Source: Armatimonadetes bacterium Uphvl-Ar1 (lineage in GTDB: Bacteria; Armatimonadota; Fimbriimonadia; Fimbriimonadales; Fimbriimonadaceae). Taken from it: DNA of 64,000 bases. Below the pieces are notes generated by a model. That model ran no database searches. It was not told the DNA's origin and saw only the letters and a list, made by a program, of their open reading frames with translations. Below, piece by piece: positions 1-64,000 of this stretch (position 1 is its first letter; every line of letters starts with the position of its first letter). The DNA is taken from positions 558,001 through 622,000 of the forward strand of contig CP021423.1 in NCBI GenBank assembly GCA_002162075.1, given 5' to 3'. A program made the translations under genes and the position numbers.

Positions 1-156
1 GTCACCGAGGGGAGTGAGGAATCGGCCGTTGGGGAGGATGGTTGTTCCGCCGGGGACGACTTTGGCGTAGGCGAATTTGGCGGGGGCTTGGTACGTGGAG
101 ATTGTGCCAGGGTTTGTGACGAGGAGTTGGGTGAGGAGCGTGAGGCCAGCAATCAT
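1..156 (-). CDS. Secreted protein, N-terminal fragment cut by the window edge
   Basis: A reading frame starts with ATG at 156 on the minus strand and runs open off the left edge (52 codons seen). It begins with a short hydrophobic stretch typical of a signal peptide (MIAGLTLLTQLL), followed by a region ending in VVPGGTTILPNGRFLTPLGD. That motif resembles the N-terminus of YncE-like beta-propeller/phosphoesterase proteins, but too little is visible for a firm call. The next gene upstream is the nitroreductase on the same strand. Confidence 0.5.
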   Translation of the reverse strand, partial: MIAGLTLLTQLLVTNPGTISTYQAPAKFAYAKVVPGGTTILPNGRFLTPLGD

Positions 157-222
157 ACGGTGAGTGTGGTTGTTCGGTTAGCGTCGTTGCTGGTTTTGTA
201 GCGATTGTTAACAGAAGGATAA

Positions 223-837
223 TCAGTACGTTTTAGTTGGGATTTGGCGATGAAAAGGTCGTGACTTTCTCTTCCCACGGTTGGCGGGATGATTCGGGCC
301 AGGGGATTGCGGGGAAGCCGCAGTAGAAGAATCCGAGGAGTTCGGACGGGGGAGTGAGGCCGAGGCTTGGGCGATGTGGGGGTGGACAGCGACGGCTCCG
401 GACGTCCATTTTCCGCAGATTCCGTGGCTAGTCAAAGCGAGGTGCAGGTTTTGGACGGCGCAGGCGACAGCCATGATTTCTTCATCACGGGGTTTTTTGC
501 GGTCGCCATTGGGATGAAGGGCAGGGGTCATGCCGATGGATGTCCAGACGGGGGCTTGGGTGGCGCGGGCGCGTTGGGCTTCGGCAGTTTCTGGCTTGAA
601 TGGATGGGATTCGGAGGTGGTGAGTTCGTAGGCTTCGGCGAAGAGTTTACCGAGGTTGTGGCGTGCTTCTCCGGTAAAGAGGGTGAATCGCCACGGTTCG
701 GTTTCACCGTGGGATGGTGCCCAGTTGGCGGCTTCGAGAGCTTCGTGGATGATGTCGAGGGGGATGGGATCGGGTTTGAGGTGGTTGAGCTTGATGGAGC
801 GCCGGGTTTGGATGGTCTGAAGGATTGGGTTTTCCAT
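223..837 (-). CDS. Nitroreductase family protein, apparently frameshifted near its C-terminus
   Basis: The N-terminal 150 residues fit the FMN-dependent nitroreductase fold: an N-terminal TRRSIK segment (FMN phosphate contact), ANWAPSHGETEPWRF, and IMAVACAVQNLHLAL. These enzymes reduce nitro or other acceptors with NAD(P)H. After about residue 158 the frame becomes low-complexity Ser/Pro/Arg. The +1 frame instead reads LGLTPPSELLGFFYCGFPAIP and ends at a stop at 233-235, which is the expected family C-terminus. One missing base near 360 therefore explains the odd tail. This could be a real mutation or a sequencing error. No Shine-Dalgarno site is obvious before the ATG at 837. Confidence 0.7.
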   Translation of the reverse strand: MENPILQTIQTRRSIKLNHLKPDPIPLDIIHEALEAANWAPSHGETEPWRFTLFTGEARHNLGKLFAEAYELTTSESHPFKPETAEAQRARATQAPVWTSIGMTPALHPNGDRKKPRDEEIMAVACAVQNLHLALTSHGICGKWTSGAVAVHPHIAQASASLPRPNSSDSSTAASPQSPGPNHPANRGKRKSRPFHRQIPTKTY

Positions 838-1004
838 CGGTTGTTGGGTTTACCTGGCGTGAACCGCGAGTCCCAAACTTCCAGATGCACCTGAAAATGA
901 ACTTTTCACGATCTCTTGCACATTTGCTGAATTGATTAGCAGAACTTAGTCAACATTTGGTGATCAATCGGGGTTTCTTGTATTTAATGTCATTCGGGTG
1001 GTGT

Positions 1005-1044
1005 CTCCCCACCCCAGCCCCTCCCCATCAGGGGAGGGATTAAC
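1005..1044 (+). repeat. Dispersed GC-rich palindromic repeat, copy 1
   Basis: A CCCTCCCC / GGGGAGGG stem with the 4-base loop ATCA (1019-1038) is preceded by a C-rich arm CTCCCCACCCC. It is the only recognisable element in the 397-base gap between the nitroreductase start (837) and the glycosidase end (1235). Four related copies lie at 5396, 7522, 8333 and 11821, all in the same orientation. There is no T-tract, so it does not look like a terminator. Confidence 0.75.
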
Positions 1045-1234
1045 GAAAAAGCGATCAGAGAATGACCATGGTTTTGCCCTCTCCTAAGTTCCCTGTTCAA
1101 GCCAAGGTCAGGCTCTTCCTGCTCATCGACGAAGATTCAGGGTCACGCCCGGAATGACGACTTTGGGAGCAAATCTTGAGTTGGAGAAGTGCATTGCCCC
1201 CACCTTAATCCTCCCCCATTTAGGACAGCTGAAG

Positions 1235-2626
1235 TTAGTTGTCAATAATGACGCTGATCGGGTAGCGGCCGAGGGTTTTGCCCGAGCGTTCGGCGACGAG
1301 TTCAAGTTTGAGGCGTCCGTTAGTGAATTGGGTGGTATCGAATTCGTAGAACCACTCATCTTTGGTGTAGCCGACATGGACTTTTTTGTCGTTGATCAAG
1401 AAATGCATGTTGGCGGCTCCGGTGGGATCTTCGATCCACCCAGAGAGGCGAACGATGCCGCTGAGTTCCTGCTTTTGGACAATGGGTTTGGGTTGGAGTG
1501 GGTAAAGGCTGGGGGGATTTTCGCCGGAAACCGGGATTTGAACAGCAGCATCGGCGAGGAATCCTTGGTTGTCGGTAGGTTGGGAGAGGAAGTAGTCTTG
1601 GCCGATGATCCGGCGGTAGAGGTTAAGGACTTCAGGGTTTTGGGTGACGGCGTAATTGTTGTTCTTTCGATGTTCGAGGGTGAGGTTATTGGTGTTGAAA
1701 TAGTTGATGCATTTGACTCGCGGATATTTTCGCGGGAGGGATTCGTACATTCCCATGATGGATTTCTTTGCAAATTCGGTTGTGGATGTATTTTCGAGTG
1801 CGGAGAAGTGGGTTGCGCCATATTCTCCGATCATGATGGGTTTCTTTTTGGCGTATCGGTTGTAGATATAGTCGAGTTTTTCGACGGGGTGGACGCCTTT
1901 TCCGCTCATCCGTGGGTCTTGGTTGTAGAACGTGACGCTGTAGATATTGACGCCAACCCAATCCACATATTCGTCTCCGGGATAGTAGCTGGGGATCGGA
2001 TTTGTTGGCGTGGCGTAGGGGCACCAGACCATCGCAACATTGGGGGCGAATTCACGCATTTTCTTGGCAATGAGTCGAAATTTTTCGATGTATTGCTTGG
2101 GGTTGCCGTGGTACTTGACCCAAGGGCCGTTCATTTCGCTGGCGAATCTCAGGAAGATGGGGGTTTTGGTTTGTCCCATTTCTTTGGCGAGAGTTGTCAA
2201 GTAGGCGTCGTCCATCACCAGGTTGAGGCCGTCGTTTGGCTCGAGGGCGATGTGGACAATTTTTCCGTCTTGGCCGAGTTTGGTGATCCAATCCGAGGCG
2301 AGCCGGCGACCATATCCCATGTAATAGAAGTAGGTGGCGTGGGTTTTACCGACCACTGATTCGAACGCCCAGGGGAGGCGGCGGACTTTACCGGTTGAAT
2401 CTTTGAACGTTTCGAGGATGGTGTTATCGAGATCAATGAATGCACCGGCGTAGCACCCAGTTCTCGGTTCAAATTTGGCGTTTGTGAAATTGGCTTGGGC
2501 TTCGGCGTCGGTGGGGTGGCGATCGACGTAAAGTGCGAATCCGTCGGCTCGTTGGGCCAGGGCGGAAGAACTGATTGCGGTGGCTAACAATAGGGAAAGG
2601 ATTTTCGGGGAAGCCGGGCCGCGCAT
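1235..2626 (-). CDS. Secreted glycoside hydrolase, GH26 (beta-mannanase)-like
   Basis: 463 residues. An N-terminal signal peptide (hydrophobic LLLATAISSSALA, cleavage after ALA near residue 24) indicates export. The central domain has the GH-A clan barrel signature: FASEMNGPW (Glu164, proposed acid/base) and MIGEYGA (Glu268, proposed nucleophile), about 104 residues apart as in GH26. IALEPNDG and VDWVGVNIYS are also typical. GH26 enzymes cut mannans or related beta-glycans. The C-terminal 100 residues look like a beta-sandwich of the kind that binds carbohydrate or cell wall; its role is not known. The substrate is inferred only. The gene stands alone, followed on the same strand by the repeat at 1005. 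Confidence 0.75.
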   Translation of the reverse strand: MRGPASPKILSLLLATAISSSALAQRADGFALYVDRHPTDAEAQANFTNAKFEPRTGCYAGAFIDLDNTILETFKDSTGKVRRLPWAFESVVGKTHATYFYYMGYGRRLASDWITKLGQDGKIVHIALEPNDGLNLVMDDAYLTTLAKEMGQTKTPIFLRFASEMNGPWVKYHGNPKQYIEKFRLIAKKMREFAPNVAMVWCPYATPTNPIPSYYPGDEYVDWVGVNIYSVTFYNQDPRMSGKGVHPVEKLDYIYNRYAKKKPIMIGEYGATHFSALENTSTTEFAKKSIMGMYESLPRKYPRVKCINYFNTNNLTLEHRKNNNYAVTQNPEVLNLYRRIIGQDYFLSQPTDNQGFLADAAVQIPVSGENPPSLYPLQPKPIVQKQELSGIVRLSGWIEDPTGAANMHFLINDKKVHVGYTKDEWFYEFDTTQFTNGRLKLELVAERSGKTLGRYPISVIIDN

Positions 2627-2698
2627 GACGGTTCTGTATACCTGGCTTGGGGCGTGATTGGGTGGGGGTCAGGGGCCAAAAATTCTGGAGAAATTTGA

Positions 2699-4042
2699 TC
2701 AAGTAGAAGGCGACGCGAGGTGCCGGGATCGGTGCCAAGCGATGGCCAGGGTTGCGAGTTCGACTAAGTGTGAAAGGGTGAGGGCCGCTGCGGCAAGGAT
2801 CACGGTCAGGATGCCGATGCTGAGCCCAAGGGTGAGAGTGATCGCGAGCGCGGCCAGGGCAATGATGATGGCGTAGAGCCGGGCCGAGGTGATGTGGTGG
2901 CTGGTGAGGACACCTCGATAGTAGGCCATGAGGGCGTTGAGGAGGGGTAAGAATGAACACCACAGAAAGGCGATGGCGGCACGATCGGCGACTAGAGGTT
3001 CGGATTTGAAAATTGTGCGGAAGACGTAGAGGTCGAATTGGAGGAAATGGACGGCGAGCATTGTGAGGGTGATTCCGCCGCCGACTTTGATGCAAAAAAG
3101 TCCGAGGAATCGTTCGCGACCGGGTTTGTATAGAGCAATCACGGCTTCGGGGAGGGCGAACGTGATGGTTCGGAAGAGCCAAACGACAGTTGATGAAACT
3201 TGCCAGGCGGCCATGGCGATGACTGGTTCAGGCCCCTCATTGAGGGCTCGGGTCATGAGGACGGGAGCAGTGAGCATGAGCATAGTGCTCGCAGTGAGGG
3301 GGAAGTGGAATTTGGCGAGCTGGGAAAGGGTGATGTTGTCCGTACTGCTCGAGTCTGGCTGGGATAGCTGAGCAATAACTGGTTTCGATGCGATGTGGAT
3401 ATAGAGGGCTTCGGCGAAGACGGCGATGGTGAACGAGAGTCCGATGACACCGAGGCCGATCATCGTTCCGCTGAAATAGAGAGCCAAGCCGGAGATCATC
3501 ATGGCGACAATGCGAACGAGAGTGCCCCAGGAGATTGGACCAGTTATTCCGGCCCTAATCATGATTCCTTGTCGGTAGCGGCGCCACCCGACACAGGCTG
3601 ACCAGACGGGCATCCAAGCGAGGCCGTACCAAGCCGCTTTGGCCACTTCTGGACGGGCACCGAGGAGAGTTTCGGCAACGAAAGTGTATATGGGCGGGGT
3701 GAATACGACGATGCAATGAGCAATGGTGACCCAAGCCATGAGGATCAGGGTGAATCGGGTGAGTTGTTCGAATCGCTTTTTGGTGGTACCGAGAGTCGTT
3801 CCGGTGCTGAGGAGATCAATTACGGGGCTTTCGATGAAGATGGCGATTCCGAAGACGATCAGGAAGCCCGCTTGATAAATTTTGTTGTCGGGCATGAGTC
3901 CGATCAGCCACATGGCGAGTTGTCCTTCCCATGCCATGAAGAACCAACTGAGGGCGAGAGGCCAATAGACTTTGACAATTGAAGAATTTACAGATTTGTG
4001 CTCCAAGGATTTTTCCGGTTTAGACCGGCTGAGCAACTTCAT
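2699..4042 (-). CDS. Polytopic membrane protein, MOP/ANKH-like transporter family
   Basis: 447 residues with about twelve hydrophobic segments, so an inner-membrane transporter or flippase. LALSWFFMAWEGQLA near residue 33, IESPVIDLLSTGTTLG near residue 70 and a charged WRRYRQGIMIRAG loop resemble bacterial homologues of ANKH (progressive ankylosis) within the MOP flippase superfamily, which also holds MATE exporters. The substrate cannot be told from sequence. It lies just upstream of the GH26-like gene on the same strand with a 72-base gap, so co-transcription is possible. The alternative call is a generic MATE/polysaccharide flippase. Confidence 0.55.
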   Translation of the reverse strand: MKLLSRSKPEKSLEHKSVNSSIVKVYWPLALSWFFMAWEGQLAMWLIGLMPDNKIYQAGFLIVFGIAIFIESPVIDLLSTGTTLGTTKKRFEQLTRFTLILMAWVTIAHCIVVFTPPIYTFVAETLLGARPEVAKAAWYGLAWMPVWSACVGWRRYRQGIMIRAGITGPISWGTLVRIVAMMISGLALYFSGTMIGLGVIGLSFTIAVFAEALYIHIASKPVIAQLSQPDSSSTDNITLSQLAKFHFPLTASTMLMLTAPVLMTRALNEGPEPVIAMAAWQVSSTVVWLFRTITFALPEAVIALYKPGRERFLGLFCIKVGGGITLTMLAVHFLQFDLYVFRTIFKSEPLVADRAAIAFLWCSFLPLLNALMAYYRGVLTSHHITSARLYAIIIALAALAITLTLGLSIGILTVILAAAALTLSHLVELATLAIAWHRSRHLASPST

Positions 4043-4110
4043 TGGGGTGAGGGTACCGGTTGAAGGTTGATTTGTCTTGGGATTGAATTTGAGATTTTGG
4101 GCAGTGTTGC

Positions 4111-4139
4111 TTGACTTTATGACAGAAATCCTCTATAGT
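4111..4139 (+). promoter_or_regulatory. Sigma-70 type promoter for the PEP-CTERM gene
   Basis: TTGACT (4111-4116) and TATAGT (4134-4139) are separated by exactly 17 bases. Transcription would start near 4146, giving a leader of about 54 bases with GGAG 6 bases before the ATG at 4200. Confidence 0.75.
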
Positions 4140-4199
4140 GGCTAGTGAAGTGCCATTGAATTGGGCGGGTTATGCCCGGATTTGGCTTTGGAGTGGATT

Positions 4200-4949
4200 A
4201 TGAAAATAAATCGAATGCTGACCGCTAGTGCGGTGTTATTGACGTTGGGCTCGGTTGCGAGTGCGCAATTTGAGTTGACCTCCCGCTATTCAAAGGTGAA
4301 CTACGATTACTTTGCGGGCTTTGCCAACCAATCGGAGAGCGTAAGCGACTTTTTGGTTGAGACGACTTTGGATGTTACGGATAGTACGGCGTTGGTGGGG
4401 TCGGAAGATAGTTCAGGATTTTATGTTCCTTCGGGGACGGCCTGGTCTGCAAATGGATCTTGGAATATTAGTCATCAGTATTCGTTGATTGGTAGCGCGG
4501 CATCGGCGACGAAGTTGACTGCTTCTGGTTCTTCAACTGTTTCGATCACTTCTTCGAATGCAACAGCCCAGGTAGCGTCTTCTTTGCCAGGAAGTGAATT
4601 CTCGATTGAGATAGCGCTTAACTCGGCTCAGCAGGTGCGATTTATGGGTTCTCACACTGCAGACGGGCCTTTGAACCAGACGACGGGGAACACTTTTGGC
4701 TATTTTTGGAACGGTTCGACTTGGCAAATATTTTTGGTGAAGCAAGTGAACACAAACTGGGATGATTTGTTGAATTTGGGAGCAGGTACATACCGATTTG
4801 AGACTTTTTCGATTGCTCAGGCAAATCAAAATGCGACCAAGAGTTCAAGCTGGGAGTACAGTATTGAGGCTGTACCGGAGCCAGGAACAATGATTGCTCT
4901 TGGAATTGGCGCGTTAGCAGTTGCGGCTCGCAAACGGAACAAGAACTAA
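4200..4949 (+). CDS. PEP-CTERM sorting domain protein
   Basis: 249 residues. A signal peptide ends near ASAQF (residue 21). The C-terminus is VPEPGTMIALGIGALAVAARKRNKN: the PEP-CTERM signature of a Pro-Glu-Pro motif, a transmembrane helix and a basic tail. Such proteins are processed by exosortase and end up on the cell surface or in the extracellular matrix. The middle is Ser/Thr/Asn-rich beta-type sequence without recognised domains. I chose ATG 4200 over the upstream in-frame start at 4161 because a GGAG Shine-Dalgarno site precedes it and the signal peptide then begins MKINRML. Own promoter upstream and own terminator downstream. Confidence 0.85.
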   Translation: MKINRMLTASAVLLTLGSVASAQFELTSRYSKVNYDYFAGFANQSESVSDFLVETTLDVTDSTALVGSEDSSGFYVPSGTAWSANGSWNISHQYSLIGSAASATKLTASGSSTVSITSSNATAQVASSLPGSEFSIEIALNSAQQVRFMGSHTADGPLNQTTGNTFGYFWNGSTWQIFLVKQVNTNWDDLLNLGAGTYRFETFSIAQANQNATKSSSWEYSIEAVPEPGTMIALGIGALAVAARKRNKN

Positions 4950-4968
4950 ACGGTTTTGAGTTATCAAG

Positions 4969-4996
4969 CGCCCCCCTTTTGGGGGCGTTGTTCTTA
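4969..4996 (+). terminator. Rho-independent terminator after the PEP-CTERM gene
   Basis: CGCCCCC (4969-4975) pairs with GGGGGCG (4981-4987) around a CTTTT loop, followed by TTGTTCTTATTT. It lies between convergent genes (4949 plus, 4994 minus). Confidence 0.7.
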
Positions 4997-6517
4997 TTTG
5001 AGGAGGTCTACGGCAAACTTCCCGCTGAGGGTGACCATGGGAAGTCCGGCACCGGGTTGAACGGCACCCCCGCAGTAGGCAAGATTTTTGACCTTGGGGT
5101 CAATGTTGACGGGAGGAAAGATGCCCCATTGACGGAATTGCTCGTCGCCGCCATAGAGCGAGCCCCGGAAGTTACCGTCTCGTTGGGCGAAGAGATCTGG
5201 AGTTTGGATTCTCTCAAAGACGATGTCTTCGTCGTTGAATGAGATATTGTGGAGTGCAAGTTCGTGGCGAATTCTTTGAACGTATTCGGGAGTTTGGGCT
5301 TGCCAATTGATGTGAGGTTCTTGGCTGGGGGCGGTGATGACGGCGAAGATGAGTGACTCTTGCTCAACGCTTTTCAACGTTGGCGTTTCATCATTTTGCC
5401 CCTCCCTGAGTCCCTCCTCCGAGGGGAGGGGGGAAACAAAACTTTCGGTAATCGGCAGGGAAACTGGATCAAGGTGATGGGTGTCGTTGACGTATACGAT
5501 GGGGCGAGTGGGGAACTGACGGTCGGCGTACAGTTCGCGGAAAGATTCTTCGTATGTTTTGGGAACGAAGAGTGTGTGGTGATCGAGTCCTTCGACTTTC
5601 TTGTTGAGACCCCAGTGGGCGGTGAAGTAGCTGAAGCTGGCGGATTTAGTTGGGGGTTGTTTTTGCGGGCCGAGCGTCCATGGATCAACGTTGGAAATGA
5701 TCGCGTCGGCGGTGATTCGTTCGTTTTGGTCGGTGATGAGAGCGGCGACTCGGTCATTCGCCGTTTCTATTTCTGAGATTCCGGTGTTAAAACGGAATTC
5801 GACTCCGAGCTCGACGGCGAGACGGTGAAAAGCGGCGGGAATGGCGCGGACGCCACCAACGGGAAATGAGACCCCGTGCTCGATCATATAGAAAGGGATC
5901 AGAAATGCTCCGGGGGCTTTGCTGTGGTAGCTTTGTCCGCCATAACTTGGGAATCCGTAGAAGAAACTGCGGAGGAGATCGGACTTGAAGTATTGGTCAA
6001 CGAGGGTCTTATAGTCGCGGAAAGGGTTAAAGTGGAACCCGAATTTGAGGAGAGCGGGGGAGAGGAGATCTTTGGGGTCTCGGAAAGGTTGGGAGAATAC
6101 CGATTTGTCGACGAGGGGAGCGGCTTTTCTCAGGGTGGAATAGAGTTTGTCAAACCCGGCGAGGTCTTGGGGTGCGACTTGGCGGAGAAGCGAGCGGCAG
6201 GCATCAAGATCGGCGGGGAGATCGATCATGGATTGGCCTTCAAAGTAGACTCGGCTCAGGGTGGGGAGGGGAGTGAAATTGAGGTAATCGCGGGGGTTTC
6301 GACCAGCAGCTTGGAAGACTTGGTCGTAAAGGTGCGTGAGGATGATGATGCTTGGGCCGGGGTCGAGCTGGAATCCTGCTACATCGATTTGAGCAGCTTT
6401 TCCGCCAGGGAGTTCCCGTTTTTCGATGACAAGTACATCCCAGCCATGGAGTTTGGCGTAGATACTTGCGGAGAGTCCGCCTTGTCCGGCACCGATGATG
6501 ATGAGTTGTTTGCTCAT
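4994..6517 (-). CDS. Phytoene desaturase (CrtI/CrtN/CrtD) family protein, first copy
   Basis: 507 residues. The N-terminal FAD-binding fold has GAGQGG at residues 9-14 followed by VIEKRELPGGKAA. The C-terminus has CGGAVQPGAGLPMVTLSGK, the conserved end of CrtI-type carotenoid desaturases. These membrane-associated enzymes introduce double bonds into acyclic carotenoids; a CrtD-type 3',4'-desaturase is also possible given CruF nearby. Its ATG overlaps the crtB stop by 4 bases (ATGA), so the two are translationally coupled. Residues about 345-380 hold an insertion absent from the family, which is the translated repeat at 5396-5441. Confidence 0.85.
   Translation of the reverse strand: MSKQLIIIGAGQGGLSASIYAKLHGWDVLVIEKRELPGGKAAQIDVAGFQLDPGPSIIILTHLYDQVFQAAGRNPRDYLNFTPLPTLSRVYFEGQSMIDLPADLDACRSLLRQVAPQDLAGFDKLYSTLRKAAPLVDKSVFSQPFRDPKDLLSPALLKFGFHFNPFRDYKTLVDQYFKSDLLRSFFYGFPSYGGQSYHSKAPGAFLIPFYMIEHGVSFPVGGVRAIPAAFHRLAVELGVEFRFNTGISEIETANDRVAALITDQNERITADAIISNVDPWTLGPQKQPPTKSASFSYFTAHWGLNKKVEGLDHHTLFVPKTYEESFRELYADRQFPTRPIVYVNDTHHLDPVSLPITESFVSPLPSEEGLREGQNDETPTLKSVEQESLIFAVITAPSQEPHINWQAQTPEYVQRIRHELALHNISFNDEDIVFERIQTPDLFAQRDGNFRGSLYGGDEQFRQWGIFPPVNIDPKVKNLAYCGGAVQPGAGLPMVTLSGKFAVDLLK
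5396..5441 (+). repeat. Dispersed palindromic repeat, copy 2, inside a desaturase gene
   Basis: Degenerate member of the family: CCCTCCTC and GAGGGGAGGG arms with the usual upstream C-rich arm GCCCCTCCC. It lies inside the minus-strand CrtI-type gene and is read in frame as SPLPSEEGLREGQN. Confidence 0.7.
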
Positions 6518-7449
6518 TGCGATTGAAGAGATTCGAGGAGTTTTCTGGGGTTGGTGGCGACTTGGTAGGCGGCCTGGATTTTCTCTACTTTGGTGGTTCG
6601 GGCGCGCGCCGTGAAGGGGTTCAGGTCTTGTTCTTCGAGTTTGGTGAGAATTTTGGAATAGAGGACTCGGGCGAGGAGAACGGCCTGAAGGGCGTGATCG
6701 GGGAGAGAGGCGATTCCAGGATCAGCTGCTTTGTAGAGTGCGCGGGTTCGGTCGATTTGGAATTCCATGAGGCGTTTGAAGTTTGAGTCGAAGACTTGTT
6801 GGGGGATTTGGTCAGGATTTACGTTGAAGGCGTTGAGGTCTTCTAGTGGGATATAGATTCGGTTTCGGGTTTGGATGTCTTCACTGATGTCGCGCAGGAA
6901 GTTGGTCATTTGCATGGCGTCGCCGAGAGTTTTGGCGGCGGTGTATTGCTCGGCGGTTTGTTGGGGGACGAGAATTTGGAGCATCATGATGCCGACGGCA
7001 GCGGCTGAGCCGCGCATATAATCTTCGAGCTCTGAATAGGTTTGATAGCGATTTTTGGTGACATCCATTTCCATGGCGCGGATAAAAACGCTGGCTTCGC
7101 AGGGAGAGACTCGCGTTGTGGTGACGGTGTCAACGAAGGCTCGCATGACGGGGTGGGCGGGGGCGACTCCTACGATTCCCTGGTTGAGTTGAGCGCGCCA
7201 ATCGGCGAGGAGATTGAGTTGTTGGTCCGGCGAAAGCGGGCCGGGATTGTCAACCCATTCGTCGGGGACGCGGACGAATCCGTAGACTGCGTGGGTGTGA
7301 CGTTGGATCTCGGCAGGGAATTTTTTTGTTGCAAAGTAGTACGTGGTGCCGAATTTCCGATGGAGTTGTTCGCAAAGGGCGTAGTCGGCGGTCGAGGCGA
7401 AGTTTGTGGGCGCGACTTGGATCATCGGCGACCCCAGATTTTCAGACAC
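6514..7449 (-). CDS. crtB: Phytoene/squalene synthase family protein
   Basis: 311 residues, the usual size for CrtB/CrtM. The trans-isoprenyl head-to-head synthase motifs are present: RVPDEWVDNP near residue 59 (first Asp-rich region) and GDAMQMTNFLRDISEDIQ near residues 177-194 (second Asp-rich region), with RIYIPLEDL after it. It condenses two prenyl diphosphates; whether C20+C20 (phytoene) or C15+C15 (diapophytoene) cannot be decided from sequence. Upstream lies a 151-base gap holding repeat copy 3; downstream it overlaps the desaturase by 4 bases. Confidence 0.9.
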   Translation of the reverse strand: MSENLGSPMIQVAPTNFASTADYALCEQLHRKFGTTYYFATKKFPAEIQRHTHAVYGFVRVPDEWVDNPGPLSPDQQLNLLADWRAQLNQGIVGVAPAHPVMRAFVDTVTTTRVSPCEASVFIRAMEMDVTKNRYQTYSELEDYMRGSAAAVGIMMLQILVPQQTAEQYTAAKTLGDAMQMTNFLRDISEDIQTRNRIYIPLEDLNAFNVNPDQIPQQVFDSNFKRLMEFQIDRTRALYKAADPGIASLPDHALQAVLLARVLYSKILTKLEEQDLNPFTARARTTKVEKIQAAYQVATNPRKLLESLQSQ

Positions 7450-7521
7450 GAGCTGACCTGTTTATTACATCCACGCCAAGAATTCTGACTGAATATGTTC
7501 CAATCGCACTTTGGCATTACT

Positions 7522-7562
7522 TCTCCCCACCCCTTCCCCTCCCCATCAAGGGAGGGATTTGC
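7522..7562 (+). repeat. Dispersed palindromic repeat, copy 3
   Basis: CTCCCCACCCC arm followed by CCCTCCC / GGGAGGG (7537-7556). It sits in the gap between the acyltransferase stop and the crtB start, breaking an otherwise tightly packed operon. Confidence 0.75.
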
Positions 7563-7600
7563 AATGTTCAAAGATGAATCTTGAAAATCAGAGGACATCG

Positions 7601-8278
7601 TCAATTGATCCATGAAGGTGGTTTCATCCTTTCGTTGATGTCGTGGGTGCCTTGCACAAGGGTTTTGAATGGGGCGCGATCGGGATTTTGGGCGGCGGAT
7701 CGGATTGTCTGGAGGAGCGATGTGAGCGAACAATGAGCGTCGTCGAGTAGGTTCGGGGTGTGGGAGATGGGAAGGGCAAATGCGATGAAAGCTTCTGGAC
7801 GCTCGTGCAATGAATGTTGATAGTGGATTGCGGTCGGGATGAGGGTTGCATCGGGGACTTGCCGGGCGACAAGGGCAAGGGATTTCCCTATAGGGAGGAT
7901 TTCATGTGGAGGATGGAGGATGCCTTCAGCGAAGAGGATGAGGGATTTGCTTTCTTCGCGCATGAGTCGGATGGTTTGGCGGATGGTTTTTGCGCGGGCC
8001 TGGGGATCACTCGCGGGGTACGGCATTCCCCCGACTTTTGCGAATAGGGGAAAAGAATCGAACTCTTGGATCCAATCCACACTGGGGAGGTTGAGGGCTT
8101 TCACAACGTGGTACATGAGATAGCCGTCGTGCCAGCCGTGGTGATTGGTAATGAAGATTGCTGGTGGTGTGATTGTGAAACTGGGAGGAATCCAATGGAC
8201 GGTATGGAACCGTTTTTTGACATTGGATTGGATCATTTTGCCAACGAGACGCCCGGCGAGTCCTTGTTCTTGGCTCAC
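7601..8278 (-). CDS. Lysophospholipid-type acyltransferase (PlsC-like)
   Basis: 225 residues. FITNHHGWHDG near residue 43 matches the HX4D catalytic block of glycerolipid acyltransferases (here N-H-H-G-W-H-D), and LILFAEGILHPP near residue 113 matches the second (FPEG-like) block. In this setting it most likely acylates a carotenoid or carotenoid glycoside, as CrtO does in staphyloxanthin synthesis; that is inference from the neighbours. Its ATG overlaps the stop of the second desaturase by 4 bases, showing translational coupling. Confidence 0.75.
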   Translation of the reverse strand: MSQEQGLAGRLVGKMIQSNVKKRFHTVHWIPPSFTITPPAIFITNHHGWHDGYLMYHVVKALNLPSVDWIQEFDSFPLFAKVGGMPYPASDPQARAKTIRQTIRLMREESKSLILFAEGILHPPHEILPIGKSLALVARQVPDATLIPTAIHYQHSLHERPEAFIAFALPISHTPNLLDDAHCSLTSLLQTIRSAAQNPDRAPFKTLVQGTHDINERMKPPSWIN

Positions 8279-9867
8279 GTTTTGACCTCGGTCGTTGGAT
8301 GTTCATTTAGTTCTAGATTTTTATTTAAGTCAACCCCGCCCTGCCCTCCCCAATCTTGGGGAGGGAAACTAGATCCTAATTTGTTTCGGTCAGACGCATT
8401 TGAAAGAGACTTAGCCCGAGTCATCGAAGCGAGATTCAGGCGGCGTTCGAGGAGTTCGGCGGAGATCAGCACCATGGGGAGACCGTTTCCGGGGGCGGTT
8501 GATGCGCCGACATAGTAGAGATTCTTTTGGGATTTGCTTTGATTTTTTGGTCGGAAGAATGCACTTTGGAAGAGGTCGTGGCTGATGCCAAATGCGGCTC
8601 CTTGGTGGAGTCCAAGTTCGGTTTGCCAATCTCGTGGAGTGCGCTGCTTCATGGCGCGTACTTTGGAGGGGTCAAAGGATGAAATTTCGGCGAGCCGAGC
8701 AAAGACTTTTTCTTTGATGATATCTTCGTCAGATTCAGACCAGGGGTGTTCGAGATGCGGTACGGGGATGAGGACGAAGAGATTAGAGTGTCCGGCCGGC
8801 GCTCGGGATGACTCGGTTTTTGAGGAGATGGCGGCATAGAATGCCGGGTCGGATGGGAGTTCTTTGGCGTTGAAGAGGGAGTCGAAGTTGCCTTTGTAGT
8901 CCTTACCGAAGACCACGTTGTGGTGGAGGAGTTCGGGTAGGTCGCCAGCGTAATCGATGTAAAGGCAGTAGGCGGAGCATGAGTTCCGGAATTTGGTTCG
9001 GCGGGGTTTGGCGAGAAGATTTTCTTCCGTGGTGGGGAGGTCAGCGTTTGAGACGATGATGTCGGCGGGGATGGTTTCGCCGGACATGAGTTCGATGGAA
9101 TTGGCGTTGATCCTTCGGACGGGGGAATTGAGTTGTATTTTTGCACCACGTTCGATAGCGAGTTTGGCGATAGCGTCAGAGATTGCAGGGAGTCCGCCTT
9201 TGGGATACCAAATGCCTTCGCCGTATTCCATGTATGTGAGGGTGCCGTAGACCCACGGGGCGTCGTAGGGGCTGAGGCCGAGATACATCGTTTGGAAACT
9301 AAAGAGCATGCGGAGGCGCTCGTCGCGGAAGGTTCGGTTGACGCGCTTGGCGAGGTTGCCCAGCATGTTATGCTTGATGACCCGGGCGAGTTGGATGGGG
9401 GATATGATATCGAAGGGATTTGTATAGTTTGTGCGGACAAAATTTGGAATCGACGTGTGATAGAGTTCGGCAAGGTCGCCGAGAAACTTGGGGTATTTGG
9501 CGGCTTCTTCGGCGGATATTTGGGACTCGATTTGGGCAAGCATCCGGGCGACGTTGGGGGTTCCGTCAATGGTGTTGTGTCCTCGGAAGAAGACTCGGTA
9601 GCTGGGGTCGCAGAGAGATATATCGAGATGGTCTTCCATTCGTTCGCCGAGGTCGGTGAAGAGTTTTCGGAAGGGGTCGAGCATCATCATGAGGGTTGGG
9701 CCACCGTCGAAGGTGCAGTCATTGACTTGCTCGTGGCGGTTCCGGCCACCGACTTGGTTGGTTTGCTCGAAGATTGTGACCTGGTGACCGAGGTGGGCGA
9801 GTCGAGCGGCGGTGGCGAGGCCACCGACTCCGGCTCCGATGATGACGATTCTTTGGGGGGTGGTCAT
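8275..9867 (-). CDS. Phytoene desaturase (CrtI/CrtP) family protein, second copy
   Basis: 530 residues. FAD fold with GAGVGG at residues 10-15, the EQTNQVGGRN segment, and the C-terminal YVGASTAPGNGLPMVLISAE signature. The normal family end is near residue 490; the last ~35 residues are encoded by the repeat at 8333-8372 plus flanking sequence. It could be the main phytoene desaturase or a terminal oxidase (CrtP-like). It overlaps the cruF stop (9864-9867) and the acyltransferase start by 4 bases each. Confidence 0.85.
   Translation of the reverse strand: MTTPQRIVIIGAGVGGLATAARLAHLGHQVTIFEQTNQVGGRNRHEQVNDCTFDGGPTLMMMLDPFRKLFTDLGERMEDHLDISLCDPSYRVFFRGHNTIDGTPNVARMLAQIESQISAEEAAKYPKFLGDLAELYHTSIPNFVRTNYTNPFDIISPIQLARVIKHNMLGNLAKRVNRTFRDERLRMLFSFQTMYLGLSPYDAPWVYGTLTYMEYGEGIWYPKGGLPAISDAIAKLAIERGAKIQLNSPVRRINANSIELMSGETIPADIIVSNADLPTTEENLLAKPRRTKFRNSCSAYCLYIDYAGDLPELLHHNVVFGKDYKGNFDSLFNAKELPSDPAFYAAISSKTESSRAPAGHSNLFVLIPVPHLEHPWSESDEDIIKEKVFARLAEISSFDPSKVRAMKQRTPRDWQTELGLHQGAAFGISHDLFQSAFFRPKNQSKSQKNLYYVGASTAPGNGLPMVLISAELLERRLNLASMTRAKSLSNASDRNKLGSSFPPQDWGGQGGVDLNKNLELNEHPTTEVKT
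8333..8372 (+). repeat. Dispersed palindromic repeat, copy 4, at the end of a desaturase gene
   Basis: CCCTCCCC / GGGGAGGG arms (8344-8365) around AATCTT, with the C-rich arm CCCCGCCCTG before it. Read on the minus strand in the CrtI frame it encodes SSFPPQDWGGQGG and forms part of a C-terminal extension. Confidence 0.75.
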
Positions 9868-10613
9868 GGTAGTTCTGGTGATGTCTTTTTTGGACTTTGG
9901 CGGACAAGTCCGGTGGTCATCGATGCGGTTGCGAGAATAAACGTAATGAAATAGAGCCCGACCATTGGAATTTGGTTAAGTTTTGAAACTGTGCCAATAA
10001 CTAGCATGAGCCAGAGGTGACCAAATAGGATGAGAATCCCGGCATCTACGATGGAAGCTTTTTGTTCTGACTTTGCGAGCGCTAATGCGAAAGGAAGGAC
10101 TCCGAGAGCGGAGACGAGGAACCATCCGATTGCGTTTTGATATGGCGCATCGAAGGAGTGGGTGGGGGATTGCCAAGACCAATAGTTCAGCGACTTGACC
10201 ATGACCGGCTCCATGACGAAGTCTACGAGAGTGGCAAGGGCGGCGGTGGCGAAGACAATGAGAATCGGTCTTTTGAGCGGGCCGGCGGCGAGGGCGGCGG
10301 CACCTACGATCATGGTCCAGGCGAAGGGGAGGAGGAGCGGATAATTCTTGCCGCCGGGGAGAGGAATCGTGGGAAACCAATTGGCGGTATATGTATACGC
10401 GCCAAAGGGTAGACCTGTATAGAGGCCGATTATTTCTGAAGCTCCGCCGAGGGCAAAAAGGAATCCGAGGGACTGGGTTGCGGACTTGGGGGATGTGAGC
10501 CGGGCCGCATCTGTCCAGACGGCCCAACATCCAGAGAGGATGAGGGCGATGCTGGCGGCGGGTTTGATTGGATCGGGGTCGAGGCCAGTGAAATGAGAGA
10601 GAATCGTTCCCAA
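9864..10613 (-). CDS. cruF: Carotenoid biosynthesis protein, CruF family
   Basis: 249 residues with about seven membrane helices. LYTGLPFGAYTYTANWFP near residue 66, the W in PLLLPFAWTM and DFVMEPVMVKSLNYWSW near residue 132 match the CruF family (1',2'-hydratase of acyclic carotenoids, also known from bacterioruberin and deinoxanthin pathways). It would add water to the psi-end and make the hydroxyl that the neighbouring glycosyltransferase can use. The start is TTG at 10613 in the frame used here; it is the first gene of the leftward operon and diverges from the glycosyltransferase. Confidence 0.8.
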   Translation of the reverse strand: MGTILSHFTGLDPDPIKPAASIALILSGCWAVWTDAARLTSPKSATQSLGFLFALGGASEIIGLYTGLPFGAYTYTANWFPTIPLPGGKNYPLLLPFAWTMIVGAAALAAGPLKRPILIVFATAALATLVDFVMEPVMVKSLNYWSWQSPTHSFDAPYQNAIGWFLVSALGVLPFALALAKSEQKASIVDAGILILFGHLWLMLVIGTVSKLNQIPMVGLYFITFILATASMTTGLVRQSPKKTSPELP

Positions 10614-10723
10614 AATACTGAATAAGGTGAGGCCAAGAAAGATTTTGAGGGGCGGGACAGGAGGCTCACGTTATAGCCGAGTATACGGGTTTGGGGGAGT
10701 CAGGTTAGCGGGGGGCGGATAGA

Positions 10724-11785
10724 ATGGGGTCTGTGACGATTGCGATCTGGATTTTGACGGGGATTTGGGTTTTGATGGCGGTTGTTGCGGTGACGAATGC
10801 GATTTTGATCCCGAGAGTGAAGCACGGAACAGGCAAGTGGGGAACGGTTTTGATTCCGGCGCGGGATGAGGCGGAGAATTTGCGACGGTTGCTTCCTAAG
10901 TTAGTGAAAGAGGTTGAGCAGGTGATTGTTTTTGATGATGGCTCGACGGACGGCACGGGTGATGTTGCGCGAGAGTTTGGGGCGACGGTTGTGACGGGGA
11001 AGGGGGAGTTACCGGAAGGATGGACAGGGAAGAATCATGCTTGTTGGCAGTTGGCGAAAATTGCCGCCGAAACTGCGGTTTGTGATTGGTGGCTCTTTTT
11101 GGATGCGGATACGCAAGTGGAGTCGGGATTTGGAGGGGCAATGCGCGAGATGGTTGTGAAATACGGAGCAAAGTATCCGGTAATGACGGGCTTTCCGAGA
11201 ATGCGCCCGGGAGCCTTTCCAGAGCCAATTTTTCTGTTTTGGGTGCCATGGATTTTGATTTCGACGATTCCGTTTGGACTGGTTTTTGCGAGTGGGATGG
11301 GGCACGCTCGATTTACGAATGGGCAATTTGTTATGTGGAACTCTGCACGCTATTTTGATATTAATCCTCATGAACGGAATCGTGGCGAAGTTCTTGAGGA
11401 TATTAAGATCGGACGGATGTTGGCTAAAGATGGGGTGCGAGTTTTGACGGCGGATGTGAGCCGAGTGTTTTCGGTGCTGATGTATCGAAATTTAGGAGAG
11501 GCTTGGCGGGGGATGTTAAAGAATTCGTTTTATGTGACAGGAAAGGTTTGGGGGGCGGGGTTGTTGGCTTTGCTCATGTTTGGCTTACTGGGGGCCACCT
11601 TTGTCAGTCCAGTTGCGTTTTTTGCGAGTGCAGTTACGGCGGTGGTTTGTCTCTTTGGAACTCGGTTGCCGATTTGGTGCTTGCTCTTTTTTCCAGTGAG
11701 TGTGCTCGCTGCGGGGGTGACGCAGATTGCTTCTGCATGGGCGGTTCGTCTGGGGAAGGTTGCTTGGAAGGGAAGGGTTTATTAA
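10724..11785 (+). CDS. Membrane glycosyltransferase family 2, CruG/CrtQ-like
   Basis: 353 residues. One N-terminal membrane helix, then a GT-A domain: VLIPARDEAENL, FDDGSTDGT, FLDADTQ (the DXD metal site) and GEVLEDIKIGRM, then two or three C-terminal helices. This layout and NGQFVMWNSARYFDI match carotenoid glycosyltransferases CruG and CrtQ. Divergent from cruF, it most likely glycosylates the CruF product. ATG 10724 and GTG 10736 are both possible starts; TAGAAT lies 7 bases before the GTG, which would give a leaderless mRNA. Confidence 0.8.
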   Translation: MGSVTIAIWILTGIWVLMAVVAVTNAILIPRVKHGTGKWGTVLIPARDEAENLRRLLPKLVKEVEQVIVFDDGSTDGTGDVAREFGATVVTGKGELPEGWTGKNHACWQLAKIAAETAVCDWWLFLDADTQVESGFGGAMREMVVKYGAKYPVMTGFPRMRPGAFPEPIFLFWVPWILISTIPFGLVFASGMGHARFTNGQFVMWNSARYFDINPHERNRGEVLEDIKIGRMLAKDGVRVLTADVSRVFSVLMYRNLGEAWRGMLKNSFYVTGKVWGAGLLALLMFGLLGATFVSPVAFFASAVTAVVCLFGTRLPIWCLLFFPVSVLAAGVTQIASAWAVRLGKVAWKGRVY

Positions 11786-11820
11786 CTTTTGGTATTTTGA
11801 TTATTACGCAATCAGTGACA

Positions 11821-11865
11821 ACCCCTCCCTTTGTCCCTCCCCATCTTGGGGAGGGTGGGTGAGGA
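11821..11865 (+). repeat. Dispersed palindromic repeat, copy 5
   Basis: CCCTCCCC / GGGGAGGG stem (11835-11855) with loop ATCTT and an upstream CCCCTCCC arm. It lies in the 157-base gap between the convergent glycosyltransferase and oxidase genes. Confidence 0.75.
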
Positions 11866-11942
11866 AATTTCGAGCATTTTGTCTACAATTCTGAGACTGT
11901 GCTTTCGCGGGAATCAGTGTTTATCAAAAAATTGCCACGAAA

Positions 11943-12983
11943 TCATTTTGGGAAGTTAAATCTTGGGTAAGCGGATGGGTGGAGTTTTGACTCGGCGAAG
12001 TCGGCAAGGCGTTCGCCGATCCAAGGGCCGAATTTGAATCCGTGACCAGAGCATGGTGAGGCCCAGAAAATGCCGGGGGAATATTCGCCCCAAAGGAAGT
12101 CGGTGTTAGACGTGTTGGTGTAAAGGCAGGATTGAGGGTCGATGAGATTGGGATTTGCGATATCGAACTTTGATCGTGCGAATTCGCGGAGTAGGTCGAG
12201 TTTTTCTTCTGAGACTGGACGATCCGGGTCGTTGGGATCGACTTCGGGGCCGGGGGAATGAACGCCAAATTTGATTAGGTCGGTGGTTGAGGATTCTGGT
12301 GGGAATCCGTAAATTCCGTGCTCGTTGGATTCGATCCAGACTTTGGTGTGTTCGGCGGGATTGGCGACTCGGAGATATGCGAAGGTCTGGCAGTTGATGA
12401 TGACGGGGAGGTTCAGGAGTTGTTTTGACCAAGCACCGAGGGTGAGGATGAGCGAGTCGTGGTCTTTTTTGACCGAAGTAGGATCGAGTAGGTGGGTTTG
12501 GATGCGTCTGTGTCCTTGGCTGAGGAGAAAATCGGTTGCCTTCTGCCGGAAGAGGTCGGCGTTTGCCCATCCGGCGACGGGGTTGTGGATTGCGATTTCG
12601 TTTGCGGAGAGATGGAGGGCGGGGAAAATGTTCTGGGTGTGATCGAGGCGATCGTACGGGATGTTGTTGGTGATGAGTCCTTGTTCTAGGGTTTGGAGGT
12701 CGGGGGTGTGGGGGTCGCCGAAGGTGACGATGCCGGTTTCGGTGAAGATGGGTTTCTGGAGAAGGAGGTTGATGTTTTTCCAGAGGGGGTAGCCCTGGAG
12801 CATGATTTCGAGATAGAACGGGTCGGGGTAGTCGAGGCGGATAATGCGGGAGTTTCCGTGCGATGAGCCCTGGGTGTGGAGCGGGGGGTGTTGGTCGTAG
12901 AGAGTGACTTCGTGTCCCCTTTGGTGGCAGACGAGGGCGGTGGAGAGACCCATCACTCCAGTGCCGACGATGCCGATGTTCAT
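11943..12983 (-). CDS. FAD-dependent oxidoreductase, monomeric sarcosine oxidase-like
   Basis: 346 residues of the DAO family. GTGVMG at residues 7-12 is the FAD dinucleotide motif; SSHGNSRIIRLDYPD near residue 40 is typical of monomeric sarcosine oxidase/N-methyltryptophan oxidase; SPCSGHGFKFGPWIGE near residue 315 contains the Cys that covalently binds FAD in that family. The likely reaction is oxidative demethylation of an N-methyl amine with release of peroxide; the true substrate is unknown. It stands alone on the minus strand. Confidence 0.8.
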   Translation of the reverse strand: MNIGIVGTGVMGLSTALVCHQRGHEVTLYDQHPPLHTQGSSHGNSRIIRLDYPDPFYLEIMLQGYPLWKNINLLLQKPIFTETGIVTFGDPHTPDLQTLEQGLITNNIPYDRLDHTQNIFPALHLSANEIAIHNPVAGWANADLFRQKATDFLLSQGHRRIQTHLLDPTSVKKDHDSLILTLGAWSKQLLNLPVIINCQTFAYLRVANPAEHTKVWIESNEHGIYGFPPESSTTDLIKFGVHSPGPEVDPNDPDRPVSEEKLDLLREFARSKFDIANPNLIDPQSCLYTNTSNTDFLWGEYSPGIFWASPCSGHGFKFGPWIGERLADFAESKLHPSAYPRFNFPK

Positions 12984-12996
12984 GGCAGGAGCTTAC

Positions 12997-13779
12997 TTAT
13001 CTGGTGAGCATTTCCTTGGGCAAAAAGGCATCATTTGAGCTTAGAACAACGATATGCTCTGCCATTCTTTCTTCTTCGCCCCATCTGTAATCTCGGCTAC
13101 CAAGGTTGAAGACAAGTGGCGGGTTTGATTCTAAGACACCTGCGCCTGAATCCGGGTTTAGTGAGAAATTACACTTACGGAAAGCAGCGTATGACTTGAG
13201 AGAATAGTATTGTGTTCCATCCAGTCCAATTAAGACTTGGAAGTTGAATCCATCTTCAATGACACTTCGTGGTGCAAAGTTATATGCCTCTTGCTCCGCT
13301 ATAAATAAGGTCGCGAGATTTGTAGCTATTGACTCAGTATTTTGTGGGGCCGGTTCGACTTCTTTGACTTCGCCGGGATTTTGAGTGGGCATGAGAAGCC
13401 CAGATACCGTAACTCGGATGGAGACGTGATTGCCAAACGCGCGAACGGAATCTTCCTTCCAAACTTTATTTTTACTGTGGATCATGACGAACCCTAGTTT
13501 GAGACCATTTGGAAAAGCTCTTGGCAAATTATCGAAGCCAGATGGTTTTGGGGAGTTATCCCTTCTTCGTTGGAAACCAGCGTAGCCTTGTTCCTTGGAG
13601 TCAATTTCAGAAACTTCGAGTAAGAGCTTAACTGGAGGCGATATTCTCTGACTGGAATAGGTTCTTGAACTTGCTACCCTCGCATCAGTCATCAAGACGG
13701 GAAGATTATGTCGAATAAGATACCGATCAACGCTGATCTCATCAGAAATCATGGCTAAGAGCAGAATTGCATTTGTCAT
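12997..13779 (-). CDS. Hypothetical protein coupled to the transglutaminase-like gene
   Basis: 260 residues, no recognised family. The N-terminus MTNAILLLAMI is weakly hydrophobic. The rest is soluble beta-type sequence with charged loops. Its ATG directly follows the TAG stop of the upstream gene (13780), so the two are surely co-translated. The A+T-richer composition matches that partner rather than the carotenoid genes. It may be a recently acquired pair; function unknown. Confidence 0.6.
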   Translation of the reverse strand: MTNAILLLAMISDEISVDRYLIRHNLPVLMTDARVASSRTYSSQRISPPVKLLLEVSEIDSKEQGYAGFQRRRDNSPKPSGFDNLPRAFPNGLKLGFVMIHSKNKVWKEDSVRAFGNHVSIRVTVSGLLMPTQNPGEVKEVEPAPQNTESIATNLATLFIAEQEAYNFAPRSVIEDGFNFQVLIGLDGTQYYSLKSYAAFRKCNFSLNPDSGAGVLESNPPLVFNLGSRDYRWGEEERMAEHIVVLSSNDAFLPKEMLTR

Positions 13780-15105
13780 CTATTTGACTCCATTTAAATC
13801 TACATCAAATCCGTAGTTATTTACTATAGACGGTCCAATATTTTGATCTGGTGAATATCCCCAAACCGGAAGAGCCGAATCTGTTGCTGAGTAAAGACGA
13901 TAAGTGAGTCCCAAAACAGGATGACCAGAAATTCCCCATTTTTGCCAATATTGGAAGACATCCCAATTTGCAGGAGGATTTTTATAGTTGGCACCGCTCA
14001 AGTCGTAGACAAGCGCAAGTGCACCATCAAAGACATTAGAGAGCACTCTTGTCTGTTGGTGCATAGAAAAGGAGACATGTCTGTAATTTGAAGTATTTGT
14101 AGCATCGCTTCCAATTGGACAAATCGGGTTCGTGAGAAAGTCGCGGTTTTCAATTTCTCTGATTCTCTTACAGCTCGCATTTACTCCTAGCCCTTGACAA
14201 GCCAACATGACGGCATAAGAGATATCTACGCAGTTTGCCGGGGATGCGCCAACTTGACTAAAGTCATCGAGAAGATTCTTTAATTTAAATTTCCCGTCGA
14301 CATCGTAATCCACATATTCTGAGTCTATATTTTCAGTTCCAATATTGTATGCAATTTGCTGTGACCAATACAGTCCCAAAGTTACTTTCTTGGAACACAA
14401 CACCTCTCCAGTTTGCCCATGGGCCCATAAGCATGAGTAGTCTAGGAGGTCTGTCCATGGTACGGTTTGGTGTCCGGTTGGGGTTTGGTCGGTGAGGTAG
14501 ATGGTGCTTGGCCAGAGGACGGAACTAGCTGAAGTTCCCCAGGCGATATGACCAGTTGGCTGTCCATTACTCGGTGCGGTAAGGGTGACAAAGCTCTTAA
14601 ATTTGAGTTGACCTTTGGCGACGAAATTGGGTAGCCCGGTGAAGGTGAGGGTGATGTTTTGGGTTCCTCCAGATCCAGGGACGGAGACGGTCGCAGGTCC
14701 AGAGATACTACATGCGTACTCCGTTCCTGATGTGACAAACTTTGCATCGCTGAGGCTGAGGGTTCCACTTACGGCATCTGGGCTATTAGTGTATGTTTTG
14801 AGCGTGACGACCAGCGTGATTGAAGACCCTCGAACATAGAAGGCTTTGTCAATGTCGTTTGATGGAATGCCATCATCTGAGACTTCAATGCTTGGATAGA
14901 TTCCATCTCCGGCTGGTTTTGGTGTTCCATTTTGGTTAAGGTAGAACCATGTTCGGTCGGTAGCGGTGATATTCCCGGTGAAGTCCCGATTGGTATCAAG
15001 GAGGAGAGCGATGTTTTGACCGCCCCTTTGGGCGAATGCTGAGCAGACTAAGAGAATTGACACGAAGACAACGGCAATGGCTTTAGAGACACGAGTATTC
15101 TTCAT
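13780..15105 (-). CDS. Secreted protein with transglutaminase-like C-H-D arrangement
   Basis: 441 residues with a signal peptide (VVFVSILLVCSAFAQ, residues 12-26). Residues 60-190 are beta-sandwich-like and Ser/Thr-rich. The C-terminal half contains GASPANCVDISYAVMLACQG (candidate nucleophile Cys near residue 290), NYRHVSF (candidate His) and VFDGALALVYD (candidate Asp) in the order seen in transglutaminase-like cysteine peptidases. It would act outside the cytoplasm. The assignment rests on motif order only. The downstream unknown gene starts immediately after its stop. Confidence 0.55.
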   Translation of the reverse strand: MKNTRVSKAIAVVFVSILLVCSAFAQRGGQNIALLLDTNRDFTGNITATDRTWFYLNQNGTPKPAGDGIYPSIEVSDDGIPSNDIDKAFYVRGSSITLVVTLKTYTNSPDAVSGTLSLSDAKFVTSGTEYACSISGPATVSVPGSGGTQNITLTFTGLPNFVAKGQLKFKSFVTLTAPSNGQPTGHIAWGTSASSVLWPSTIYLTDQTPTGHQTVPWTDLLDYSCLWAHGQTGEVLCSKKVTLGLYWSQQIAYNIGTENIDSEYVDYDVDGKFKLKNLLDDFSQVGASPANCVDISYAVMLACQGLGVNASCKRIREIENRDFLTNPICPIGSDATNTSNYRHVSFSMHQQTRVLSNVFDGALALVYDLSGANYKNPPANWDVFQYWQKWGISGHPVLGLTYRLYSATDSALPVWGYSPDQNIGPSIVNNYGFDVDLNGVK

Positions 15106-15193
15106 AGTGTGATTATAAGTAACTTTAGCCTTGAATGAAAGTTAAGATTGGAAATGGGGGGGGTCTTTGGGCCTATTTTGAGCGTGGCTCAAG

Positions 15194-16159
15194 TTACTTG
15201 GCGTGGGGGTTGGAGAGTTTTTTGGCGCGGCTGATCGGCATCCAGGTGAATTCAGCCCGGCCGACGATTTGGGAACGGTGGACGAGGCCCCAGTAGCGTC
15301 CATCGTTTGAGCCGTTGCGGTTGTCGCCGATCATGAGATAGTAGTCTTTCGGGATGCGTTGGGCTGGGAGTTGGACGGCCTCGTTGGTGTCCATCATAGG
15401 GTTGTAAAGGCTGCCACCGCGTGGGGCAAAATTGTGTTGATCCGACCACTGGTCTTTTTTGAAGATGAATGGGACGATGCCTTCCGGGTTACCGGGCTCG
15501 GTGGGATCGGTAGTTTTGTAGTTGTCGAGCTGGATGAATTTAAAATCTTCTTGCTGATCAATATAGGGTTGCCATTCTTCTTTGGCAAGAGGAAGTTGAT
15601 TTCCTCTGGTTTGGTCGGAGATGGTTTTGTAGGGCTCTTCTACGGGCTTGCCGTTGCGGAAGACTTGCCAGTCTTTGATTTCGATCAGGTCACCGGGGAC
15701 GCCAAGACAGCGTTTGATGAAATCAGCATCCGGAGAATCGGCGGGCCGAGCATAGACGGAGGGTTTGAAGACGACGATGTCGCCGAATTTGGGGTCGGAT
15801 GTTCGGTAGACAAATTTGTTGGCAACGATGTAGTCGTTGGTGCGGAGGGTATCAACCATGGACGGGCTGGGAATGTAAAACGTTTGGATGCCGAATGGTC
15901 GAACAAGCATGAATACTACAATAGCGGCATAGATCAGGGCGTCGGCGAGGTCGTTGATGATGCGGGCAAAATTGTAGATGCCAGAGCGGAGGTGGATCGG
16001 TGTATTTTTGAGATAGGGGTAGAGGAGGAGTCGGACGGCGGTGAGGACGGCGGCGAAAATAACGATCTGGCTGATCGGCGTTCTCGCAAGCCGATCAACC
16101 AGAAGGATAAGATTATTGGGTTGGCTCTGGGCCAACAAGAATCCAGCCCAGGTAAGCAT
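15194..16159 (-). CDS. lepB: Signal peptidase I
   Basis: 321 residues. Two N-terminal membrane segments, then YIPSPSMVDTL with the catalytic Ser (box B) and NDYIVANKFVYR with the general-base Lys (box D), then MIGDNRNGSNDGRYWG (box E). It cleaves signal peptides on the outer face of the inner membrane. It follows rplS with a 3-base gap on the same strand, the classic trmD-rplS-lepB order. A 50-residue insertion between boxes D and E makes it longer than the usual ~200-residue Gram-positive enzymes. Confidence 0.92.
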   Translation of the reverse strand: MLTWAGFLLAQSQPNNLILLVDRLARTPISQIVIFAAVLTAVRLLLYPYLKNTPIHLRSGIYNFARIINDLADALIYAAIVVFMLVRPFGIQTFYIPSPSMVDTLRTNDYIVANKFVYRTSDPKFGDIVVFKPSVYARPADSPDADFIKRCLGVPGDLIEIKDWQVFRNGKPVEEPYKTISDQTRGNQLPLAKEEWQPYIDQQEDFKFIQLDNYKTTDPTEPGNPEGIVPFIFKKDQWSDQHNFAPRGGSLYNPMMDTNEAVQLPAQRIPKDYYLMIGDNRNGSNDGRYWGLVHRSQIVGRAEFTWMPISRAKKLSNPHAK

Positions 16160-16162
16160 TGA

Positions 16163-16513
16163 TTATCGCTTTTCCGCGATTCGGGCAGCTTTCCCGACTT
16201 TGCCTCGGATGTAGTAGAGCTTGGCTCGTCGTACTTTTCCGTGGCGAAGGACTTCAAATTTTTCTACGTTGGGGCTATGGAGGAGGAGAGTTCGCTCGAC
16301 ACCGACGCCATTGCTGATTTTGCGGAGGGTGACGTTTTTGGCGATGCCACCGTTTTTAACAGCGATAGCAAGACCTTCGAAAATTTGAATTCGTTCTTTG
16401 CCGCCTTCGCGGACTTTAACGTGGGCTCGGACGGTATCTCCGGGCTTGATGACCGGGAGGTCACTTTTCAGGTTGGGTTCAGCAACGCTGGCGAGAATCG
16501 CTTGCTTAGACAT
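16163..16513 (-). CDS. rplS: 50S ribosomal protein L19
   Basis: 116 residues, the normal L19 length, with [31 protein letters not shown] and [14 protein letters not shown]19 sits at the 30S-50S interface. The frame is open further upstream, but the upstream residues are unlike L19; the ATG at 16513 preceded by AGGAAAC gives the family start. It lies between trmD and lepB. Confidence 0.95.
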
Positions 16514-16572
16514 AGTTTCGTTGTTTCCTGTTTGGCATGAGTAGGCCGGGATGGCGTGACTCAGGAAGCAGA

Positions 16573-17283
16573 TTATAGCAAATCGATATCGGTTGGATGC
16601 AGGTCGGCCCGGGCGAATAGGTCTGGTCGCCGGGTTTTTGTGCGCATTAGTTGCTGTTGGCGGCGCCATTCGGCGATTTTTTTATGGTCACCAGAGCGGA
16701 GAACGGTCGGAACTTCTTCGCCAAGGAATTCAACGGGGCGCGTATAGAGGGGGAAGCCTAGAAGTCCAGAATTGGAGTGGGAGTCGTCTTGGTGAGATTC
16801 TGGAGAGCCGAGGACACCGGGGAGGAGGCGAACGATGCTGTCGGTCATGGTGAGCGCCGGAAGTTCTCCCCCAGTGAGAACGAAATCACCGATGGTGAGG
16901 ATATGGGTGGCGATTTGGGTTGCGACGCGCTCATCAATCCCTTCGTAATGTCCGCAAATGAAGATGAGGTGCTCGGCTTGGCTGAGTTGCTCGGCGTGGG
17001 ACTGGGTGAACAGTTCGCCGGCGGGGTCGGTGAGGATGATTTTTGTTTGGGGATTTGGTGAGCAGGCTCGGACGGCTTGGTGGATGAGTGGGGCCAACAT
17101 GACCATACCGGGGCCGCCGCCGTAAGGAGAATCGTCAACGGTTCGGTGGTTGTCGGTGGCGAAGTCACGAGGGTTTTGAGCAGAAAAACTGACAAGATTT
17201 TGGGATTGGGCGCGGGCGATGATGCTGTGATCGAGGGTGGGTAGAACCAGGTCGGGGAAAAGGGTTACGAAGTCTATTTTCAT
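16573..17283 (-). CDS. trmD: tRNA (guanine-N1)-methyltransferase TrmD
   Basis: 236 residues. [12 protein letters not shown] start, [25 protein letters not shown] and [15 protein letters not shown] (SPOUT trefoil knot that binds S-adenosylmethionine). It methylates G37 of tRNAs with a G36 neighbour. First gene of the trmD-rplS-lepB group in this window; rimM and rpsP, often upstream, are absent. Confidence 0.95.
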
Positions 17284-17369
17284 CGCGCGTTAGTTGAGGT
17301 TACCGTGAAGCTGGAGAAGTCGGGGGAATTGCCCGATATTTTTACTGGGAAATTGAATCTGAAGTTGTG

Positions 17370-18827
17370 ATGAAGCGGCGCGGCTGGACTCTGGTTGAGA
17401 ACTTGACGGCGGCAACCTGTTTGGTTGTTGTGGCGGCTTCGGTTGGAAATGCGGTGGGGTTTAGTGCCGCCCGGACGAACTTTGAGAAGCAGCGCAGCGT
17501 GGTTGTGAGCCGAGTGAGGTCGGATATTGGGGAAACGGAAGCGATGGCGCGATTGGGGGCGGCTCCGGTGAGTGGAGTGACTCAGATAGCGAGTTTGTAC
17601 GGTGTACCGGCGGGATTTTCGCTGTCGAGGACAGTCACAGAAGATACGGCAAATATGGGTCGTTACTTTGTGGAATGGGAGGGAAAATGGACGACGGATC
17701 GCGACAATGTGGTTCGGGTGAGTTCTGCGGTTACTGTGAGTTTGGGGCAGATCGTCACGGTGAATCCTAAATCGACGTTTGGCGTGAACTACAACATTCC
17801 GGCCCAGATGCCAGTTGCGATAGACCTTGAGGCGCGGGGAATCGTGCCGGGAGATCGGATCACTTTAGCTCCGGTGAACACTTGGACGGCATGGGGGAGC
17901 AATCCCCCACCAGCGTGGCTCGCGGGAATGGTCGCACTCTTCAGCTCGACTAACGAAGTTTTGCCTGATTTTAGTTTGGTGGAGCGAGTTCCGGGGGCGA
18001 TTGGGGTGGCGGCTGGTCCTGGATTTGTTAGTGGGGATCGCTGGAGTTTGGCGGCAGGTTTTCCGGCAGCGACGTTTCAAGTGAGTTCGAATAATCCTGG
18101 GCTTCGGAGTAGCGCTTCGGTGGTTGTTCCGGCAGGGGCGCGGTACTTGTTTGTGGGAGTGGGAGATATCCCCTATCACACGGACAATCGGAGTAGTTTG
18201 GAGGGGTTTGGTGTTCGGATTGCGAAGATTTCTTCGGGAGCTTCGGGCGGGAGTGAAGTTATGGCTGACTCGAGATGGATGTACGGGAGTCAGGGGTTCA
18301 ATGGGATGTCATTTGGATATTTTGAAGCGGCTACGCTTGGGGCGGTTGATGAAAAGATGTGGCGCTTCATGCGGAAGAACAATGATGCGCAGTTTAATGA
18401 TTCGGCTTATTCGGTTGATGGGGGATTGGTTAGTGGATCGAGCCCGACACCGAGTGCGTTCTGGAATTTGCAAGGAGTCACGTGGATGCACCCGAGTGGG
18501 GGTGGAAGTCGCACGGGGGGCAGTTTCCACATTGCGGCGCGCAGATGGACGGCGGCGATTGGGGCGACTAATGCAGTTCTGACGGCCAATTGGACACGAT
18601 TTGATGCTTCTAGTACTGGGGTCGAGATGTCTATTGTCAAAAATGGCGTTGCGATTTGGTCGGACGCATTTTCGGCGGGGGAAGCGGCGGGAGTGAATAA
18701 GCCAGTGAGCCTAAGTCTGGGTCGAGTGAATGCGGGGGATTGGTTTGAATTTCGGTTGGGGCCAGGATCGAGCGATTCTTATGATTCGACGGGGATGTGG
18801 TTCCAGTTTTCGGGGGTGCCGGATTGA
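17370..18827 (+). CDS. Prepilin-like protein with a lectin-like domain
   Basis: 485 residues. The N-terminus MKRRGWTLVENLTAATCLVVV is a class III (type IV pilin-like) signal: cleavage after Gly5, then Trp+1 and Glu+5, followed by a hydrophobic helix. Residues about 135-300 read AIDLEARGIVPGDRITL, then VVPAGARYLFVGVGD and IPYHTDNRSSLEGF, similar in order to the PA-IL (LecA) calcium lectin fold; this is motif-level evidence only. Probably a minor pseudopilin exposed at a pilus tip or in a type II-like machine. GTG 17367 is directly before ATG 17370. The next gene overlaps by 4 bases if it starts at TTG. Confidence 0.65.
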   Translation: MKRRGWTLVENLTAATCLVVVAASVGNAVGFSAARTNFEKQRSVVVSRVRSDIGETEAMARLGAAPVSGVTQIASLYGVPAGFSLSRTVTEDTANMGRYFVEWEGKWTTDRDNVVRVSSAVTVSLGQIVTVNPKSTFGVNYNIPAQMPVAIDLEARGIVPGDRITLAPVNTWTAWGSNPPPAWLAGMVALFSSTNEVLPDFSLVERVPGAIGVAAGPGFVSGDRWSLAAGFPAATFQVSSNNPGLRSSASVVVPAGARYLFVGVGDIPYHTDNRSSLEGFGVRIAKISSGASGGSEVMADSRWMYGSQGFNGMSFGYFEAATLGAVDEKMWRFMRKNNDAQFNDSAYSVDGGLVSGSSPTPSAFWNLQGVTWMHPSGGGSRTGGSFHIAARRWTAAIGATNAVLTANWTRFDASSTGVEMSIVKNGVAIWSDAFSAGEAAGVNKPVSLSLGRVNAGDWFEFRLGPGSSDSYDSTGMWFQFSGVPD

Positions 18828-20191
18828 GGTTGAATCGAGGCGGGGCGATGCTGTGGGTGGTTGTGACAGCGGCGATATTGGCGGTCGCAACGGGGGGAAT
18901 GTTGCGGTTGAACGCGATGGCGAGTCAGACGGTGAGCCGGAGCGAAGAGCGAGCCCAAGCGGAAGCGGCATTGGATGGTTGGGTGAGTTTGGTTAAGGCT
19001 CAGGCGCAAAACAGATTGCTTTTGATGCCGAGTTCCCCGAGTGCAACATTTGGCGGAGTTTTGGTCACGGGATCGGTGACGGATACGAGCTCAGTGATGG
19101 CGAGGACAGCTCAGGCGACGGCAGTTGCGGTCGTGAAGGGGAGGAGTTATCGGAGGACGGTCACCGTTGGACTGCCGTTGAAGGAGACAACGGAAGCGGT
19201 TGGACTCTTTGGTACTTATTGGCAAACGAATGGGACGGACAGTTGGTGGGAATGGCCACCCAAGCTGACGGATTCACCGACATTGATGCGGGTTGACACA
19301 CAGTTTGAATATTCCGGACGGACGATGAGTTTTATGCCAGATGCTCCGAGTCCGTTTGTGATTTGGGAGGGAACCTTGGTTGTGCCGGAGACAGGGACTT
19401 ATACGTTCTCGATTAGCGCAGATAATTGTTGGAGTTTGTGGATTAATGGCTCAAATGTTTACGATGCGTTTTATGCTGGATTTTCTCATGAGGGGTATCG
19501 GAGTTCGCCAGTTAATCGGGGGTTGACTTTTAACTGGACAAAGGGTCAGCGATTGCCATTTCGGCTTTTTTTTATGGATTACGGTGGAGCTGGTCGGCTG
19601 ACATTTCGGTGGCAGGCGCCGGGTAATACGGCTTATGTTCCGGTTCCGGCGGACGTTTTCCGACCAGCAAATTTTGTGGGAGGGACACGTAGGACATTTA
19701 CGATTCCTTGGCGGGCCAATGCGGTTTACAACACAACATTGGAAGACTCGCCGACAGTTGTGAGCGCGACGCCGATTGATTTGCAGAGTTTGGGCTTTTA
19801 TCCGGGGGATCGGATTCGGCTGAATATGAGTGGAGGCTGGAACGCTTGGAGTTGGCCGGCGAATCGCGAATACATTTTTCAGAATATGTCGGCGGTAATT
19901 TCTAGTTCGAGAACAATTAATCGTGATCCGAGGGCAACGAATCGAGTACCGGATGCCTTGAATACGGGACTAGGACAGATCACGAATCCTCACGCAGACC
20001 AGGCGAACGATTTTTGGGGGGATCAGGGCTACTTTAATGGATCGAGTTGGAGTGGTCAGCTTGGTCCACAGGGAGTTACGATTCCGGCGGGTGGACGCTA
20101 CTTATTTGTTCAGGGTTGGGACAGCTATTGGGGTGATAATGGAATTTCACGATTGGGATTGAACAATGTTGTGATCGAGCGTGGTGATTGA
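18824..20191 (+). CDS. Prepilin-like protein with PA14 and lectin-like domains
   Basis: 455 residues from TTG 18824 (TTGA overlap with the upstream stop); ATG 18848 is the alternative. The N-terminus RGGAMLWVVVTAAILAVATG resembles PilX-type minor pilins. A PA14-type sugar-binding domain follows at about residues 130-290 (IWEGTLVVPETGTYTFSISA, WSLWINGSNVYD). The C-terminal 150 residues repeat the pattern of the upstream gene: PIDLQSLGFYPGDRIRLNMS, then TIPAGGRYLFVQGWDSYWGD. Together the pair looks like surface adhesins delivered by a pilus-type system; that is inference. Confidence 0.6.
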   Translation: MRLNRGGAMLWVVVTAAILAVATGGMLRLNAMASQTVSRSEERAQAEAALDGWVSLVKAQAQNRLLLMPSSPSATFGGVLVTGSVTDTSSVMARTAQATAVAVVKGRSYRRTVTVGLPLKETTEAVGLFGTYWQTNGTDSWWEWPPKLTDSPTLMRVDTQFEYSGRTMSFMPDAPSPFVIWEGTLVVPETGTYTFSISADNCWSLWINGSNVYDAFYAGFSHEGYRSSPVNRGLTFNWTKGQRLPFRLFFMDYGGAGRLTFRWQAPGNTAYVPVPADVFRPANFVGGTRRTFTIPWRANAVYNTTLEDSPTVVSATPIDLQSLGFYPGDRIRLNMSGGWNAWSWPANREYIFQNMSAVISSSRTINRDPRATNRVPDALNTGLGQITNPHADQANDFWGDQGYFNGSSWSGQLGPQGVTIPAGGRYLFVQGWDSYWGDNGISRLGLNNVVIERGD

Positions 20192-20219
20192 GGGGCGTTG
20201 TTGGGGGTAAATTTGGGTT

Positions 20220-20600
20220 ATGAGCGTTCCGGCTGATTTGAAGTATACGAAGTCCCATGAGTGGGTGAAAGTTGAAGGGGATACGGTGACGATTGGGATC
20301 ACCGATCATGCGCAGAGTGAATTGGGCGATATTGTGTTTGTTGACTTACCGACGGTGGGCCGAGCCTTGGGTGCTTCCGATAGTTTTGGAACGGTAGAAA
20401 GTGTGAAGACGGTGAGCGACATTTATGCTCCGGTTGGGGGCGAAGTGGTTGCAGTTAACGAAACATTGGGTGCGCAGAGTGAGCTTGTCAATTCGGATCC
20501 GTACGGAGAGGGATGGTTGGTGAAAATGAAGTTGGCTGATGCGGGTGAGTTGGATGGTTTGTTGAGTGCGGAAGGGTACGAAGCAAGCTTGAACGACTAG
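20220..20600 (+). CDS. gcvH: Glycine cleavage system H protein
   Basis: 126 residues. SHEWVKVEGDTVTIGITDHAQ, DSFGTVESVKTVSD with the lipoylated Lys63, and SDPYGEGWLVKMK near the end. H protein carries the aminomethyl group between P, T and L proteins of glycine cleavage. No other gcv genes are in the window, so it is not in a full gcv operon here. Confidence 0.95.
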   Translation: MSVPADLKYTKSHEWVKVEGDTVTIGITDHAQSELGDIVFVDLPTVGRALGASDSFGTVESVKTVSDIYAPVGGEVVAVNETLGAQSELVNSDPYGEGWLVKMKLADAGELDGLLSAEGYEASLND

Positions 20601-20622
20601 AGGAATTTGGTTAGCCGATTAG

Positions 20623-20652
20623 GGCCCGATTGGCGACGGTCGGGTCTTTTGT
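20623..20652 (+). terminator. Rho-independent terminator after gcvH
   Basis: GGCCCGA (20623-20629) pairs with TCGGGTC (20640-20646, one G-U), followed by TTTTGTTTTC. Confidence 0.65.
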
Positions 20653-20688
20653 TTTCTTTTTTCGATATTTGAAACGGTTGGTTTCGTA

Positions 20689-21180
20689 ATGGCGTTTGGT
20701 AAATCTATGGAAAATGAGAATCGAGACTTCGGTTGGGCTCTAGCGCGTATTGCGACAGGAATTGTTATGGCGTATTATGGATCGCAGAAGGCGTTAGGGT
20801 TGTTTGGTGGGTCAGGATTTTCGGCGACAGTGGAGGGGATGTCAAGCAACATGGGAATTCCTGAACCGCTCGTTGTTTTGGCGATATTGGCGGAATTTTT
20901 GGGCGGCTTGGGATTAGTGGTTGGCTTGCTGAGTCGAGTGGCAGGATTTGGGGTCTTCGTGACGATGATGGTTGCGATGGCTGTGAATGCTAATCGAGTC
21001 GGCGGGTTTGGTGTGTTAGCAACAGGAATTCATGATTCGGTGAATTTAATTTTTTATACTTTTGTTTTGGGAATGGTTGCATTGGGAGTCGTGATTCAGG
21101 GGGCGGGGGCGTTTTCATTGGATGCGCGCTTTGGGATTGAGTCGCGCATTGGTCAGATCTTTAGGCGAAATTCGGCCTAG
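20689..21180 (+). CDS. DoxX family membrane protein
   Basis: 163 residues with four membrane helices. ALARIATGIVMAYYGSQKAL in helix 1, FLGGLGLVVGLLSRVAGFGV in helices 2-3 and a C-terminal helix match the DoxX family, small membrane proteins linked to oxidative or sulfur metabolism without a fixed activity. It stands between the gcvH terminator and an MFS gene. Confidence 0.8.
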   Translation: MAFGKSMENENRDFGWALARIATGIVMAYYGSQKALGLFGGSGFSATVEGMSSNMGIPEPLVVLAILAEFLGGLGLVVGLLSRVAGFGVFVTMMVAMAVNANRVGGFGVLATGIHDSVNLIFYTFVLGMVALGVVIQGAGAFSLDARFGIESRIGQIFRRNSA

Positions 21181-21209
21181 GGTCAAGGTTGGGTGTGCCG
21201 TAGGATTGG

Positions 21210-22499
21210 GTGGTGTTTAGCACTTCCGCTCTGCGGCACAAATCTTTTCGTGATTTGTGGATTGGTCAGACGATTTCTCAGCTTGGGGACTCGACGTACT
21301 ATCTTGTTTTCTTGTTTGTTGTGGATCACATCACTAAGAATCCAATGATGGTGGGATTGGTAGGGATGTTTTCGGCTATTCCATTTGTCATTTTTGGACC
21401 GTTTGCGGGGGTATTAGTTGACCGGGTTGACCGAAGAAAATTGATGCTGGGATCGGAGCTTTGGAGTGCAACGATTACGCTTGGTTTAGCAGTTTATGCT
21501 TGGTTTAGGCCAGAGCCTGAAGTTTGGGTGATGTGTGCGGCGGCTTTTTTGATGAGCATCGTGAATACGGTTTTTTTCCCGGCACGTTCGGCATCGATCC
21601 CTCGTTTGGTTCCGACCGAGGATGTGGTGAAGGCTAATGCTTTGAGTGAGGCGACTCGGCAGGTTGTTTCGATGTTGGGGATTGGAATTTCGGCGGTTGC
21701 GCTTGGTGCTTTGTATAAGATCAATCCTGATTATTTCTTCTTTTCGGCGGTCTTGGTTAATGGTCTGACATTTTTGGCTTCTGCGTTTTTTGTACGGAAA
21801 TTGCCGGAGCTTTTGCCTTTGCGAGAAGAGATTGAAGAGGTTGAAGCGACGGGATTTAAGGGGAATTGGGAACGGGTGAAAAAGGATTTGCGCGAAGGGA
21901 TTCGTGCGATTTTGGATGATCCGGTGGTTCGACGGGCGTTGCCGATCAATATGATTTCGACCATTGGGGTTGCGGGATTTTTTGTTGTTTATCTGGCTTT
22001 GAATCGGGAGTGGTATGGGGGTGGTTACAACACGTTGGCGTGGATTGAGTTTAGCTTTATCTTTCCGACGATGCTTGCAAGTTTGTACGTTGGTCGGGCA
22101 ACGGTTGTTCACCCTGGACGCTGGTTATTGCTTGGTCAATTCTTGATCGGTCTAACGGTTGTTTTGATGGCGTTCAGTAAACCATTTTGGATGATGCTGC
22201 TAGCAAACGTTTTGTGCGGACTGACACTGCCGTTGATGATAATTCCGCTGCAGAGTTACTTGCAATTGGCGATTCCTGACCAGTTGAGGGGCCGGGTGAA
22301 TTCGGCTTGGTTGATGATTAGTCAGGCGATGAACCCAGTTGGCGTTGTTCTTGTTGGTCCGATTCTCGCCTGGGTGGGCATTGAAGGAACGTTGATTGCG
22401 ATGGGCTTGATTTTGTCCGGGGCATGTTTGGTGGGGGTGTTCAGTCAATCGTTTATGAACACCCGAATGCCAGGTGCAGAGTCTTCTCAGGCGGCGTAA
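21210..22499 (+). CDS. MFS transporter
   Basis: 429 residues with twelve membrane segments. GVLVDRVDRRKLMLGSE between helices 2 and 3 is the MFS loop motif; GLTLPLMIIPLQSYLQLAIP in helix 10 and PDQLRGRVNSAW match the enterobactin exporter/macrolide efflux (EntS/MefA) branch. It probably exports a small compound; substrate unknown. The start is GTG 21210 or GTG 21213. The stop overlaps the convergent gene at 22487 by 13 bases. Confidence 0.85.
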   Translation: MVFSTSALRHKSFRDLWIGQTISQLGDSTYYLVFLFVVDHITKNPMMVGLVGMFSAIPFVIFGPFAGVLVDRVDRRKLMLGSELWSATITLGLAVYAWFRPEPEVWVMCAAAFLMSIVNTVFFPARSASIPRLVPTEDVVKANALSEATRQVVSMLGIGISAVALGALYKINPDYFFFSAVLVNGLTFLASAFFVRKLPELLPLREEIEEVEATGFKGNWERVKKDLREGIRAILDDPVVRRALPINMISTIGVAGFFVVYLALNREWYGGGYNTLAWIEFSFIFPTMLASLYVGRATVVHPGRWLLLGQFLIGLTVVLMAFSKPFWMMLLANVLCGLTLPLMIIPLQSYLQLAIPDQLRGRVNSAWLMISQAMNPVGVVLVGPILAWVGIEGTLIAMGLILSGACLVGVFSQSFMNTRMPGAESSQAA

Positions 22500-23008
22500 A
22501 GACCTGCTTTGCGTCCGACTTGCCCGAGGATGAAGGCGTAGTCGGGAAAACCTTGGCTGAGGTTGGAGAATGTCGGGGCTTCGTGGTCGAAAGGTGGGTG
22601 ATTGAAGCTAGAAACGAGGCTGTAGCTTTGAATTCCTTGGCGTGTGTAATCGCACGTGAGGTCGGTGATTTGGTTCAATTTGAACTTGTGAAGATGTTCG
22701 GGATACAGCCCTGACCAGAACAGAATGAAGTCGCCGATGTGCTTGTGGACTTGACGCTCTCTTTCGAATGAATCAGCCCGGAGGCGGACATCGCCTTCGG
22801 CGAGCATTTCGATGATGCTGGTGATTGGATGTCCTTCGGGATCGCGGAGGGAGTAGAGGCGATCAGTTCGGATGAAGTCCAGGAGGAGGTGTGTGAGATA
22901 TTCTTGAGTTTCGGGGGTGTAGCCCGAACCGATATGGTGGTTGAGCTCTTGATTGACGAGCTCAGCCATCATCTTATAGAGGGGATGGTCTTGACTGATT
23001 CTTGCCAT
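22487..23008 (-). CDS. Hypothetical cytosolic protein
   Basis: 173 residues from the ATG at 23008, chosen because AGGA lies just before it; the frame is open further upstream. Mostly helical, charged, ending FILGQVGRKAGLYAA. RLRADSFERERQVHKHIGDF and FILFWSGLYPEHL are the most distinctive segments. No family recognised. Its 3' end overlaps the MFS gene convergently. Confidence 0.7.
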   Translation of the reverse strand: MARISQDHPLYKMMAELVNQELNHHIGSGYTPETQEYLTHLLLDFIRTDRLYSLRDPEGHPITSIIEMLAEGDVRLRADSFERERQVHKHIGDFILFWSGLYPEHLHKFKLNQITDLTCDYTRQGIQSYSLVSSFNHPPFDHEAPTFSNLSQGFPDYAFILGQVGRKAGLYAA

Positions 23009-23172
23009 TTGTTTTCCTAGACGTGCAGGTTTGAGAAATGTTCCTACCGTAATCGGGGATTTTTGGTGGAAATGGATGGATTCGTTAGGTTTTTGATGCG
23101 GAAAGTCAGGTGATGTTACGGGGGTGTGAACTTTGGGCAACCTTGGCGGGGGAATGGCGTCTATAAAGAGGT

Positions 23173-23967
23173 ATGCAACCTGATCCTTATGCGAATGAGA
23201 CGAAGAAGTCGGCGTTGGCTTTGGGGATTGGGATCGGGGTTTTGGCTACTCTAGTATTGGTGGGGGGTGGCTTGGCGGCTCTGGGTTTATTAGGGCCAAA
23301 AAGCGATGCGGTGACGGTGAAAGCTCCAGCGGAAACGAGTCCAGTTTTGCCAAAAGTTGTCGAGAATTCACCAGTTTTACCAAAGCCAGATGAGGCAGTT
23401 CAGATGCCGGATGATGTTTATCAGTGGTTGGAGCATTTGCGCCGGACTGAGGAGGCGCGGAAGTCGATGTCTGCGGATCAGATTGGCGAATTGACGGTGA
23501 TGATGGCGCAGATGAAGGGGCAGGGCATTACGGATGCGATGAAGAGTTTGTTTACTCCGGATGAATCTCCGATTCCGATTGACGAAGGGCCTTCGAAGAC
23601 GGAGAGCTTGGCGATGAGCGCGGAGGACAAGCGGCGGGAATGGCGCGAATTGAGCGATTACTTTATGAGTGTTCCGGCACCATCGGAATGTGCACCGATT
23701 CAGGCGAGTTATGCGCAAGCGTTGGGTGAAACGGGAGCGATGATTGTTGAAATTTTGGAGGCGGTTGAGATGGCGAGTGAGTCTCCGGAGAAGGCAGTTG
23801 CGGCACTCACGAAAATGCAGGGGACAAGCGGGAGTCGGATTGATAGTCTTGCGAAGCAAACTGATACGCAAGTGGGAGAGATTTGCCGGAAGTATGAGAC
23901 AAGGAAGTGGTTCGATATTCAGGGGGATGTCGGAGGTGGGTTCCTGACAGGATTGGGTGGTTTCTGA
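23173..23967 (+). CDS. Hypothetical membrane-anchored protein
   Basis: 264 residues. A short cytosolic N-terminus is followed by one membrane helix (residues 14-42, ALALGIGIGVLATLVLVGGG), a Pro-rich linker with two SPVLPK repeats (residues 55-72) and a helical outer domain. No known domain recognised. TATAAA lies 5 bases before the ATG and GAGGT overlaps as a possible ribosome site. The next gene, panB, starts 16 bases downstream. Confidence 0.65.
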   Translation: MQPDPYANETKKSALALGIGIGVLATLVLVGGGLAALGLLGPKSDAVTVKAPAETSPVLPKVVENSPVLPKPDEAVQMPDDVYQWLEHLRRTEEARKSMSADQIGELTVMMAQMKGQGITDAMKSLFTPDESPIPIDEGPSKTESLAMSAEDKRREWRELSDYFMSVPAPSECAPIQASYAQALGETGAMIVEILEAVEMASESPEKAVAALTKMQGTSGSRIDSLAKQTDTQVGEICRKYETRKWFDIQGDVGGGFLTGLGGF

Positions 23968-23982
23968 TATGCTTTTGGGTTG

Positions 23983-24762
23983 ATGAGCCACAAGCGAACC
24001 GCGCCGAAAATGTTGGGGATGAAGGGAGGGGAGCGGGTTGCTTGTTTGACCGCGTATGACTTCATGTCCGCACAGATGGCCGATGCAGCGGGAGTTGATT
24101 TGGTTCTTGTGGGGGACTCTCTGGGGAATGTTATTCTGGGTTATGAAACGACGATTCCAGTTGAGCTGGAGGATGTCGGCTATCACGTTCGGGCGGTTAA
24201 GCGTGGACTAAAAGACGCTTTGTTAGTTGCGGATTTGCCGTTTGGGAGTTATCAGTCAGGGGTGGAACAGGCGGTTGATAGTGCGGTTTATTTGATGAAA
24301 TGTGGGGCGGAAGCGGTGAAATTGGAGGGGGATTATCCGGAAGCGATTGAGGCGTGCGTCAAGGCTGGTATTCCAGTGATGGGGCACGTTGGTTTTACGC
24401 CGCAAAGTGTCCATGGATTTGGAGGATTTAAGGTTCAGGGCCGGACAGGGGGGGACGAGATTTTGGAAGTCGCGCGGCGGTTGAGTGATGCAGGGGCGTT
24501 TGGGGTGGTATTGGAATTGATGCCGGCCGAGCTGGCGGGCCGGATCACGGCTGCGGTTGAGTGTCTGACGATTGGGATTGGGGCGGGTTTGGAATGCGAT
24601 GGGGAGATTCAGGTTTGGCATGACGTTTTAGGCTTGAGCGAACATTCGTTTAAACATGCGCGGCGGTTTGTTGATGGGCGGGGAATCTTTGTCGAAGGAT
24701 TGAAGGAATATATGGCGGGAGTCCGTGACCGAACATTTCCGAGTGCGGAGAACTCGTTTTGA
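23983..24762 (+). CDS. panB: 3-methyl-2-oxobutanoate hydroxymethyltransferase
   Basis: 259 residues. LTAYDFMSAQMADAAGVDL, LVGDSLGNVILGYETT (metal-binding Asp) and GHVGFTPQSVHGFGGFKVQG are PanB signatures. It makes ketopantoate from ketoisovalerate and methylene-tetrahydrofolate, the first step to pantothenate and coenzyme A. ATG 23983 is preferred over the TTG directly before it. The stop overlaps the panC start by 4 bases. Confidence 0.95.
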   Translation: MSHKRTAPKMLGMKGGERVACLTAYDFMSAQMADAAGVDLVLVGDSLGNVILGYETTIPVELEDVGYHVRAVKRGLKDALLVADLPFGSYQSGVEQAVDSAVYLMKCGAEAVKLEGDYPEAIEACVKAGIPVMGHVGFTPQSVHGFGGFKVQGRTGGDEILEVARRLSDAGAFGVVLELMPAELAGRITAAVECLTIGIGAGLECDGEIQVWHDVLGLSEHSFKHARRFVDGRGIFVEGLKEYMAGVRDRTFPSAENSF

Positions 24763-25586
24763 TCGTTTTGCGGACAGTTGCGGAAGTTCGGGAGTTTCGT
24801 GCGACATATGAAACGGTAGGTTTTGTGCCAACAATGGGGGCACTTCATACGGGACATTTGAAACTCATGGAGTACGCAGTTCGAGAGAACGCAGTGGGTT
24901 TAGGGAGTATTTTTGTGAATCCTTTGCAATTTGGGGCCGGTGAGGATTTGGGAAACTATCCTCGCAGAGAAGCGGAAGATATTGCATTGGCGGAAGGGGT
25001 TGGGATGGGGGCGATGTTTTGTCCGAGTGTGGAGGAGATGTTGGGTCGGAACTCGACGCGAGTGACGGTGAGTGGCGTGAGCGACCTATTTGAGGGTGAG
25101 CGTCGCCCGGGTCACTTTGAGGGTGTGGCTACGATTGTTGCTCAGTTGTTTGGAATTGCGCGACCAACTAGGGCTTATTTTGGGTTGAAAGATTTGCAGC
25201 AGTGTGCGGTTGTGCGGCAGATGGTTGCGGATTTGTGTATGGATATTGATTTGCGATTTATTGAGACGATTCGGGAAGAGAGTGGCTTGGCGATGAGTAG
25301 TCGGAATGGCTACTTTAGTGAATCTGACCGGGCATGGGCGGCTCATTTGAACCGGATTTGCCGAACAGTGGCGGAAAGATTGGCAGGAGGGCGAGATGAG
25401 TTTGATGTAGTTTTTGAGTGGGGGAAGGGTGAGTTATCGCGCCATCGCTTTGAGGTTGATTATTTGGATGTTGTTGATTTTCGCACAATGCGTCCGGTTC
25501 AACGTGTAGACATATATTCACGGTTAGTGGTTGCGGCTCGTTTTGCGGGGGTTCGATTGATTGACAATCTTGCGGTAATTGAATAG
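24759..25586 (+). CDS. panC: Pantothenate synthetase
   Basis: 275 residues. FVPTMGALHTGHLKL carries the HIGH-type nucleotide motif; FVNPLQFGAGEDLGNYPR, GHFEGVATIVAQLF and YFGLKDLQQ complete the family pattern. It joins pantoate and beta-alanine using ATP. TTG start at 24759, coupled to panB by the TTGA overlap. Confidence 0.95.
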   Translation: MIVLRTVAEVREFRATYETVGFVPTMGALHTGHLKLMEYAVRENAVGLGSIFVNPLQFGAGEDLGNYPRREAEDIALAEGVGMGAMFCPSVEEMLGRNSTRVTVSGVSDLFEGERRPGHFEGVATIVAQLFGIARPTRAYFGLKDLQQCAVVRQMVADLCMDIDLRFIETIREESGLAMSSRNGYFSESDRAWAAHLNRICRTVAERLAGGRDEFDVVFEWGKGELSRHRFEVDYLDVVDFRTMRPVQRVDIYSRLVVAARFAGVRLIDNLAVIE

Positions 25587-25674
25587 GGATTTTTTCTCGA
25601 TTGTTAAATGTTTATGAAATGTGTGGGATAATGCGGGGGTATTTGCAGTTGAATGCGAAACAGGAATTTGAGAA

Positions 25675-26076
25675 ATGGCTAAGAGCTTAGATCAAGTAAA
25701 GGCTTCATTGAAGTTGAAGACCAGTGCCCGCGAAGGCGTTTTGAGTTTGCGTGTCGGCAAGCGGAAGGTTGTTCTTCCGTTTGAAGTTCGGATGTTGGAA
25801 AGTGACAACTATGTGTTCGTTCACATTCCTCCGGCAGCTGAAGTGATGAAGACTTCTGACTTCACGATTGTCACGGATGCGGCCGAGGCAACGACAGCAG
25901 CGAACGAGTTCAAGAAGAGCCGCCGCCGCAAGCGCGGGGCAAACAAGTCAGCGGCTGAGATGCCGGATGAGTTGAAGGCAGCGTTGGAGAAGGTACCGGC
26001 TGGGTTCAAGCTGACTTACGGTCCGGACGGGACTCCTCGTTTGGCGAAGAAGCGCGTTCGCCGTTCGAAGAAGTAA
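25675..26076 (+). CDS. Small basic hypothetical protein
   Basis: 133 residues. The first 75 form a beta-rich domain (LSLRVGKRKVVLPFEVRML); two Lys/Arg clusters follow (KKSRRRKRGANKS and a C-terminal KKRVRRSKK). The composition suggests nucleic-acid binding, possibly nucleoid- or ribosome-associated, but no family is recognised. Codon use is higher in GC3 than neighbours, as for a well-expressed gene. A terminator follows at once. Confidence 0.7.
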   Translation: MAKSLDQVKASLKLKTSAREGVLSLRVGKRKVVLPFEVRMLESDNYVFVHIPPAAEVMKTSDFTIVTDAAEATTAANEFKKSRRRKRGANKSAAEMPDELKAALEKVPAGFKLTYGPDGTPRLAKKRVRRSKK

Positions 26077-26093
26077 TTTTGGGGATGTGCTGC

Positions 26094-26133
26094 GACCCGC
26101 CCAGCGAGATTTTGGGCGGGTCGGGTACTTTTT
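26094..26133 (+). terminator. Rho-independent terminator
   Basis: GACCCGCCC (26094-26102) pairs perfectly with GGGCGGGTC (26114-26122), followed by GGGTACTTTTT. It separates the small basic protein gene from the tRNA. Confidence 0.8.
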
Positions 26134-26143
26134 GCGTTGTTGG

Positions 26144-26218
26144 GCCCGATTAGCTCAGTGGTAGAGCAACCGCCTTGTAAGCGGTAGGTCATCAGTTCGA
26201 CTCTGTTATCGGGCTCCA
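26144..26218 (+). tRNA. tRNA-Thr (anticodon TGT), CCA encoded
   Basis: Acceptor arms GCCCGAT (26144-26150) and ATCGGGC (26208-26214), D-arm GCTC/GAGC, anticodon arm ACCGC-CTTGTAA-GCGGT with anticodon TGT at 26176-26178, T-loop TTCGACT, discriminator T and CCA. The T-stem has one U-U opposition (ATCAG with CTGTT). The prophage integrase gene begins 65 bases away and faces it, so the 3' half of this tRNA probably overlaps attL. Confidence 0.93.
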
Positions 26219-26282
26219 AATTTGAACCTAAATTATCAGATATTCAGGCTGGGGTAGAAATCATGTCACCTTATCGGTCACT

Positions 26283-27278
26283 TTATGTGTCCACATATTT
26301 GCGCATTTCCTGCCTTCGGATTCGGATGTAATGCGCCTCTGTTGTTTTGGAGTCTGACTGGCCCATAAGGGAGGCAACGACGCTCACTGGGTCTCCTCGC
26401 TCGGCGCGGATTGTGGCGAAACTCCGGCGAAGATCATAGAGCGGGGCATGCGGAACCTCGGCTTTTTGCAAGGCTTCCTTCCATGCTTTAGCAACTTTGC
26501 TTTGATCCATGTTGCCAGGAAAGATGAACTCTTCGGAGCCAAGGGCCATCAGATGTGGCAGCATCCAATTTGCGATTGGCCTGGGTTCTCGCCCCTTCGC
26601 GGTTTTTGCGCCATGGAAGTAGACCCCATCCTCATCCCGTATCAAATCATCCCAGCGAAGTGGAGCCGCTTCCGACCAGGGCCGAGCTCCCGTTGCCCAG
26701 AGGAATGCAAAGAAGGCTCGATAGACTGGATTCTCTGTGTGCGCCAAGACTTTTTGGAGTTTGGCCGCTGTAAAGATTTGGGCTTTATGATTCGATTCCA
26801 GTTTGATTGGGCGAGCAAGGGAGGCGGGGTTATCGGGAATGCGCCGCTCCCGCTGGGCTTCTTTGAAAGCGATGCGAAGAACTTTGAGGATTTCCTGGGC
26901 GTTCCGTTTCGTGGATGCTTTCGCGAGGGCCGCGTCGATCATCGGTGCCGTCACGTCGTGGAGTAGGTGCCAACCTAGTAGCGTCTTCGCCTCCCTTACT
27001 GCCCGGGCATAATTCGATTTGGTGTGATCGTTCCCTTGGGCTGAAGTTGTGAGCCAAGAATCCAGCCACTCCCCGAGCGTTATGTCATAGTGAACTTTCT
27101 TGTCCGATGTTTGTTCTAGTCGCTTTGCAAGTTCCCGTTTTGCTTCCCGGTTGCTGTAGCATGTGACCTGCTTGCGCTTGACTTTCCCATCCACCATCGT
27201 CACATAGTAGCGAACAATCCAGACCCCTCTTGCTTTGTTTTCAAATATAGAACCGGAACCTTTCCGCCTACGACGCAT
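26283..27278 (-). CDS. Tyrosine-type site-specific integrase
   Basis: 331 residues. N-terminal arm-binding region, core-binding SAM-like domain (residues about 65-150), then the catalytic domain with ATGARPWSEAAPLRW (Arg199), YDLRRSFATIR (Arg284/285) and SDSKTTEAHYIRI (nucleophile Tyr317). The two usual histidines are replaced in the aligned positions by Tyr281 and Gln307, which is uncommon. It integrates and excises the prophage. It ends 65 bases from the tRNA-Thr CCA and points at it, as integrases next to their att site often do. Confidence 0.92.
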   Translation of the reverse strand: MRRRRKGSGSIFENKARGVWIVRYYVTMVDGKVKRKQVTCYSNREAKRELAKRLEQTSDKKVHYDITLGEWLDSWLTTSAQGNDHTKSNYARAVREAKTLLGWHLLHDVTAPMIDAALAKASTKRNAQEILKVLRIAFKEAQRERRIPDNPASLARPIKLESNHKAQIFTAAKLQKVLAHTENPVYRAFFAFLWATGARPWSEAAPLRWDDLIRDEDGVYFHGAKTAKGREPRPIANWMLPHLMALGSEEFIFPGNMDQSKVAKAWKEALQKAEVPHAPLYDLRRSFATIRAERGDPVSVVASLMGQSDSKTTEAHYIRIRRQEMRKYVDT

Positions 27279-27287
27279 GGAATTCGA

Positions 27288-27515
27288 TTATGCACTCAGT
27301 TGGATGTGAGATTGCAACGAGTAGTCAATGATGTCTTCTGGATTGAAGTACGTTCGGGACCCATCCTTCATGGCCCGAATCTTCTTTTCTTTGACTCTGG
27401 TTTGCAGTTGAGATTCAGACATATCGAGGAGACTAGCAGCTTGCGCACACGAAAGGCGGACGCCGTATCGCACGACGATCCCGATCACCATTGCCTCTCG
27501 TATGCTTGGAGTCAC
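27288..27515 (-). CDS. Excisionase-like small HTH protein
   Basis: 75 residues. GVRLSCAQAASLLDMSESQLQTRVKEKKIRAMKDGSRTYFNPEDIIDY is a MerR/excisionase-type winged helix (helix_turn_helix_17 style). Directly upstream of the integrase on the same strand, 9 bases apart, it is the best candidate for the recombination directionality factor. ATG overlaps the upstream stop by 4 bases. Confidence 0.75.
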   Translation of the reverse strand: MTPSIREAMVIGIVVRYGVRLSCAQAASLLDMSESQLQTRVKEKKIRAMKDGSRTYFNPEDIIDYSLQSHIQLSA

Positions 27516-27712
27516 TTCTGTTCATCCTCCCACCAAGGCACTTCCCATCCGTCGTTGGTGAAGTATCTCGTTTGTGGTTCGTGGGCACAAGTAGCGTCAC
27601 AGCATCTTGGGCAAAGAATCTCGGCTACGTCGGCGCGTTTAGGGTCAGTCGCTTCTCTCTCTGCTTTTTTTTCTTTTAGACATCGAGGGCATCGAATCAG
27701 TATCTCACTCAT
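27512..27712 (-). CDS. Small zinc-ribbon-like protein
   Basis: 66 residues with CPRC at residues 8-11 and CPRC-CDATC near residues 34-41, the spacing of a small zinc ribbon. No more specific family. Coupled by 4-base overlap to the excisionase-like gene and by 8 bases to the XRE gene. Confidence 0.6.
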   Translation of the reverse strand: MSEILIRCPRCLKEKKAEREATDPKRADVAEILCPRCCDATCAHEPQTRYFTNDGWEVPWWEDEQK

Positions 27713-27962
27713 CGCCCCACCTCACGAACGTTACAACCCTCTCAAGTCCCAGCTTCTCAGCGACTGCAGTGGATATCTCTCGTCGGCCTTTCAGAATGTC
27801 GGACAAGTATTGCGGGGAAATACCAATTTGTTCTGCAACGGTCTTTTGGCTGGACTTTTGGCACTCCCGCATAATCAAATGAACAACATCGGATGGACGC
27901 AGTTGCACAAAGCCACCAGGGAGCGACATGGCTCGGCCAGGGTGCTCTTCAAATTTGGTCAT
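27705..27962 (-). CDS. XRE/HigA-like HTH regulator
   Basis: 85 residues. KTVAEQIGISPQYLSDILKGRREISTAVAEKLGL is a clear Cro/C1-type helix-turn-helix (residues about 40-73). Similar proteins occur as HigA antitoxins or phage regulators; no HigB-like toxin is seen next to it, so a regulatory role in the early operon is more likely. Overlaps both neighbours. Confidence 0.75.
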   Translation of the reverse strand: MTKFEEHPGRAMSLPGGFVQLRPSDVVHLIMRECQKSSQKTVAEQIGISPQYLSDILKGRREISTAVAEKLGLERVVTFVRWGDE

Positions 27963-28150
27963 TCCGAAAAGTCACCCCTTTCAATCATGTCCGCAAGTTG
28001 ATCAAGAATTGCGGTCGACCTTTCGTCGCGTCCGCTCTTCCTGGCATCCTCGCGACCTTGAACAGCCAGTAATCTAATGTTTGCTGCAATCTTTGACCGC
28101 TCTGCACGTTCAGCCAATAATTGAATTTCAGCTATTGATGCGGGAGTCAT
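27959..28150 (-). CDS. Small hypothetical early protein
   Basis: 63 residues, helical and charged (LLAERAERSKIAANIRLLAVQ). The ATG at 28150 is chosen because ATGA overlaps the stop of the upstream gene; a further in-frame start lies at 28171. Function unknown. Confidence 0.55.
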   Translation of the reverse strand: MTPASIAEIQLLAERAERSKIAANIRLLAVQGREDARKSGRDERSTAILDQLADMIERGDFSE

Positions 28151-28389
28151 TCCGAGTCGGCCTCCTCCCATTCCGCGATAACTGGCTGAACGATCAACTT
28201 AGCTCGGTCGGCATAGGTGGTTGTGCCTGCCCAAAACACTTCACCGGAGGAGCAAAACACGCAATTCGCATAGTCTGAATTCTCATATTCTGACTTAAAG
28301 CACAGATCACCTTCAAATACGAAATGACCAGGCGGGCAGTCGGCAAGAGTTGTGGGCCATGCGCATGGCTTTACGACTAGACGCTTCAT
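28147..28389 (-). CDS. Small cysteine-rich hypothetical protein
   Basis: 80 residues with Cys at about 9, 18, 30, 44 and 47, including CVFC, which could bind zinc. The start ATG overlaps the stop of the 24-residue frame at 28386 by 4 bases. Function unknown. Confidence 0.6.
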   Translation of the reverse strand: MKRLVVKPCAWPTTLADCPPGHFVFEGDLCFKSEYENSDYANCVFCSSGEVFWAGTTTYADRAKLIVQPVIAEWEEADSE

Positions 28390-28460
28390 TCCGAGTCAGC
28401 CTCCTTTTGTTGCTTGAACACGTCGTAGGCCAAGTTCAAAGGTTGGTTGAAGGTAATCAC
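28386..28460 (-). CDS. Possible 24-residue microprotein
   Basis: GTG start at 28460 overlapping the upstream stop (GTGA) and a TGA stop overlapping the next ATG (ATGA). Sequence MITFNQPLNLAYDVFKQQKE plus four residues. It exactly fills the gap between two coupled genes, and AAGGGG at its start could serve as a ribosome site. Existence is inferred from the overlaps only. Confidence 0.4.
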   Translation of the reverse strand: MITFNQPLNLAYDVFKQQKEADSE

Positions 28461-28594
28461 CCCTTCACCGGCTTGATCTCCAAATACAACCCTTTGTCCG
28501 GAAACACCGCTTTGACCCCATCGCTGGCATCTTCCACCAATTGGCGGACAAATTCGAGTTGGGTTTCGTTGAGGGTGATTGTGAGGGTTTTCAT
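28457..28594 (-). CDS. Small hypothetical early protein (45 residues)
   Basis: MKTLTITLNETQLEFVRQLV followed by EDASDGVKAVFPDKGLYLEI. ATG at 28594 overlaps the stop of the gene at 28591 by 4 bases; the stop overlaps the microprotein start. An amphipathic strand-helix pattern; no family recognised. Confidence 0.55.
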   Translation of the reverse strand: MKTLTITLNETQLEFVRQLVEDASDGVKAVFPDKGLYLEIKPVKG

Positions 28595-28863
28595 TGCTTC
28601 ACCTTGATCAAGTCACCATCAAGAACAAGGAAGAGGGGCAGTTCAAACAAGTTGATTAAAACGGTGGTTAACCCTTCGTCGTCGTAGTCAACCCATCCAT
28701 AGTCGGGGTTGTCATTCTGGACGATGTAGGTTGCATATCGCTCACCCTTTTGATTTACGCAGATCGCTACGGTGATCCTGTCCCCGCCCCAATCTGCAAT
28801 AACGGTTCCACTTTCCACCCCTTCCGCCGGGATGTCTTTAATGTTGATGATTTTTTCAGCCAT
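28591..28863 (-). CDS. Small hypothetical early protein
   Basis: 90 residues from ATG 28863 (MAEKIINIKDIPAEGV...). Beta-rich, acidic, with WVDYDDEGLTTVLINLFELP. The frame stays open upstream, but the upstream residues come from a structured non-coding stretch (28942-29004). AGAGA lies before the ATG. Function unknown. Confidence 0.55.
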   Translation of the reverse strand: MAEKIINIKDIPAEGVESGTVIADWGGDRITVAICVNQKGERYATYIVQNDNPDYGWVDYDDEGLTTVLINLFELPLFLVLDGDLIKVKQ

Positions 28864-28941
28864 GATTTTCTCTGCTAGTAAAGTTTTTGGGGGCCATTGC
28901 TGACCCCCTGGTTTTTTGGGTTTTGGGGTGAACGTAGAATG

Positions 28942-29004
28942 AGCCGGGGAGCGCGGACAAACACCAACGCGCTTGCTCCGGGGATGCACAGCCCCGCCCC
29001 GGCT
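28942..29004 (-). other. Structured intergenic element in the early operon
   Basis: Outer arms AGCCGGGG (28942-28949) and CCCCGGCT (28997-29004) enclose a second hairpin GAGCGCG / CGCGCTTGCTC. Just downstream on the minus strand, GGGGGTCA-GCAA-TGGCCCCC forms a stem with a GNRA loop. The 147-base gap between the genes at 29011 and 28863 is otherwise empty. Could be an attenuator, processing site or antitermination-type structure. Confidence 0.5.
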
Positions 29005-29010
29005 GATTCC

Positions 29011-29379
29011 TTAGCTCGCCTCCTCCTGTGGTGATTCCTTGACCGGTTGGTCAGAAGGTTGTTGACCATCCACATGGTCAAAGCGTTGATGATTGAGATA
29101 GTTGTAGAGCTCGGGCATTGCGGTTGCACCTGCTCCACAAGCTTGGACTTCGGAGTCCGAGTCCCAAATGGCTTGCATTGCATCAATAGAGGAAAAACCA
29201 AGCTCCACAGCGTCAGCAAGTGCCTTTTTCGCGCCGAGTAGTTCGGAGACAATTGCGTCAAACTTTGACGTCGCAACTAAGTAGTATTCGCCTGGTTCTG
29301 GCTGAAGATCCCAGCAGAGAATGTCCCCAGGCTCCAAATCGACAAGGCCATCTGGCAAGTAATGTTCCTGATCTGTCAC
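29011..29379 (-). CDS. Hypothetical early protein
   Basis: 122 residues from GTG 29379, which overlaps the upstream stop as GTGA; an ATG at 29424 would overlap the neighbour by 49 bases and is less likely. DLEPGDILCWDLQPEPGEYYLV is followed by a helical region and an acidic Gln/Pro-rich tail. No family recognised. Confidence 0.55.
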   Translation of the reverse strand: MTDQEHYLPDGLVDLEPGDILCWDLQPEPGEYYLVATSKFDAIVSELLGAKKALADAVELGFSSIDAMQAIWDSDSEVQACGAGATAMPELYNYLNHQRFDHVDGQQPSDQPVKESPQEEAS

Positions 29380-29606
29380 CGCACAAACCCCCAGATCACG
29401 AACGCTGTCGCCGCCACCAGGCAAACCGCCTGAACCGTGTGCCAGATCGTCCAGCTTGGGCAGTCGTCATCTTTCTTGATGGTCAAATCACCTGGTGCAT
29501 TGCTGAGGTCGGCCGCAATGGCTTTGGCTCGTTTTGCCGCCAAATCAACCTCGTTGCTGTCTGATTTGAACTGCTCGACATTCGGGTCGAATTCGCGGGG
29601 GAGCAT
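29376..29606 (-). CDS. Small membrane-anchored early protein
   Basis: 76 residues: charged N-terminus (KSDSNEVDLAAKRAKAIAAD) and one C-terminal membrane helix (VQAVCLVAATAFVIWGFV). A tail-anchored inner-membrane protein; role unknown. The ATG overlaps the MBL-fold stop by one base. Confidence 0.6.
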   Translation of the reverse strand: MLPREFDPNVEQFKSDSNEVDLAAKRAKAIAADLSNAPGDLTIKKDDDCPSWTIWHTVQAVCLVAATAFVIWGFVR

Positions 29607-30328
29607 CAGAACGGCACCTCATGTTTCCCGGCAATGTAAACCGGAACTCCCGTCTTCGCCGCAATCCGTTCTTTGAACATCCGCTCATCCGAGTTGCCGT
29701 CCGAGAGGTGAAGCAAATGGATCTCCTGCAAGGAGCTAAGGTCATTAGCGTCGAGAAACTTTTCCAGCGTTTCGAGGCTCATGTGATTAGTGCGAGTCCG
29801 GCTGTACCGGCGGGCATCCATCCCACCCCGAATCGTGTTGTCTCGCATGATCTCAACCGAGTGGTTGCATTCAATGAAGAGGTGAGTGAGTCCCGGGAAT
29901 TTGTTCCGGCTCCAAGCAGTGTCAGAGAGATAAAGGCAGGTTGCACCACCACCCTTGATCACATAGCCGACAGTGCCCGGGCAGTCATGCACACAATCGA
30001 CGGCCACAACCTGCCAATCACCAACTCTGAACTCCTTGTACGGGGTGATGATCTTTGAGCGATGCGTCCGGTGAGCTTTGAGGTGATCCCATGTTTCAAG
30101 CGTCGCGTAGCAGTTGACACCAGCGGCGAGGAGCCCTTTGAATCCCTTGACGTGATCGCCGTGACCGTGGGTAATCAGACAGCCATCAAGCTGAGTGACC
30201 TTATAGGCAAGCCCGCGCTGAATTTGATCGAAGCCGAGACCACAATCGAGGAGGAGAGAGTTGCCGCCGGATGACAGCAGATAGGAACATCCGGCAGAAC
30301 TTGAGGCAAGAGGCTTGAATGTGATCAA
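29606..30328 (-). CDS. MBL-fold metallohydrolase
   Basis: 240 residues. CLITHGHGDHVKG (residues about 51-63) is the HxHxDH metal site; LDCGLG and ECNHSVEIM and the late HLSDGNSDE support the fold. The branch resembles YycJ/WalJ-type phosphodiesterases. Between recT and small early genes with a 4-base overlap to recT, so it probably acts on DNA or nucleotides during phage recombination, but other hydrolase roles are possible. Confidence 0.8.
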   Translation of the reverse strand: MITFKPLASSSAGCSYLLSSGGNSLLLDCGLGFDQIQRGLAYKVTQLDGCLITHGHGDHVKGFKGLLAAGVNCYATLETWDHLKAHRTHRSKIITPYKEFRVGDWQVVAVDCVHDCPGTVGYVIKGGGATCLYLSDTAWSRNKFPGLTHLFIECNHSVEIMRDNTIRGGMDARRYSRTRTNHMSLETLEKFLDANDLSSLQEIHLLHLSDGNSDERMFKERIAAKTGVPVYIAGKHEVPF

Positions 30329-31248
30329 AATGGAGCACCAGATTCCTCGACCGGAGCTTTGCCGATCTTTTCTTCCGGATAAGGGTCACCAACAACAGCG
30401 GTTTCTGCCTCTGCATTGACTTCACCAACCTCGGGTGAGCCAATTTCAACGGCAACAGCATCTTCATATTCTTCGACCGCCTGGTTAACCTGTGCGTCGG
30501 CTGAATCCATTTCTGCCTCCGCAATTGCCTGCATCAGAAGTGCGTCATTCGAGGCATTGATGATTGGCTTGCAGCACTTCCGAATGACCGTCCGGAGTGA
30601 CATTTCTTCTGGGAATTTATTGTGAGTTGCCCAGTCTGATTCCGGCTTGTACGTCTTCGATTGAGACCAGCTTTGCTTGATCTCTTTTGTAGTCATCACC
30701 GTTGCACCCTGGTCAACCCCGTCGGCGTCGGTGTATCCACAGTACGCACCAACGATCTCGTTGTCAGCATTGTCGAACGAAGTCTTGTGCTTGACATACT
30801 TGCGACCTCGCTCGATGTCAACTTCAACGGTGTCCCCTTTTCGGATGACTGAGTAATAAAACTCAATCCCCGGCTTCGCTCGCTTTGCGAGCACCATGTC
30901 ACCAAAGTAGCTTCGCTGACATTGGAGAGAATTCCCGTAGACGATTAAGTAGCAGTGCTTCTTCGCCGGGTCAAGTCCCTGAATCGCCATCGTCCGAAGG
31001 GCGTGAACGATGCTTGCTTTTGTGCATACGCTGAGGGCCGGACGCTTATCCTTGTCAACAATGTCCTGCAACAAAAGCCAGGCTGATTGAATGGCGTTCT
31101 CTGGAGAGTAATCAGGTGGAACATGAAGCTGACCAGATGCTATAAATTGTTTGATCTGAGCCATCGACCCGTCAAGGATTTGCCGCTTGAGGTCTTGGGT
31201 CGTATTTGGCGAGTTGACGATCTGGGTTTCTTGAGTGGTTGTTTCCAT
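30325..31248 (-). CDS. recT: RecT-family single-strand annealing protein
   Basis: 307 residues. RPALSVCTKASIVHALRTMAIQGLDP, KKHCYLIVYGNSLQCQRSYFGD and YKPESDWATHNKFPEEMSLRTVIRKCCK match RecT. It binds single-stranded DNA and anneals complementary strands, here with the SbcC-like ATPase upstream. The acidic C-terminal tail (residues 245-307) is typical of a protein-interaction segment. Overlaps the ATPase stop by one base. Confidence 0.93.
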   Translation of the reverse strand: METTTQETQIVNSPNTTQDLKRQILDGSMAQIKQFIASGQLHVPPDYSPENAIQSAWLLLQDIVDKDKRPALSVCTKASIVHALRTMAIQGLDPAKKHCYLIVYGNSLQCQRSYFGDMVLAKRAKPGIEFYYSVIRKGDTVEVDIERGRKYVKHKTSFDNADNEIVGAYCGYTDADGVDQGATVMTTKEIKQSWSQSKTYKPESDWATHNKFPEEMSLRTVIRKCCKPIINASNDALLMQAIAEAEMDSADAQVNQAVEEYEDAVAVEIGSPEVGEVNAEAETAVVGDPYPEEKIGKAPVEESGAPF

Positions 31249-33218
31249 TAAAGTGCGAGTTCCTTTTGAGTCGAGTCCGCAGTTTCGATGCGGAGCGTTT
31301 TGTCAGCAGCCGATACGATCAGCCGGACTTGCTGACCGGTTGTCGGCAGAATTTGAGTGACGGATTCAGCGTTGTCCAGCACAATAGGCGGAGCAAAACC
31401 AAAGTGATTGGCAAGGGTGTTGATGATGTCGAGGCCGACGTTCATCCTCATTCCGTGATTTAGCGAGGCGAATGGCACACCATCCACCACCGTCTCGCAG
31501 CACTCGGCAATCCCGCCGTTCACCTGAACATCGAACAACTTAAACCGAGCGATGCTGAATTTCGAGTTGATTCGGTCAGTAAGCATCCGAACCTTGACTT
31601 TGATAAAGTCTTCAATCAAAGCGACTTCAGACTTCATTCGCTCATATTCACCCGCAAGCGATGTCTCCTCGGCTTCCAGCTCGGCAACTCGTGTTTTGAC
31701 CCTTGCCGATTCCTCGATTGCCAGGTTGTGTCGCTTTGCCTCATTCAGCTCCGCTTCAACTTCGGAGATTTCAATTGCAACCGCCTCAAGTGCTGATTCA
31801 TTGCCAGCTTCGAGGTCAGAGACCTGAGCGATCACGGAGTCCTTTTCCGTCTTCATCTTTTGGTATTCGGAGTCTTGACCAGGGTCGGCGGGCGATGCGA
31901 CCTTTGTTTCGGCGTCGGCTTTGAGCGTATCGACTACCTTGGATTGCTCATCCACCAAAAGGAGGAGGCGATCAATCTCGTTGGTCTTGTTTTCAATCTG
32001 AGCAGTTAGTTTCGCGATCAGCTCACCCGTGGCTTTGCCGCCAGCGGCGATTCTTTCCAACTCATCAGATTTCAGCGTGTTGTGGTTTCTCTGAGCCTTA
32101 GTTTTAGCGGCTTCCACTTCACCTGCGGGGAGTGCTTGACCGCATGCTCCGCAAGTGTCATCACCCTTCCACTCAAACTCCTTCGATTGGACTTCGTCGT
32201 ACTTGGAGCGAAGAGCGTCACGCTTTTCCACCAATCCAGCGAGAGCAGATTCGTCGGCGACCTTTTCGCCTTTGAGTCTGCTGAGTTGAGATTGGTGCTG
32301 TTCGAGTTCGGTCTGCTTTGACCGAACTACCGCCATCGCCGCATCATAATCTTTCGTAGATTCGGTGCGGAGCCTGGTGATGACCTGGCTCATTTGGCTG
32401 TCAATCTCGGAAACCCGAGCGCGAAGGTTACTGACCTCGCCACCGGATGTTATTCGACTTCGTTTGTCGCGGAGCTGAGCCAGCCGGGTTTCGATTTCGG
32501 TTGTTGGCTTCACTTCACCGCCAGCGGCAAGATCAGCGACAGACCGAAGGTTTTCATCAATGCGACCAGGGATTTCCTTGATGCGCTCATTGATCTTCGC
32601 CATGCCCGCCTTGAGCACCTTTTGGTGATCATCGGTGGTTCGACCATCCAGGATTGCAGGGAGCTTCGAGAGATTTGGGTTTGCGTCAATGACATCGCTG
32701 TCTGTGATGTCGCCACAGACTTCAAGCAGAGCCCGTCGGCGTTCTTGCCATGACAGATTGACGTTGAAGTGCTGAGGGTCGGAAAGGAGCCGGAATAGCT
32801 TTTCCGAGCAGATTGACTCGACCTTAGCGTCGTACTCCTTCTTTTGAACCGGAACATCATTTACGAAGTAGTGAGTGGTGTGACCGGAGAAGCTAGAGTC
32901 CTTGCTTCCCCGTGTCTTGACCCAATCTTCCTTGTAGACCCGGCGGAGGTTAATTGACTTGGCGCCAACTTCAAACGCACCTTCCACCTCATGTTCGAGG
33001 TGGTGGATTGCTTCGCCAGTTTTCGAGTCCAGGGTCTTGATCTCGAACTGGCCCCGGTTGAGAGAATCCTTTCCGAATAGGAGCCAGTAGTAAGCATCCG
33101 CCACGGTTGTCTTGCCAGCGGCGTTGTCTCCGAAGATGAGAAGGTCGTTCCCGCAGGGGGTGACGGTCAAATCCCTCACCCCTTTGAAATTGCGAAGCCG
33201 AAGCGAGAGGAGCTTCAC
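31248..33218 (-). CDS. SbcC/Rad50-like AAA ATPase
   Basis: 656 residues from GTG 33218, where the product begins MKLLSLRLRNFKGV as in the family; TTG 33254 is an alternative. Walker A is FGDNAAGKTT near residue 28. Long coiled coils flank a zinc hook CGACG near residue 365, and the C-terminal part (LNHGMRMNVGLDI, PIVLDNAESV) gives the signature and Walker B halves. It probably processes DNA ends for RecT; no SbcD-like nuclease is adjacent, unless the MBL-fold protein fills that role. Confidence 0.85.
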   Translation of the reverse strand: MKLLSLRLRNFKGVRDLTVTPCGNDLLIFGDNAAGKTTVADAYYWLLFGKDSLNRGQFEIKTLDSKTGEAIHHLEHEVEGAFEVGAKSINLRRVYKEDWVKTRGSKDSSFSGHTTHYFVNDVPVQKKEYDAKVESICSEKLFRLLSDPQHFNVNLSWQERRRALLEVCGDITDSDVIDANPNLSKLPAILDGRTTDDHQKVLKAGMAKINERIKEIPGRIDENLRSVADLAAGGEVKPTTEIETRLAQLRDKRSRITSGGEVSNLRARVSEIDSQMSQVITRLRTESTKDYDAAMAVVRSKQTELEQHQSQLSRLKGEKVADESALAGLVEKRDALRSKYDEVQSKEFEWKGDDTCGACGQALPAGEVEAAKTKAQRNHNTLKSDELERIAAGGKATGELIAKLTAQIENKTNEIDRLLLLVDEQSKVVDTLKADAETKVASPADPGQDSEYQKMKTEKDSVIAQVSDLEAGNESALEAVAIEISEVEAELNEAKRHNLAIEESARVKTRVAELEAEETSLAGEYERMKSEVALIEDFIKVKVRMLTDRINSKFSIARFKLFDVQVNGGIAECCETVVDGVPFASLNHGMRMNVGLDIINTLANHFGFAPPIVLDNAESVTQILPTTGQQVRLIVSAADKTLRIETADSTQKELAL

Positions 33219-33345
33219 CGAAATACCCCCGGAACAACGGGTGAGCTTTGTCAAGATGCCGCTGATTCTTGACCTTGCGGCGTTTGCGCGGAGTGATTTC
33301 CTGAATGTTCGGCCCGATAGGAGGCCATTTCTGTGTGTGTGTCAT
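32989..33345 (-). CDS. Possible overlapping small gene at the head of the early operon
   Basis: The first ATG after the leftward promoter is at 33345 with AAGGT 7 bases before it, and the frame begins MTHTQKWPPIGPNIQEITPR followed by a basic KRRKVKNQRH segment. It stays open to 32989 and overlaps the ATPase start by about 230 bases. The first 42 codons lie before the ATPase start and look translatable; the rest is probably a shadow. Leader peptide or chance frame. Confidence 0.25.
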   Translation of the reverse strand: MTHTQKWPPIGPNIQEITPRKRRKVKNQRHLDKAHPLFRGYFGEAPLASASQFQRGEGFDRHPLRERPSHLRRQRRWQDNRGGCLLLAPIRKGFSQPGPVRDQDPGLENWRSNPPPRT

Positions 33346-33383
33346 TTTGAGACCTTGCAAGCCGTTTCGGTGCTCACAAGATC

Positions 33384-33412
33384 ATTATATGTCACTAGGT
33401 GACAAAAAGCAA
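33384..33412 (-). promoter_or_regulatory. Leftward early promoter with operator in its spacer
   Basis: On the minus strand TTGCTT (33412-33407) and a perfect TATAAT (33389-33384) are 17 bases apart. The spacer contains TGTCACTAGGTGACA (33390-33404), an inverted repeat TGTCAC/GTGACA. Repressor bound there would block the promoter. It drives the ATPase-recT-integrase operon. Confidence 0.75.
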
Positions 33413-33437
33413 CCCTAGTAACAAAAAAATGTAAAAA

Positions 33438-33752
33438 TTATGTCAACCGCTTCAATAGGTCTGCTGCCCGCCGAACCAAGGCGGGTTCATCGGGTTCAGC
33501 CAAAAAGTCAATCAAGAACTGGGTGACCTGCTTAATGGCTCCATCGTCGCCGTAGGTCTTGCGCCGCTCGGAAACGAACCCTACAGTAGCTAGGGTCATT
33601 GCCCTTGCCTCAATTTCGTCGCTAATGGGCTTTGTGCCTGACTCCATCATCGCCAGGTAGCTTCGCGAAACGCCAAGAGCCGTCGCAAATCTTTCTTGCG
33701 TCATTTTCCCCGGCATTGCTCGCCGGAGACTTTGTAGATCGTCGCCTGTCAC
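33438..33752 (-). CDS. XRE-family phage repressor
   Basis: 104 residues from GTG 33752. HTH: MTQERFATALGVSRSYLAMM (residues about 16-35). The C-terminal half is helical and too short for a LexA-type autocleavage domain, so induction may depend on an antirepressor (one candidate at 53,367). It lies between the two early promoters, the normal place for the lysogeny repressor. The frame is open upstream to 33833, but that part overlaps operators and is not like an HTH protein. Confidence 0.8.
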   Translation of the reverse strand: MTGDDLQSLRRAMPGKMTQERFATALGVSRSYLAMMESGTKPISDEIEARAMTLATVGFVSERRKTYGDDGAIKQVTQFLIDFLAEPDEPALVRRAADLLKRLT

Positions 33753-33826
33753 TAGCACAACAGCATAATGCAGAAAAAAGTCAACAAAATGTTGACAGGT
33801 GACAAAAATATGGTATGTTTGCTGGC
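33747..33826. promoter_or_regulatory. Divergent immunity promoter/operator region
   Basis: Rightward promoter: TTGACA (33792-33797), 16-base spacer, TATGTT (33814-33819), predicted start near 33826, one base before the ATG at 33827. Operator-like sites: TGTTGACAGGTGACA (33790-33804) overlaps the -35 box; TGTCACTAG (33747-33755) covers the repressor start; GTCAAC-N5-GTTGAC at 33780-33796. Minus-strand TATGCT (33767-33762) could serve the repressor gene. Confidence 0.65.
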
Positions 33827-34057
33827 ATGGCAAGTGACATTCAGTCTATGACTCCTTCGGAAAAGCGGGCGTATCTTCGTACTCCGATGGGAAAGGTTTT
33901 TGCCTTTGACCTATTTCTGGAAGCGGGAATAGCAGGTGTGCGCGATCTTTTTGGCGTTCACCCAAACACGGCTCGAACGGCGGTCAAAGATGGTCGGCGA
34001 ATCGTGAAAGAGCAAATTGAAACGGCCTCCGCTCCGAAACAGCAAGAGGCCAGTTAA
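33827..34057 (+). CDS. Cro-like or early regulator with HTH
   Basis: 76 residues. AGVRDLFGVHPNTARTAVKDGRRIV (residues 35-59) resembles a DNA-binding HTH. First gene of the rightward operon. ATG 33827 lies at the predicted transcription start, so the mRNA is probably leaderless; the in-frame ATG at 33815 lies inside the -10 box and is unlikely. Confidence 0.6.
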   Translation: MASDIQSMTPSEKRAYLRTPMGKVFAFDLFLEAGIAGVRDLFGVHPNTARTAVKDGRRIVKEQIETASAPKQQEAS

Positions 34058-34086
34058 TCACTCCGCGAGAACAGGAGTGCCTATCA

Positions 34087-34326
34087 ATGGCATCTTACCT
34101 GACTCGCCACGAACTAGCAAACAGAAAGAACTATGAGCGAGAAAGAAGAAACTCAAATTACAGTAAGCAGTCGGCGAGGTTCAGTCCGTGGCTGAACTCC
34201 CCCAATCCTCGGCAAAACCGTTACATGGCAAAGACAGACGGGTCGGGTTACTTCGACCTGCCCCTGCCACAAAACGGCAAAGCTGGAAATGCCCGATGGC
34301 ACCGTAGAGTCCGTCCCTGTCGATGA
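34087..34326 (+). CDS. Small hypothetical protein, doubtful
   Basis: 79-residue frame with a good AGGAG site 10 bases before ATG 34087. The first 22 residues (MASYLTRHELANRKNYERER...) look genuine; the rest is Arg/Pro-rich and overlaps the interrupted zinc-ribbon frame at 34133-34435. One of the two overlapping frames is probably not real beyond the overlap. Confidence 0.35.
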   Translation: MASYLTRHELANRKNYERERRNSNYSKQSARFSPWLNSPNPRQNRYMAKTDGSGYFDLPLPQNGKAGNARWHRRVRPCR

Positions 34327-34435
34327 GCTTGAGGTTGTGACCACTTGCCCGATTTGCGACCGTGATCCGGGGGATGAGCTGGTAAGCGATGCGCGGAAAT
34401 ATGTTCACATTCGTGCTAAGGAGGTGGCGAAGTGA
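34133..34435 (+). pseudogene. Zinc-ribbon small protein interrupted by an in-frame TGA
   Basis: One frame reads MSEKEETQITVSSRRGSVRG, then TGA (34193-34195), then about 79 codons ending ...YVHIRAKEVAK at 34435. The second part has CPC (CPCHK) and CPIC (TTCPICDRD), a zinc-ribbon pattern, and its TGA stop overlaps the nuclease GTG by 4 bases, which supports translation of this frame. Restart at ATG 34289 (48 residues) is possible. It may be a nonsense mutation or readthrough. Confidence 0.45.
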
Positions 34436-34824
34436 AACCCAAAGTCACTGAGCATCAAGTCCAGGCACTCATTGTTGATGCGCTCAAGCTGGCAAACCTC
34501 ACCGTCCTTCACACTTCGGCATATCGGCAAAAGGGTTCGTCGGGGGTTGCCAAAGGCGTCCCTGACCTTTTGGTTGCTCACCCGCTCATTAGCGGACTTT
34601 GGATTGGGATTGAGATCAAAAAACCTGGGCCAGTTCGATGGTCAAGCCCGGAGCAAAAGGAACTTTACGACAGCGGAAAGATTCTGCTTGCTCAGTCGCC
34701 GGAAACCGCACTCCGCCATGTTCGGAATGCGTGTGTGGGAACGACTTGGAATCCGGTAGTGCGGGTGAAAGCAGTTGCGGACATTGATCGGGTTTTGAAT
34801 CCGATTGATGGGGGGAAGAAATGA
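34432..34824 (+). CDS. VRR-NUC domain nuclease
   Basis: 130 residues. KGVPDLLVAHP and WIGIEIKKPG with SPEQKELYDSG are the VRR-NUC core (PD-ExK type: Asp in VPDLL, E-x-K in EIKK). Phage versions act as small Holliday junction or flap nucleases. GTG start overlaps the previous stop; its own stop overlaps the next ATG. Confidence 0.85.
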   Translation: MKPKVTEHQVQALIVDALKLANLTVLHTSAYRQKGSSGVAKGVPDLLVAHPLISGLWIGIEIKKPGPVRWSSPEQKELYDSGKILLAQSPETALRHVRNACVGTTWNPVVRVKAVADIDRVLNPIDGGKK

Positions 34825-34958
34825 CAAGACTTGAAGCATCTAAGCGGTTAGTAATGGCGGAATCGTTGGTCGCACAATATCCTACTCAAGAAAACATAGA
34901 TGCGGCAAAAATGGCCAGGGAAGAATATGAAAGGATTGTCAAGGAAGATAAGAAATGA
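34821..34958 (+). CDS. Small hypothetical protein (45 residues)
   Basis: MTRLEASKRLVMAESLVAQY followed by a helical, charged C-terminus. Both ends overlap neighbours by 4 bases (ATGA), which argues that it is translated. No family recognised. Confidence 0.6.
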   Translation: MTRLEASKRLVMAESLVAQYPTQENIDAAKMAREEYERIVKEDKK

Positions 34959-35690
34959 GCGCAAACAGGTATGTTAAATTAAACGGTAATTGGATGGATT
35001 CGGAGTGGCTACTTGTGCTATCAGCAGAAGCGCGGCTAGCGTGGGTGCAAATGCTCTGCTACGTCAAGCTCTCGGGCATTGGCGGGCGGGTCAAGGCCAA
35101 GCCGTCAATGGTCTTTGCTCGCCAAAACTTCATCGGCGAGGAATCGGTTGAGCAGATGATCCGCGCCGCAAAGCAGAATGGGGCACTCGTTGAAGAAGAT
35201 GGGACTTGGTTGCTGACAGGTTGGTCAAAACATCAGGGTGACGAAACGGCCTCAGAACGCCAAAAACGGTGGCGTGAAAAGCAAAAACAGGTTCAAAATG
35301 GTGAGAACGTAACGGGTGGTAACGCGTTACGTAACGGTAGTAACGCAGAGGAGAGGAGAGGAGAAGAGAAGAAAGGAGAAGATAAACCCCCTAAATCCCC
35401 AAGGGGGACGGGAAGAAACGGGAACCGTTTGACGGGGCGGAAATCCCCAAGGCTTTCTCAAAGCCGCATCGGCATGGGAGTCTTACCGGGCGGCCTATGG
35501 GCACAAACCGTGGAAGCGGGTGACCTGGGAATCGACGGTCAAGAAATTTGCAGGTGATCCGGCAAGGTTTGGGCGGGCGGTCAAGAACTCGATGGATAAC
35601 ACCTATCAGGGCTTGATCGAACCTAAAGGGCCATCGCTGCAGGTGGTTTCCAATCCGTCACCGAGGCCGAGGGCGGGGGTGGCGCAGTGA
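34955..35690 (+). CDS. Replication initiator-like protein (DnaD/phage O type), frameshifted
   Basis: The start frame gives about 150 residues with a winged-helix region (LSAEARLAWVQMLCYVKLSG, WLLTGWSKHQ) and a charged linker, and would stop at 35557. A different frame (from 35433) reads GFLKAASAWESYRAAYGHKP and VKKFAGDPARFGRAVKNSMD and ends at 35690, overlapping the helicase GTG as GTGA. One +1 shift between 35433 and 35463 joins them into a ~244-residue protein. The domain order fits a phage replisome organiser that loads the helicase. Mutation, sequencing error or programmed shift cannot be separated here. Confidence 0.6.
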
Positions 35691-37030
35691 AACAACTCAT
35701 CCCGCCTCAGAACCACGAAGCCGAAATGTCGGTGATCGGCGCGGCGTTGCTTTCGAGTCGTTCAGTTTTGGAAGTTTGCCAACTTTTGACCGAGGAAGAT
35801 TTTTACTCCCCAGCGAACGGATTGATTTTCCGGGCGATCAAGGCTCTCAAGGAGTCTGGTTCTACGATTGACCTGGTGACGGTCAAGTCATGGCTTGCGG
35901 CAAGGCCGGGGACGGTCGTTGGGTGCTTGACGTTGCTCGAACAGGCGGGCGATGTTCCGTATTTGGTTGAGTGCGCGGAGGCGGTTCCATCGGCGGCGAA
36001 CGCGGCGTACTACTCGGGGATTGTTCGGCAAAATGCGATGCGTCGGCAGCTCATTGAGAGTGGTCGCGACATGGTTGTTTCTGCTCACGACATGGATGTG
36101 CCTGAAGTGGAATTGGTTTCTCGGGCTGGTTCGATGCTTCGAGAAATTGCGGGGCGGGAATCCGGCAAATCGTCCGTAAATCTGAGGGACATCGCGATTG
36201 ATGGCTCTGAACAGGACGGGGTTCCAACTGGTTTGGAATTGATCGACAAAGCCGTCACTTGTGGCGGTTTGCCCAAGGGCCAAATGACGATTATAGCCGG
36301 GAAGCAAAAGCACGGGAAAACCCCACTTTTGTCTCAGATCGCATGGAACGCGGCGTCACAACTTGGGCTAAGCGTGGTTTATGCTTTGTTCAGCGACTTG
36401 ACCCCCGCCCAGTTCAAGCTCAGGCTAGTAAAGCTGGAATGCGGATGGGGTGTTCGGCCTGACTCAGCGAAAGAGCGGGCGTTTTACGAAGCTGGACTAG
36501 CGGCGGTTGATGATGCGTTTGTGAACATGGTTGTTTACGATGGAATGACAAGTAGGGCCGCTTCACAGATCGAAGGGTTTCGGATGTGGCTTGAGGGTCA
36601 CATGATTGACAATCCGGTGGACTTGGTTTGCGTTGATTACGCTCAAGTAATTCAAACATCGAAGACGATCAAGGGCGGAGGGCCATATGAGCGCATGGTG
36701 CAGGTCGGCGATGAAATGAACCTACTGGCGCGGTCGAACAAGGCTACGGCGTTTGCGGTTGGTTCACAGATCACCGAAGACGGAAGAGGCGGAACAAAGG
36801 CCAGATACGGGGCGGAGTGGGAACAGCATTGCGGCTTGATGATTGAGATTGATCGGAAGATTGACGAAAAGCCCGAAGCTCCTAACACGATGGTTCCTTG
36901 TGAGCTTGTGATCAAGTATTCCCGGTTTGGTGAGTCCGGTACAACGGAAGCCTGGTGGGACTCAAAGCACTTGCGTTTTTTGTCGGATGGTCACCCAGAC
37001 ACCCAGGGATTTATTTGGGGGCGAGGATGA
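35687..37030 (+). CDS. DnaB-like replicative helicase
   Basis: 447 residues. N-terminal DnaB domain (PPQNHEAEMSVIGAALLS, LTEEDFYSPANGLIFRAI), then the RecA-like motor: IIAGKQKHGKTPL as Walker A, VDLVCVDYAQVI as Walker B, and a C-terminal SRFGESGTTEAWWD. Unwinds DNA at the phage fork. Walker A is unusual (KHGKT instead of GxGKT/S). GTG start coupled to the initiator. Confidence 0.88.
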   Translation: MKQLIPPQNHEAEMSVIGAALLSSRSVLEVCQLLTEEDFYSPANGLIFRAIKALKESGSTIDLVTVKSWLAARPGTVVGCLTLLEQAGDVPYLVECAEAVPSAANAAYYSGIVRQNAMRRQLIESGRDMVVSAHDMDVPEVELVSRAGSMLREIAGRESGKSSVNLRDIAIDGSEQDGVPTGLELIDKAVTCGGLPKGQMTIIAGKQKHGKTPLLSQIAWNAASQLGLSVVYALFSDLTPAQFKLRLVKLECGWGVRPDSAKERAFYEAGLAAVDDAFVNMVVYDGMTSRAASQIEGFRMWLEGHMIDNPVDLVCVDYAQVIQTSKTIKGGGPYERMVQVGDEMNLLARSNKATAFAVGSQITEDGRGGTKARYGAEWEQHCGLMIEIDRKIDEKPEAPNTMVPCELVIKYSRFGESGTTEAWWDSKHLRFLSDGHPDTQGFIWGRG

Positions 37031-37080
37031 CGCAGGAAGCGCGGCGCAAGCAAATTGCGGAGTTGGAGGTGGGCGCGTGA
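37027..37080 (+). CDS. Possible 17-residue microprotein
   Basis: ATG at 37027 overlaps the helicase stop (ATGA) and the TGA at 37078-37080 overlaps the next GTG. Product MTQEARRKQIAELEVGA. It may only serve to carry ribosomes between the two genes. Confidence 0.35.
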   Translation: MTQEARRKQIAELEVGA

Positions 37081-37430
37081 TTGACCGCCGAAGACTTGAC
37101 CCAAACCGCGACAAAGTTTGCAAGGAGTTTTACATCCATCTTTGCAAGTATGCGGCGCAGCGGACGGGCTACACCTTTGAGCGGCTGACCGGGCGTGATC
37201 GAACTGCCCAGATTTGCCGTATTCGCTCATGTGTCTACTTCGTGCTGAAAGAAGAGGAATTTAACTCAAGGCAGATAGCGCAAGCGGCGGGCAAAGATCA
37301 CACTACGATCCTCTATGCTCTCAAAGCATTTCAGAGGGACGCAAACGAATACACAGGAATGTGGTCGATAGTCACAGGGTTGAGAGACGTCGCCGCCGAC
37401 TTAAATCCGGAGATTCTGTGCAATGTCTAA
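37077..37430 (+). CDS. Free-standing DnaA domain IV-like DNA-binding protein
   Basis: 117 residues from GTG 37077. TGRDRTAQICRIRSCVYFVL and QIAQAAGKDHTTILYALKAF match DnaA domain IV, including the DHTT signature loop that contacts the DnaA box. The AAA+ domain is missing. It sits right after the helicase gene, so it may bind the phage origin or compete for host DnaA boxes; both are inference. Confidence 0.75.
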   Translation: MIDRRRLDPNRDKVCKEFYIHLCKYAAQRTGYTFERLTGRDRTAQICRIRSCVYFVLKEEEFNSRQIAQAAGKDHTTILYALKAFQRDANEYTGMWSIVTGLRDVAADLNPEILCNV

Positions 37431-37456
37431 ACTCGGAGGCACGGCGGGTTAACCGC

Positions 37457-38050
37457 ATGAGAATGACGTGGGACGAACAGGCACCGCTTTTCAATATGAT
37501 TGGTGGAAAAACGGTCGTCCGTCGCACTCGAAAAGCAACAGCCAAAAGAAAGCCTAAGGCCCGTCCAAGCCGGGTTATTTCAAATCCCCTCAAATGGTCT
37601 CCCGAAGTTGAAGCCGCAGCTCGCAAGCGGGGGAAATACTACGCCCACAAGTGGAATCTCCGAGGTGACGATGCACTTGATTTTGAGCAAGAGGCGGTTG
37701 TCCAAGTGTATCGAAAATGTCAGGCGGGAAAACTGGAATTCATCGCCGCAGTTGAACGGGTGGTTGACCGACTGGCTCAGGACATTATTGGGCGAAAGTC
37801 AAAGCGCATCATCGAAACATTCAGCATCGAGGACATTGCCAAAGATGTTGCTGAAATCACAAAAGAAGATGCCGACTATGCCATGTCGGAGCTGGCCAAA
37901 AATTACCCTCTCGTTGCTTGCATGACCATCCTCAAGGATGCTGGACTCCCAACTTGGCTAATCGCCGAGGCGTTCGACATTCCGTTTGACGAACTGGCAG
38001 ATCGGCACGAAGAGCAGCTCGTGGAGGCGCGAAATCAAATCAGCGTCTAA
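37457..38050 (+). CDS. Sigma factor-like protein
   Basis: 197 residues. A basic N-terminus is followed by KRGKYYAHKWNLRGDDALDFEQEAVVQVYRKC, resembling sigma-70 region 2, and a C-terminal stretch LPTWLIAEAFDIPFDELADR resembling a region 4 HTH. Similar small sigma-like regulators switch on late genes in some phages. ATG 37457 is chosen (MRMTWDEQ); 37463 is possible. It precedes the lysis genes and the first CGTCT-type element. Confidence 0.5.
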   Translation: MRMTWDEQAPLFNMIGGKTVVRRTRKATAKRKPKARPSRVISNPLKWSPEVEAAARKRGKYYAHKWNLRGDDALDFEQEAVVQVYRKCQAGKLEFIAAVERVVDRLAQDIIGRKSKRIIETFSIEDIAKDVAEITKEDADYAMSELAKNYPLVACMTILKDAGLPTWLIAEAFDIPFDELADRHEEQLVEARNQISV

Positions 38051-38054
38051 AGCC
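38044..38054 (+). promoter_or_regulatory. Late-gene start element, copy 1 (CGTCTAAAGCC)
   Basis: 17 bases before the amidase ATG at 38061, which lacks a Shine-Dalgarno site. Overlaps the end of the sigma-like gene. Confidence 0.6.
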
Positions 38055-38060
38055 ATCACG

Positions 38061-38570
38061 ATGGCCCGGAAGATCAATCGAATCATTGTGCACACATCGG
38101 CTTCTTACAATTCACGGAAGGGCGTCCTTGATCCGTCAGCATCTGACATTGATGCCATGCACCGCGCGAGGGGTTGGAAAAGCATTGGCTATCACGCGGT
38201 GATTCGCCGAGGCGGACAAATTGAGGAGGGGCGAGACGAGGATTTGGTGGGTGCTGGAGTTGCGTGGGCGAATGTTGACACGCTGCATGTTTGCTGCACA
38301 GGCCACGGCGATTACGAAGATTTCACTCCGCAGCAGAAAGAATCCCTTTGCCTCCAGGTTTATCAGTGGATGAAGCGTTTTGGAATGCTCTCCAATTTCA
38401 AAAAGAATCCGTTCCGAATTCTTGGACATGACGAGATTAACGTGCTGGTCGCTAAAGGGTTGTATCCCGAGCGAGCAAAAACATCAAAGAGTTGCCCTGG
38501 TCGCAAAGTCGATATGGGCGAGATACGGACGATGATTTACCTCTACTGCAAAGAGAAGGAGGGGTGGTAA
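38061..38570 (+). CDS. N-acetylmuramoyl-L-alanine amidase (endolysin)
   Basis: 169 residues. Amidase_2/PGRP fold: IIVHTSASYN (metal His), WKSIGYHAVIRRGGQIEEGR, DTLHVCCTGHGDYEDFTPQQ (family His position) and GHDEINVLVAKGL, ending SCPGRKVDM with the late Cys. Cuts the amide between MurNAc and the stem peptide to lyse the host. Start at ATG 38061, after element copy 1. Followed by two small membrane protein genes. Confidence 0.9.
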   Translation: MARKINRIIVHTSASYNSRKGVLDPSASDIDAMHRARGWKSIGYHAVIRRGGQIEEGRDEDLVGAGVAWANVDTLHVCCTGHGDYEDFTPQQKESLCLQVYQWMKRFGMLSNFKKNPFRILGHDEINVLVAKGLYPERAKTSKSCPGRKVDMGEIRTMIYLYCKEKEGW

Positions 38571-38855
38571 GTGAGCGGGGATGATTCGTTGACTATTTCA
38601 CAGCTTGGCGCGATTCGCGGGGTGGTGAAAGAAGAAATCGAAGCTCACTATTCCGAGGTAGCCAAGAAGGCAGTTGGTTGGATTTTTGCCATGTTTATCT
38701 CGGTTATTGTTGCGGCGTTTGTGTTTGGCAGTTGGGTTACTTCGCTTATGGCGCGAGTGGATTCGACGGAAAGAGTTTTTGTGAGTGAGGTTCGGCAAAT
38801 CAAGGAAACCCTTAGTGAGCTGAAAGCAGAATTGAAGGAGCGTGAAAAAGAATGA
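38571..38855 (+). CDS. Small membrane protein, holin candidate
   Basis: 94 residues, one membrane helix (VGWIFAMFISVIVAAFVFGSW), then a charged coiled-coil tail ending KELKEREKE-like. GTG start directly after the amidase stop. Position after the endolysin suggests a holin or spanin-like helper, not proven. Confidence 0.6.
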   Translation: MSGDDSLTISQLGAIRGVVKEEIEAHYSEVAKKAVGWIFAMFISVIVAAFVFGSWVTSLMARVDSTERVFVSEVRQIKETLSELKAELKEREKE

Positions 38856-39034
38856 GCTGGAAAACAATTATTGCAGGTGCGGTCGGTGGCTTTCTTGCCG
38901 CTTTAGCCGTTGATGTAAACGCATGGTCAAAATCGAATGATCCTTTTGATTGGGGCCTTGCCGTGAAGCGGTGGGTAGCTGGTGCGATTGCTGGCGCGAC
39001 AGGTGGATTTAGCGCGGGGTATTTACCCGAATGA
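38852..39034 (+). CDS. Small membrane protein, second holin candidate
   Basis: 60 residues with two Gly/Ala-rich hydrophobic helices (IIAGAVGGFLAALAV and VAGAIAGATGGFSAGYL). ATGA overlaps on both sides. The two-helix hairpin would fit a small holin or antiholin. Confidence 0.6.
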   Translation: MSWKTIIAGAVGGFLAALAVDVNAWSKSNDPFDWGLAVKRWVAGAIAGATGGFSAGYLPE

Positions 39035-39498
39035 AAACAACAACAATTCTCGCTGCACTTGCTCTTTGCTCCGTGGCGATGGGTTCAGTCCCAATTTTCA
39101 ATCCTGATGGGAGCGTGAACGGCACAGGCGAAGCCGCACTCTTTGCTAAAGAGATGGCCCCATATGGGGTGGTGTTCGAGTCACCCGCGCTCCTCCAAAC
39201 TCCGGTTCAACCAAAGCCGCTTGAACCATTCAGCGTCGGCTACCAATGGAGTTTCTCGGGCAAACAGTACGCCACGATCAACTATGCACTCCGAGAGGAT
39301 GTTTGGCTGAAAGGTTTGAATTTTACCGGGGTAGCAGGATATGAAATTCGGACAGGTGCCCAGCCCTCGATGGGATTTGGATTCACCTATCGGATTGATG
39401 CACGTCCGGCTTATGCTGAGATCGGCGTCTTTGCTCTGTTCCCTCAGAAACAGGTTCCCGACTTTGGTATTGGATTGCAGTTCGGGGTGAAGTTTTGA
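39031..39498 (+). CDS. Hypothetical exported protein
   Basis: 155 residues with a signal peptide (TTTILAALALCSVAMG). The remainder has alternating beta-strand sequence (FSVGYQWSFSGKQYATINYA, MGFGFTYRIDARPAYAEIGV) ending in F, suggestive of an outer-membrane-type beta barrel or a periplasmic protein. In the lysis region it could be a spanin analogue; unproven. Confidence 0.5.
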   Translation: MKTTTILAALALCSVAMGSVPIFNPDGSVNGTGEAALFAKEMAPYGVVFESPALLQTPVQPKPLEPFSVGYQWSFSGKQYATINYALREDVWLKGLNFTGVAGYEIRTGAQPSMGFGFTYRIDARPAYAEIGVFALFPQKQVPDFGIGLQFGVKF

Positions 39499-39704
39499 AT
39501 ATCCTGAACCCCGAATACTCGCAGGCGGGGTTGGTATTTGTGCCGAAAGGTGCAGTGGCGCAGCCTAAGCCAATCGGAGGTAATTACGGTAGTGGCATTC
39601 CTGGCCCGATTTGGGTGAATCCTGGCGACATGCTGTATATCCAACAAATTGACTCAGGTGCTGGAAACCCAGATAATGGATTCCGGGGGGAGCCTGAGGA
39701 CTAA
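39495..39704 (+). CDS. Small hypothetical protein
   Basis: 69 residues from TTG 39495 (TTGA overlap with the previous stop). Gly/Pro/Asn-rich, PGPIWVNPGDMLYIQQIDSG. The next gene starts in the TAATG overlap at 39704. No family recognised. Confidence 0.5.
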   Translation: MNILNPEYSQAGLVFVPKGAVAQPKPIGGNYGSGIPGPIWVNPGDMLYIQQIDSGAGNPDNGFRGEPED

Positions 39705-39865
39705 TGACGATTTGGCGGGGAGAGGGAAGCGTTCAACCCCTCGGTTCCACGGATGGAGCAACCGCCAAGACACTTTCACTCGCTGGTGTGGTGTCGGAGG
39801 AACTCTCCGGACGGCTTCCTAGCTCGAAAGAGGTATTTCCGCATTTTCCTGGATTGGTGCGGTGA
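39704..39865 (+). CDS. Small hypothetical protein (53 residues)
   Basis: MTIWRGEGSVQPLGSTDGAT followed by AKTLSLAGVVSEELSGRLPS. ATG overlaps the upstream TAA by one base. The N-terminus resembles the short structural proteins before terminase genes, but there is no recognised family. Confidence 0.5.
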   Translation: MTIWRGEGSVQPLGSTDGATAKTLSLAGVVSEELSGRLPSSKEVFPHFPGLVR

Positions 39866-39908
39866 TCGGCTAAGGCAGTTCATGAATCACGGTGGGTGAT
39901 AAAACAAA

Positions 39909-40469
39909 ATGGACAAACTTACACCAAAGCAAGAGCGGTTCTGCCAGGAGTATGTGGTGGATCAAATTGCAAGCCAAGCGGCAATCCGGTCGGGCTATAG
40001 CAAAAAGACCGCTGAATCTCAAGGTTCGACGCTGTTAAGAAATCCAAAGGTTCAGGCTCGAATTGGAGAATTGCAAGCCGAAATAAGAGAGCGGTCACGG
40101 CTCACGATTGATGACTTAATTCAAGAGCTTGAGCGGGTTGCGGATGCCAATATGCTCAGTTATGTCCGAATCTCCTCCGATGGTTCAGCTTACGTCGATT
40201 TGACGAATTTGACAAAAGCTCAAGCGGCGGCGATTAGTGAAATTCAAACGGAGGAAGTCTGGGAGAAAGGGCCAGATGGTGATCCGACAAAGGTTAGGAA
40301 GATCAAATTCAAGCTCCACAATAAGCTCGATGCGATTGATAAGCTGTTGAAGCGTCACGGTGGTTATGCGCCAGAAAAGCAAGAGCACACTCACCGACAC
40401 CATTTTGGCGACATGACGGGCATTGACTCCAAGACTCTGGAGGATGTTGCTTTTGGTGCTAAGCCGTGA
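39909..40469 (+). CDS. Terminase small subunit
   Basis: 186 residues. LTPKQERFCQEYVVDQIASQ, AAIRSGYSKKTAESQGSTLL and RNPKVQARIGEL are the Terminase_2 (P27-like) N-terminal HTH. It recognises phage DNA for packaging. The C-terminus overlaps the large subunit gene. Confidence 0.9.
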   Translation: MDKLTPKQERFCQEYVVDQIASQAAIRSGYSKKTAESQGSTLLRNPKVQARIGELQAEIRERSRLTIDDLIQELERVADANMLSYVRISSDGSAYVDLTNLTKAQAAAISEIQTEEVWEKGPDGDPTKVRKIKFKLHNKLDAIDKLLKRHGGYAPEKQEHTHRHHFGDMTGIDSKTLEDVAFGAKP

Positions 40470-41916
40470 AGCCGCTGTAGCTGAGCTAGCTCGCCGGAGG
40501 TTTGCTGCTGATCCGGTGCTTTATGCTGAGCGGGTGCTTGGCGTCAAATACACGCCAGACCAGGAAGATATTGCCCGCTCAATTGTTGACAATCGCCGGG
40601 TCATGGTGATTGCATCGCACTCGGTTGGCAAATCCATGATTATGGGTGGGTTGACGAATTGGCATTATGATGTCCATGACCCAGGCATCACAATAACGAC
40701 CGCCCCAACAAAAAACCAGGTGGAGGACGTGCTTTGGAAAGAAGTGCGGCGTCAGCGCGGAAATCGCCCTGGGCTCATGCCGAAAGCTCCACGGATGGAA
40801 TCCTCGGCGGAGCATTTTGCCGTTGGGCTTACGGCCAGTAAATCAGATGCTTTTCAGGGACGGCACGAAGCCAACGTGATGATCGTCTTTGACGAGGCCG
40901 TAGGGGTGGATGCACCGTTTTGGGATGCGGCGGAGGGGATGATGACATCGGATGAGCGTCGGCTTGTTGCGATCATGAACCCAACGGATGTATCAAGTAG
41001 GGCATACGAAGAGTTCTGCTCGGGACGTTGGCATATTATTCAAATCTCGGCCCTCAATCACCCAAACATCGAAGCGCAATTGCGGGGTGAGCCTCCACCG
41101 TTTCCGGCGGCGGTGAGCCTCAAATGGGTTGAGGAAAAGATTGAGAGTTGGTGTACCCCTCTTGGTCAATCGCCACACACGGAAGAGGATTTTGAGTGGC
41201 CGCCCGAATCAGGGGTTTGGTATAGACCTGGCCCGCTCTTTGAATCACGGGTTATGGGGCGATGGCCGTCCCAAGCAACCAACTCGGTTTGGTCAAATGC
41301 GGCTTGGCAAGCATGTTTGATTCAAAAGCCAATCCCGCAAGCTGCTCTTGCGATTGGATGCGATGTAGCGCGGTTTGGTGATGATTTTACGAGCATCCAC
41401 GTCCGGCGGGGAAGGGCTTCACTCTATCACTTCACGGTCAACGGTTGGCGAACAGGACAGATTGTTGGCGAACTCAAGAAATTGGCCAAGCTGTTTTGTG
41501 AAGACTTCGAAGATCCACGAAACATTATGATCGCGGTGGATGATGATGGGATTGGCGGCGGCGTCGTTGATGGGCTCGTCGAAGGTGGATACTTTGTTTT
41601 GCCGATGAATGGCGGGGCGGTTCCTAGAGTGCCTGATGATTATCCGAATGTACGGAGCGAAGCGTGGTTTTGTTCGGCGGAACTGGCGGGGCGGGGTGAG
41701 ATTGACGTCTCAAGACTTTCAAAGGAACATCAACAGCTTTTGATGACTCAGCTTCTTGCCCCAACATGGCAGCTTGATTCATCGGGGCGGCGAGTGGTGG
41801 AGAAAAAGGAATTGACGAAGAAGCGAATCAAACGAAGCCCAGACGATGCAGACGCTTTCAATCTCTGCCACTATGCTCGGCCCACAACGTCATTCTCGTT
41901 TGAGGTGATTGGTTAG
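40456..41916 (+). CDS. Terminase large subunit
   Basis: 486 residues from GTG 40456 (GGAGG lies 12 bases upstream; ATG 40444 is also possible). ATPase: VIASHSVGKSM (Walker A, near residue 57) and VMIVFDEAVG (Walker B, Asp-Glu). Nuclease: AIGCDVARFGDD, IMIAVDDDGIGGG and SPDDADAFNLCHYA supply the acidic metal ligands. It pumps and cuts DNA at the portal. Confidence 0.92.
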   Translation: MLSREAAVAELARRRFAADPVLYAERVLGVKYTPDQEDIARSIVDNRRVMVIASHSVGKSMIMGGLTNWHYDVHDPGITITTAPTKNQVEDVLWKEVRRQRGNRPGLMPKAPRMESSAEHFAVGLTASKSDAFQGRHEANVMIVFDEAVGVDAPFWDAAEGMMTSDERRLVAIMNPTDVSSRAYEEFCSGRWHIIQISALNHPNIEAQLRGEPPPFPAAVSLKWVEEKIESWCTPLGQSPHTEEDFEWPPESGVWYRPGPLFESRVMGRWPSQATNSVWSNAAWQACLIQKPIPQAALAIGCDVARFGDDFTSIHVRRGRASLYHFTVNGWRTGQIVGELKKLAKLFCEDFEDPRNIMIAVDDDGIGGGVVDGLVEGGYFVLPMNGGAVPRVPDDYPNVRSEAWFCSAELAGRGEIDVSRLSKEHQQLLMTQLLAPTWQLDSSGRRVVEKKELTKKRIKRSPDDADAFNLCHYARPTTSFSFEVIG

Positions 41917-43322
41917 TGGCGAATTTGCTTGCTCGGCTTCTTGGCGGATTCGGTCAAGGTTCGAAGTCCGCTCCAATTGTGTCGCAGTCCGGAACCGGGC
42001 TCGATTTGCGGATGCTTCTCCCGCAGTCCACGGTCGATTATCAGGCGGAACTTGAAGGCAAACTACACCTAAACTCACTCCTTGCAATGGGGGTTGATTA
42101 TTTTGCTTCAAACATCGCCATGAGCCCTTTGATTGTTGAGGCTTCGAAGGCAGAGGCGGGCGGTGTCAGGTGGAGTCCGGTTGACGGTCATGAAGCACAG
42201 GAGCGGGCGGCAATGCCCAACCCTCATTACAGCTGGTCGCGTTTGGCGTTCGGGATGGCCCAAAGCTGGCTTCTTGATGGCAATGTTTTCATTCTCGATT
42301 GGCCCAGTGTCACTGGTGGCTCAAATGGATGGTTCTGGCTCCCTCATGATTTGGTGGAGGTACATGATGACCAGCAAAGCGATGTTGCGGCTCCGCAAGA
42401 CGGCTCCCGGCTGGTCACGTATTACCGTTATTATCAGCCGGGTGGTGGATACATCGACTTTTCACCTGATGTAATGATTCATCTGGCACGGGGCTTTGAT
42501 TTGCGCGATCCAAAACGAGGATTTAGCCCAGTCAAAGCGGCAATCAAAGAAATTTACGGCGACAACGTTGCCACAACATACACCTCAGCCATCCTCGATA
42601 ATGCGGGCGTTGTTTCGCTTATGTTTAGTCCAGATATGCGGCAAAAAACGCAGGTCATCATCGATAAGGAGGACGCAAAGAGTCTTCCGGATCAGATTCG
42701 CAAGTTCTTCACCCGCGAAGGTGCAGGAAAAGCGATGTGGAGCCCGGTCGGTGTGCAGGTTCAGAAACTGGCGTTTTCACCGGCTGAAATGGATTTGGGG
42801 CCGCTGACAGATCGTACTATCGCTCGCATCTGTGGCGCAATGGGGTTTGACCCGATGGTTCTTGGCCTGCCGTCGGCGAATAAGACTTATGCAAATCGGG
42901 AAGCGGCGGATGATGCGGCGTACACACGCATCATTACTCCGGCAAAAGAGCAGTGGGCAGAGCAGATTACGGTCAAATATCTCAAACAAAAGCTCGGTGA
43001 GAAAAACACCCGGATTGCTTGGGATAATTCCCGAGTTCCGGCGTTGCAGGATGACCGAACCGAAACCGCGACTGTTGCGGCGCTGCTTTTTGAGAAAGGC
43101 ATCATCACTCAGGCAAGGGCTCTCGAAATGATTGGTGATCCGTTTGATGAAGAGAATGAAGTCAACATTTTCGAATTGCAATCTCAGGCGATGGGTGGTG
43201 GTGATGAATCTCAGCCAGATGCAACCGAGGAAGACCCGCAAGAATTACAGGATGAGGCGAAGACTATTGCTGATAAACTACGAAAAGCGGCGGCGATTCG
43301 CCAGTATTCAAAAACATCATGA
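41916..43322 (+). CDS. Portal protein
   Basis: 468 residues, HK97/SPP1 portal-like: LAMGVDYFASNIAMSPL, NPHYSWSRLAFGMAQSWLLD and GNVFILDW, DVMIHLARGFD, FSPAEMDLGPL and ICGAMGFDPMVLGLPSANKT. Forms the dodecameric DNA gate. GTG start overlaps the terminase TAG by one base; the stop overlaps the MuF gene by 4. Confidence 0.92.
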   Translation: MANLLARLLGGFGQGSKSAPIVSQSGTGLDLRMLLPQSTVDYQAELEGKLHLNSLLAMGVDYFASNIAMSPLIVEASKAEAGGVRWSPVDGHEAQERAAMPNPHYSWSRLAFGMAQSWLLDGNVFILDWPSVTGGSNGWFWLPHDLVEVHDDQQSDVAAPQDGSRLVTYYRYYQPGGGYIDFSPDVMIHLARGFDLRDPKRGFSPVKAAIKEIYGDNVATTYTSAILDNAGVVSLMFSPDMRQKTQVIIDKEDAKSLPDQIRKFFTREGAGKAMWSPVGVQVQKLAFSPAEMDLGPLTDRTIARICGAMGFDPMVLGLPSANKTYANREAADDAAYTRIITPAKEQWAEQITVKYLKQKLGEKNTRIAWDNSRVPALQDDRTETATVAALLFEKGIITQARALEMIGDPFDEENEVNIFELQSQAMGGGDESQPDATEEDPQELQDEAKTIADKLRKAAAIRQYSKTS

Positions 43323-44848
43323 GATTTGGCTTAACTGAGCGACTGGGCGACTTCCCCGGCATTACAATCAAGGTTGCTCCGCTAGATGTTGACCCTTATC
43401 GCATTATTGCCGAACTAACCCAGCGCGGGCCGAGTGATGCTGAGTGGATGGCTTTTATGGCGGCGGCTCGGCGGTCGCTCAACTCTAATCTCGGGCGGTT
43501 CTTTCAGTCGAAGCTCAGTCCAGATCAATTTGGAGATGTTGTTTTTACTGAACTTCTCAGGGCTCATGCGGTGGCGGTTGCGGCCGGCCGTCAAAGGGCG
43601 GGGATTCTGGGCGCGCTCAATGAGCTTGACAAAGAAGTTGCTCTCTTTCATGGTCAGCAACAAGGGGCATATCTTGAGGGGTTTGTCCGGCGGCTAAACG
43701 AGAAATCTAAGCGGTACTGGGATGAGGAAAAAGGGGAATGGAAACGCGGGGTCATCAACCGCGATCTCCAAATGTATGCCAGTCGGTATCGCGGGAGCGC
43801 GAACATTGCGTTTGAATCCAACTCTCCGGAAGGGTCGGAATTTTATTGGCGGCTTGGCATTGCCGAGCATTGTCCGGATTGTCTTGAGCTTGCCGCCGAA
43901 TCACCGCATACGCAGGGTGAACTCCCGGTTTTCCCTGGGGATGGGGGGACAAAATGTATTGTCAATTGCAAGTGCTGGCTGGTTCGGGGTGATGGGGTGA
44001 AGGCTTTTGAGCCCGATCCGGGGGTTGGGAAATATGTTGAGGATGCACCGGAGGATGGGTTTAATCCGCTGGAGGATTATGTGGGAGAAACCACTGGTGA
44101 AGTTGCGGTCACTGAGCAGGACGACACATACACTCTGCCACAGTCGCCGGTATCGGCGGCAATTAAGTACCGGAAATCAGCAGTAAAGGAGCGGATTCAA
44201 AGCGGGGTTGCAATTGTGGATCAGGTGCACAGCGACGGACTTCTTCCCAAAGTTGTTGCAGGTCGCTTTGTTGACCCCAATGGGCTGACCGCTGAGGGGT
44301 GGTATTTCACATCAGTGCAATCAAACGAGTATTACGGCCGAACCGTTGGATTTTTGAACCTCAAGCCAACAGCGGCTTTTCCTGAGCTAACAGTTGTGCA
44401 CGAAATCGGGCACATTCTTGAGATTGAGATTTTGGGAGCCGGAACAATTGTCAACCGACTTAGCAAGCCACACTGGAATGATGTTGGTGAAGCATTGGTG
44501 ATGACTGCCCAGGTTGGCGGACTCCTCAATGCGCGCAATCAGGTTGGGGACAGGCTTCGTCAAGCGGTGAGTGATGGAGACCTAGCTTTTGGTGCCCAGC
44601 TTGCTGAATGGCTTGAGCGGCTGGACTATCTGTTGATGCCTGAAGAGATCTGGGCCAGGGCTTATGCTCAATTTGTGACCAAACGGTCAGGCTCTGATAT
44701 ACTTGGAAAGCAATTAGCGCAGCGAATGCGGATAGAGTTTGAGCGAAATCTTCCGACACATTGGGAGGACGATGACTTCGGCCCGGTCTATCAAGCAATA
44801 GTGAAGGCGATGATTGCCGAGGGGTGGATTGATGAAGAAACTGATTGA
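43319..44848 (+). CDS. MuF/SPP1 gp7-like head protein fused to a zincin-type metallopeptidase domain
   Basis: 509 residues. The N-terminal half is MuF-like (minor head protein): RDLQMYASRYRGSANIAFES and GIAEHCPDCLELAAESP, then CIVNCKCWLVRGD, the usual Cys cluster. After a linker the C-terminal 220 residues hold VVHEIGHILEIE with HExxH at 361-365, the zinc-peptidase motif. Similar MuF proteins in prophages carry C-terminal toxin domains; this could be a toxin, a prohead protease helper or an ejected effector. The small acidic gene at 44832 begins inside it. Confidence 0.75.
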   Translation: MRFGLTERLGDFPGITIKVAPLDVDPYRIIAELTQRGPSDAEWMAFMAAARRSLNSNLGRFFQSKLSPDQFGDVVFTELLRAHAVAVAAGRQRAGILGALNELDKEVALFHGQQQGAYLEGFVRRLNEKSKRYWDEEKGEWKRGVINRDLQMYASRYRGSANIAFESNSPEGSEFYWRLGIAEHCPDCLELAAESPHTQGELPVFPGDGGTKCIVNCKCWLVRGDGVKAFEPDPGVGKYVEDAPEDGFNPLEDYVGETTGEVAVTEQDDTYTLPQSPVSAAIKYRKSAVKERIQSGVAIVDQVHSDGLLPKVVAGRFVDPNGLTAEGWYFTSVQSNEYYGRTVGFLNLKPTAAFPELTVVHEIGHILEIEILGAGTIVNRLSKPHWNDVGEALVMTAQVGGLLNARNQVGDRLRQAVSDGDLAFGAQLAEWLERLDYLLMPEEIWARAYAQFVTKRSGSDILGKQLAQRMRIEFERNLPTHWEDDDFGPVYQAIVKAMIAEGWIDEETD

Positions 44849-45002
44849 GTGCAAGTCATTTGAGGAGTTGGTTGAGAACTATCCAAAAATGATGTCGTCA
44901 CTGAGCGAAGACAAAGGTGATATTGATTTGCCACGCGGCGAATTAGCGGCTGAACTTGCCCAACTGAACCCTATTGAAACCCTCTTGCCCGAAGAGGAAT
45001 AA
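44832..45002 (+). CDS. Small acidic protein after the MuF gene
   Basis: 56 residues from ATG 44832, overlapping the MuF stop by 17 bases. Strongly acidic, ending NPIETLLPEEE. Position directly after a possible toxin domain would fit an immunity or inhibitor protein, but there is no sequence proof. Confidence 0.55.
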   Translation: MKKLIECKSFEELVENYPKMMSSLSEDKGDIDLPRGELAAELAQLNPIETLLPEEE

Positions 45003-45008
45003 ATTTTA

Positions 45009-45019
45009 CGTCTAAAGCC
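45009..45019 (+). promoter_or_regulatory. Late-gene start element, copy 2 (CGTCTAAAGCC)
   Basis: Identical to copy 1, preceded by AAATTTTA and 22 bases before the protease ATG at 45031. Confidence 0.6.
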
Positions 45020-45030
45020 ATCCAGTAGCG

Positions 45031-45879
45031 ATGGCACATCGAGAAACCCAAATCTTCAAGTCCGTTGGCTCCGTGAAATTTGATGAGCGGAAGGCCTCCG
45101 GCATTGCCTCTCCATTTTACGAGCTTGACCGTCACGGGGACATGATGCTGCCCGGATGCTACAAGAGTGCAGCTCCGGCGTTTGTCGAAGGTGAGGCGGT
45201 TGTGATGCTCAACCACTATGGGATGCTCCCGATTGGCGTTTGCACCAAAGCCGACGAGGTTGACGAGGGGCTTGCCGTGGATTTTGTATATCACACGCAC
45301 AAGGAGGCGACAGATGCGCGCTCAGTCGCAAAGGAGCGGCAGGAAATGGGGAAGGGAACTGGCCTCTCGGTTGGCATCCGGATTCAAAAGCAGGGGTACG
45401 AAGAATTCGAGAACGGTCAGCAACTGCTCAATTGGCTCGAAGATGAAGGCCATGACATGGGGCGGGTCAAAAACACCGACAAAATTCGGGCTTATTCTCG
45501 GTACTGCTGGGCCATCAAGAAGGTGGATGAATTGTTTGAATTCTCACAAGTATGCGTTGGGGCGGCGCCGTCAGCCCTGGCGACTCAAATCAAGAACGTT
45601 TTTGGTGGTGACAAATTGCTTGCAGATTTGGCTACTGATGAACTCATGAAAATGCTGCTTGCGGGCGTGGACGTGGGAGTGGAGCGGTTGGAATCGATCA
45701 AGTCGGTTCGAGCTGCGGATGGGCGGAAGCTCGGCGGCGACGCTGTTGCGAACGCCAAGTCTTTGCGTGACCGGCTGGACACCTTGATCAAGTCAGCGGA
45801 AGGGGCGACGGCTCCTGATGATGTGATTTTGAAAGGTTTGCAGCTTCAAGCAGAGGCGATGCTGTTGGAGATCAACTAA
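45031..45879 (+). CDS. HK97-type prohead protease
   Basis: 282 residues. ASGIASPFYELDRHGDMMLPG, VVMLNHYGMLPIG (catalytic His) and GTGLSVGIRIQ (catalytic Ser) fit the S78-like fold. The ~100-residue C-terminal tail is longer than the minimal protease and may act in assembly. Processes the capsid proteins in the prohead. Confidence 0.85.
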   Translation: MAHRETQIFKSVGSVKFDERKASGIASPFYELDRHGDMMLPGCYKSAAPAFVEGEAVVMLNHYGMLPIGVCTKADEVDEGLAVDFVYHTHKEATDARSVAKERQEMGKGTGLSVGIRIQKQGYEEFENGQQLLNWLEDEGHDMGRVKNTDKIRAYSRYCWAIKKVDELFEFSQVCVGAAPSALATQIKNVFGGDKLLADLATDELMKMLLAGVDVGVERLESIKSVRAADGRKLGGDAVANAKSLRDRLDTLIKSAEGATAPDDVILKGLQLQAEAMLLEIN

Positions 45880-45881
45880 AA

Positions 45882-47261
45882 ATGAACAAACTCGAAGAAC
45901 TGAAAAAGAGTCTTGGGGAATTGGTCAAGACGATTACGAAGTACCAAGCTACTGCGCCCGCAACTGATGCGGAGGTGCTGGAGTTTAAGTCCGCAATCGA
46001 CGAAGCCAAGACCTTGAAGACTCAGATCACAGACCTCGAAGCCCAAGCAAAGGACGCTGGTGACATCATCAGCTTTGCGAAGTCTTCCTCAACCCCTGCC
46101 CCGATTGTCCCCTCTGGTGGCACTCCGGCGACCCCGGCTGCAACTAATAAAAGTGCTGGTGAGGATGTGTATGCCGTTCGAAAGGATGGCACATTCGGAC
46201 TTGCTTACACTGATGACCCGCTGTTCGGTAATGAAACCCTGATGAAGGAGTTTGCGAGCACGGAATATCAGAAGTGCTTTGCCCTCATCGCAAAAGGTGG
46301 AGAGCGTGACCCGTACCGACTCCTTGACAAAGATCAAATCAAGTTCGTGGAAGAAATGCGGCGAAAAGCTGCATCCGTTGGCATTGAGGAAGATGGTGGT
46401 TTCCTTGTTCCGCCTCAGATGGTCAACGAAATTGTCCGTCAGCGAGCAGGTCAGACCAGCGTTTCCCAGATGGTTCGGCGTCAGCCAACAACCTCCGCTG
46501 CAATCCAAATGCTTCGGTATGAGGATTCTGGAGGCGACACCTACACCAACACGGGTCTCCGCATTGCGTGGACTGGTGAGGGTGCTGATCCGAACGACCA
46601 AAACCAGCCGAAGCTCAAACCATTCACCATTCCGGTGCATGAGGGAGAGGTTGAAGTTGCGTTGACACGGACATTCCTTGAGGATGCACCTGGGGCAGTC
46701 AACAGCTACATCGGCGAAGAGTTCCGAACTAGCTTTGACCTTGGCGTTGAGGATGTGATTCTCAATGGCAACGGCATTGCAAAGCCAACTGGAATCCTTG
46801 CCCGAGTAGGCGAAGTGTACGGTCCGGCGGCGGTCAACGTTGGCAACCCTGTCACCGCTGATGGCTTGATCGATGCGTACTACACGCTTCCGGCCCAGTA
46901 CCGACGAAACAACAGCCGAATTGTCATGCGCGACAGCGTTTTTGGCGATTTGCAAAAGCTCAAAGATGGAGCTAACAACTACATCTTTGGTGTCCAGGCG
47001 AACTTTGACGGACTTGCCCTCAATGCTCAAGAGCGATTGCGCGGCACCCCGATCATGTTCACCGACTTCACCGAAGATAGCGGCTCAGCGAAGAAGATTG
47101 CCATTCATGGCGACTTCTCTACCTACATGATGGTTGTCCGCCTGGGAATGACGATGCGAATGCGCGACATTCCTGGTCAGCAACCGGCGGCCGTCTTCCG
47201 CTTCCGCTTCGGTGGTGACCTTTTGATGGGTCGCGGCATGAAGGTGTGGACGCAAAGCTAA
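45882..47261 (+). CDS. HK97-family major capsid protein
   Basis: 459 residues. Residues 1-65 are a coiled-coil delta domain that serves as scaffold and is removed by the protease. The capsid fold follows: GGFLVPPQMVNEIVRQRAGQ, IAWTGEGADPNDQNQP, FDLGVEDVILNGNGIAKPTG, IVMRDSVFGDLQKLKDGANN and MRDIPGQQPAAVFRFRFGGD. GGAG lies 14 bases before the ATG. Confidence 0.92.
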   Translation: MNKLEELKKSLGELVKTITKYQATAPATDAEVLEFKSAIDEAKTLKTQITDLEAQAKDAGDIISFAKSSSTPAPIVPSGGTPATPAATNKSAGEDVYAVRKDGTFGLAYTDDPLFGNETLMKEFASTEYQKCFALIAKGGERDPYRLLDKDQIKFVEEMRRKAASVGIEEDGGFLVPPQMVNEIVRQRAGQTSVSQMVRRQPTTSAAIQMLRYEDSGGDTYTNTGLRIAWTGEGADPNDQNQPKLKPFTIPVHEGEVEVALTRTFLEDAPGAVNSYIGEEFRTSFDLGVEDVILNGNGIAKPTGILARVGEVYGPAAVNVGNPVTADGLIDAYYTLPAQYRRNNSRIVMRDSVFGDLQKLKDGANNYIFGVQANFDGLALNAQERLRGTPIMFTDFTEDSGSAKKIAIHGDFSTYMMVVRLGMTMRMRDIPGQQPAAVFRFRFGGDLLMGRGMKVWTQS

Positions 47262-47276
47262 GGAGGAAATGAAGAA

Positions 47277-47732
47277 ATGAACGGATACAACTTGTCTCAC
47301 AGCATTCTCATCCAAGGGTTGGATGGCGACCTAACTGCGGGAACTGATGGTTCCCGCGTGACCTCACTTGCTGAGGTGGATGCCAAGGATTGCGAAAGCG
47401 TAATCTTCGTCGTTCAGCTCGGCACCGTTGCGGCATCTGGCCTCTTTACCGGATTCGTAAAAGGCTCGAATGTTTCAGCATCTTACGGATCTGGCACTGT
47501 TGGTGACCTTGGAAGCATAGTCAACCCAACCGCTGGTGAAGGCGACGACAAGACTATAGTGATTGAGGTTCGGCGACCGCTCCAGCGGTATCTTCGCTTT
47601 GATTACCAGCGCACGGGCGGCAACGTCACTGTGCAGTCGATCATTGCGATCAAGGTGTTGAATCGTGATGTTCGCGACACTGAAGTCACGAAGCGAACAA
47701 TTCTCAATCAGCCGGCGGCGGCAACAGCGTAA
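47277..47732 (+). CDS. Hypothetical head protein, possible decoration protein
   Basis: 151 residues with a strong AGGAGG site; a three-codon frame (ATG AAG AAA TGA at 47271) overlaps the start. The sequence is beta-rich, QRYLRFDYQRTGGNVTVQSI. Position right after the capsid gene suggests a decoration or stabilisation protein. Confidence 0.6.
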   Translation: MNGYNLSHSILIQGLDGDLTAGTDGSRVTSLAEVDAKDCESVIFVVQLGTVAASGLFTGFVKGSNVSASYGSGTVGDLGSIVNPTAGEGDDKTIVIEVRRPLQRYLRFDYQRTGGNVTVQSIIAIKVLNRDVRDTEVTKRTILNQPAAATA

Positions 47733-48007
47733 TGAGCGAACTCCGGTGCATCGGTCGTGATCGCGGTGTTGATCAGTGGCGGCTTCCTGATGGTTCCCGG
47801 TTCGCCGGGACAAAGGAAGAGGCTGAGATCGCGGCTGGTTTGAAAGAGCCAGCGGCAAAGGCTGAGCCTGTTGTTGCAGAACCCGCGACCACAGAGCCAG
47901 CGGCAAAGGCTGAGCCAAAGCCGAAGGTCGGCAAAGCCGATCCGGTTGACCCGGCGGCAGCGGCAGCAGCAGCGGCAAAGGCTGAGCCAAAGGAAGACGG
48001 CGGATAA
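47732..48007 (+). CDS. Ala/Lys/Pro repeat protein in the head region
   Basis: 91 residues. Residues 1-30 are compact (RDRGVDQWRLPDGSRFAGTK), the rest low complexity with repeated PAAKAEP and KAEP units. TAATG overlap with the upstream gene. Probably a small flexible head-associated protein; the repeats make its length likely to vary. Confidence 0.55.
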   Translation: MSELRCIGRDRGVDQWRLPDGSRFAGTKEEAEIAAGLKEPAAKAEPVVAEPATTEPAAKAEPKPKVGKADPVDPAAAAAAAAKAEPKEDGG

Positions 48008-48038
48008 CCTCCGCTCTCTTCTCCAGGTGATGCAGGAC

Positions 48039-48066
48039 AGCCCGTCAGCAATGGCGGGCTTCTTTA
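48039..48066 (+). terminator. Terminator-like hairpin before the connector gene
   Basis: AGCCCG (48039-48044) pairs with CGGGCT (48055-48060) and is followed by TCTTTA. It directly precedes late element copy 3, so transcription seems to stop and restart here. Confidence 0.5.
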
Positions 48067-48077
48067 CGTCTCAAGCA
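48067..48077 (+). promoter_or_regulatory. Late-gene start element, copy 3 (CGTCTCAAGCA)
   Basis: 15 bases before ATG 48082 and right after a terminator-like hairpin, the best context for a promoter role. Confidence 0.6.
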
Positions 48078-48081
48078 CTCA

Positions 48082-48693
48082 ATGGCTTGGCTTGAGGATG
48101 CAGATGTTTTGGCGGCGGCGGAAGGGTGGGGCGTCGTTGTTGAATCTGGTGCCGAGGTGGGGACGGCGGCGATGGTCAGGGCAATGGTCAACCGCGAACT
48201 GGGGTACTCCATCATTAAGTCTGCCGAAGTAGACAGGCGTTTTGATCCGGCTCCACCATCACGAATCCCGCATGTTCAACTTGGAAATCCTTGGAGCGAA
48301 GTAACTGAGGTGAGGATTGGTGTGAGCTACGATGCGCCAAGTGGTGAGCTTTTGGTTGCGGATCGGGATTACCATTTGGTTAAGCGGCGATTTGTTGACG
48401 ATGCTCAGACGGAGGTGATTGTTGGCGTGGAGTTCAATCGTCAACTTGGTCGGAATGGGCAGTCCATCCAACTGACTGGAAAGACCGGGATTTGGGCGGA
48501 GGTTGATGTTCCAAATGAACTGGTGAGCGCAGGGGCACAGCTTGGCGCGGCATATTTGGCGGCAACTGCGGCGAGTGCAACCGATGCCAGCGATATGACC
48601 GAAACAACCACCGGACAGGTGAAAATCAAGTTTGGTCGGGCAACGAGCTTTAAGGAATGGGATGGTCTTACCGCTCGGGGAAGGCGGCGGTGA
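48082..48693 (+). CDS. Head-tail connector-like protein, possible C-terminal frameshift
   Basis: 203 residues. WLEDADVLAAAEGWGVVVES and PHVQLGNPWSEVTEVRIGVS look like a phage connector of the gp6/gp15 type. The last residues are TARGRRR, but in the -1 frame the sequence continues GKAAVTQAMLVLDVYRLTEV, which looks like the natural C-terminus, ending at 48746 where the next ATG starts. The shift would occur in CGGGGAAGG near 48677. Confidence 0.6.
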   Translation: MAWLEDADVLAAAEGWGVVVESGAEVGTAAMVRAMVNRELGYSIIKSAEVDRRFDPAPPSRIPHVQLGNPWSEVTEVRIGVSYDAPSGELLVADRDYHLVKRRFVDDAQTEVIVGVEFNRQLGRNGQSIQLTGKTGIWAEVDVPNELVSAGAQLGAAYLAATAASATDASDMTETTTGQVKIKFGRATSFKEWDGLTARGRRR

Positions 48694-48745
48694 CCCAGGC
48701 CATGCTCGTGCTCGATGTTTACCGGCTGACGGAGGTGTATGGCTA

Positions 48746-49084
48746 ATGTGGCTCCCGCACACCGTCACGGTTGCGGCTCCGTCAGATGGTGGAAGCGGCA
48801 CGAACTCCGGGGGGATTTCATATGGCACTCCGGCGAGTGTTCAGTGCAATGTCCAGCCAATATCTTCGACCGAGGTCTTTGATAACTTTGGGCCAGAGAC
48901 TGAAGCATCTTTTCAGCTTTTTGCGCGGGTGTCGGAGGCTTCAAAGTTTGTGTATGGGGCACGGGTGAAGAAGGGGAGTCAGATTTTCTATGTGAGAAGT
49001 CGGCCCAAGGTGTGGGATCAGGGGCTTCCAACCGATCACGTCCAGGTGCCATTGTCGGAGGTGCAAATTGCCAACCCTGCATGA
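48746..49084 (+). CDS. Head closure / head-tail adaptor protein
   Basis: 112 residues from ATG 48746 (TAATG overlap with the shifted end of the connector). MWLPHTVTVAAPSDGGSGTN and PISSTEVFDNFGPETEASFQ fit phage head-tail joining proteins (SPP1 gp16-like) in size and place. Confidence 0.6.
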   Translation: MWLPHTVTVAAPSDGGSGTNSGGISYGTPASVQCNVQPISSTEVFDNFGPETEASFQLFARVSEASKFVYGARVKKGSQIFYVRSRPKVWDQGLPTDHVQVPLSEVQIANPA

Positions 49085-49529
49085 TCTGTTTGATGCGCTG
49101 CTAGATGACATTGAGGGGCATATTAACACCGCATATCCGGCGATTGCCAGCGGAACAAACAAGATTTACCGGGGGTGGCCCAATCTTGAACTCAAGTGGG
49201 GCGACGTTCCTTGCGCGATTTTGGTTGTTGGTGAGAACATTCAGATGCAACCGTCGGGAAATCGGGGTGAGCAGGTCAACGCGGAGGTGATGATCATTGT
49301 GCTCCTGCCACTTCCCAGCGATAAGTCGAAGAATGTCACGATGGAGGGGCTGAAAGAAGCGGACAAGCTGACAAACCTCCTTAAATCGCAATTTGTGTGG
49401 GGTGATGGGGAGTGGGTGAATAGCTACATCACCGAGGTTGGTGTTGGTCCGGCTCCGCTTGAGGGGTCTGAGGTTCACCGGATTGTCATTGATTTCAAAG
49501 CCGAAGCTCACGTCACCTTGGGGGCGTAA
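49068..49529 (+). CDS. Tail completion / minor tail protein-like
   Basis: 153 residues from TTG 49068. NTAYPAIASGTNKIYRGWPN and VNAEVMIIVLLPLPSDKSKN; similar in size and order to phage tail terminator proteins. Overlaps both neighbours. The exact family is uncertain. Confidence 0.55.
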   Translation: MPTLHDLFDALLDDIEGHINTAYPAIASGTNKIYRGWPNLELKWGDVPCAILVVGENIQMQPSGNRGEQVNAEVMIIVLLPLPSDKSKNVTMEGLKEADKLTNLLKSQFVWGDGEWVNSYITEVGVGPAPLEGSEVHRIVIDFKAEAHVTLGA

Positions 49530-50074
49530 TGAGCGTCTACCGCGATGCTCGCAAATGGCGCGATGCTTTTGAGGCTCGGCTTGATCGGCTTCAAGCGAAT
49601 GCTGTCCAAGCCCACCGCGTTCTTGCCCTGGAATACAAAGCGGACATGGTGCGGGCGACTTCGGGAACGATTTCCGAGGCGGAACTTCGGCGGGCGGGTC
49701 ACCCATTTGGTCGAACTGGCCCAGATGGGCGAATGAGGGGACTTGCTGGGAGTGTGAAGAAGGGGCCGGGTGGAAGATCAAGGCGAGCTTATGTCCGAAA
49801 GAAGTATCCGCTGAATCCGATCAACCGCCAGAAAGGACGGCTCCAAAGCTCAATCAAGATCATTCCGTACATCAGTATTCAGCACATTCAGGCTTATGAG
49901 ATTTATGCCTCAGCTCCCCATGCACGGTATGTGATGCACCCACTCGGGACACCGAAGATGGTGGGTCGCGACGTTTTGACTGGTCACCGCCTTGGTCGGA
50001 CGGCTCCAGCGTATTTGGAGCGGATGTGGCGGGCAAAGAAGCGAATTATGCGGATGCGCTACAATGCGGCTTAG
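49529..50074 (+). CDS. HK97 gp10-like head-tail / tail component
   Basis: 181 residues, basic. LQSSIKIIPYISIQHIQAYE, SAPHARYVMHPLGTPKMVGR and YLERMWRAKKRIMRMRY match the gp10-like style of tail completion proteins. TAATG overlap with the upstream gene; its stop overlaps the end of a minus-strand frame at 50071. Confidence 0.65.
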   Translation: MSVYRDARKWRDAFEARLDRLQANAVQAHRVLALEYKADMVRATSGTISEAELRRAGHPFGRTGPDGRMRGLAGSVKKGPGGRSRRAYVRKKYPLNPINRQKGRLQSSIKIIPYISIQHIQAYEIYASAPHARYVMHPLGTPKMVGRDVLTGHRLGRTAPAYLERMWRAKKRIMRMRYNAA

Positions 50075-50238
50075 GGCCTGATAATTCCCGGTTTATTGTT
50101 GTCGCGGGACGTGGTGTTAATCGCGTTTCTTTTGTAAAGCCCCATTTGGTCTGAAATCTTTTGAAAATCCCGTTCACGCTTGGCTGACTTTTTCTCCTAC
50201 GCGATTCTCGATGCGTTCTGAGCCTCTTCGTAAGTCAT
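50071..50238 (-). pseudogene. Small moron frame interrupted by TAG
   Basis: From ATG 50238: MTYEEAQNASRIA, then TAG (50197-50199), then EKKSAKRERDFQKISDQMGL and on to IIRP, ending at 50071. The in-frame continuation is charged and coding-like. The start lies 6 bases after TACAAT in a repeated CTGATACAATAAC block. Probably inactivated by the stop, or read through. Confidence 0.4.
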
Positions 50239-50241
50239 GCT

Positions 50242-50254
50242 GTTATTGTATCAG
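50242..50254 (-). repeat. Promoter-bearing direct repeat, downstream copy
   Basis: GTTATTGTATCAG here and again at 50483-50495. On the minus strand it reads CTGATACAATAAC with a TACAAT -10 box; each copy is followed by three bases and an ATG. Confidence 0.6.
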
Positions 50255-50479
50255 CTTGCATGGGTAGTTGAACTTATAGTCGATTGGGCCTCCGTCGGAG
50301 ACTGTAAACAGTGGTGGTTTTGGATAAGGCGCAACCACAACAACCCAATGAGGTCTTTTTTCGCTTAATGTGCGGGCATCCTCAAAAGTAAATCCAAGAG
50401 ATTCAGCAAATGATTTGGTACATAAAATGGGTCGCCCCTTTGGAGTCCAAACTTTGACCATGTTGCGCGGAAGAGCCAT
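50243..50479 (-). CDS. Minus-strand moron protein in the late region
   Basis: 78 residues. VWTPKGRPILCTKSFAESLG and TFEDARTLSEKRPHWVVVVA; small, soluble, unknown. Its ATG at 50479 lies 6 bases after TACAAT in the upstream repeat, so its mRNA is probably leaderless and made in the lysogen. It points against the tail genes on both sides. Confidence 0.6.
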   Translation of the reverse strand: MALPRNMVKVWTPKGRPILCTKSFAESLGFTFEDARTLSEKRPHWVVVVAPYPKPPLFTVSDGGPIDYKFNYPCKLIQ

Positions 50480-50482
50480 TTC

Positions 50483-50495
50483 GTTATTGTATCAG
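50483..50495 (-). repeat. Promoter-bearing direct repeat, upstream copy
   Basis: Second copy of the 13-base block; on the minus strand TTGAGA (50512-50507) and TACAAT are 15 bases apart, and TACAAT lies 6 bases before ATG 50479. Confidence 0.6.
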
Positions 50496-50504
50496 AAAAA
50501 AGAA

Positions 50505-50515
50505 CGTCTCAAGCC
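50505..50515 (+). promoter_or_regulatory. Late-gene start element, copy 4 (CGTCTCAAGCC)
   Basis: 17 bases before the tail tube ATG at 50522, after AAAAAAGAA. The same bases provide the minus-strand TTGAGA of the moron promoter. Confidence 0.65.
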
Positions 50516-50521
50516 CTTGAA

Positions 50522-51319
50522 ATGGCGGGGCGACACTCTCTACAGCAACTGACGGCGTTTACGCTTGATGGCAATAACCACCTGGCTCACATTGAGTCGG
50601 CTGATTTTGACCAATCCATCACGGAGGTTGATGGCGCGAGCGGTGCTGCCAGCGACGAAAGCGCAACCGAGGTGAAGCGCGGTACGACTTTCAATTTCAA
50701 CCTGAAAGTCGATAACGGAAGCGGCGCACCAATGACTTCGGCGCAGATTTCGACCGAAACCGTTGATGCAAGGAGCACGATCGGCGTCTGCAAATCTTTC
50801 TCAATTGCCGTCAACAACCGAACCGAAGATGGGAGCGGTCATGGGAACCTTGATATGTACCCGGTGGCAGTTCGGCGAAAGGTTACGGCGCAGCTCACCG
50901 AAGTGGTTGATTTGTCTGGCACAACCCCCGATTTGATCACGGCTTCCAACTCAAATACTGCGGCTGATCGGGCGATGATTATAGATTTGAACTTTGGTGC
51001 CGCTCGGGTGACAATGCCGACACGTCTGACCAAGGCTCAGGAATCCGACAGTGAAGGAGCTTTGACGAAGATCAACGCCAGTTTTAGTAAGAGCGGGGCG
51101 ATTACGTCACCAGCAAGCGGCACGAACATCTATGCCGTTGCATTGATTGGTGATGCGCTCATCACAGTGAGTTGGCAAAAGACGATCGGGAGCGACGTCC
51201 GAACATATTCGGCGACGGGGGTCATCACCAGCCTCACGGTGTCGGTTGAAGATGGTCAGATTGTCAAGGCGAGTGGATCCATTGAACTGCAAGGCCCGCT
51301 GACAATCGGAGTGGCATAA
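50522..51319 (+). CDS. Major tail (tube) protein
   Basis: 265 residues. ESADFDQSITEVDGASGAAS, beta-rich body, and VTMPTRLTKAQESDSEGALT with a C-terminal Ig-like end ASGSIELQGPLTIGVA. Size, position before the chaperone pair and copy number expectation support tail tube. No Shine-Dalgarno site; preceded by element copy 4. Confidence 0.75.
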   Translation: MAGRHSLQQLTAFTLDGNNHLAHIESADFDQSITEVDGASGAASDESATEVKRGTTFNFNLKVDNGSGAPMTSAQISTETVDARSTIGVCKSFSIAVNNRTEDGSGHGNLDMYPVAVRRKVTAQLTEVVDLSGTTPDLITASNSNTAADRAMIIDLNFGAARVTMPTRLTKAQESDSEGALTKINASFSKSGAITSPASGTNIYAVALIGDALITVSWQKTIGSDVRTYSATGVITSLTVSVEDGQIVKASGSIELQGPLTIGVA

Positions 51320-51329
51320 GGAGAACATC

Positions 51330-51488
51330 ATGAGTAGAGAACAGCAAAAAGAAGGATACGAAACCAAAGATATGCGCGGCGCATTGCAGGGTGGCTTTGG
51401 GGCTACTCGGTTTGATGCACCAAAAGATGAGCCGAGTCCGAAGAAGAAGGAGACCAAGGAAGTCAAACCGGAAGAGGCGGGTAGCTAA
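51330..51488 (+). CDS. Small hypothetical tail-region protein
   Basis: 52 residues, basic and flexible: MSREQQKEGYETKDMRGALQ followed by a Lys/Glu-rich tail. A good AAGGAG site precedes ATG 51330; its stop overlaps the next ATG (TAATG). Confidence 0.6.
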   Translation: MSREQQKEGYETKDMRGALQGGFGATRFDAPKDEPSPKKKETKEVKPEEAGS

Positions 51489-51919
51489 TGGCGGAAAAAG
51501 GTGAGGTGGTTCGTTCTCCGCTTGATGAGCTAATTGCACTGGCACCGAAGACTGAGGAATTTACGATTCCGATTGGGGACGAATCTCATCAGGTGCTTCG
51601 ATTTCGGCGTGAGCGCAACTTTGCAAAGATTAGGAAGGCCAAGCAAGTTGCAAGCGAAAAAGCGGGAGAGATTTATGATGTGCTGGAGCCAGGTCGGGAT
51701 AAAGGGGAAGCCAAAGACCCGATCATCCTGGAAGTCCTTTCCCAATGTTGCCTCATGGCTGATTTTTGTCTTGATGAAGGAGTTGATGCGTTCAAGTTCT
51801 ATGAGCTGAGTAAGGAGTTTGGAGCGATGTTCGGGATGATTAGCGACTTCTTTTCTGCAAAGCTCTCAATGGGTGAAGCGGAAGACCTCTCGAAAAAGCA
51901 GACTGACTCAAAAAACTAA
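51488..51919 (+). CDS. Tail assembly chaperone, short form (gpG-like)
   Basis: 143 residues: VLRFRRERNFAKIRKAKQVA and CLMADFCLDEGVDAFKFYEL, with a charged end SKKQTDSKN. Position between tail tube and tape measure is that of the lambda G gene. The stop TAA follows directly on a slippery A_AAA_AAC (51910-51916). Confidence 0.75.
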   Translation: MAEKGEVVRSPLDELIALAPKTEEFTIPIGDESHQVLRFRRERNFAKIRKAKQVASEKAGEIYDVLEPGRDKGEAKDPIILEVLSQCCLMADFCLDEGVDAFKFYELSKEFGAMFGMISDFFSAKLSMGEAEDLSKKQTDSKN

Positions 51920-52122
51920 TCAAGCGCGATCCGGTTCATGCGTGGTTGCTCCGGGTTGCGCGTCTCACCTACAAGTGCCACTATCTTGATCTTTCGGAAA
52001 ATCAGATTGGCCGATTGACCGACCTGGCGGCAGACATGGCTGAGGAAGCGGAGGAAATTAAGCGGCAGTCGAAGCGGCGGCAACGGGAGTCCGAGGTCGA
52101 AGCGGAAGCGGCGAGAGGTTAA
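51488..52122 (+). CDS. Tail assembly chaperone, frameshifted long form (gpGT-like)
   Basis: A -1 slip on A_AAA_AAC (51910-51916) changes the frame right before the TAA and adds 68 codons: LIKRDPVHAWLLRVARLTYK, CHYLDLSENQIGRLTDLAAD and an Arg/Glu-rich helix, ending at 52122. This gives a 211-residue fusion, as in the conserved G/GT arrangement of long-tailed phages, where the two forms bind the tape measure. No independent start codon serves the extension well. Confidence 0.75.
51910..51916 (+). promoter_or_regulatory. Slippery heptamer for -1 frameshifting
   Basis: A AAA AAC in the reading frame (TCA AAA AAC TAA), of the X_XXY_YYZ type. The stop codon follows at once. Confidence 0.75.
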
Positions 52123-52745
52123 GGGTAACGGGGGTCACCAGCAATCTTGGTCCCACTTATGATTGGCTCCCTGTGCCATTCGGGCTTGTAATGGAAATAA
52201 AATAGAATTGTTTGAGACTCTCCGGGGCTAAGCGTTTGAAGTCTTCTTGTTGTCGTCCATATTTTGCCTTGGGAACCATCCTCTCCAGGTGGAATTTCAT
52301 CAAAAGAAACAGTAATATCCGCTACGGTTTCGCTTCCATAATTGTGCAGCTTAACGAAAGTTGTTAGGTCGCCCCGTGTTTCTGTTGGCATTGTGCCAGG
52401 CGGATACTTTGAACCATGGGTGGTTCTTTTTACGTAAGGTGGCTCCCAGACAAGTGGCCAGTATTTATACTCAACGTCCGTTGGAAGCCCAAGGCTTACC
52501 AGCGTATCTTCAAATGGGTGTCGGGACGGTGTTGGTGTTGGGGGGTTGCTGGGTTCATCTTGCTGTACTAATGGGGGTGCGACTTGTTCTGCAGGAGTTG
52601 ATGATTGGGCTTTAGCAACAGGCGGAATCGAAGCGGATTGATGCTGCTCTGCAATCGGTGCAGCTGGTTCACTTTTACTGGGTGAACAAGAGGCTTGGAT
52701 CAAGCTCAAAAACAGGACACATGGAATGAAAATCCGCTTCATCAC
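52119..52745 (-). CDS. Lipoprotein moron (minus strand)
   Basis: 208 residues. A signal sequence MMKRIFIPCVLFLSLIQASC ends in a lipobox-like Cys20, followed by a Pro/Ser/Gln-rich linker (residues 21-75) and a beta-sandwich-like domain (TTFVKLHNYGSETVADITVS, SFDEIPPGEDG). Surface lipoproteins of prophages often exclude superinfecting phages; here that is inference. It has its own promoter at 52752-52780; GTG 52745 or ATG 52742 is the start. Converges on the tail chaperone with a 4-base overlap. Confidence 0.75.
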   Translation of the reverse strand: MMKRIFIPCVLFLSLIQASCSPSKSEPAAPIAEQHQSASIPPVAKAQSSTPAEQVAPPLVQQDEPSNPPTPTPSRHPFEDTLVSLGLPTDVEYKYWPLVWEPPYVKRTTHGSKYPPGTMPTETRGDLTTFVKLHNYGSETVADITVSFDEIPPGEDGSQGKIWTTTRRLQTLSPGESQTILFYFHYKPEWHREPIISGTKIAGDPRYP

Positions 52746-52751
52746 AGGAAA

Positions 52752-52794
52752 ATTATAGCAAAAAGTTGCGATCCGCGCAAATTGTGGCTATAAT
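52752..52794. promoter_or_regulatory. Interlocked divergent promoter pair
   Basis: Plus strand: TTGCGA (52766-52771), 17 bases, TATAAT (52789-52794). Minus strand: TTGCGC (52780-52775), 17 bases, TATAAT (52757-52752). The two -35 boxes lie inside one palindrome-like TTGCGATCCGCGCAA. The minus promoter starts at the lipoprotein GTG; the plus promoter starts near 52801. Confidence 0.8.
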
Positions 52795-52800
52795 CGTAAT

Positions 52801-52988
52801 TGCAACAACAGTTGAATATCGCGCAGTACGTGACGTGCTCACCATTTCCAAACCTCAGGCGGGATTGCGCCAGTTTGGTGCTGGGTAGTACCAGAAACCG
52901 TCCGTACACGCGGCTGTTGTTGCACTGGGAACCCCAGCACTGAACGTGAATGGCTCCCCAAAAAGGAAACTGAAATGCAACAACAGCC
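52801..52988 (+). promoter_or_regulatory. Structured 5' leader with mutually exclusive pairings at the start codon
   Basis: Segment TGCAACAACAG occurs at 52801-52811 (predicted RNA 5' end) and at 52976-52986 (within ATG CAA CAA CAG). Its complement CTGTTGTTGCA lies at 52914-52924; with GG before it, it makes 13 perfect pairs with 52976-52988. GTGCTGGG (52878-52885) can also pair with CCCAGCAC (52933-52940), or with CCAG at 52891-52894. A two-state switch is possible. Confidence 0.6.
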
Positions 52989-53370
52989 CTATAACCCTCT
53001 CGCCCTCGGTGGCGACGGAGTGTCCTTCGCTGGATTCATACTCGCCAGCACCTTTGCCCTCGATACGCTTGCCGATGATTTGGCGCATCATGTCAAAGAT
53101 CAAGTCCTGAAAGCAGGCAAGGGAGGAAAACGGGCGTGGCTCATTGACGTAACCTTGCGGGGCCCCTCGCGGGATGCGGTGTCAACTTTGCGGACGACGG
53201 TGGAATTCATTGGTCCGGAATCTGTGGAGCTTGACACCCATTTCTTTTTGAACAGTCTTTGCCATCGGCAGGAGGTCTCGCTCTCCATGCCGTTCGTGCC
53301 GAATGCCTGGTTTGTTCGGCTTGATGTTCATTCGCTCGATAACGTCATTGATAGTGAGGTAGCGGCATGA
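52975..53370 (+). CDS. Hypothetical accessory protein under the structured leader
   Basis: 131 residues: MQQQPYNPLALGGDGVSFAG, LIDVTLRGPSRDAVSTLRTT, then a beta-rich end. No family recognised. AAGGAAAC precedes the ATG, which lies inside the alternative stem. Its stop overlaps the antirepressor ATG by 4 bases. Confidence 0.6.
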   Translation: MQQQPYNPLALGGDGVSFAGFILASTFALDTLADDLAHHVKDQVLKAGKGGKRAWLIDVTLRGPSRDAVSTLRTTVEFIGPESVELDTHFFLNSLCHRQEVSLSMPFVPNAWFVRLDVHSLDNVIDSEVAA

Positions 53371-54104
53371 TCCCATTCACTTACAATTCCCTCACCGTCC
53401 GAACCCGCGTTGGTGATGATGGTGAGCCATGGTTCTGCTTGGCAGATGTTGGGGCGGTGCTTGAAATGAAAGACCCGACCAATTTCACTAAGTCCGACTG
53501 GTGCGACGATGAAGGGGTCGTAAAGTTTACGGAACCTACCCAAAGCGGTGTTCAGGACATGATTTTCATCAACGAACCCAACCTCTACGCGATGGTCATG
53601 CGATCAACCAAGAAGGAGGCCAAGGCGTTCAGCCGGTGGGTGACCCACGAAGTCCTTCCGGAGATTCGCAAAACCGGGAGCTATTCGGTCGAAGTCGCTC
53701 CACCATCCGGTGATCCGTTCCTTGCCATGTTGGACGGAATCAAAACTCTCTACATTCGCCAAAACGATGTGGAAAACCGAATTGGCAGACTCGAAGCCGA
53801 ACGGAAGGAGGCGCGGGAGCGGGCTTTGGCGTTGCCGGAACCAACTGAGCCGACACGGGAACTCTCCATGCGCGAGAAATGCCGTCAGGCGGTGGATGAA
53901 CTGGTAAGGCTCTCCGGAGTTTCCCACCAAGAGGCATGGCGGCGGATTTACTACGAATACAACTTCGTCGCCGGGGTGAATCTGACCAAGAGGGCGGAGG
54001 CGAAGAAACTTGCCAAGCTTGATTGGATTGACAAGTACGGGAGCATGGATTCTCTGTACGGAATCATCCGAAAGATGAGCCAGAACGCGGCGAAGTCGGC
54101 TTAG
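53367..54104 (+). CDS. Phage antirepressor with BRO-N domain
   Basis: 245 residues. BRO-N: RTRVGDDGEPWFCLADVGAV, FINEPNLYAMVMRSTKKEAK and AFSRWVTHEVLPEIRKTGSY (residues 10-110). Then a short coiled coil (VENRIGRLEAERKEARERAL) and a C-terminal helical domain. Such proteins bind repressors or DNA and can trigger induction. It lies in the moron island of the late region, far from the immunity region. Confidence 0.88.
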   Translation: MIPFTYNSLTVRTRVGDDGEPWFCLADVGAVLEMKDPTNFTKSDWCDDEGVVKFTEPTQSGVQDMIFINEPNLYAMVMRSTKKEAKAFSRWVTHEVLPEIRKTGSYSVEVAPPSGDPFLAMLDGIKTLYIRQNDVENRIGRLEAERKEARERALALPEPTEPTRELSMREKCRQAVDELVRLSGVSHQEAWRRIYYEYNFVAGVNLTKRAEAKKLAKLDWIDKYGSMDSLYGIIRKMSQNAAKSA

Positions 54105-54124
54105 GTTGGGTGTAGAATGAATTG

Positions 54125-54484
54125 ATGTTTGGTCGCTACAGCGACAAAAAGCATCTTGCCGATGCGTCAAAGTTCCCCTCAATGTGCTACGAACTTGAGG
54201 GGAAGCGTTTTATTTTGGGCTATGTTTCGCAGGAGCAATTGAAAGTTTTGGGGGAAAACTCAAATTTAGAATACGCCACTGGGACGCTTGTTCTGTTAAG
54301 ACGTGAACATGGCAGATGGATTTTGGAGTCACAGCTACTTTCTGGGGATCCGATGGACGTCGTGACATACCGGTTGACGGCAAACGGAAGGGTAATTTGT
54401 TTGTCGGGTGGCACCAATCAAGAAAAGTGGTTGCGTGTTATGGAGGATTTTCATTCCGATATTCTGAATCTACTAAAGCCGTAA
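54125..54484 (+). CDS. Hypothetical accessory protein
   Basis: 119 residues: SKFPSMCYELEGKRFILGYV, YATGTLVLLRREHGRWILES. TAGAAT lies 6 bases before ATG 54125, so a leaderless mRNA is likely. A+T content is higher than in flanking tail genes. Unknown function. Confidence 0.55.
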   Translation: MFGRYSDKKHLADASKFPSMCYELEGKRFILGYVSQEQLKVLGENSNLEYATGTLVLLRREHGRWILESQLLSGDPMDVVTYRLTANGRVICLSGGTNQEKWLRVMEDFHSDILNLLKP

Positions 54485-54498
54485 TCGTCCTAAGATTT

Positions 54499-54600
54499 GT
54501 GGCAGAAAAAGACAAATCTAGGCTAATTGCCATTGAAGCAAATACCCGCAAACTCATTAAGTGGTTTAAGGCGTTGAAAAAAACGTCTCAAGACAGTTGA
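54499..54600 (+). CDS. Possible small protein before the tape measure
   Basis: 33 residues from GTG 54499: MAEKDKSRLIAIEANTRKLI and KWFKALKKTSQDS. No ribosome site. Its last codons run through late element copy 5, so coding may be chance. Confidence 0.25.
   Translation: MAEKDKSRLIAIEANTRKLIKWFKALKKTSQDS
54584..54594 (+). promoter_or_regulatory. Late-gene start element, copy 5 (CGTCTCAAGAC)
   Basis: 18 bases before the tape measure ATG at 54602, after AAAAAAA. Confidence 0.6.
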
Positions 54601-54601
54601 A

Positions 54602-56347
54602 ATGGCAATTGGCCCGCTCGACGAACTCAGAACAAGGCTCACGCTTGACGGGAATTTCAAGAAGGAGGCGGACGAAGCAAAAAAAGCCGCTGAAAAACTC
54701 TCGAATGAGCTAGAAAACCTAGAAGATACTGCCAATGCAGTCGAAGAGGCCAACGGCAAGATGGGTGTGATGATGAAGAACGCGATGATTAACGCGGTTT
54801 CATTCAGCCCGGTTCTGGGGCAACTTGCAACTTCGGCAGCTCAGGCCTCGGTGGCAATTGGGACAAATTTGGGAATTGCGCTCTCAAATACGGTGACATT
54901 TCTTACTTCGCCAGTTGGGATTGCGGCTGGTGCAACCATCGCTGCGGCGGCAATGATGGCAATGGCATCTGCTGGAAGTTACCTTGGTGGGGTCATGAGT
55001 GGGCTTTTAACGACGTTTGCGGCCCTTGCTCCAACTATCGCAACACTCGCCGCTACAATCGGTGGGCCACTCCTTGCAATTCCGTTTATGAACGCGGCAA
55101 AGGAAATGGATCGGTACGAGCGGCAATTTGCGGCAATCTTTGGGGGCTCGAAGCAAGGAAAACAAGCTGCTGGGGCGATGCAACAGTATGGACTCAAATC
55201 TTCAATTGACCAATTGCCACTTGCGGGAATGATTAAAACACTTGGTCTCAGCGGGCTAGACGTGAATCGTTACCTGCCTATGATGGAGACATTTTCGTTT
55301 CTTGGTCGTGGTGATGCAAGCCAGAACGCGGATGATGTTTCTTCCATCATTCGTCGGCTGATGGGTGGACAAACTTCGGACGCTCTTGGGCCTGATGGGG
55401 TTGGTCGGCTCGGGATTAACAAAAAGATGCTTGAAATGTACGGTGCATCTTTTGACAGTCAAGGAAAATTTCTCGGTGACACCCAGGATGCTTTGGATGT
55501 ACTTGAAAAGCTTTCCAAGGACTCTCCGATGCTGAAAGACTTGAAAGCAGTAATGGAGGCATCTGTTGACACCAGATGGTCAAACGTGATGGACGCTATT
55601 CGGGCTGCAATCACAGATTTTGGAAAGACGATCAAGGATTCGGCCCTTCCAGTCTTTGAGAAAGTTGCGGAATGGCTTCGCAACCTTACAAATAACGGCA
55701 CGATAACGAAGCTGGCGGAAAAGATGGGGAACATGATTGGCGATCCAGAAAAGTTAAAGCCCCTGGTTGCAGGGATTTTGACTTTTTTGGAGAAACTTCC
55801 GGCAATTGCAAATTTGGCAGTGCAGATGGTTCAAGAGATCGCACTTGCGATGGACAATGTGATTAAACGGGCCGTGAATTTTATGGGTTCACTGGCTGGC
55901 CCATTAGGTAAGTGGTGGCTTGGTGAGAAGTACAAGGAGGGAATGGCGGGCATAGATGGTGTCGCGGATATTGGAAAAGCGTTCTTCAGCGAAACCGGAT
56001 CATTTGGAGTGACCTTTAAGAAAAACCTTGACCTGCTCAACACCCCAGGGGCTCCAAAAGACAGTGCATTCCCCGCTTCTCAGCAAGCCCCAACCGACCC
56101 TGACGTCGTGAAGACTCAAGAATTGCTCGCGGGTATCGAAAACAACACCCGTCAAATGGTGGAAGCTCAGCGGCTTATCCTCGGTGGCGGCGAACTCGGT
56201 CAGCAAGGAATTACGGCAACAAGTGTCTTTGGTCGCAAGAGTAGCGGCGGCGGCCGTCGCGGTGGATTTGTCGGTGATCGGCTCAGCTCAGTGCTCATGG
56301 ACATCTTTGATGAAATGATCGAGGGTGAGCGGCGGGCTATGGCGTAA
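54602..56347 (+). CDS. Tail tape measure protein
   Basis: 581 residues. N-terminal coiled coil (residues 15-60), then Ala/Gly-rich hydrophobic stretches (AAGATIAAAAMMAMASAGSY, TFAALAPTIATLAATIGGPL), a helical middle and an IENNTRQMVEAQRLILGGGE segment near the end. Sets tail length and helps DNA ejection. Short for the class. Confidence 0.82.
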   Translation: MAIGPLDELRTRLTLDGNFKKEADEAKKAAEKLSNELENLEDTANAVEEANGKMGVMMKNAMINAVSFSPVLGQLATSAAQASVAIGTNLGIALSNTVTFLTSPVGIAAGATIAAAAMMAMASAGSYLGGVMSGLLTTFAALAPTIATLAATIGGPLLAIPFMNAAKEMDRYERQFAAIFGGSKQGKQAAGAMQQYGLKSSIDQLPLAGMIKTLGLSGLDVNRYLPMMETFSFLGRGDASQNADDVSSIIRRLMGGQTSDALGPDGVGRLGINKKMLEMYGASFDSQGKFLGDTQDALDVLEKLSKDSPMLKDLKAVMEASVDTRWSNVMDAIRAAITDFGKTIKDSALPVFEKVAEWLRNLTNNGTITKLAEKMGNMIGDPEKLKPLVAGILTFLEKLPAIANLAVQMVQEIALAMDNVIKRAVNFMGSLAGPLGKWWLGEKYKEGMAGIDGVADIGKAFFSETGSFGVTFKKNLDLLNTPGAPKDSAFPASQQAPTDPDVVKTQELLAGIENNTRQMVEAQRLILGGGELGQQGITATSVFGRKSSGGGRRGGFVGDRLSSVLMDIFDEMIEGERRAMA

Positions 56348-56349
56348 AT

Positions 56350-56360
56350 CGTCTCAAGCT
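56350..56360 (+). promoter_or_regulatory. Late-gene start element, copy 6 (CGTCTCAAGCT)
   Basis: Begins 3 bases after the tape measure stop, 16 bases before ATG 56366 (13 before TTG 56363). Confidence 0.6.
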
Positions 56361-56365
56361 AGTTG

Positions 56366-58687
56366 ATGCACCCCATCATCTTGACGGCTGACCATGCCCA
56401 AAAACGGATTGGACGCGACCGTCTGACCGTTTTGGCGGAAGGATCGTACAAGGCGGAGCGGGGCGGTCGGCAAACTGGCTGGGATTTGATCAACTCCGAG
56501 AACATCTGGCAAGACCGGGTGACATATACAGCGATGCTGACCCCAGGGCCACAAAAGGCCAACTGGGAAACGACAAACACCGGGATTACCTCCAAATATG
56601 CGCTTGCTGATCTGACATTTTCGGCATCTAGTGGATGGAGAGACACGCCAACAGCGGACGGGGTTGGATGGATTCAAAAGCCTGACTGTTCGGATGATGT
56701 GATTTACACCCCGACTCTCGCGAACATCAACCAGGGGATTTACGTTGCTCGAATCGTTCTCCAGGCTCAAAGCCGTTATGTGCTTTTTGAGTGCGGATGG
56801 GCTGATGATGCGACGCTTCAAGTTGGATTTCGTGTGTGGTCGGATGGCGAAGTTGAGGTTTGGAAGGGTGAGGTGCAGGTGGGGAGCGGGAAAGTCAGTG
56901 GAAGCCAAACAAATGACACGCTGAAGGATTCCTCTCATCTAGGAGTGATGTTTTTGCCGTTTCGCCGCCGGGAGGTTTTGGTCTACTCCAATCAAGGGGA
57001 TGGATTCTCTCACCTCTTTACCGATTTGCCGGAAGATGGCACCGTCCAGGAAATAACGCCGGCCACAAAGTTCTGGGTTTTGATTCCTTCCGGAACTGCA
57101 ACGGTGCAAATTGCGCGCATTCAATTCGAGTCAACGGGGACGCTTTATTCGACGAAGCGGTATTTTGCTGATCCACCACCGAGTCCGGCTCCAACACTGA
57201 TCACCGAGGCGATTTTCGATGGTGCTGGTTATGGTTCAGCGGCGGCGACGGTCACGCTGGAAGAGTCAAACCTTAGCGGCGCATTTGCTCCAAATGGGAT
57301 CAAAGACAATTGCCGTCTGAAAGTGGCTTTGAGCGGTGGGCCAAGCGCGTCACCGTTTGTTTACGGCGCGTTTGCCGGATATGAGCAGGAAATTCTGGAC
57401 ACCGATGATAGTGAAGCGGCGGTCATCACTTGGCAGGAGCTTTCTTGGTCGGTTCCGGATTCACCTTCTGGGGCCAAGTTTTCTGTTACTTCTTGGGACC
57501 CCGAAAACTCGGGCATTAACCGCTTTTCTCTGATCAACAACCGCCCAATCGAAGTAGCGATCAACTCCAAAGTTGTTGTGGATGGACGTGGCGGAGAGCC
57601 AAAGATTCAGCGTGGCCGGATTGATGATCTTGATGTTTTGACTCTCGATATTCACGATGCGTGGAAAGCTTTGGAGCATTATCGGTTCCAGGAGCGACTG
57701 CCCCTCGATGGTCTTTCTTGGAAAGCGGCGGTTGAGTTGATGTTTTTGCTTGCCGGATTTGAATCGTCACAACTTGATGTTGAAGACCCTGGCCTGACTC
57801 TTGGACTTGCAAGCTCCCCAACGGCGGGAGAATGGTCGGTTTTGATTCAAGAGGGCGACACGGCGGCAGAGTGGGTGGAGCGTCTTTTTGAGGGGTTTGC
57901 TGGGGATTGGTTTTATGGGATTCAGCCCCAGGCAAGCGGATTACCGAAGTTCTTTGCCAGTTCTCCGGCGTCGCTTTCCGATAGCGTGGAGGTGGAGTTC
58001 TTTCGGGACCGAGGCGATGCAGTTGACCAGCTTGTGCTTGAGGGGATGAGCGCGGGAGACGCTGAGCGTTATGCCCACATGCGGCTGATTCAAAACTACT
58101 CGGAGACGCGAATTGAGCCAGAGGCAACGGATATTCGGGTGACGGGGATTGACATTAGGTCAAACAAGTACCTGCAAGCCAAATACATCGACGCAAACGC
58201 GCAAGACCCGGCGGTTGCTCCGTCGCTGCGGCAAGACAATTGGATGGGTGAGCGACTTCGCTTTGGCTATTTGGAGCCGATGCTGACTACACAGGATTTG
58301 GTTGATAGTGCTGCTGCAACGCTTGGAGATCGGATTACCAGGGTTCGAACATTGATTGACATACAAACGCATTTGGCGATCAAGAGCAACGGGGTTCCTC
58401 TTTGGCGCGGCGGAGTGTTTCGGATTGATGGGGATAAAAAGTACCGGGTTCGGAGCTTTAACGGCAGCTCGGTCAAGGATGTGGTGAGTGGAGGAAGTGG
58501 GCTTGAGCTTTCGATGTGGCGACCAACGACGTACACCGGGGAATTGATTGATGCTAATGCACCATGGGCGGTTTCGACCGGGGCCGTAGGAAGCCTTTTG
58601 ATTGGTCGAAATCAGTTGAAGCGGCTGGCGGTGAAGGGTTCACGGTTCCGTGATTTGTTTAATGGATTGGTGAGGCTCGATACCTGA
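56366..58687 (+). CDS. Large tail protein, probable tail tip/hub
   Basis: 773 residues. The N-terminal 260 residues are beta-sandwich-like (GIYVARIVLQAQSRYVLFEC), the middle holds FDGAGYGSAAATVTLEESNL, and the C-terminal part (DTAAEWVERLFEGFAGDWFY, VRTLIDIQTHLAIKSNGVPL) resembles tail hub (gp27-like) proteins. The place after the tape measure fits distal tail or hub protein. Stop overlaps the next ATG by one base. Confidence 0.6.
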   Translation: MHPIILTADHAQKRIGRDRLTVLAEGSYKAERGGRQTGWDLINSENIWQDRVTYTAMLTPGPQKANWETTNTGITSKYALADLTFSASSGWRDTPTADGVGWIQKPDCSDDVIYTPTLANINQGIYVARIVLQAQSRYVLFECGWADDATLQVGFRVWSDGEVEVWKGEVQVGSGKVSGSQTNDTLKDSSHLGVMFLPFRRREVLVYSNQGDGFSHLFTDLPEDGTVQEITPATKFWVLIPSGTATVQIARIQFESTGTLYSTKRYFADPPPSPAPTLITEAIFDGAGYGSAAATVTLEESNLSGAFAPNGIKDNCRLKVALSGGPSASPFVYGAFAGYEQEILDTDDSEAAVITWQELSWSVPDSPSGAKFSVTSWDPENSGINRFSLINNRPIEVAINSKVVVDGRGGEPKIQRGRIDDLDVLTLDIHDAWKALEHYRFQERLPLDGLSWKAAVELMFLLAGFESSQLDVEDPGLTLGLASSPTAGEWSVLIQEGDTAAEWVERLFEGFAGDWFYGIQPQASGLPKFFASSPASLSDSVEVEFFRDRGDAVDQLVLEGMSAGDAERYAHMRLIQNYSETRIEPEATDIRVTGIDIRSNKYLQAKYIDANAQDPAVAPSLRQDNWMGERLRFGYLEPMLTTQDLVDSAAATLGDRITRVRTLIDIQTHLAIKSNGVPLWRGGVFRIDGDKKYRVRSFNGSSVKDVVSGGSGLELSMWRPTTYTGELIDANAPWAVSTGAVGSLLIGRNQLKRLAVKGSRFRDLFNGLVRLDT

Positions 58688-59925
58688 TGGCGGTCTACGA
58701 AACTGGCCGCATTCGCGATATTGTTTTTGAGGTGTCTGGAAACCTGGAATCGAAGCTGAAACATTTGTATCCCGGCTTTTCGTTTATTGCATACGATGGA
58801 GGGTGTGACTTTTCGTTTCTGTTTTTGCCAACAACTATCTTCCGACCGTATCTTCGATTCTCCAATTTGCCAAGCACAGCCGGAACATTAAACTGGGGTG
58901 TGAATGCCGGGGTGCTTTTTGATGGTGAAGACACGGCGGGAGACTTTCTTGAGCCCGATGATTACAACGTAGATTACTTTTTGGAGAAACAAATCGGCTT
59001 TGCTGGAAGTGTAACGATTCCGGGTGTGAAGGAGGTTTTTGAAGTGGTGGATTTGCCAGGCGGCGATTACACAACGATCACTGGGACAAACTTTCCAGCT
59101 TTTGGTGGAACTGCTCAAGCGGACGGCATTATGGCGAAGAAAATCACGTTCTACGAGATCATTCCAGAGGGGACAGGCGTTACGGTGTCTGGAACGCTTG
59201 GGGGAACCGCCATCTGGACGTGGTACACCCCATCAGACATTCCGATGGGCTACCCGGTGCAAATTATTGGTGATCTGACAATTGGCTCAAGTGCGGCTCC
59301 GGAGGCTGATGACATTGTTGCCGATTGGCGAGTGGATTTTGAGGGCGAACAACTGACCGCAGATTGGGGAACGATCACACCCGACGCACAGGGGTCGTTT
59401 ATGGATTGGGATAACGCAAAAGCAGGGTTTGTAGCGGTGATGAGCGGTGGGCTTGGCGAGTCGAATTGCAACATGGTCATGGCGCCGGATTGCGTTTACG
59501 ATTGCAACTTCAAAGCATTCACGTTCGGAGTGAGCTACCCTGGCTCAATTGGTCTTTGGCTTTGGGACAAGCGGGTTTTCAGTTCTCCGGACTGGGTGTA
59601 TGGATACAAGGAAGTTGTGGCGAATCCAACCTACAACGAAACGGTCAGGCAAAAACTTCACCAGTTGCAAGGTGGAACAAATTTGGCGACGAATACGACA
59701 ATCGTCAAAGAAGAGTGGCAGGGAATTCGGTGGAATCTGGATCCGGATTTGCTGAACAGTGAAGACGCTGATGATTGGCGGGTGCAGATTCGAGGCACAA
59801 AGTGGGATGCGTTGACGGTTTTGCAAAACGCAACCCATGACCTTGATGATGGGAGTAGCGCAACCGGATGGGCAGGGAGCGGCGTGAGCGTCTCTAGCAG
59901 TGGGGGAAATTTGGTTTTCGCGTGA
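58687..59925 (+). CDS. Hypothetical tail protein
   Basis: 412 residues, beta-rich with many Gly/Asp turns (DFEGEQLTADWGTITPDAQG). It ends in SVSSSGGNLVFA. Likely part of the tail tip or a fibre base; no family recognised. Confidence 0.55.
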   Translation: MAVYETGRIRDIVFEVSGNLESKLKHLYPGFSFIAYDGGCDFSFLFLPTTIFRPYLRFSNLPSTAGTLNWGVNAGVLFDGEDTAGDFLEPDDYNVDYFLEKQIGFAGSVTIPGVKEVFEVVDLPGGDYTTITGTNFPAFGGTAQADGIMAKKITFYEIIPEGTGVTVSGTLGGTAIWTWYTPSDIPMGYPVQIIGDLTIGSSAAPEADDIVADWRVDFEGEQLTADWGTITPDAQGSFMDWDNAKAGFVAVMSGGLGESNCNMVMAPDCVYDCNFKAFTFGVSYPGSIGLWLWDKRVFSSPDWVYGYKEVVANPTYNETVRQKLHQLQGGTNLATNTTIVKEEWQGIRWNLDPDLLNSEDADDWRVQIRGTKWDALTVLQNATHDLDDGSSATGWAGSGVSVSSSGGNLVFA

Positions 59926-59935
59926 CATTAACACC

Positions 59936-61246
59936 ATGATTCTACTGACAACAACCTCAGACATTTTGCGATTGGTGACCGATGCAGGGGCAACCGTTGA
60001 TGTTTTTGCATCGTTCGTGGATCGAAACGGAACCACCGACACGCCCGGAAACCAGGATACGGCGATCACGACGGCAACCACAACGACCATTGTTTCGGCT
60101 CCAGGGGCTTCGACATATCGAAACGTTCGCAGTTTGTCAATCCGAAACAAAGACTCAATCCCGGTCAAAGTCACAGTCGAATTCTTTGATGGCACAAACG
60201 CTAGGGAGATAATTGAGATTACCCTTGCTGCCGATGCTTCGCTTCACTATGATGATGGGGCAGGTTGGACAATGTGGGCCAACGAAAGCGCAACCAACAT
60301 TCAGGTATTCACGACTCCGGGCGCAGGAACCTGGACAAAACCAACCTCATTCAACCCCCAATTCGTGCAGGTTGTTTGCTATGGAGCGGGCGGAGGCGGT
60401 GGCGGTGGTTCATCGCAGACCGGGGCGGTTGTGCGCTCTGGTGGTTGCGGAGGCGGAGGCGGAGCGAGAGCCGAAAGAATCTACCGAGCGGGTAATCTTG
60501 GTGCGACTGAGGGGGTTGTTGTTGGGGCAGGTGGGACAGCCGGAACGGCGGGTGCATCGGGCGCGGATGGTGGCGCGGGCGGTGCCGGAGGATTTTCGAC
60601 ATTCTCAACCGGGATCACCGAACTCAAAGCATGGGGCGGAGGCGGTGGGGCGTTTGGCGACAATGCGGCGTCTGCTGGTGCAGGTGGAGCAGGCGGAGGT
60701 TTAGCGGCGGCGGGAGGAACGGGAACAACTTCGGCGGCGACAGGCGGCGGGCCAGGTGCCCCAGCAACTCCAAACGGTGGATGCGGTGCCAACTCATTTG
60801 CGACGGCGGGGACTCCGGTTGTTGCTGAATATGGCGGGGGAGCCGGGGGAGGTCACACGAACGTTCCGGCGAACGCGGTTGGTGGGGGCTCAATCTTTGG
60901 CGGTTGCGGTGGTGGCGTTGGTGGTGGTGCTACGGTTGCTCCGGCGTTAGTCAATCCCACAGCGGGCGGTTCGGCTCTTGCGGCTGGTGGAAGTGGTGGG
61001 GCGGCTGGAACTGGTGGTGCAACTCCTACGGCGGGTTCGGCGGGTGCTGATGGTGGGGCCAATCGCGGCGGTCAAGGTGGTGGCGGTGGTGGTGGAACGA
61101 TCACGGCGGCAACTAACGGTGCAAATGGTGGGAACGGTGGAAACCCTGGCGGCGGGGGCGGCGGCGGGGGAGTTGGCTCAAATACTGGCACGGGGGGCGC
61201 GGGCGGTGCCGGGGGCAACGGCGCGGTCTACGTTTTTAGCTGGTGA
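59936..61246 (+). CDS. Glycine-rich tail fibre-type protein
   Basis: 436 residues from ATG 59936. The first 135 residues form a compact beta domain (FTTPGAGTWTKPTSFNPQFV at its end). From there on the sequence is over 40% Gly in GGAGG, GGGG and GAGGAG runs, ending VYVFSW. Such glycine-rich phage tail domains can pack as polyglycine-II-type helices and carry receptor contacts. The next GTG overlaps the stop. Confidence 0.65.
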   Translation: MILLTTTSDILRLVTDAGATVDVFASFVDRNGTTDTPGNQDTAITTATTTTIVSAPGASTYRNVRSLSIRNKDSIPVKVTVEFFDGTNAREIIEITLAADASLHYDDGAGWTMWANESATNIQVFTTPGAGTWTKPTSFNPQFVQVVCYGAGGGGGGGSSQTGAVVRSGGCGGGGGARAERIYRAGNLGATEGVVVGAGGTAGTAGASGADGGAGGAGGFSTFSTGITELKAWGGGGGAFGDNAASAGAGGAGGGLAAAGGTGTTSAATGGGPGAPATPNGGCGANSFATAGTPVVAEYGGGAGGGHTNVPANAVGGGSIFGGCGGGVGGGATVAPALVNPTAGGSALAAGGSGGAAGTGGATPTAGSAGADGGANRGGQGGGGGGGTITAATNGANGGNGGNPGGGGGGGGVGSNTGTGGAGGAGGNGAVYVFSW

Positions 61247-62991
61247 GTCTCTTTGGTGAAGGTTCTTGGTTCACCCCAGAATCATGGTTTGACGGGGAAT
61301 CACCCCTGCCACTTTCGGGCGGTGGCACAAAAACTGTTGCCAAAACCGTTGACTGGAATCTGGAAGGGTATCGCTACATTGATGTTCGGCTGAAAACCAC
61401 AGACGCAAATCAAAGTATTACGATTCGCCTGAGCCACGCAGATGGCGAGGATAAAAGCTACACGATTCAAAGCGGGTCGGCGGATACGTTCTCGGTGGTT
61501 CGGATTGATCTCTGCCTTCCCGATGACATCACAGATAACGATGACACCCTTGATGACGATGTTTACACTCAGGAATCCCGGTTTCCGCTAGAAGGCAGTT
61601 CTTCGACGGTGCCGCAAAAGTCAGATGCAACGTGGGGATTTAACGTAGCAGATGAGATTGAGATCACTTTTCCGGATGGTCAAACTCTCACAATTGACTA
61701 CATCAGGCTGGCTCGCAAGGAGACGTCTGGATGGGGCGAGGTTTCGTTCCTCCCAGCATTTCAGCCGTTCCGCGCTGGATGGACAGATGCTGAGATTAAG
61801 AGCCAATTCTGGACAAATGCTGATGGGCGGGTGAGCGACCTGGCTTGGCAGTTCAAGCAGTCTGCTGGATATGGTTTCTTTTCGATCACCGCCGCCGGAG
61901 ATTTGATGGAGCGGAAACTCGGTTGGGATACAATGATGCTGACTACGTTTCCTGCCGATGGCTACCATAACAATGACCTCGAAGCCCTATTACTTTGGGG
62001 CGGCGGTGTGATTTGGAGTGGCGGAGGTGATTACCTACCTGGGGTTGACCTTTCGGTTGCAACAACCAAGACGATTCCTGCTCAGGCTCTCTGGGATGAA
62101 GTGCAGGTTTATCCCGGTGCTGGGAATGTCTGGGGGCCGGGAACTTACGGCGAAATCACGGAGATTGGAGCGGCAAAACAACTCCGAGGTCAAATGTGGG
62201 GATTGGTTTTCGATACCGGGGGGACTTCGCCGACCTCGGGTGCAATCGTGACCCTCAAAACCAATCCGGGCGGAACAACGGTTGGGTCGGGAACAACCGA
62301 CGGGATTGGCTTTTACGAAACAGGAGCCCCACACGGTAAGAAATTCAGCCACAAAGGGTTTTCTGGGTCACTTGAATCTCCGGCGTTTACGGTCTACAAC
62401 AGGCTTCGCCATCGAAGATGCTGGCTTGTTGATATCGTTTCCTCAGGCGTTGCGATTGCAGTCCGATCTGATTGGTACATCGCTTACGGCCGAATCAACG
62501 ACTCCGGAACCGTTTCCCTCCGGTTTGCTTATGCGGGTCAGGCTCCGGGCGATGAGATTGACACCGGACAATCAGCGGTCAACCTCTCGATGGCCTGGGA
62601 CAAGGGTCAGCCTGGTCGCCTGGTGATGGCTCTTGAAAATTCGGGCGGGAATATCAACGTTGTGGCGTCACAAGACGAAGGAGAGATTTGGACATTGGCA
62701 ACAACCGTCGCATCAGGGCCAGGGAACACATATCCGGCATTGACCATCACTCCGGACGGAGTTCGCCATGTTTATTGGATTAGTGGTGGAGACACGATCA
62801 AAGGTCGGCTCTACAATTCGGCGATGACTGCGTTTGGCGCGGCATTCACCGTGAAGACCGGGGTGGATGATTCGGGTCTCGCCGTTGACAATGCGCGGGC
62901 GGCCGGCGGCGTGGCAACCATCGAAATGGCGCACATTGAGAGCGGGGCGGTTGTCGTCAGCCGATCAACTGATGGCGAAACGTTTGTTTAA
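61243..62991 (+). CDS. Tail protein with Asp-box (BNR/sialidase-like) repeats
   Basis: 582 residues from GTG 61243. Residues 25-170 look like a carbohydrate-binding sandwich (WNLEGYRYIDVRLKTTDANQ). The C-terminal third has Asp-box type repeats: SQDEGEIWTLATTV, SRSTDGETFV at the very end, and ITPDGVRHVYW between them. It could bind or trim surface glycans; catalytic sialidase residues were not identified. Confidence 0.6.
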   Translation: MSLFGEGSWFTPESWFDGESPLPLSGGGTKTVAKTVDWNLEGYRYIDVRLKTTDANQSITIRLSHADGEDKSYTIQSGSADTFSVVRIDLCLPDDITDNDDTLDDDVYTQESRFPLEGSSSTVPQKSDATWGFNVADEIEITFPDGQTLTIDYIRLARKETSGWGEVSFLPAFQPFRAGWTDAEIKSQFWTNADGRVSDLAWQFKQSAGYGFFSITAAGDLMERKLGWDTMMLTTFPADGYHNNDLEALLLWGGGVIWSGGGDYLPGVDLSVATTKTIPAQALWDEVQVYPGAGNVWGPGTYGEITEIGAAKQLRGQMWGLVFDTGGTSPTSGAIVTLKTNPGGTTVGSGTTDGIGFYETGAPHGKKFSHKGFSGSLESPAFTVYNRLRHRRCWLVDIVSSGVAIAVRSDWYIAYGRINDSGTVSLRFAYAGQAPGDEIDTGQSAVNLSMAWDKGQPGRLVMALENSGGNINVVASQDEGEIWTLATTVASGPGNTYPALTITPDGVRHVYWISGGDTIKGRLYNSAMTAFGAAFTVKTGVDDSGLAVDNARAAGGVATIEMAHIESGAVVVSRSTDGETFV

Positions 62992-63002
62992 CGTCTCAAG
63001 CC
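62992..63002 (+). promoter_or_regulatory. Late-gene start element, copy 7 (CGTCTCAAGCC)
   Basis: Directly after the previous stop (TTTAA), 17 bases before ATG 63009. Confidence 0.65.
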
Positions 63003-63008
63003 AGTACG

Positions 63009-63347
63009 ATGGCAAGGGCAGGGACACCACCACTGGAATTTTATCGGCTTGTTGGTCGATCTGGCACGGCAACAATCACCGGGAACTTCGTTGACTCATA
63101 CGGCAGATTGGTCGGGAGCTACTTGACCTTTGATGTCACGACTTCGGAGTTTCATAGTCTTGCTGACGTGGCTGGTGGTGCGATTCCCGCCAATGCCGTT
63201 GGGTTCATAATTGGCTCAACTTCAGCTGATTTGGTGATCACAACTGCAAAGTCTGACGAAACGGAGGGAACGCTGGCGGACGCGAAGGCTCGTGCCTATT
63301 ATCACACTGCTGGCACTCGTGGAATTGCACTTGGGGCGGTGTCGTAA
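63009..63347 (+). CDS. Small tail-associated hypothetical protein
   Basis: 112 residues: MARAGTPPLEFYRLVGRSGT, beta-rich body with FHSLADVAGGAIPANAVGFI and a Gly-containing end ALGAVS. The stop overlaps the next ATG (TAATG). Unknown. Confidence 0.55.
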   Translation: MARAGTPPLEFYRLVGRSGTATITGNFVDSYGRLVGSYLTFDVTTSEFHSLADVAGGAIPANAVGFIIGSTSADLVITTAKSDETEGTLADAKARAYYHTAGTRGIALGAVS

Positions 63348-64000
63348 TGGACGGCTTTGCGGCGACGGGGCGGGTGCCGATCTTACAATTAACACAAAAA
63401 CAACGCGCTCTCGACAATGCGGGCAGAGTTCGCACGAAGATGGACTGGGGCCAAGATGTGTGGTTGGCAATACTGGGCACGTCAAACGAATCCAGCTTTA
63501 TTTTCCCGCAATTCTTCACGAACTTACCAGCCAATGTTCGACTACCATTTTATGCGCCTTTGTCGTCAATGGATGGCACAACGAGTAGCGCGTTTCAGGC
63601 GGTGCAGGCGAAGGGTGGGGCAAGAATTGCAGACACCGGAGTGGCTGGGATGGGGCAGACGCAACTTAGTAACATTTTGCAGGAAAAACATCCTTGGGAT
63701 GCGTGCATCGTCCCTGCGCCAGTTAATGATTTGGTCACATCACTTGCAACGGTTAACGCTTTGCTGGCTTCAGTTTATGCGATTTGTGCGGCATTATCTG
63801 CTAACGGGATTATGCCGCTGGTGCTGACCTGGACGGGTACAAGTAGTTCGTCCGTAGCGTTTAAGCGGGCCTACAACCTCGGCCTTTGGATGATGTGTGA
63901 AGATAACGCTTGGATGTGGGTGGATGTTGAACCATGTACGACTGACCACATAGATGGGGAAGAAAACCCTCTCTATGTTGTTGACACCGTGCATCTTAGC
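63347..64000 (+). CDS. SGNH-hydrolase-like tail protein, cut by the right edge
   Basis: 218 codons seen from ATG 63347, open at 64000. PWDACIVPAPVNDLVTSLAT (block III-like Asn), a central ALSANGIMPLVLTW strand, and YVVDTVHLS at the edge, the D-x-x-H block V of SGNH/GDSL esterases. Block I (GDS) is not obvious near the start, so part of the active site is unclear. It may deacetylate surface glycans; unproven. Confidence 0.6.
   Translation, partial: MDGFAATGRVPILQLTQKQRALDNAGRVRTKMDWGQDVWLAILGTSNESSFIFPQFFTNLPANVRLPFYAPLSSMDGTTSSAFQAVQAKGGARIADTGVAGMGQTQLSNILQEKHPWDACIVPAPVNDLVTSLATVNALLASVYAICAALSANGIMPLVLTWTGTSSSSVAFKRAYNLGLWMMCEDNAWMWVDVEPCTTDHIDGEENPLYVVDTVHLS

Follow-up and report, generated by a model that had tools for sequence, protein, structure and literature searches.

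RNA-controlled phage antirepressors are known from a handful of enterobacterial phages, represented by c4 of P1/P7, N15, isrK and sar of P22. The immI region of P1/P7 has its own promoter, upstream target copies (a1, b1), antisense segments (a′, b′) and further target copies at a translation start (a2, b2), arranged in P1 in the order a1b1–c4–a2b2–icd–ant. In Salmonella Gifsy-1, the isrK–orf45–anrP leader has two structures, of −85.66 (silent) and −84.21 kcal/mol (translated), and orf45 is translationally coupled to the antirepressor AnrP (PMC4825925). The immunity region of satellite phage P4, seqA–CI RNA (seqB)–seqC, also contains an antisense segment flanked by two complementary copies (PMC4825925), and in the immI region of P22 (Arc/Mnt/ant) the sar RNA holds the antirepressor down by pairing at translation initiation (PMC12197685). 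The listed range of C4 RNAs covers only Proteobacteria and their phages (PMC2864571), whereas the prophage described here lies outside the phages of Proteobacteria.

The window, i.e., the whole 64-kb stretch of DNA that was analysed, represents a prophage within a 2.99-Mb single-contig genome. Upstream of a gene for a Bro-N antirepressor, its leader has the same +/−/+ layout as P1 immI: an antisense segment (x′) stands between two target copies (x1 and x2), the second of which is located at the translation start of the small first cistron, ORF131 (Table 1). The ORF131 stop overlaps the Bro-N start by 4 bp (ATGA, 53367–53370), exactly as icd overlaps ant1 by 4 bp in P1. The spacing is also similar, with 111+72 nt for the b triple of P1 and 113+62 nt in the window, and the divergent sim genes and the location of P1 immI among tail genes are paralleled by a divergent lipoprotein gene between tail genes. 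As a control, the scan for such triples recovers the known ones of P1, CTGTCAA at 4256/4394/4424 and CACTAAC at 4270/4381/4453. The two systems differ in that the window has one 11-nt triple over the start codon, whereas P1 has two of 7–8 nt around the ribosome-binding site. A second antisense segment of the a′/b′ type is absent, as only one +/−/+ triple of at least 7 nt is found within the leader and the y set of segments has another topology. Moreover, the antirepressor here is of the Bro-N type whereas P1 Ant1 has KilAC only, and BLASTP finds no homology between the Bro-N antirepressor and P1 Ant.

Table 1. Features of the leader region and its neighbouring genes (positions in the window)
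Feature	Position	Strand	Remarks
Divergent predicted lipoprotein gene	52119..52745	−	same inserted cassette; sequence shows a signal peptide and a lipobox; no family match
43-bp near-palindrome	52752..52794		16/19 arm matches; contains the leader promoter and an overlapping divergent promoter
Predicted sigma-70-type promoter of leader RNA	52766..52794	+	TTGCGA, 17-nt spacer, TATAAT
x1, 5′ decoy copy	52801..52811	+	TGCAACAACAG; predicted +1; pairing with x′ would leave the start codon open
P2, 5′ strand	52820..52823	+	partner 52909–52912; stacks directly on x1:x′
y1	52873..52885	+	13 pairs with y2 (52933–52945); crosses both x helices
x′, antisense segment	52912..52924	+	partner either x1 or x2
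Local hairpin CUGGG-AAC-CCCAG	52925..52937	+	3′ strand common with y2
y2	52933..52945	+	3′ strand common to y1:y2 and the local hairpin
Shine-Dalgarno-like AAGGA	52963..52967	+	7 nt before ATG; in the loop when x′:x2 pairs
ORF131, small first cistron	52975..53370	+	icd/orf45-like position; no family match
x2, start-codon segment	52976..52988	+	ATG base 2 to codon 5; pairing with x′ would hide the start
Bro-N antirepressor	53367..54104	+	Pfam Bro-N 1.5e-19; phrog_130 anti-repressor Ant 1.1e-40

An earlier note on this DNA had claimed that one leader segment can pair either with the start-codon region or with the predicted RNA 5′ end, the two pairings excluding each other, and this holds to the letter. 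The x′ segment, GGCTGTTGTTGCA, is the perfect reverse complement of TGCAACAACAGCC at x2 (13/13), its part 52914–52924 is equally the perfect reverse complement of x1 (11/11), and because these 11 nt are common to both pairings only one can form at a time. With two G-U pairs, x1:x′ extends to 14 pairs (52801–52814/52911–52924). The 11-mer stands at 52801 (+), 52914 (−) and 52976 (+), and the third copy (52976–52986) overlaps ATG 52975, beginning on its base 2. Such an arrangement is rare by every count made: the 13-nt perfect inverted repeat arises in 2/3000 dinucleotide shuffles of the region, the full triple in 0/3000, and any +/−/+ triple of at least 9 nt in 0/5000 shuffles; a scan of the 64-kb window finds no other +/−/+ triple of at least 9 nt, and the 2.99-Mb genome has six copies of the 11-mer, of which three fall within these 186 bp. 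We consider it very likely that the three segments form a selected RNA switch. Template switching can create short perfect inverted repeats, and the triple could in principle be such a mutational by-product, or a chance event, with no function; given the shuffles and, above all, a homologous triple carrying six concerted changes (below), we regard this as highly improbable.

ORF131 has no findable relative, so the comparative search was run with the antirepressor. Its closest relative, at 55% identity over 242 aa, is encoded on an IMG/VR contig (L043); a second contig, L044, is the same DNA, which leaves one independent homologue. A blind +/−/+ scan of all loci put forward triples in both contigs, and a triple of at least 8 nt over the start codon was found only in L043 and its duplicate among the 81 Bro-N loci scanned upstream. 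The L043 word, TGCAAACCACA, stands at 1936 (+), 2053 (−) and 2107 (+), with the ATG at 2106, so that the third copy again begins on base 2 of the ATG; the start-to-start spacing is 117+54 nt in L043 versus 113+62 nt in the window. As the MAFFT alignment of the two leaders is wrong at x1 and x2, pairs were compared at anchor positions, which the scan had located separately in the window and in L043. In this one close homologue, 6/11 positions have changed together in all three segments: six of the 11 pairs are compensatory and none is broken in x1:x′, and the same counts apply to x′:x2. Because the changes were made in concert in all three copies, both alternative helices survive. A homologue that keeps the coding sequence and loses the complementarity had been named in the earlier note as evidence against its reading, and L043 is not such a case.

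The remaining helices are conserved as well. Three of the four P2 pairs are compensated in L043 at the same place, and y1:y2 keeps 12/13 pairs, with one compensatory and three one-sided changes; positions 52882, 52936 and 52926, which lie in y1, y2 and the local hairpin, respectively, have changed together in all three strands. Three-strand covariation of this kind, drawn here from one independent comparison of predicted leaders, is hard to explain without RNA pairing. It also bears on the proposal that the three 11-mers are DNA operators bound by a repressor rather than RNA pairing segments. In its favour, a promoter is close to the three copies, sets of operators are frequent in phages, and the C1 operators of P1 are asymmetric; however, other promoters of the prophage carry no further copies, the +/−/+ order with the first copy exactly at +1 and the third exactly on ATG base 2 recurs in both phages, and P2, y1:y2 and the local hairpin show the covariation of RNA helices. 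We therefore consider DNA operators very unlikely. As a separate observation, two inner segments of the L043 leader (1986–1994 and 2038–2044; UUCAUUCCU and UCAUUCC) are complementary to the Shine-Dalgarno region at 2096–2104, AGGAAUGAA; the window counterparts are weak (CAUUUC/GAAAUG).

The predicted RNA 5′ end, which the earlier note had placed at the first base of x1, is based on the promoter match TTGCGA-17-TATAAT. By itself, this match is no better than chance; L043, with TTGACT-17-TATTGT at the same distance to its first copy, speaks for it. The end of the −10 box lies 7 nt from x1 both in the window and in L043, and the predicted transcription start of L043 is the first base of its 5′ segment; a start downstream of that segment, which would have told against the switch, is thus not what the homologue indicates. 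Attenuation by a leader peptide was also considered, in which translation of a 47-codon frame from TTG 52800 would open the stem. That frame spans the predicted transcription start to 52943 and places Leu-Leu-Leu codons at x′; however, its UUG start has no Shine-Dalgarno sequence and the equivalent L043 frame ends after six codons, so that this reading is largely refuted and we give it next to no chance. The near-palindrome that contains the leader promoter is not matched in any of 300 shuffles (0/300) and was not seen in L043. On its minus strand it holds a divergent promoter, TTGCGC-17-TATAAT, whose predicted start (~52745) coincides with the first codon of the lipoprotein gene, which suggests that the lipoprotein mRNA may be leaderless.

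In the 210-nt leader, x1:x′, x′:x2 and y1:y2 are the three strongest helices, with crude scores of 33, 31 and 30 against 18 for the next. The full leader folds to computed energies of −69.2 kcal/mol for the x1:x′ state and −69.3 for the x′:x2 state; only one of these two near-isoenergetic, exclusive structures leaves the first cistron's start accessible, an arrangement of the kind described for isrK. When the leader was folded with a shortened 5′ end, loss of at least 3 nt shifted it to 0.99–0.999 start-hiding state. L043 is likewise bistable (−67.0 vs −64.9), and removal of two 5′ nucleotides takes it to ~0.99 hidden state. In the growing RNA, by contrast with the finished leader, x1:x′ is the sole state until x2 is complete, all truncations to 52980 folding in this way. 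The second pair of alternative stems that the earlier note had seen inside the leader is present as well: CCCAG at 52933–52937 pairs with CUGGG either at 52925–52929 or at 52881–52885. Because the y1:y2 helix is conserved, crosses the x helices and lies beyond nested folding, the two-state picture is incomplete.

The 5′ domain, 52801–52924, is closed and unusually stable (z −3.5; −2.5 without x), as is that of L043 (z −4.3). In translational riboswitches, the 3′ strand of the stem closing a 5′ domain also pairs alternatively with the translation start, and the leader could be read as a ligand riboswitch in which an aptamer (52812–52913) is closed by x1:x′ as its P1 stem and the ligand keeps the start codon open. 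Exchange of a P1 strand with the expression platform is a classic design, and the inner domain is stable even without x, at the z score just given. However, the leader matches no Rfam riboswitch even at E 10, it has no conserved aptamer, and the inner domain is little conserved beyond GGG(U/A)AGUACC and the y strands and folds differently in the two homologues, which is not how aptamers behave. The regulated genes, moreover, form a prophage antirepressor operon, and we judge a ligand riboswitch very unlikely.

Judged by its likeness to P1 immI and isrK, the leader most likely sets ORF131 translation and, by coupling, that of the Bro-N antirepressor. The proposal of the earlier note, a small riboregulator over the start codon of an antirepressor-coupled gene, gains support from the near-equal folds, the ATGA overlap and the covariation in L043, and we think it probable that the leader controls access to the ORF131 start and, through it, the antirepressor. 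In such a mechanism, 52795–52990 would control a phage secondary-immunity operon with a transcript start at ~52801, x1 occupying +1 to +11, x′ +112 to +124, and x2 lying over the ORF131 start. Pairing of x′ with x1 would leave the start codon open, whereas pairing with x2 would form a 13-bp stem that buries the AUG and codons 2–5. As the two states have almost equal energies, small events may decide between them, and these would be the order of synthesis (x1:x′ being able to form first), a 5′ end shortened by at least 3 nt, processing, or the action of another RNA. Ribosomes coming from ORF131 would pass via the ATGA overlap into the Bro-N gene, and the switch would set the level of the antirepressor and, through its presumed target, lysogeny or induction, in a working mode like that of c4–icd–ant of P1 and isrK–orf45–anrP of Gifsy-1.

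A true c4/IsrK mode, which is a variant of the start-codon switch, we hold to be somewhat less likely than not. In it a short RNA, arising by a cut or by termination within the leader, would act in trans on further mRNA copies, with processed x′ as a c4-like repressor or x1 as an IsrK-like activator, and confer phage-specific immunity. The topology is the same as in P1, and the specificity letters differ between the two related phages, just as P1 and P7 differ in their a′ letters (PMC5320573). On the other hand, the leader has no terminator, known processing site or Rfam-like C4 core, and in folded leader-only RNAs x1 takes up the whole of x′; trans action of x′ would thus need cleavage between x1 and P2. 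The start-codon switch resembles isrK in its near-equal exclusive leader structures, one of them silent, and in the small first ORF before the antirepressor, yet it also departs from the described systems: IsrK is a trans-acting RNA with a terminator at its end, whereas no terminator is seen in the window leader, and the pairing involves the 3′ end of orf45 in isrK but the start codon here. The likeness to P4, whose CI RNA acts by premature transcription termination, is one of description, and P22 sar differs in being a separate antisense transcript.

Covariance models do not place the leader in any of the families compared, and it shows no kinship in sequence with the P1 RNA. In 52700–53060, Rfam models RF01695 (C4), RF03163 (c4-a1b1) and RF01394 (isrK) give no match at E up to 10, while the P1 control scores above threshold with the first two (68.8 and 51.0 bits, respectively) and reaches a sub-threshold 35.1 bits with the third; L043 reaches a sub-threshold 23.5 bits with the C4 model, on the opposite strand only. 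We file it as a variant of the known kind of leader RNA that controls phage antirepressor operons, and not with the C4 RNAs. It might belong to a lineage of its own among phage immunity RNA switches, with no sequence relationship to C4/isrK, in which one short word, used at +1, as antisense and on the start codon, provides both control and immunity specificity; between phages this word would be exchanged as a whole, and the precise 5′ end of the RNA, or fragments of it acting in trans, would set the state. We lean slightly against this reading. The logic of the enterobacterial phages appears here in a prophage whose control RNA escapes all covariance models. The lack of a covariance-model match, together with pairing words that turn over as a unit, suggests that sequence-based searches miss such switches, which may be common. 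A scannable signature is nevertheless at hand, consisting of a word at +1, inverted in mid-leader, and repeated over the start codon of a small ORF that precedes an antirepressor gene; it recovers P1 too. The concerted change of three segments, in turn, makes heteroimmunity by word replacement directly testable.

Searches with the leader sequence gave little beyond the window itself. BLAST with the leader DNA against relatives and phages returned only self, and a single-sequence covariance model run on 291 genomes found only self above chance, its three matches with E 0.03–0.07 being the chance expectation. When viral and genome collections were scanned for the exact word pattern, four unrelated matches turned up in 257 Gb, about the number expected by chance; the approach was useless in hindsight because the word changes. 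No start-codon triple was found in the Bro-N loci of the phylum (L022, L023 and L024) or in 27 further viral loci. Two other candidate identities were rejected: a retron msr-msd with a1/a2 arms, as the neighbouring ORFs include no reverse transcriptase, and MITE or transposon ends, as there is neither a target duplication nor a second genomic copy.

A more distant relative of the cassette is carried by Synechococcus phage Sc-Yong805-2 (OR075997.1; L042, L161), which has an antirepressor of 41% identity and a 132-aa ORF. Its cassette contains no triple of at least 7 nt and has an Arc-like repressor gene divergent to the antirepressor operon instead. P22, with its Arc-type protein control, is presumably closer in this respect to the Synechococcus phage cassette. 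As a homologue that might keep the gene and lose the complementarity, this phage bears on the earlier note only partially: the triple is absent, and the 132-aa ORF cannot be recognised as the coding sequence of ORF131. Since Sc-Yong805-2 does without the triple, the switch is not required by every such cassette, and RNA control would be one of several ways.

The codon-position GC of ORF131 resembles that of the adjoining genes. No homologues were found in viral contigs, phages, GTDB genomes, 150 relatives or 290 genomes of the phylum, and its AlphaFold model is weak (mean pLDDT 60), with uninformative Foldseek matches. In L043, the corresponding ORF (2106–2504) is 132 codons long, and its stop and the start of the antirepressor gene overlap in GTGA. 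The ORFs preceding the three related Bro-N antirepressors are 131 (window), 132 (L043) and 132 codons (L042, 2588–2986) long, all overlap the antirepressor gene, and no similarity is detectable among the three (52975–53370 in the window); this may reflect either extreme divergence or replacement at constant length.

The cassette, from 52119 to ~54104, lies between presumed tail-assembly-chaperone frames (51488–52122) and a tape-measure-like gene (54602–56347); in a related prophage (L018), the chaperone frames and the tape-measure-like gene are only 200 nt apart. The frames 51488–51919 and ~51919–52122, preceding the tape-measure gene, look like a frameshift-made tail-assembly chaperone. Between two other tail genes, a gene-poor stretch (50080–50500) with a minus-strand 78-aa ORF (50243–50479) looks like another small inserted cassette. 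In a genome of the same genus (G005), the region L017 6055–8300 holds remnants of this phage, namely a piece from the C-terminal part of the tape measure and the N-terminal 124 aa of the 774-aa protein; they lie downstream of a ribosomal protein operon and represent a decayed prophage. In the tail region of Sc-Yong805-2, the product of 27524–29866 is 39.5% identical to the window protein encoded at 56363–58687, and sharing of a tail-region protein as well as the antirepressor cassette points to an unexpected cross-phylum kinship between this cyanophage and the prophage.
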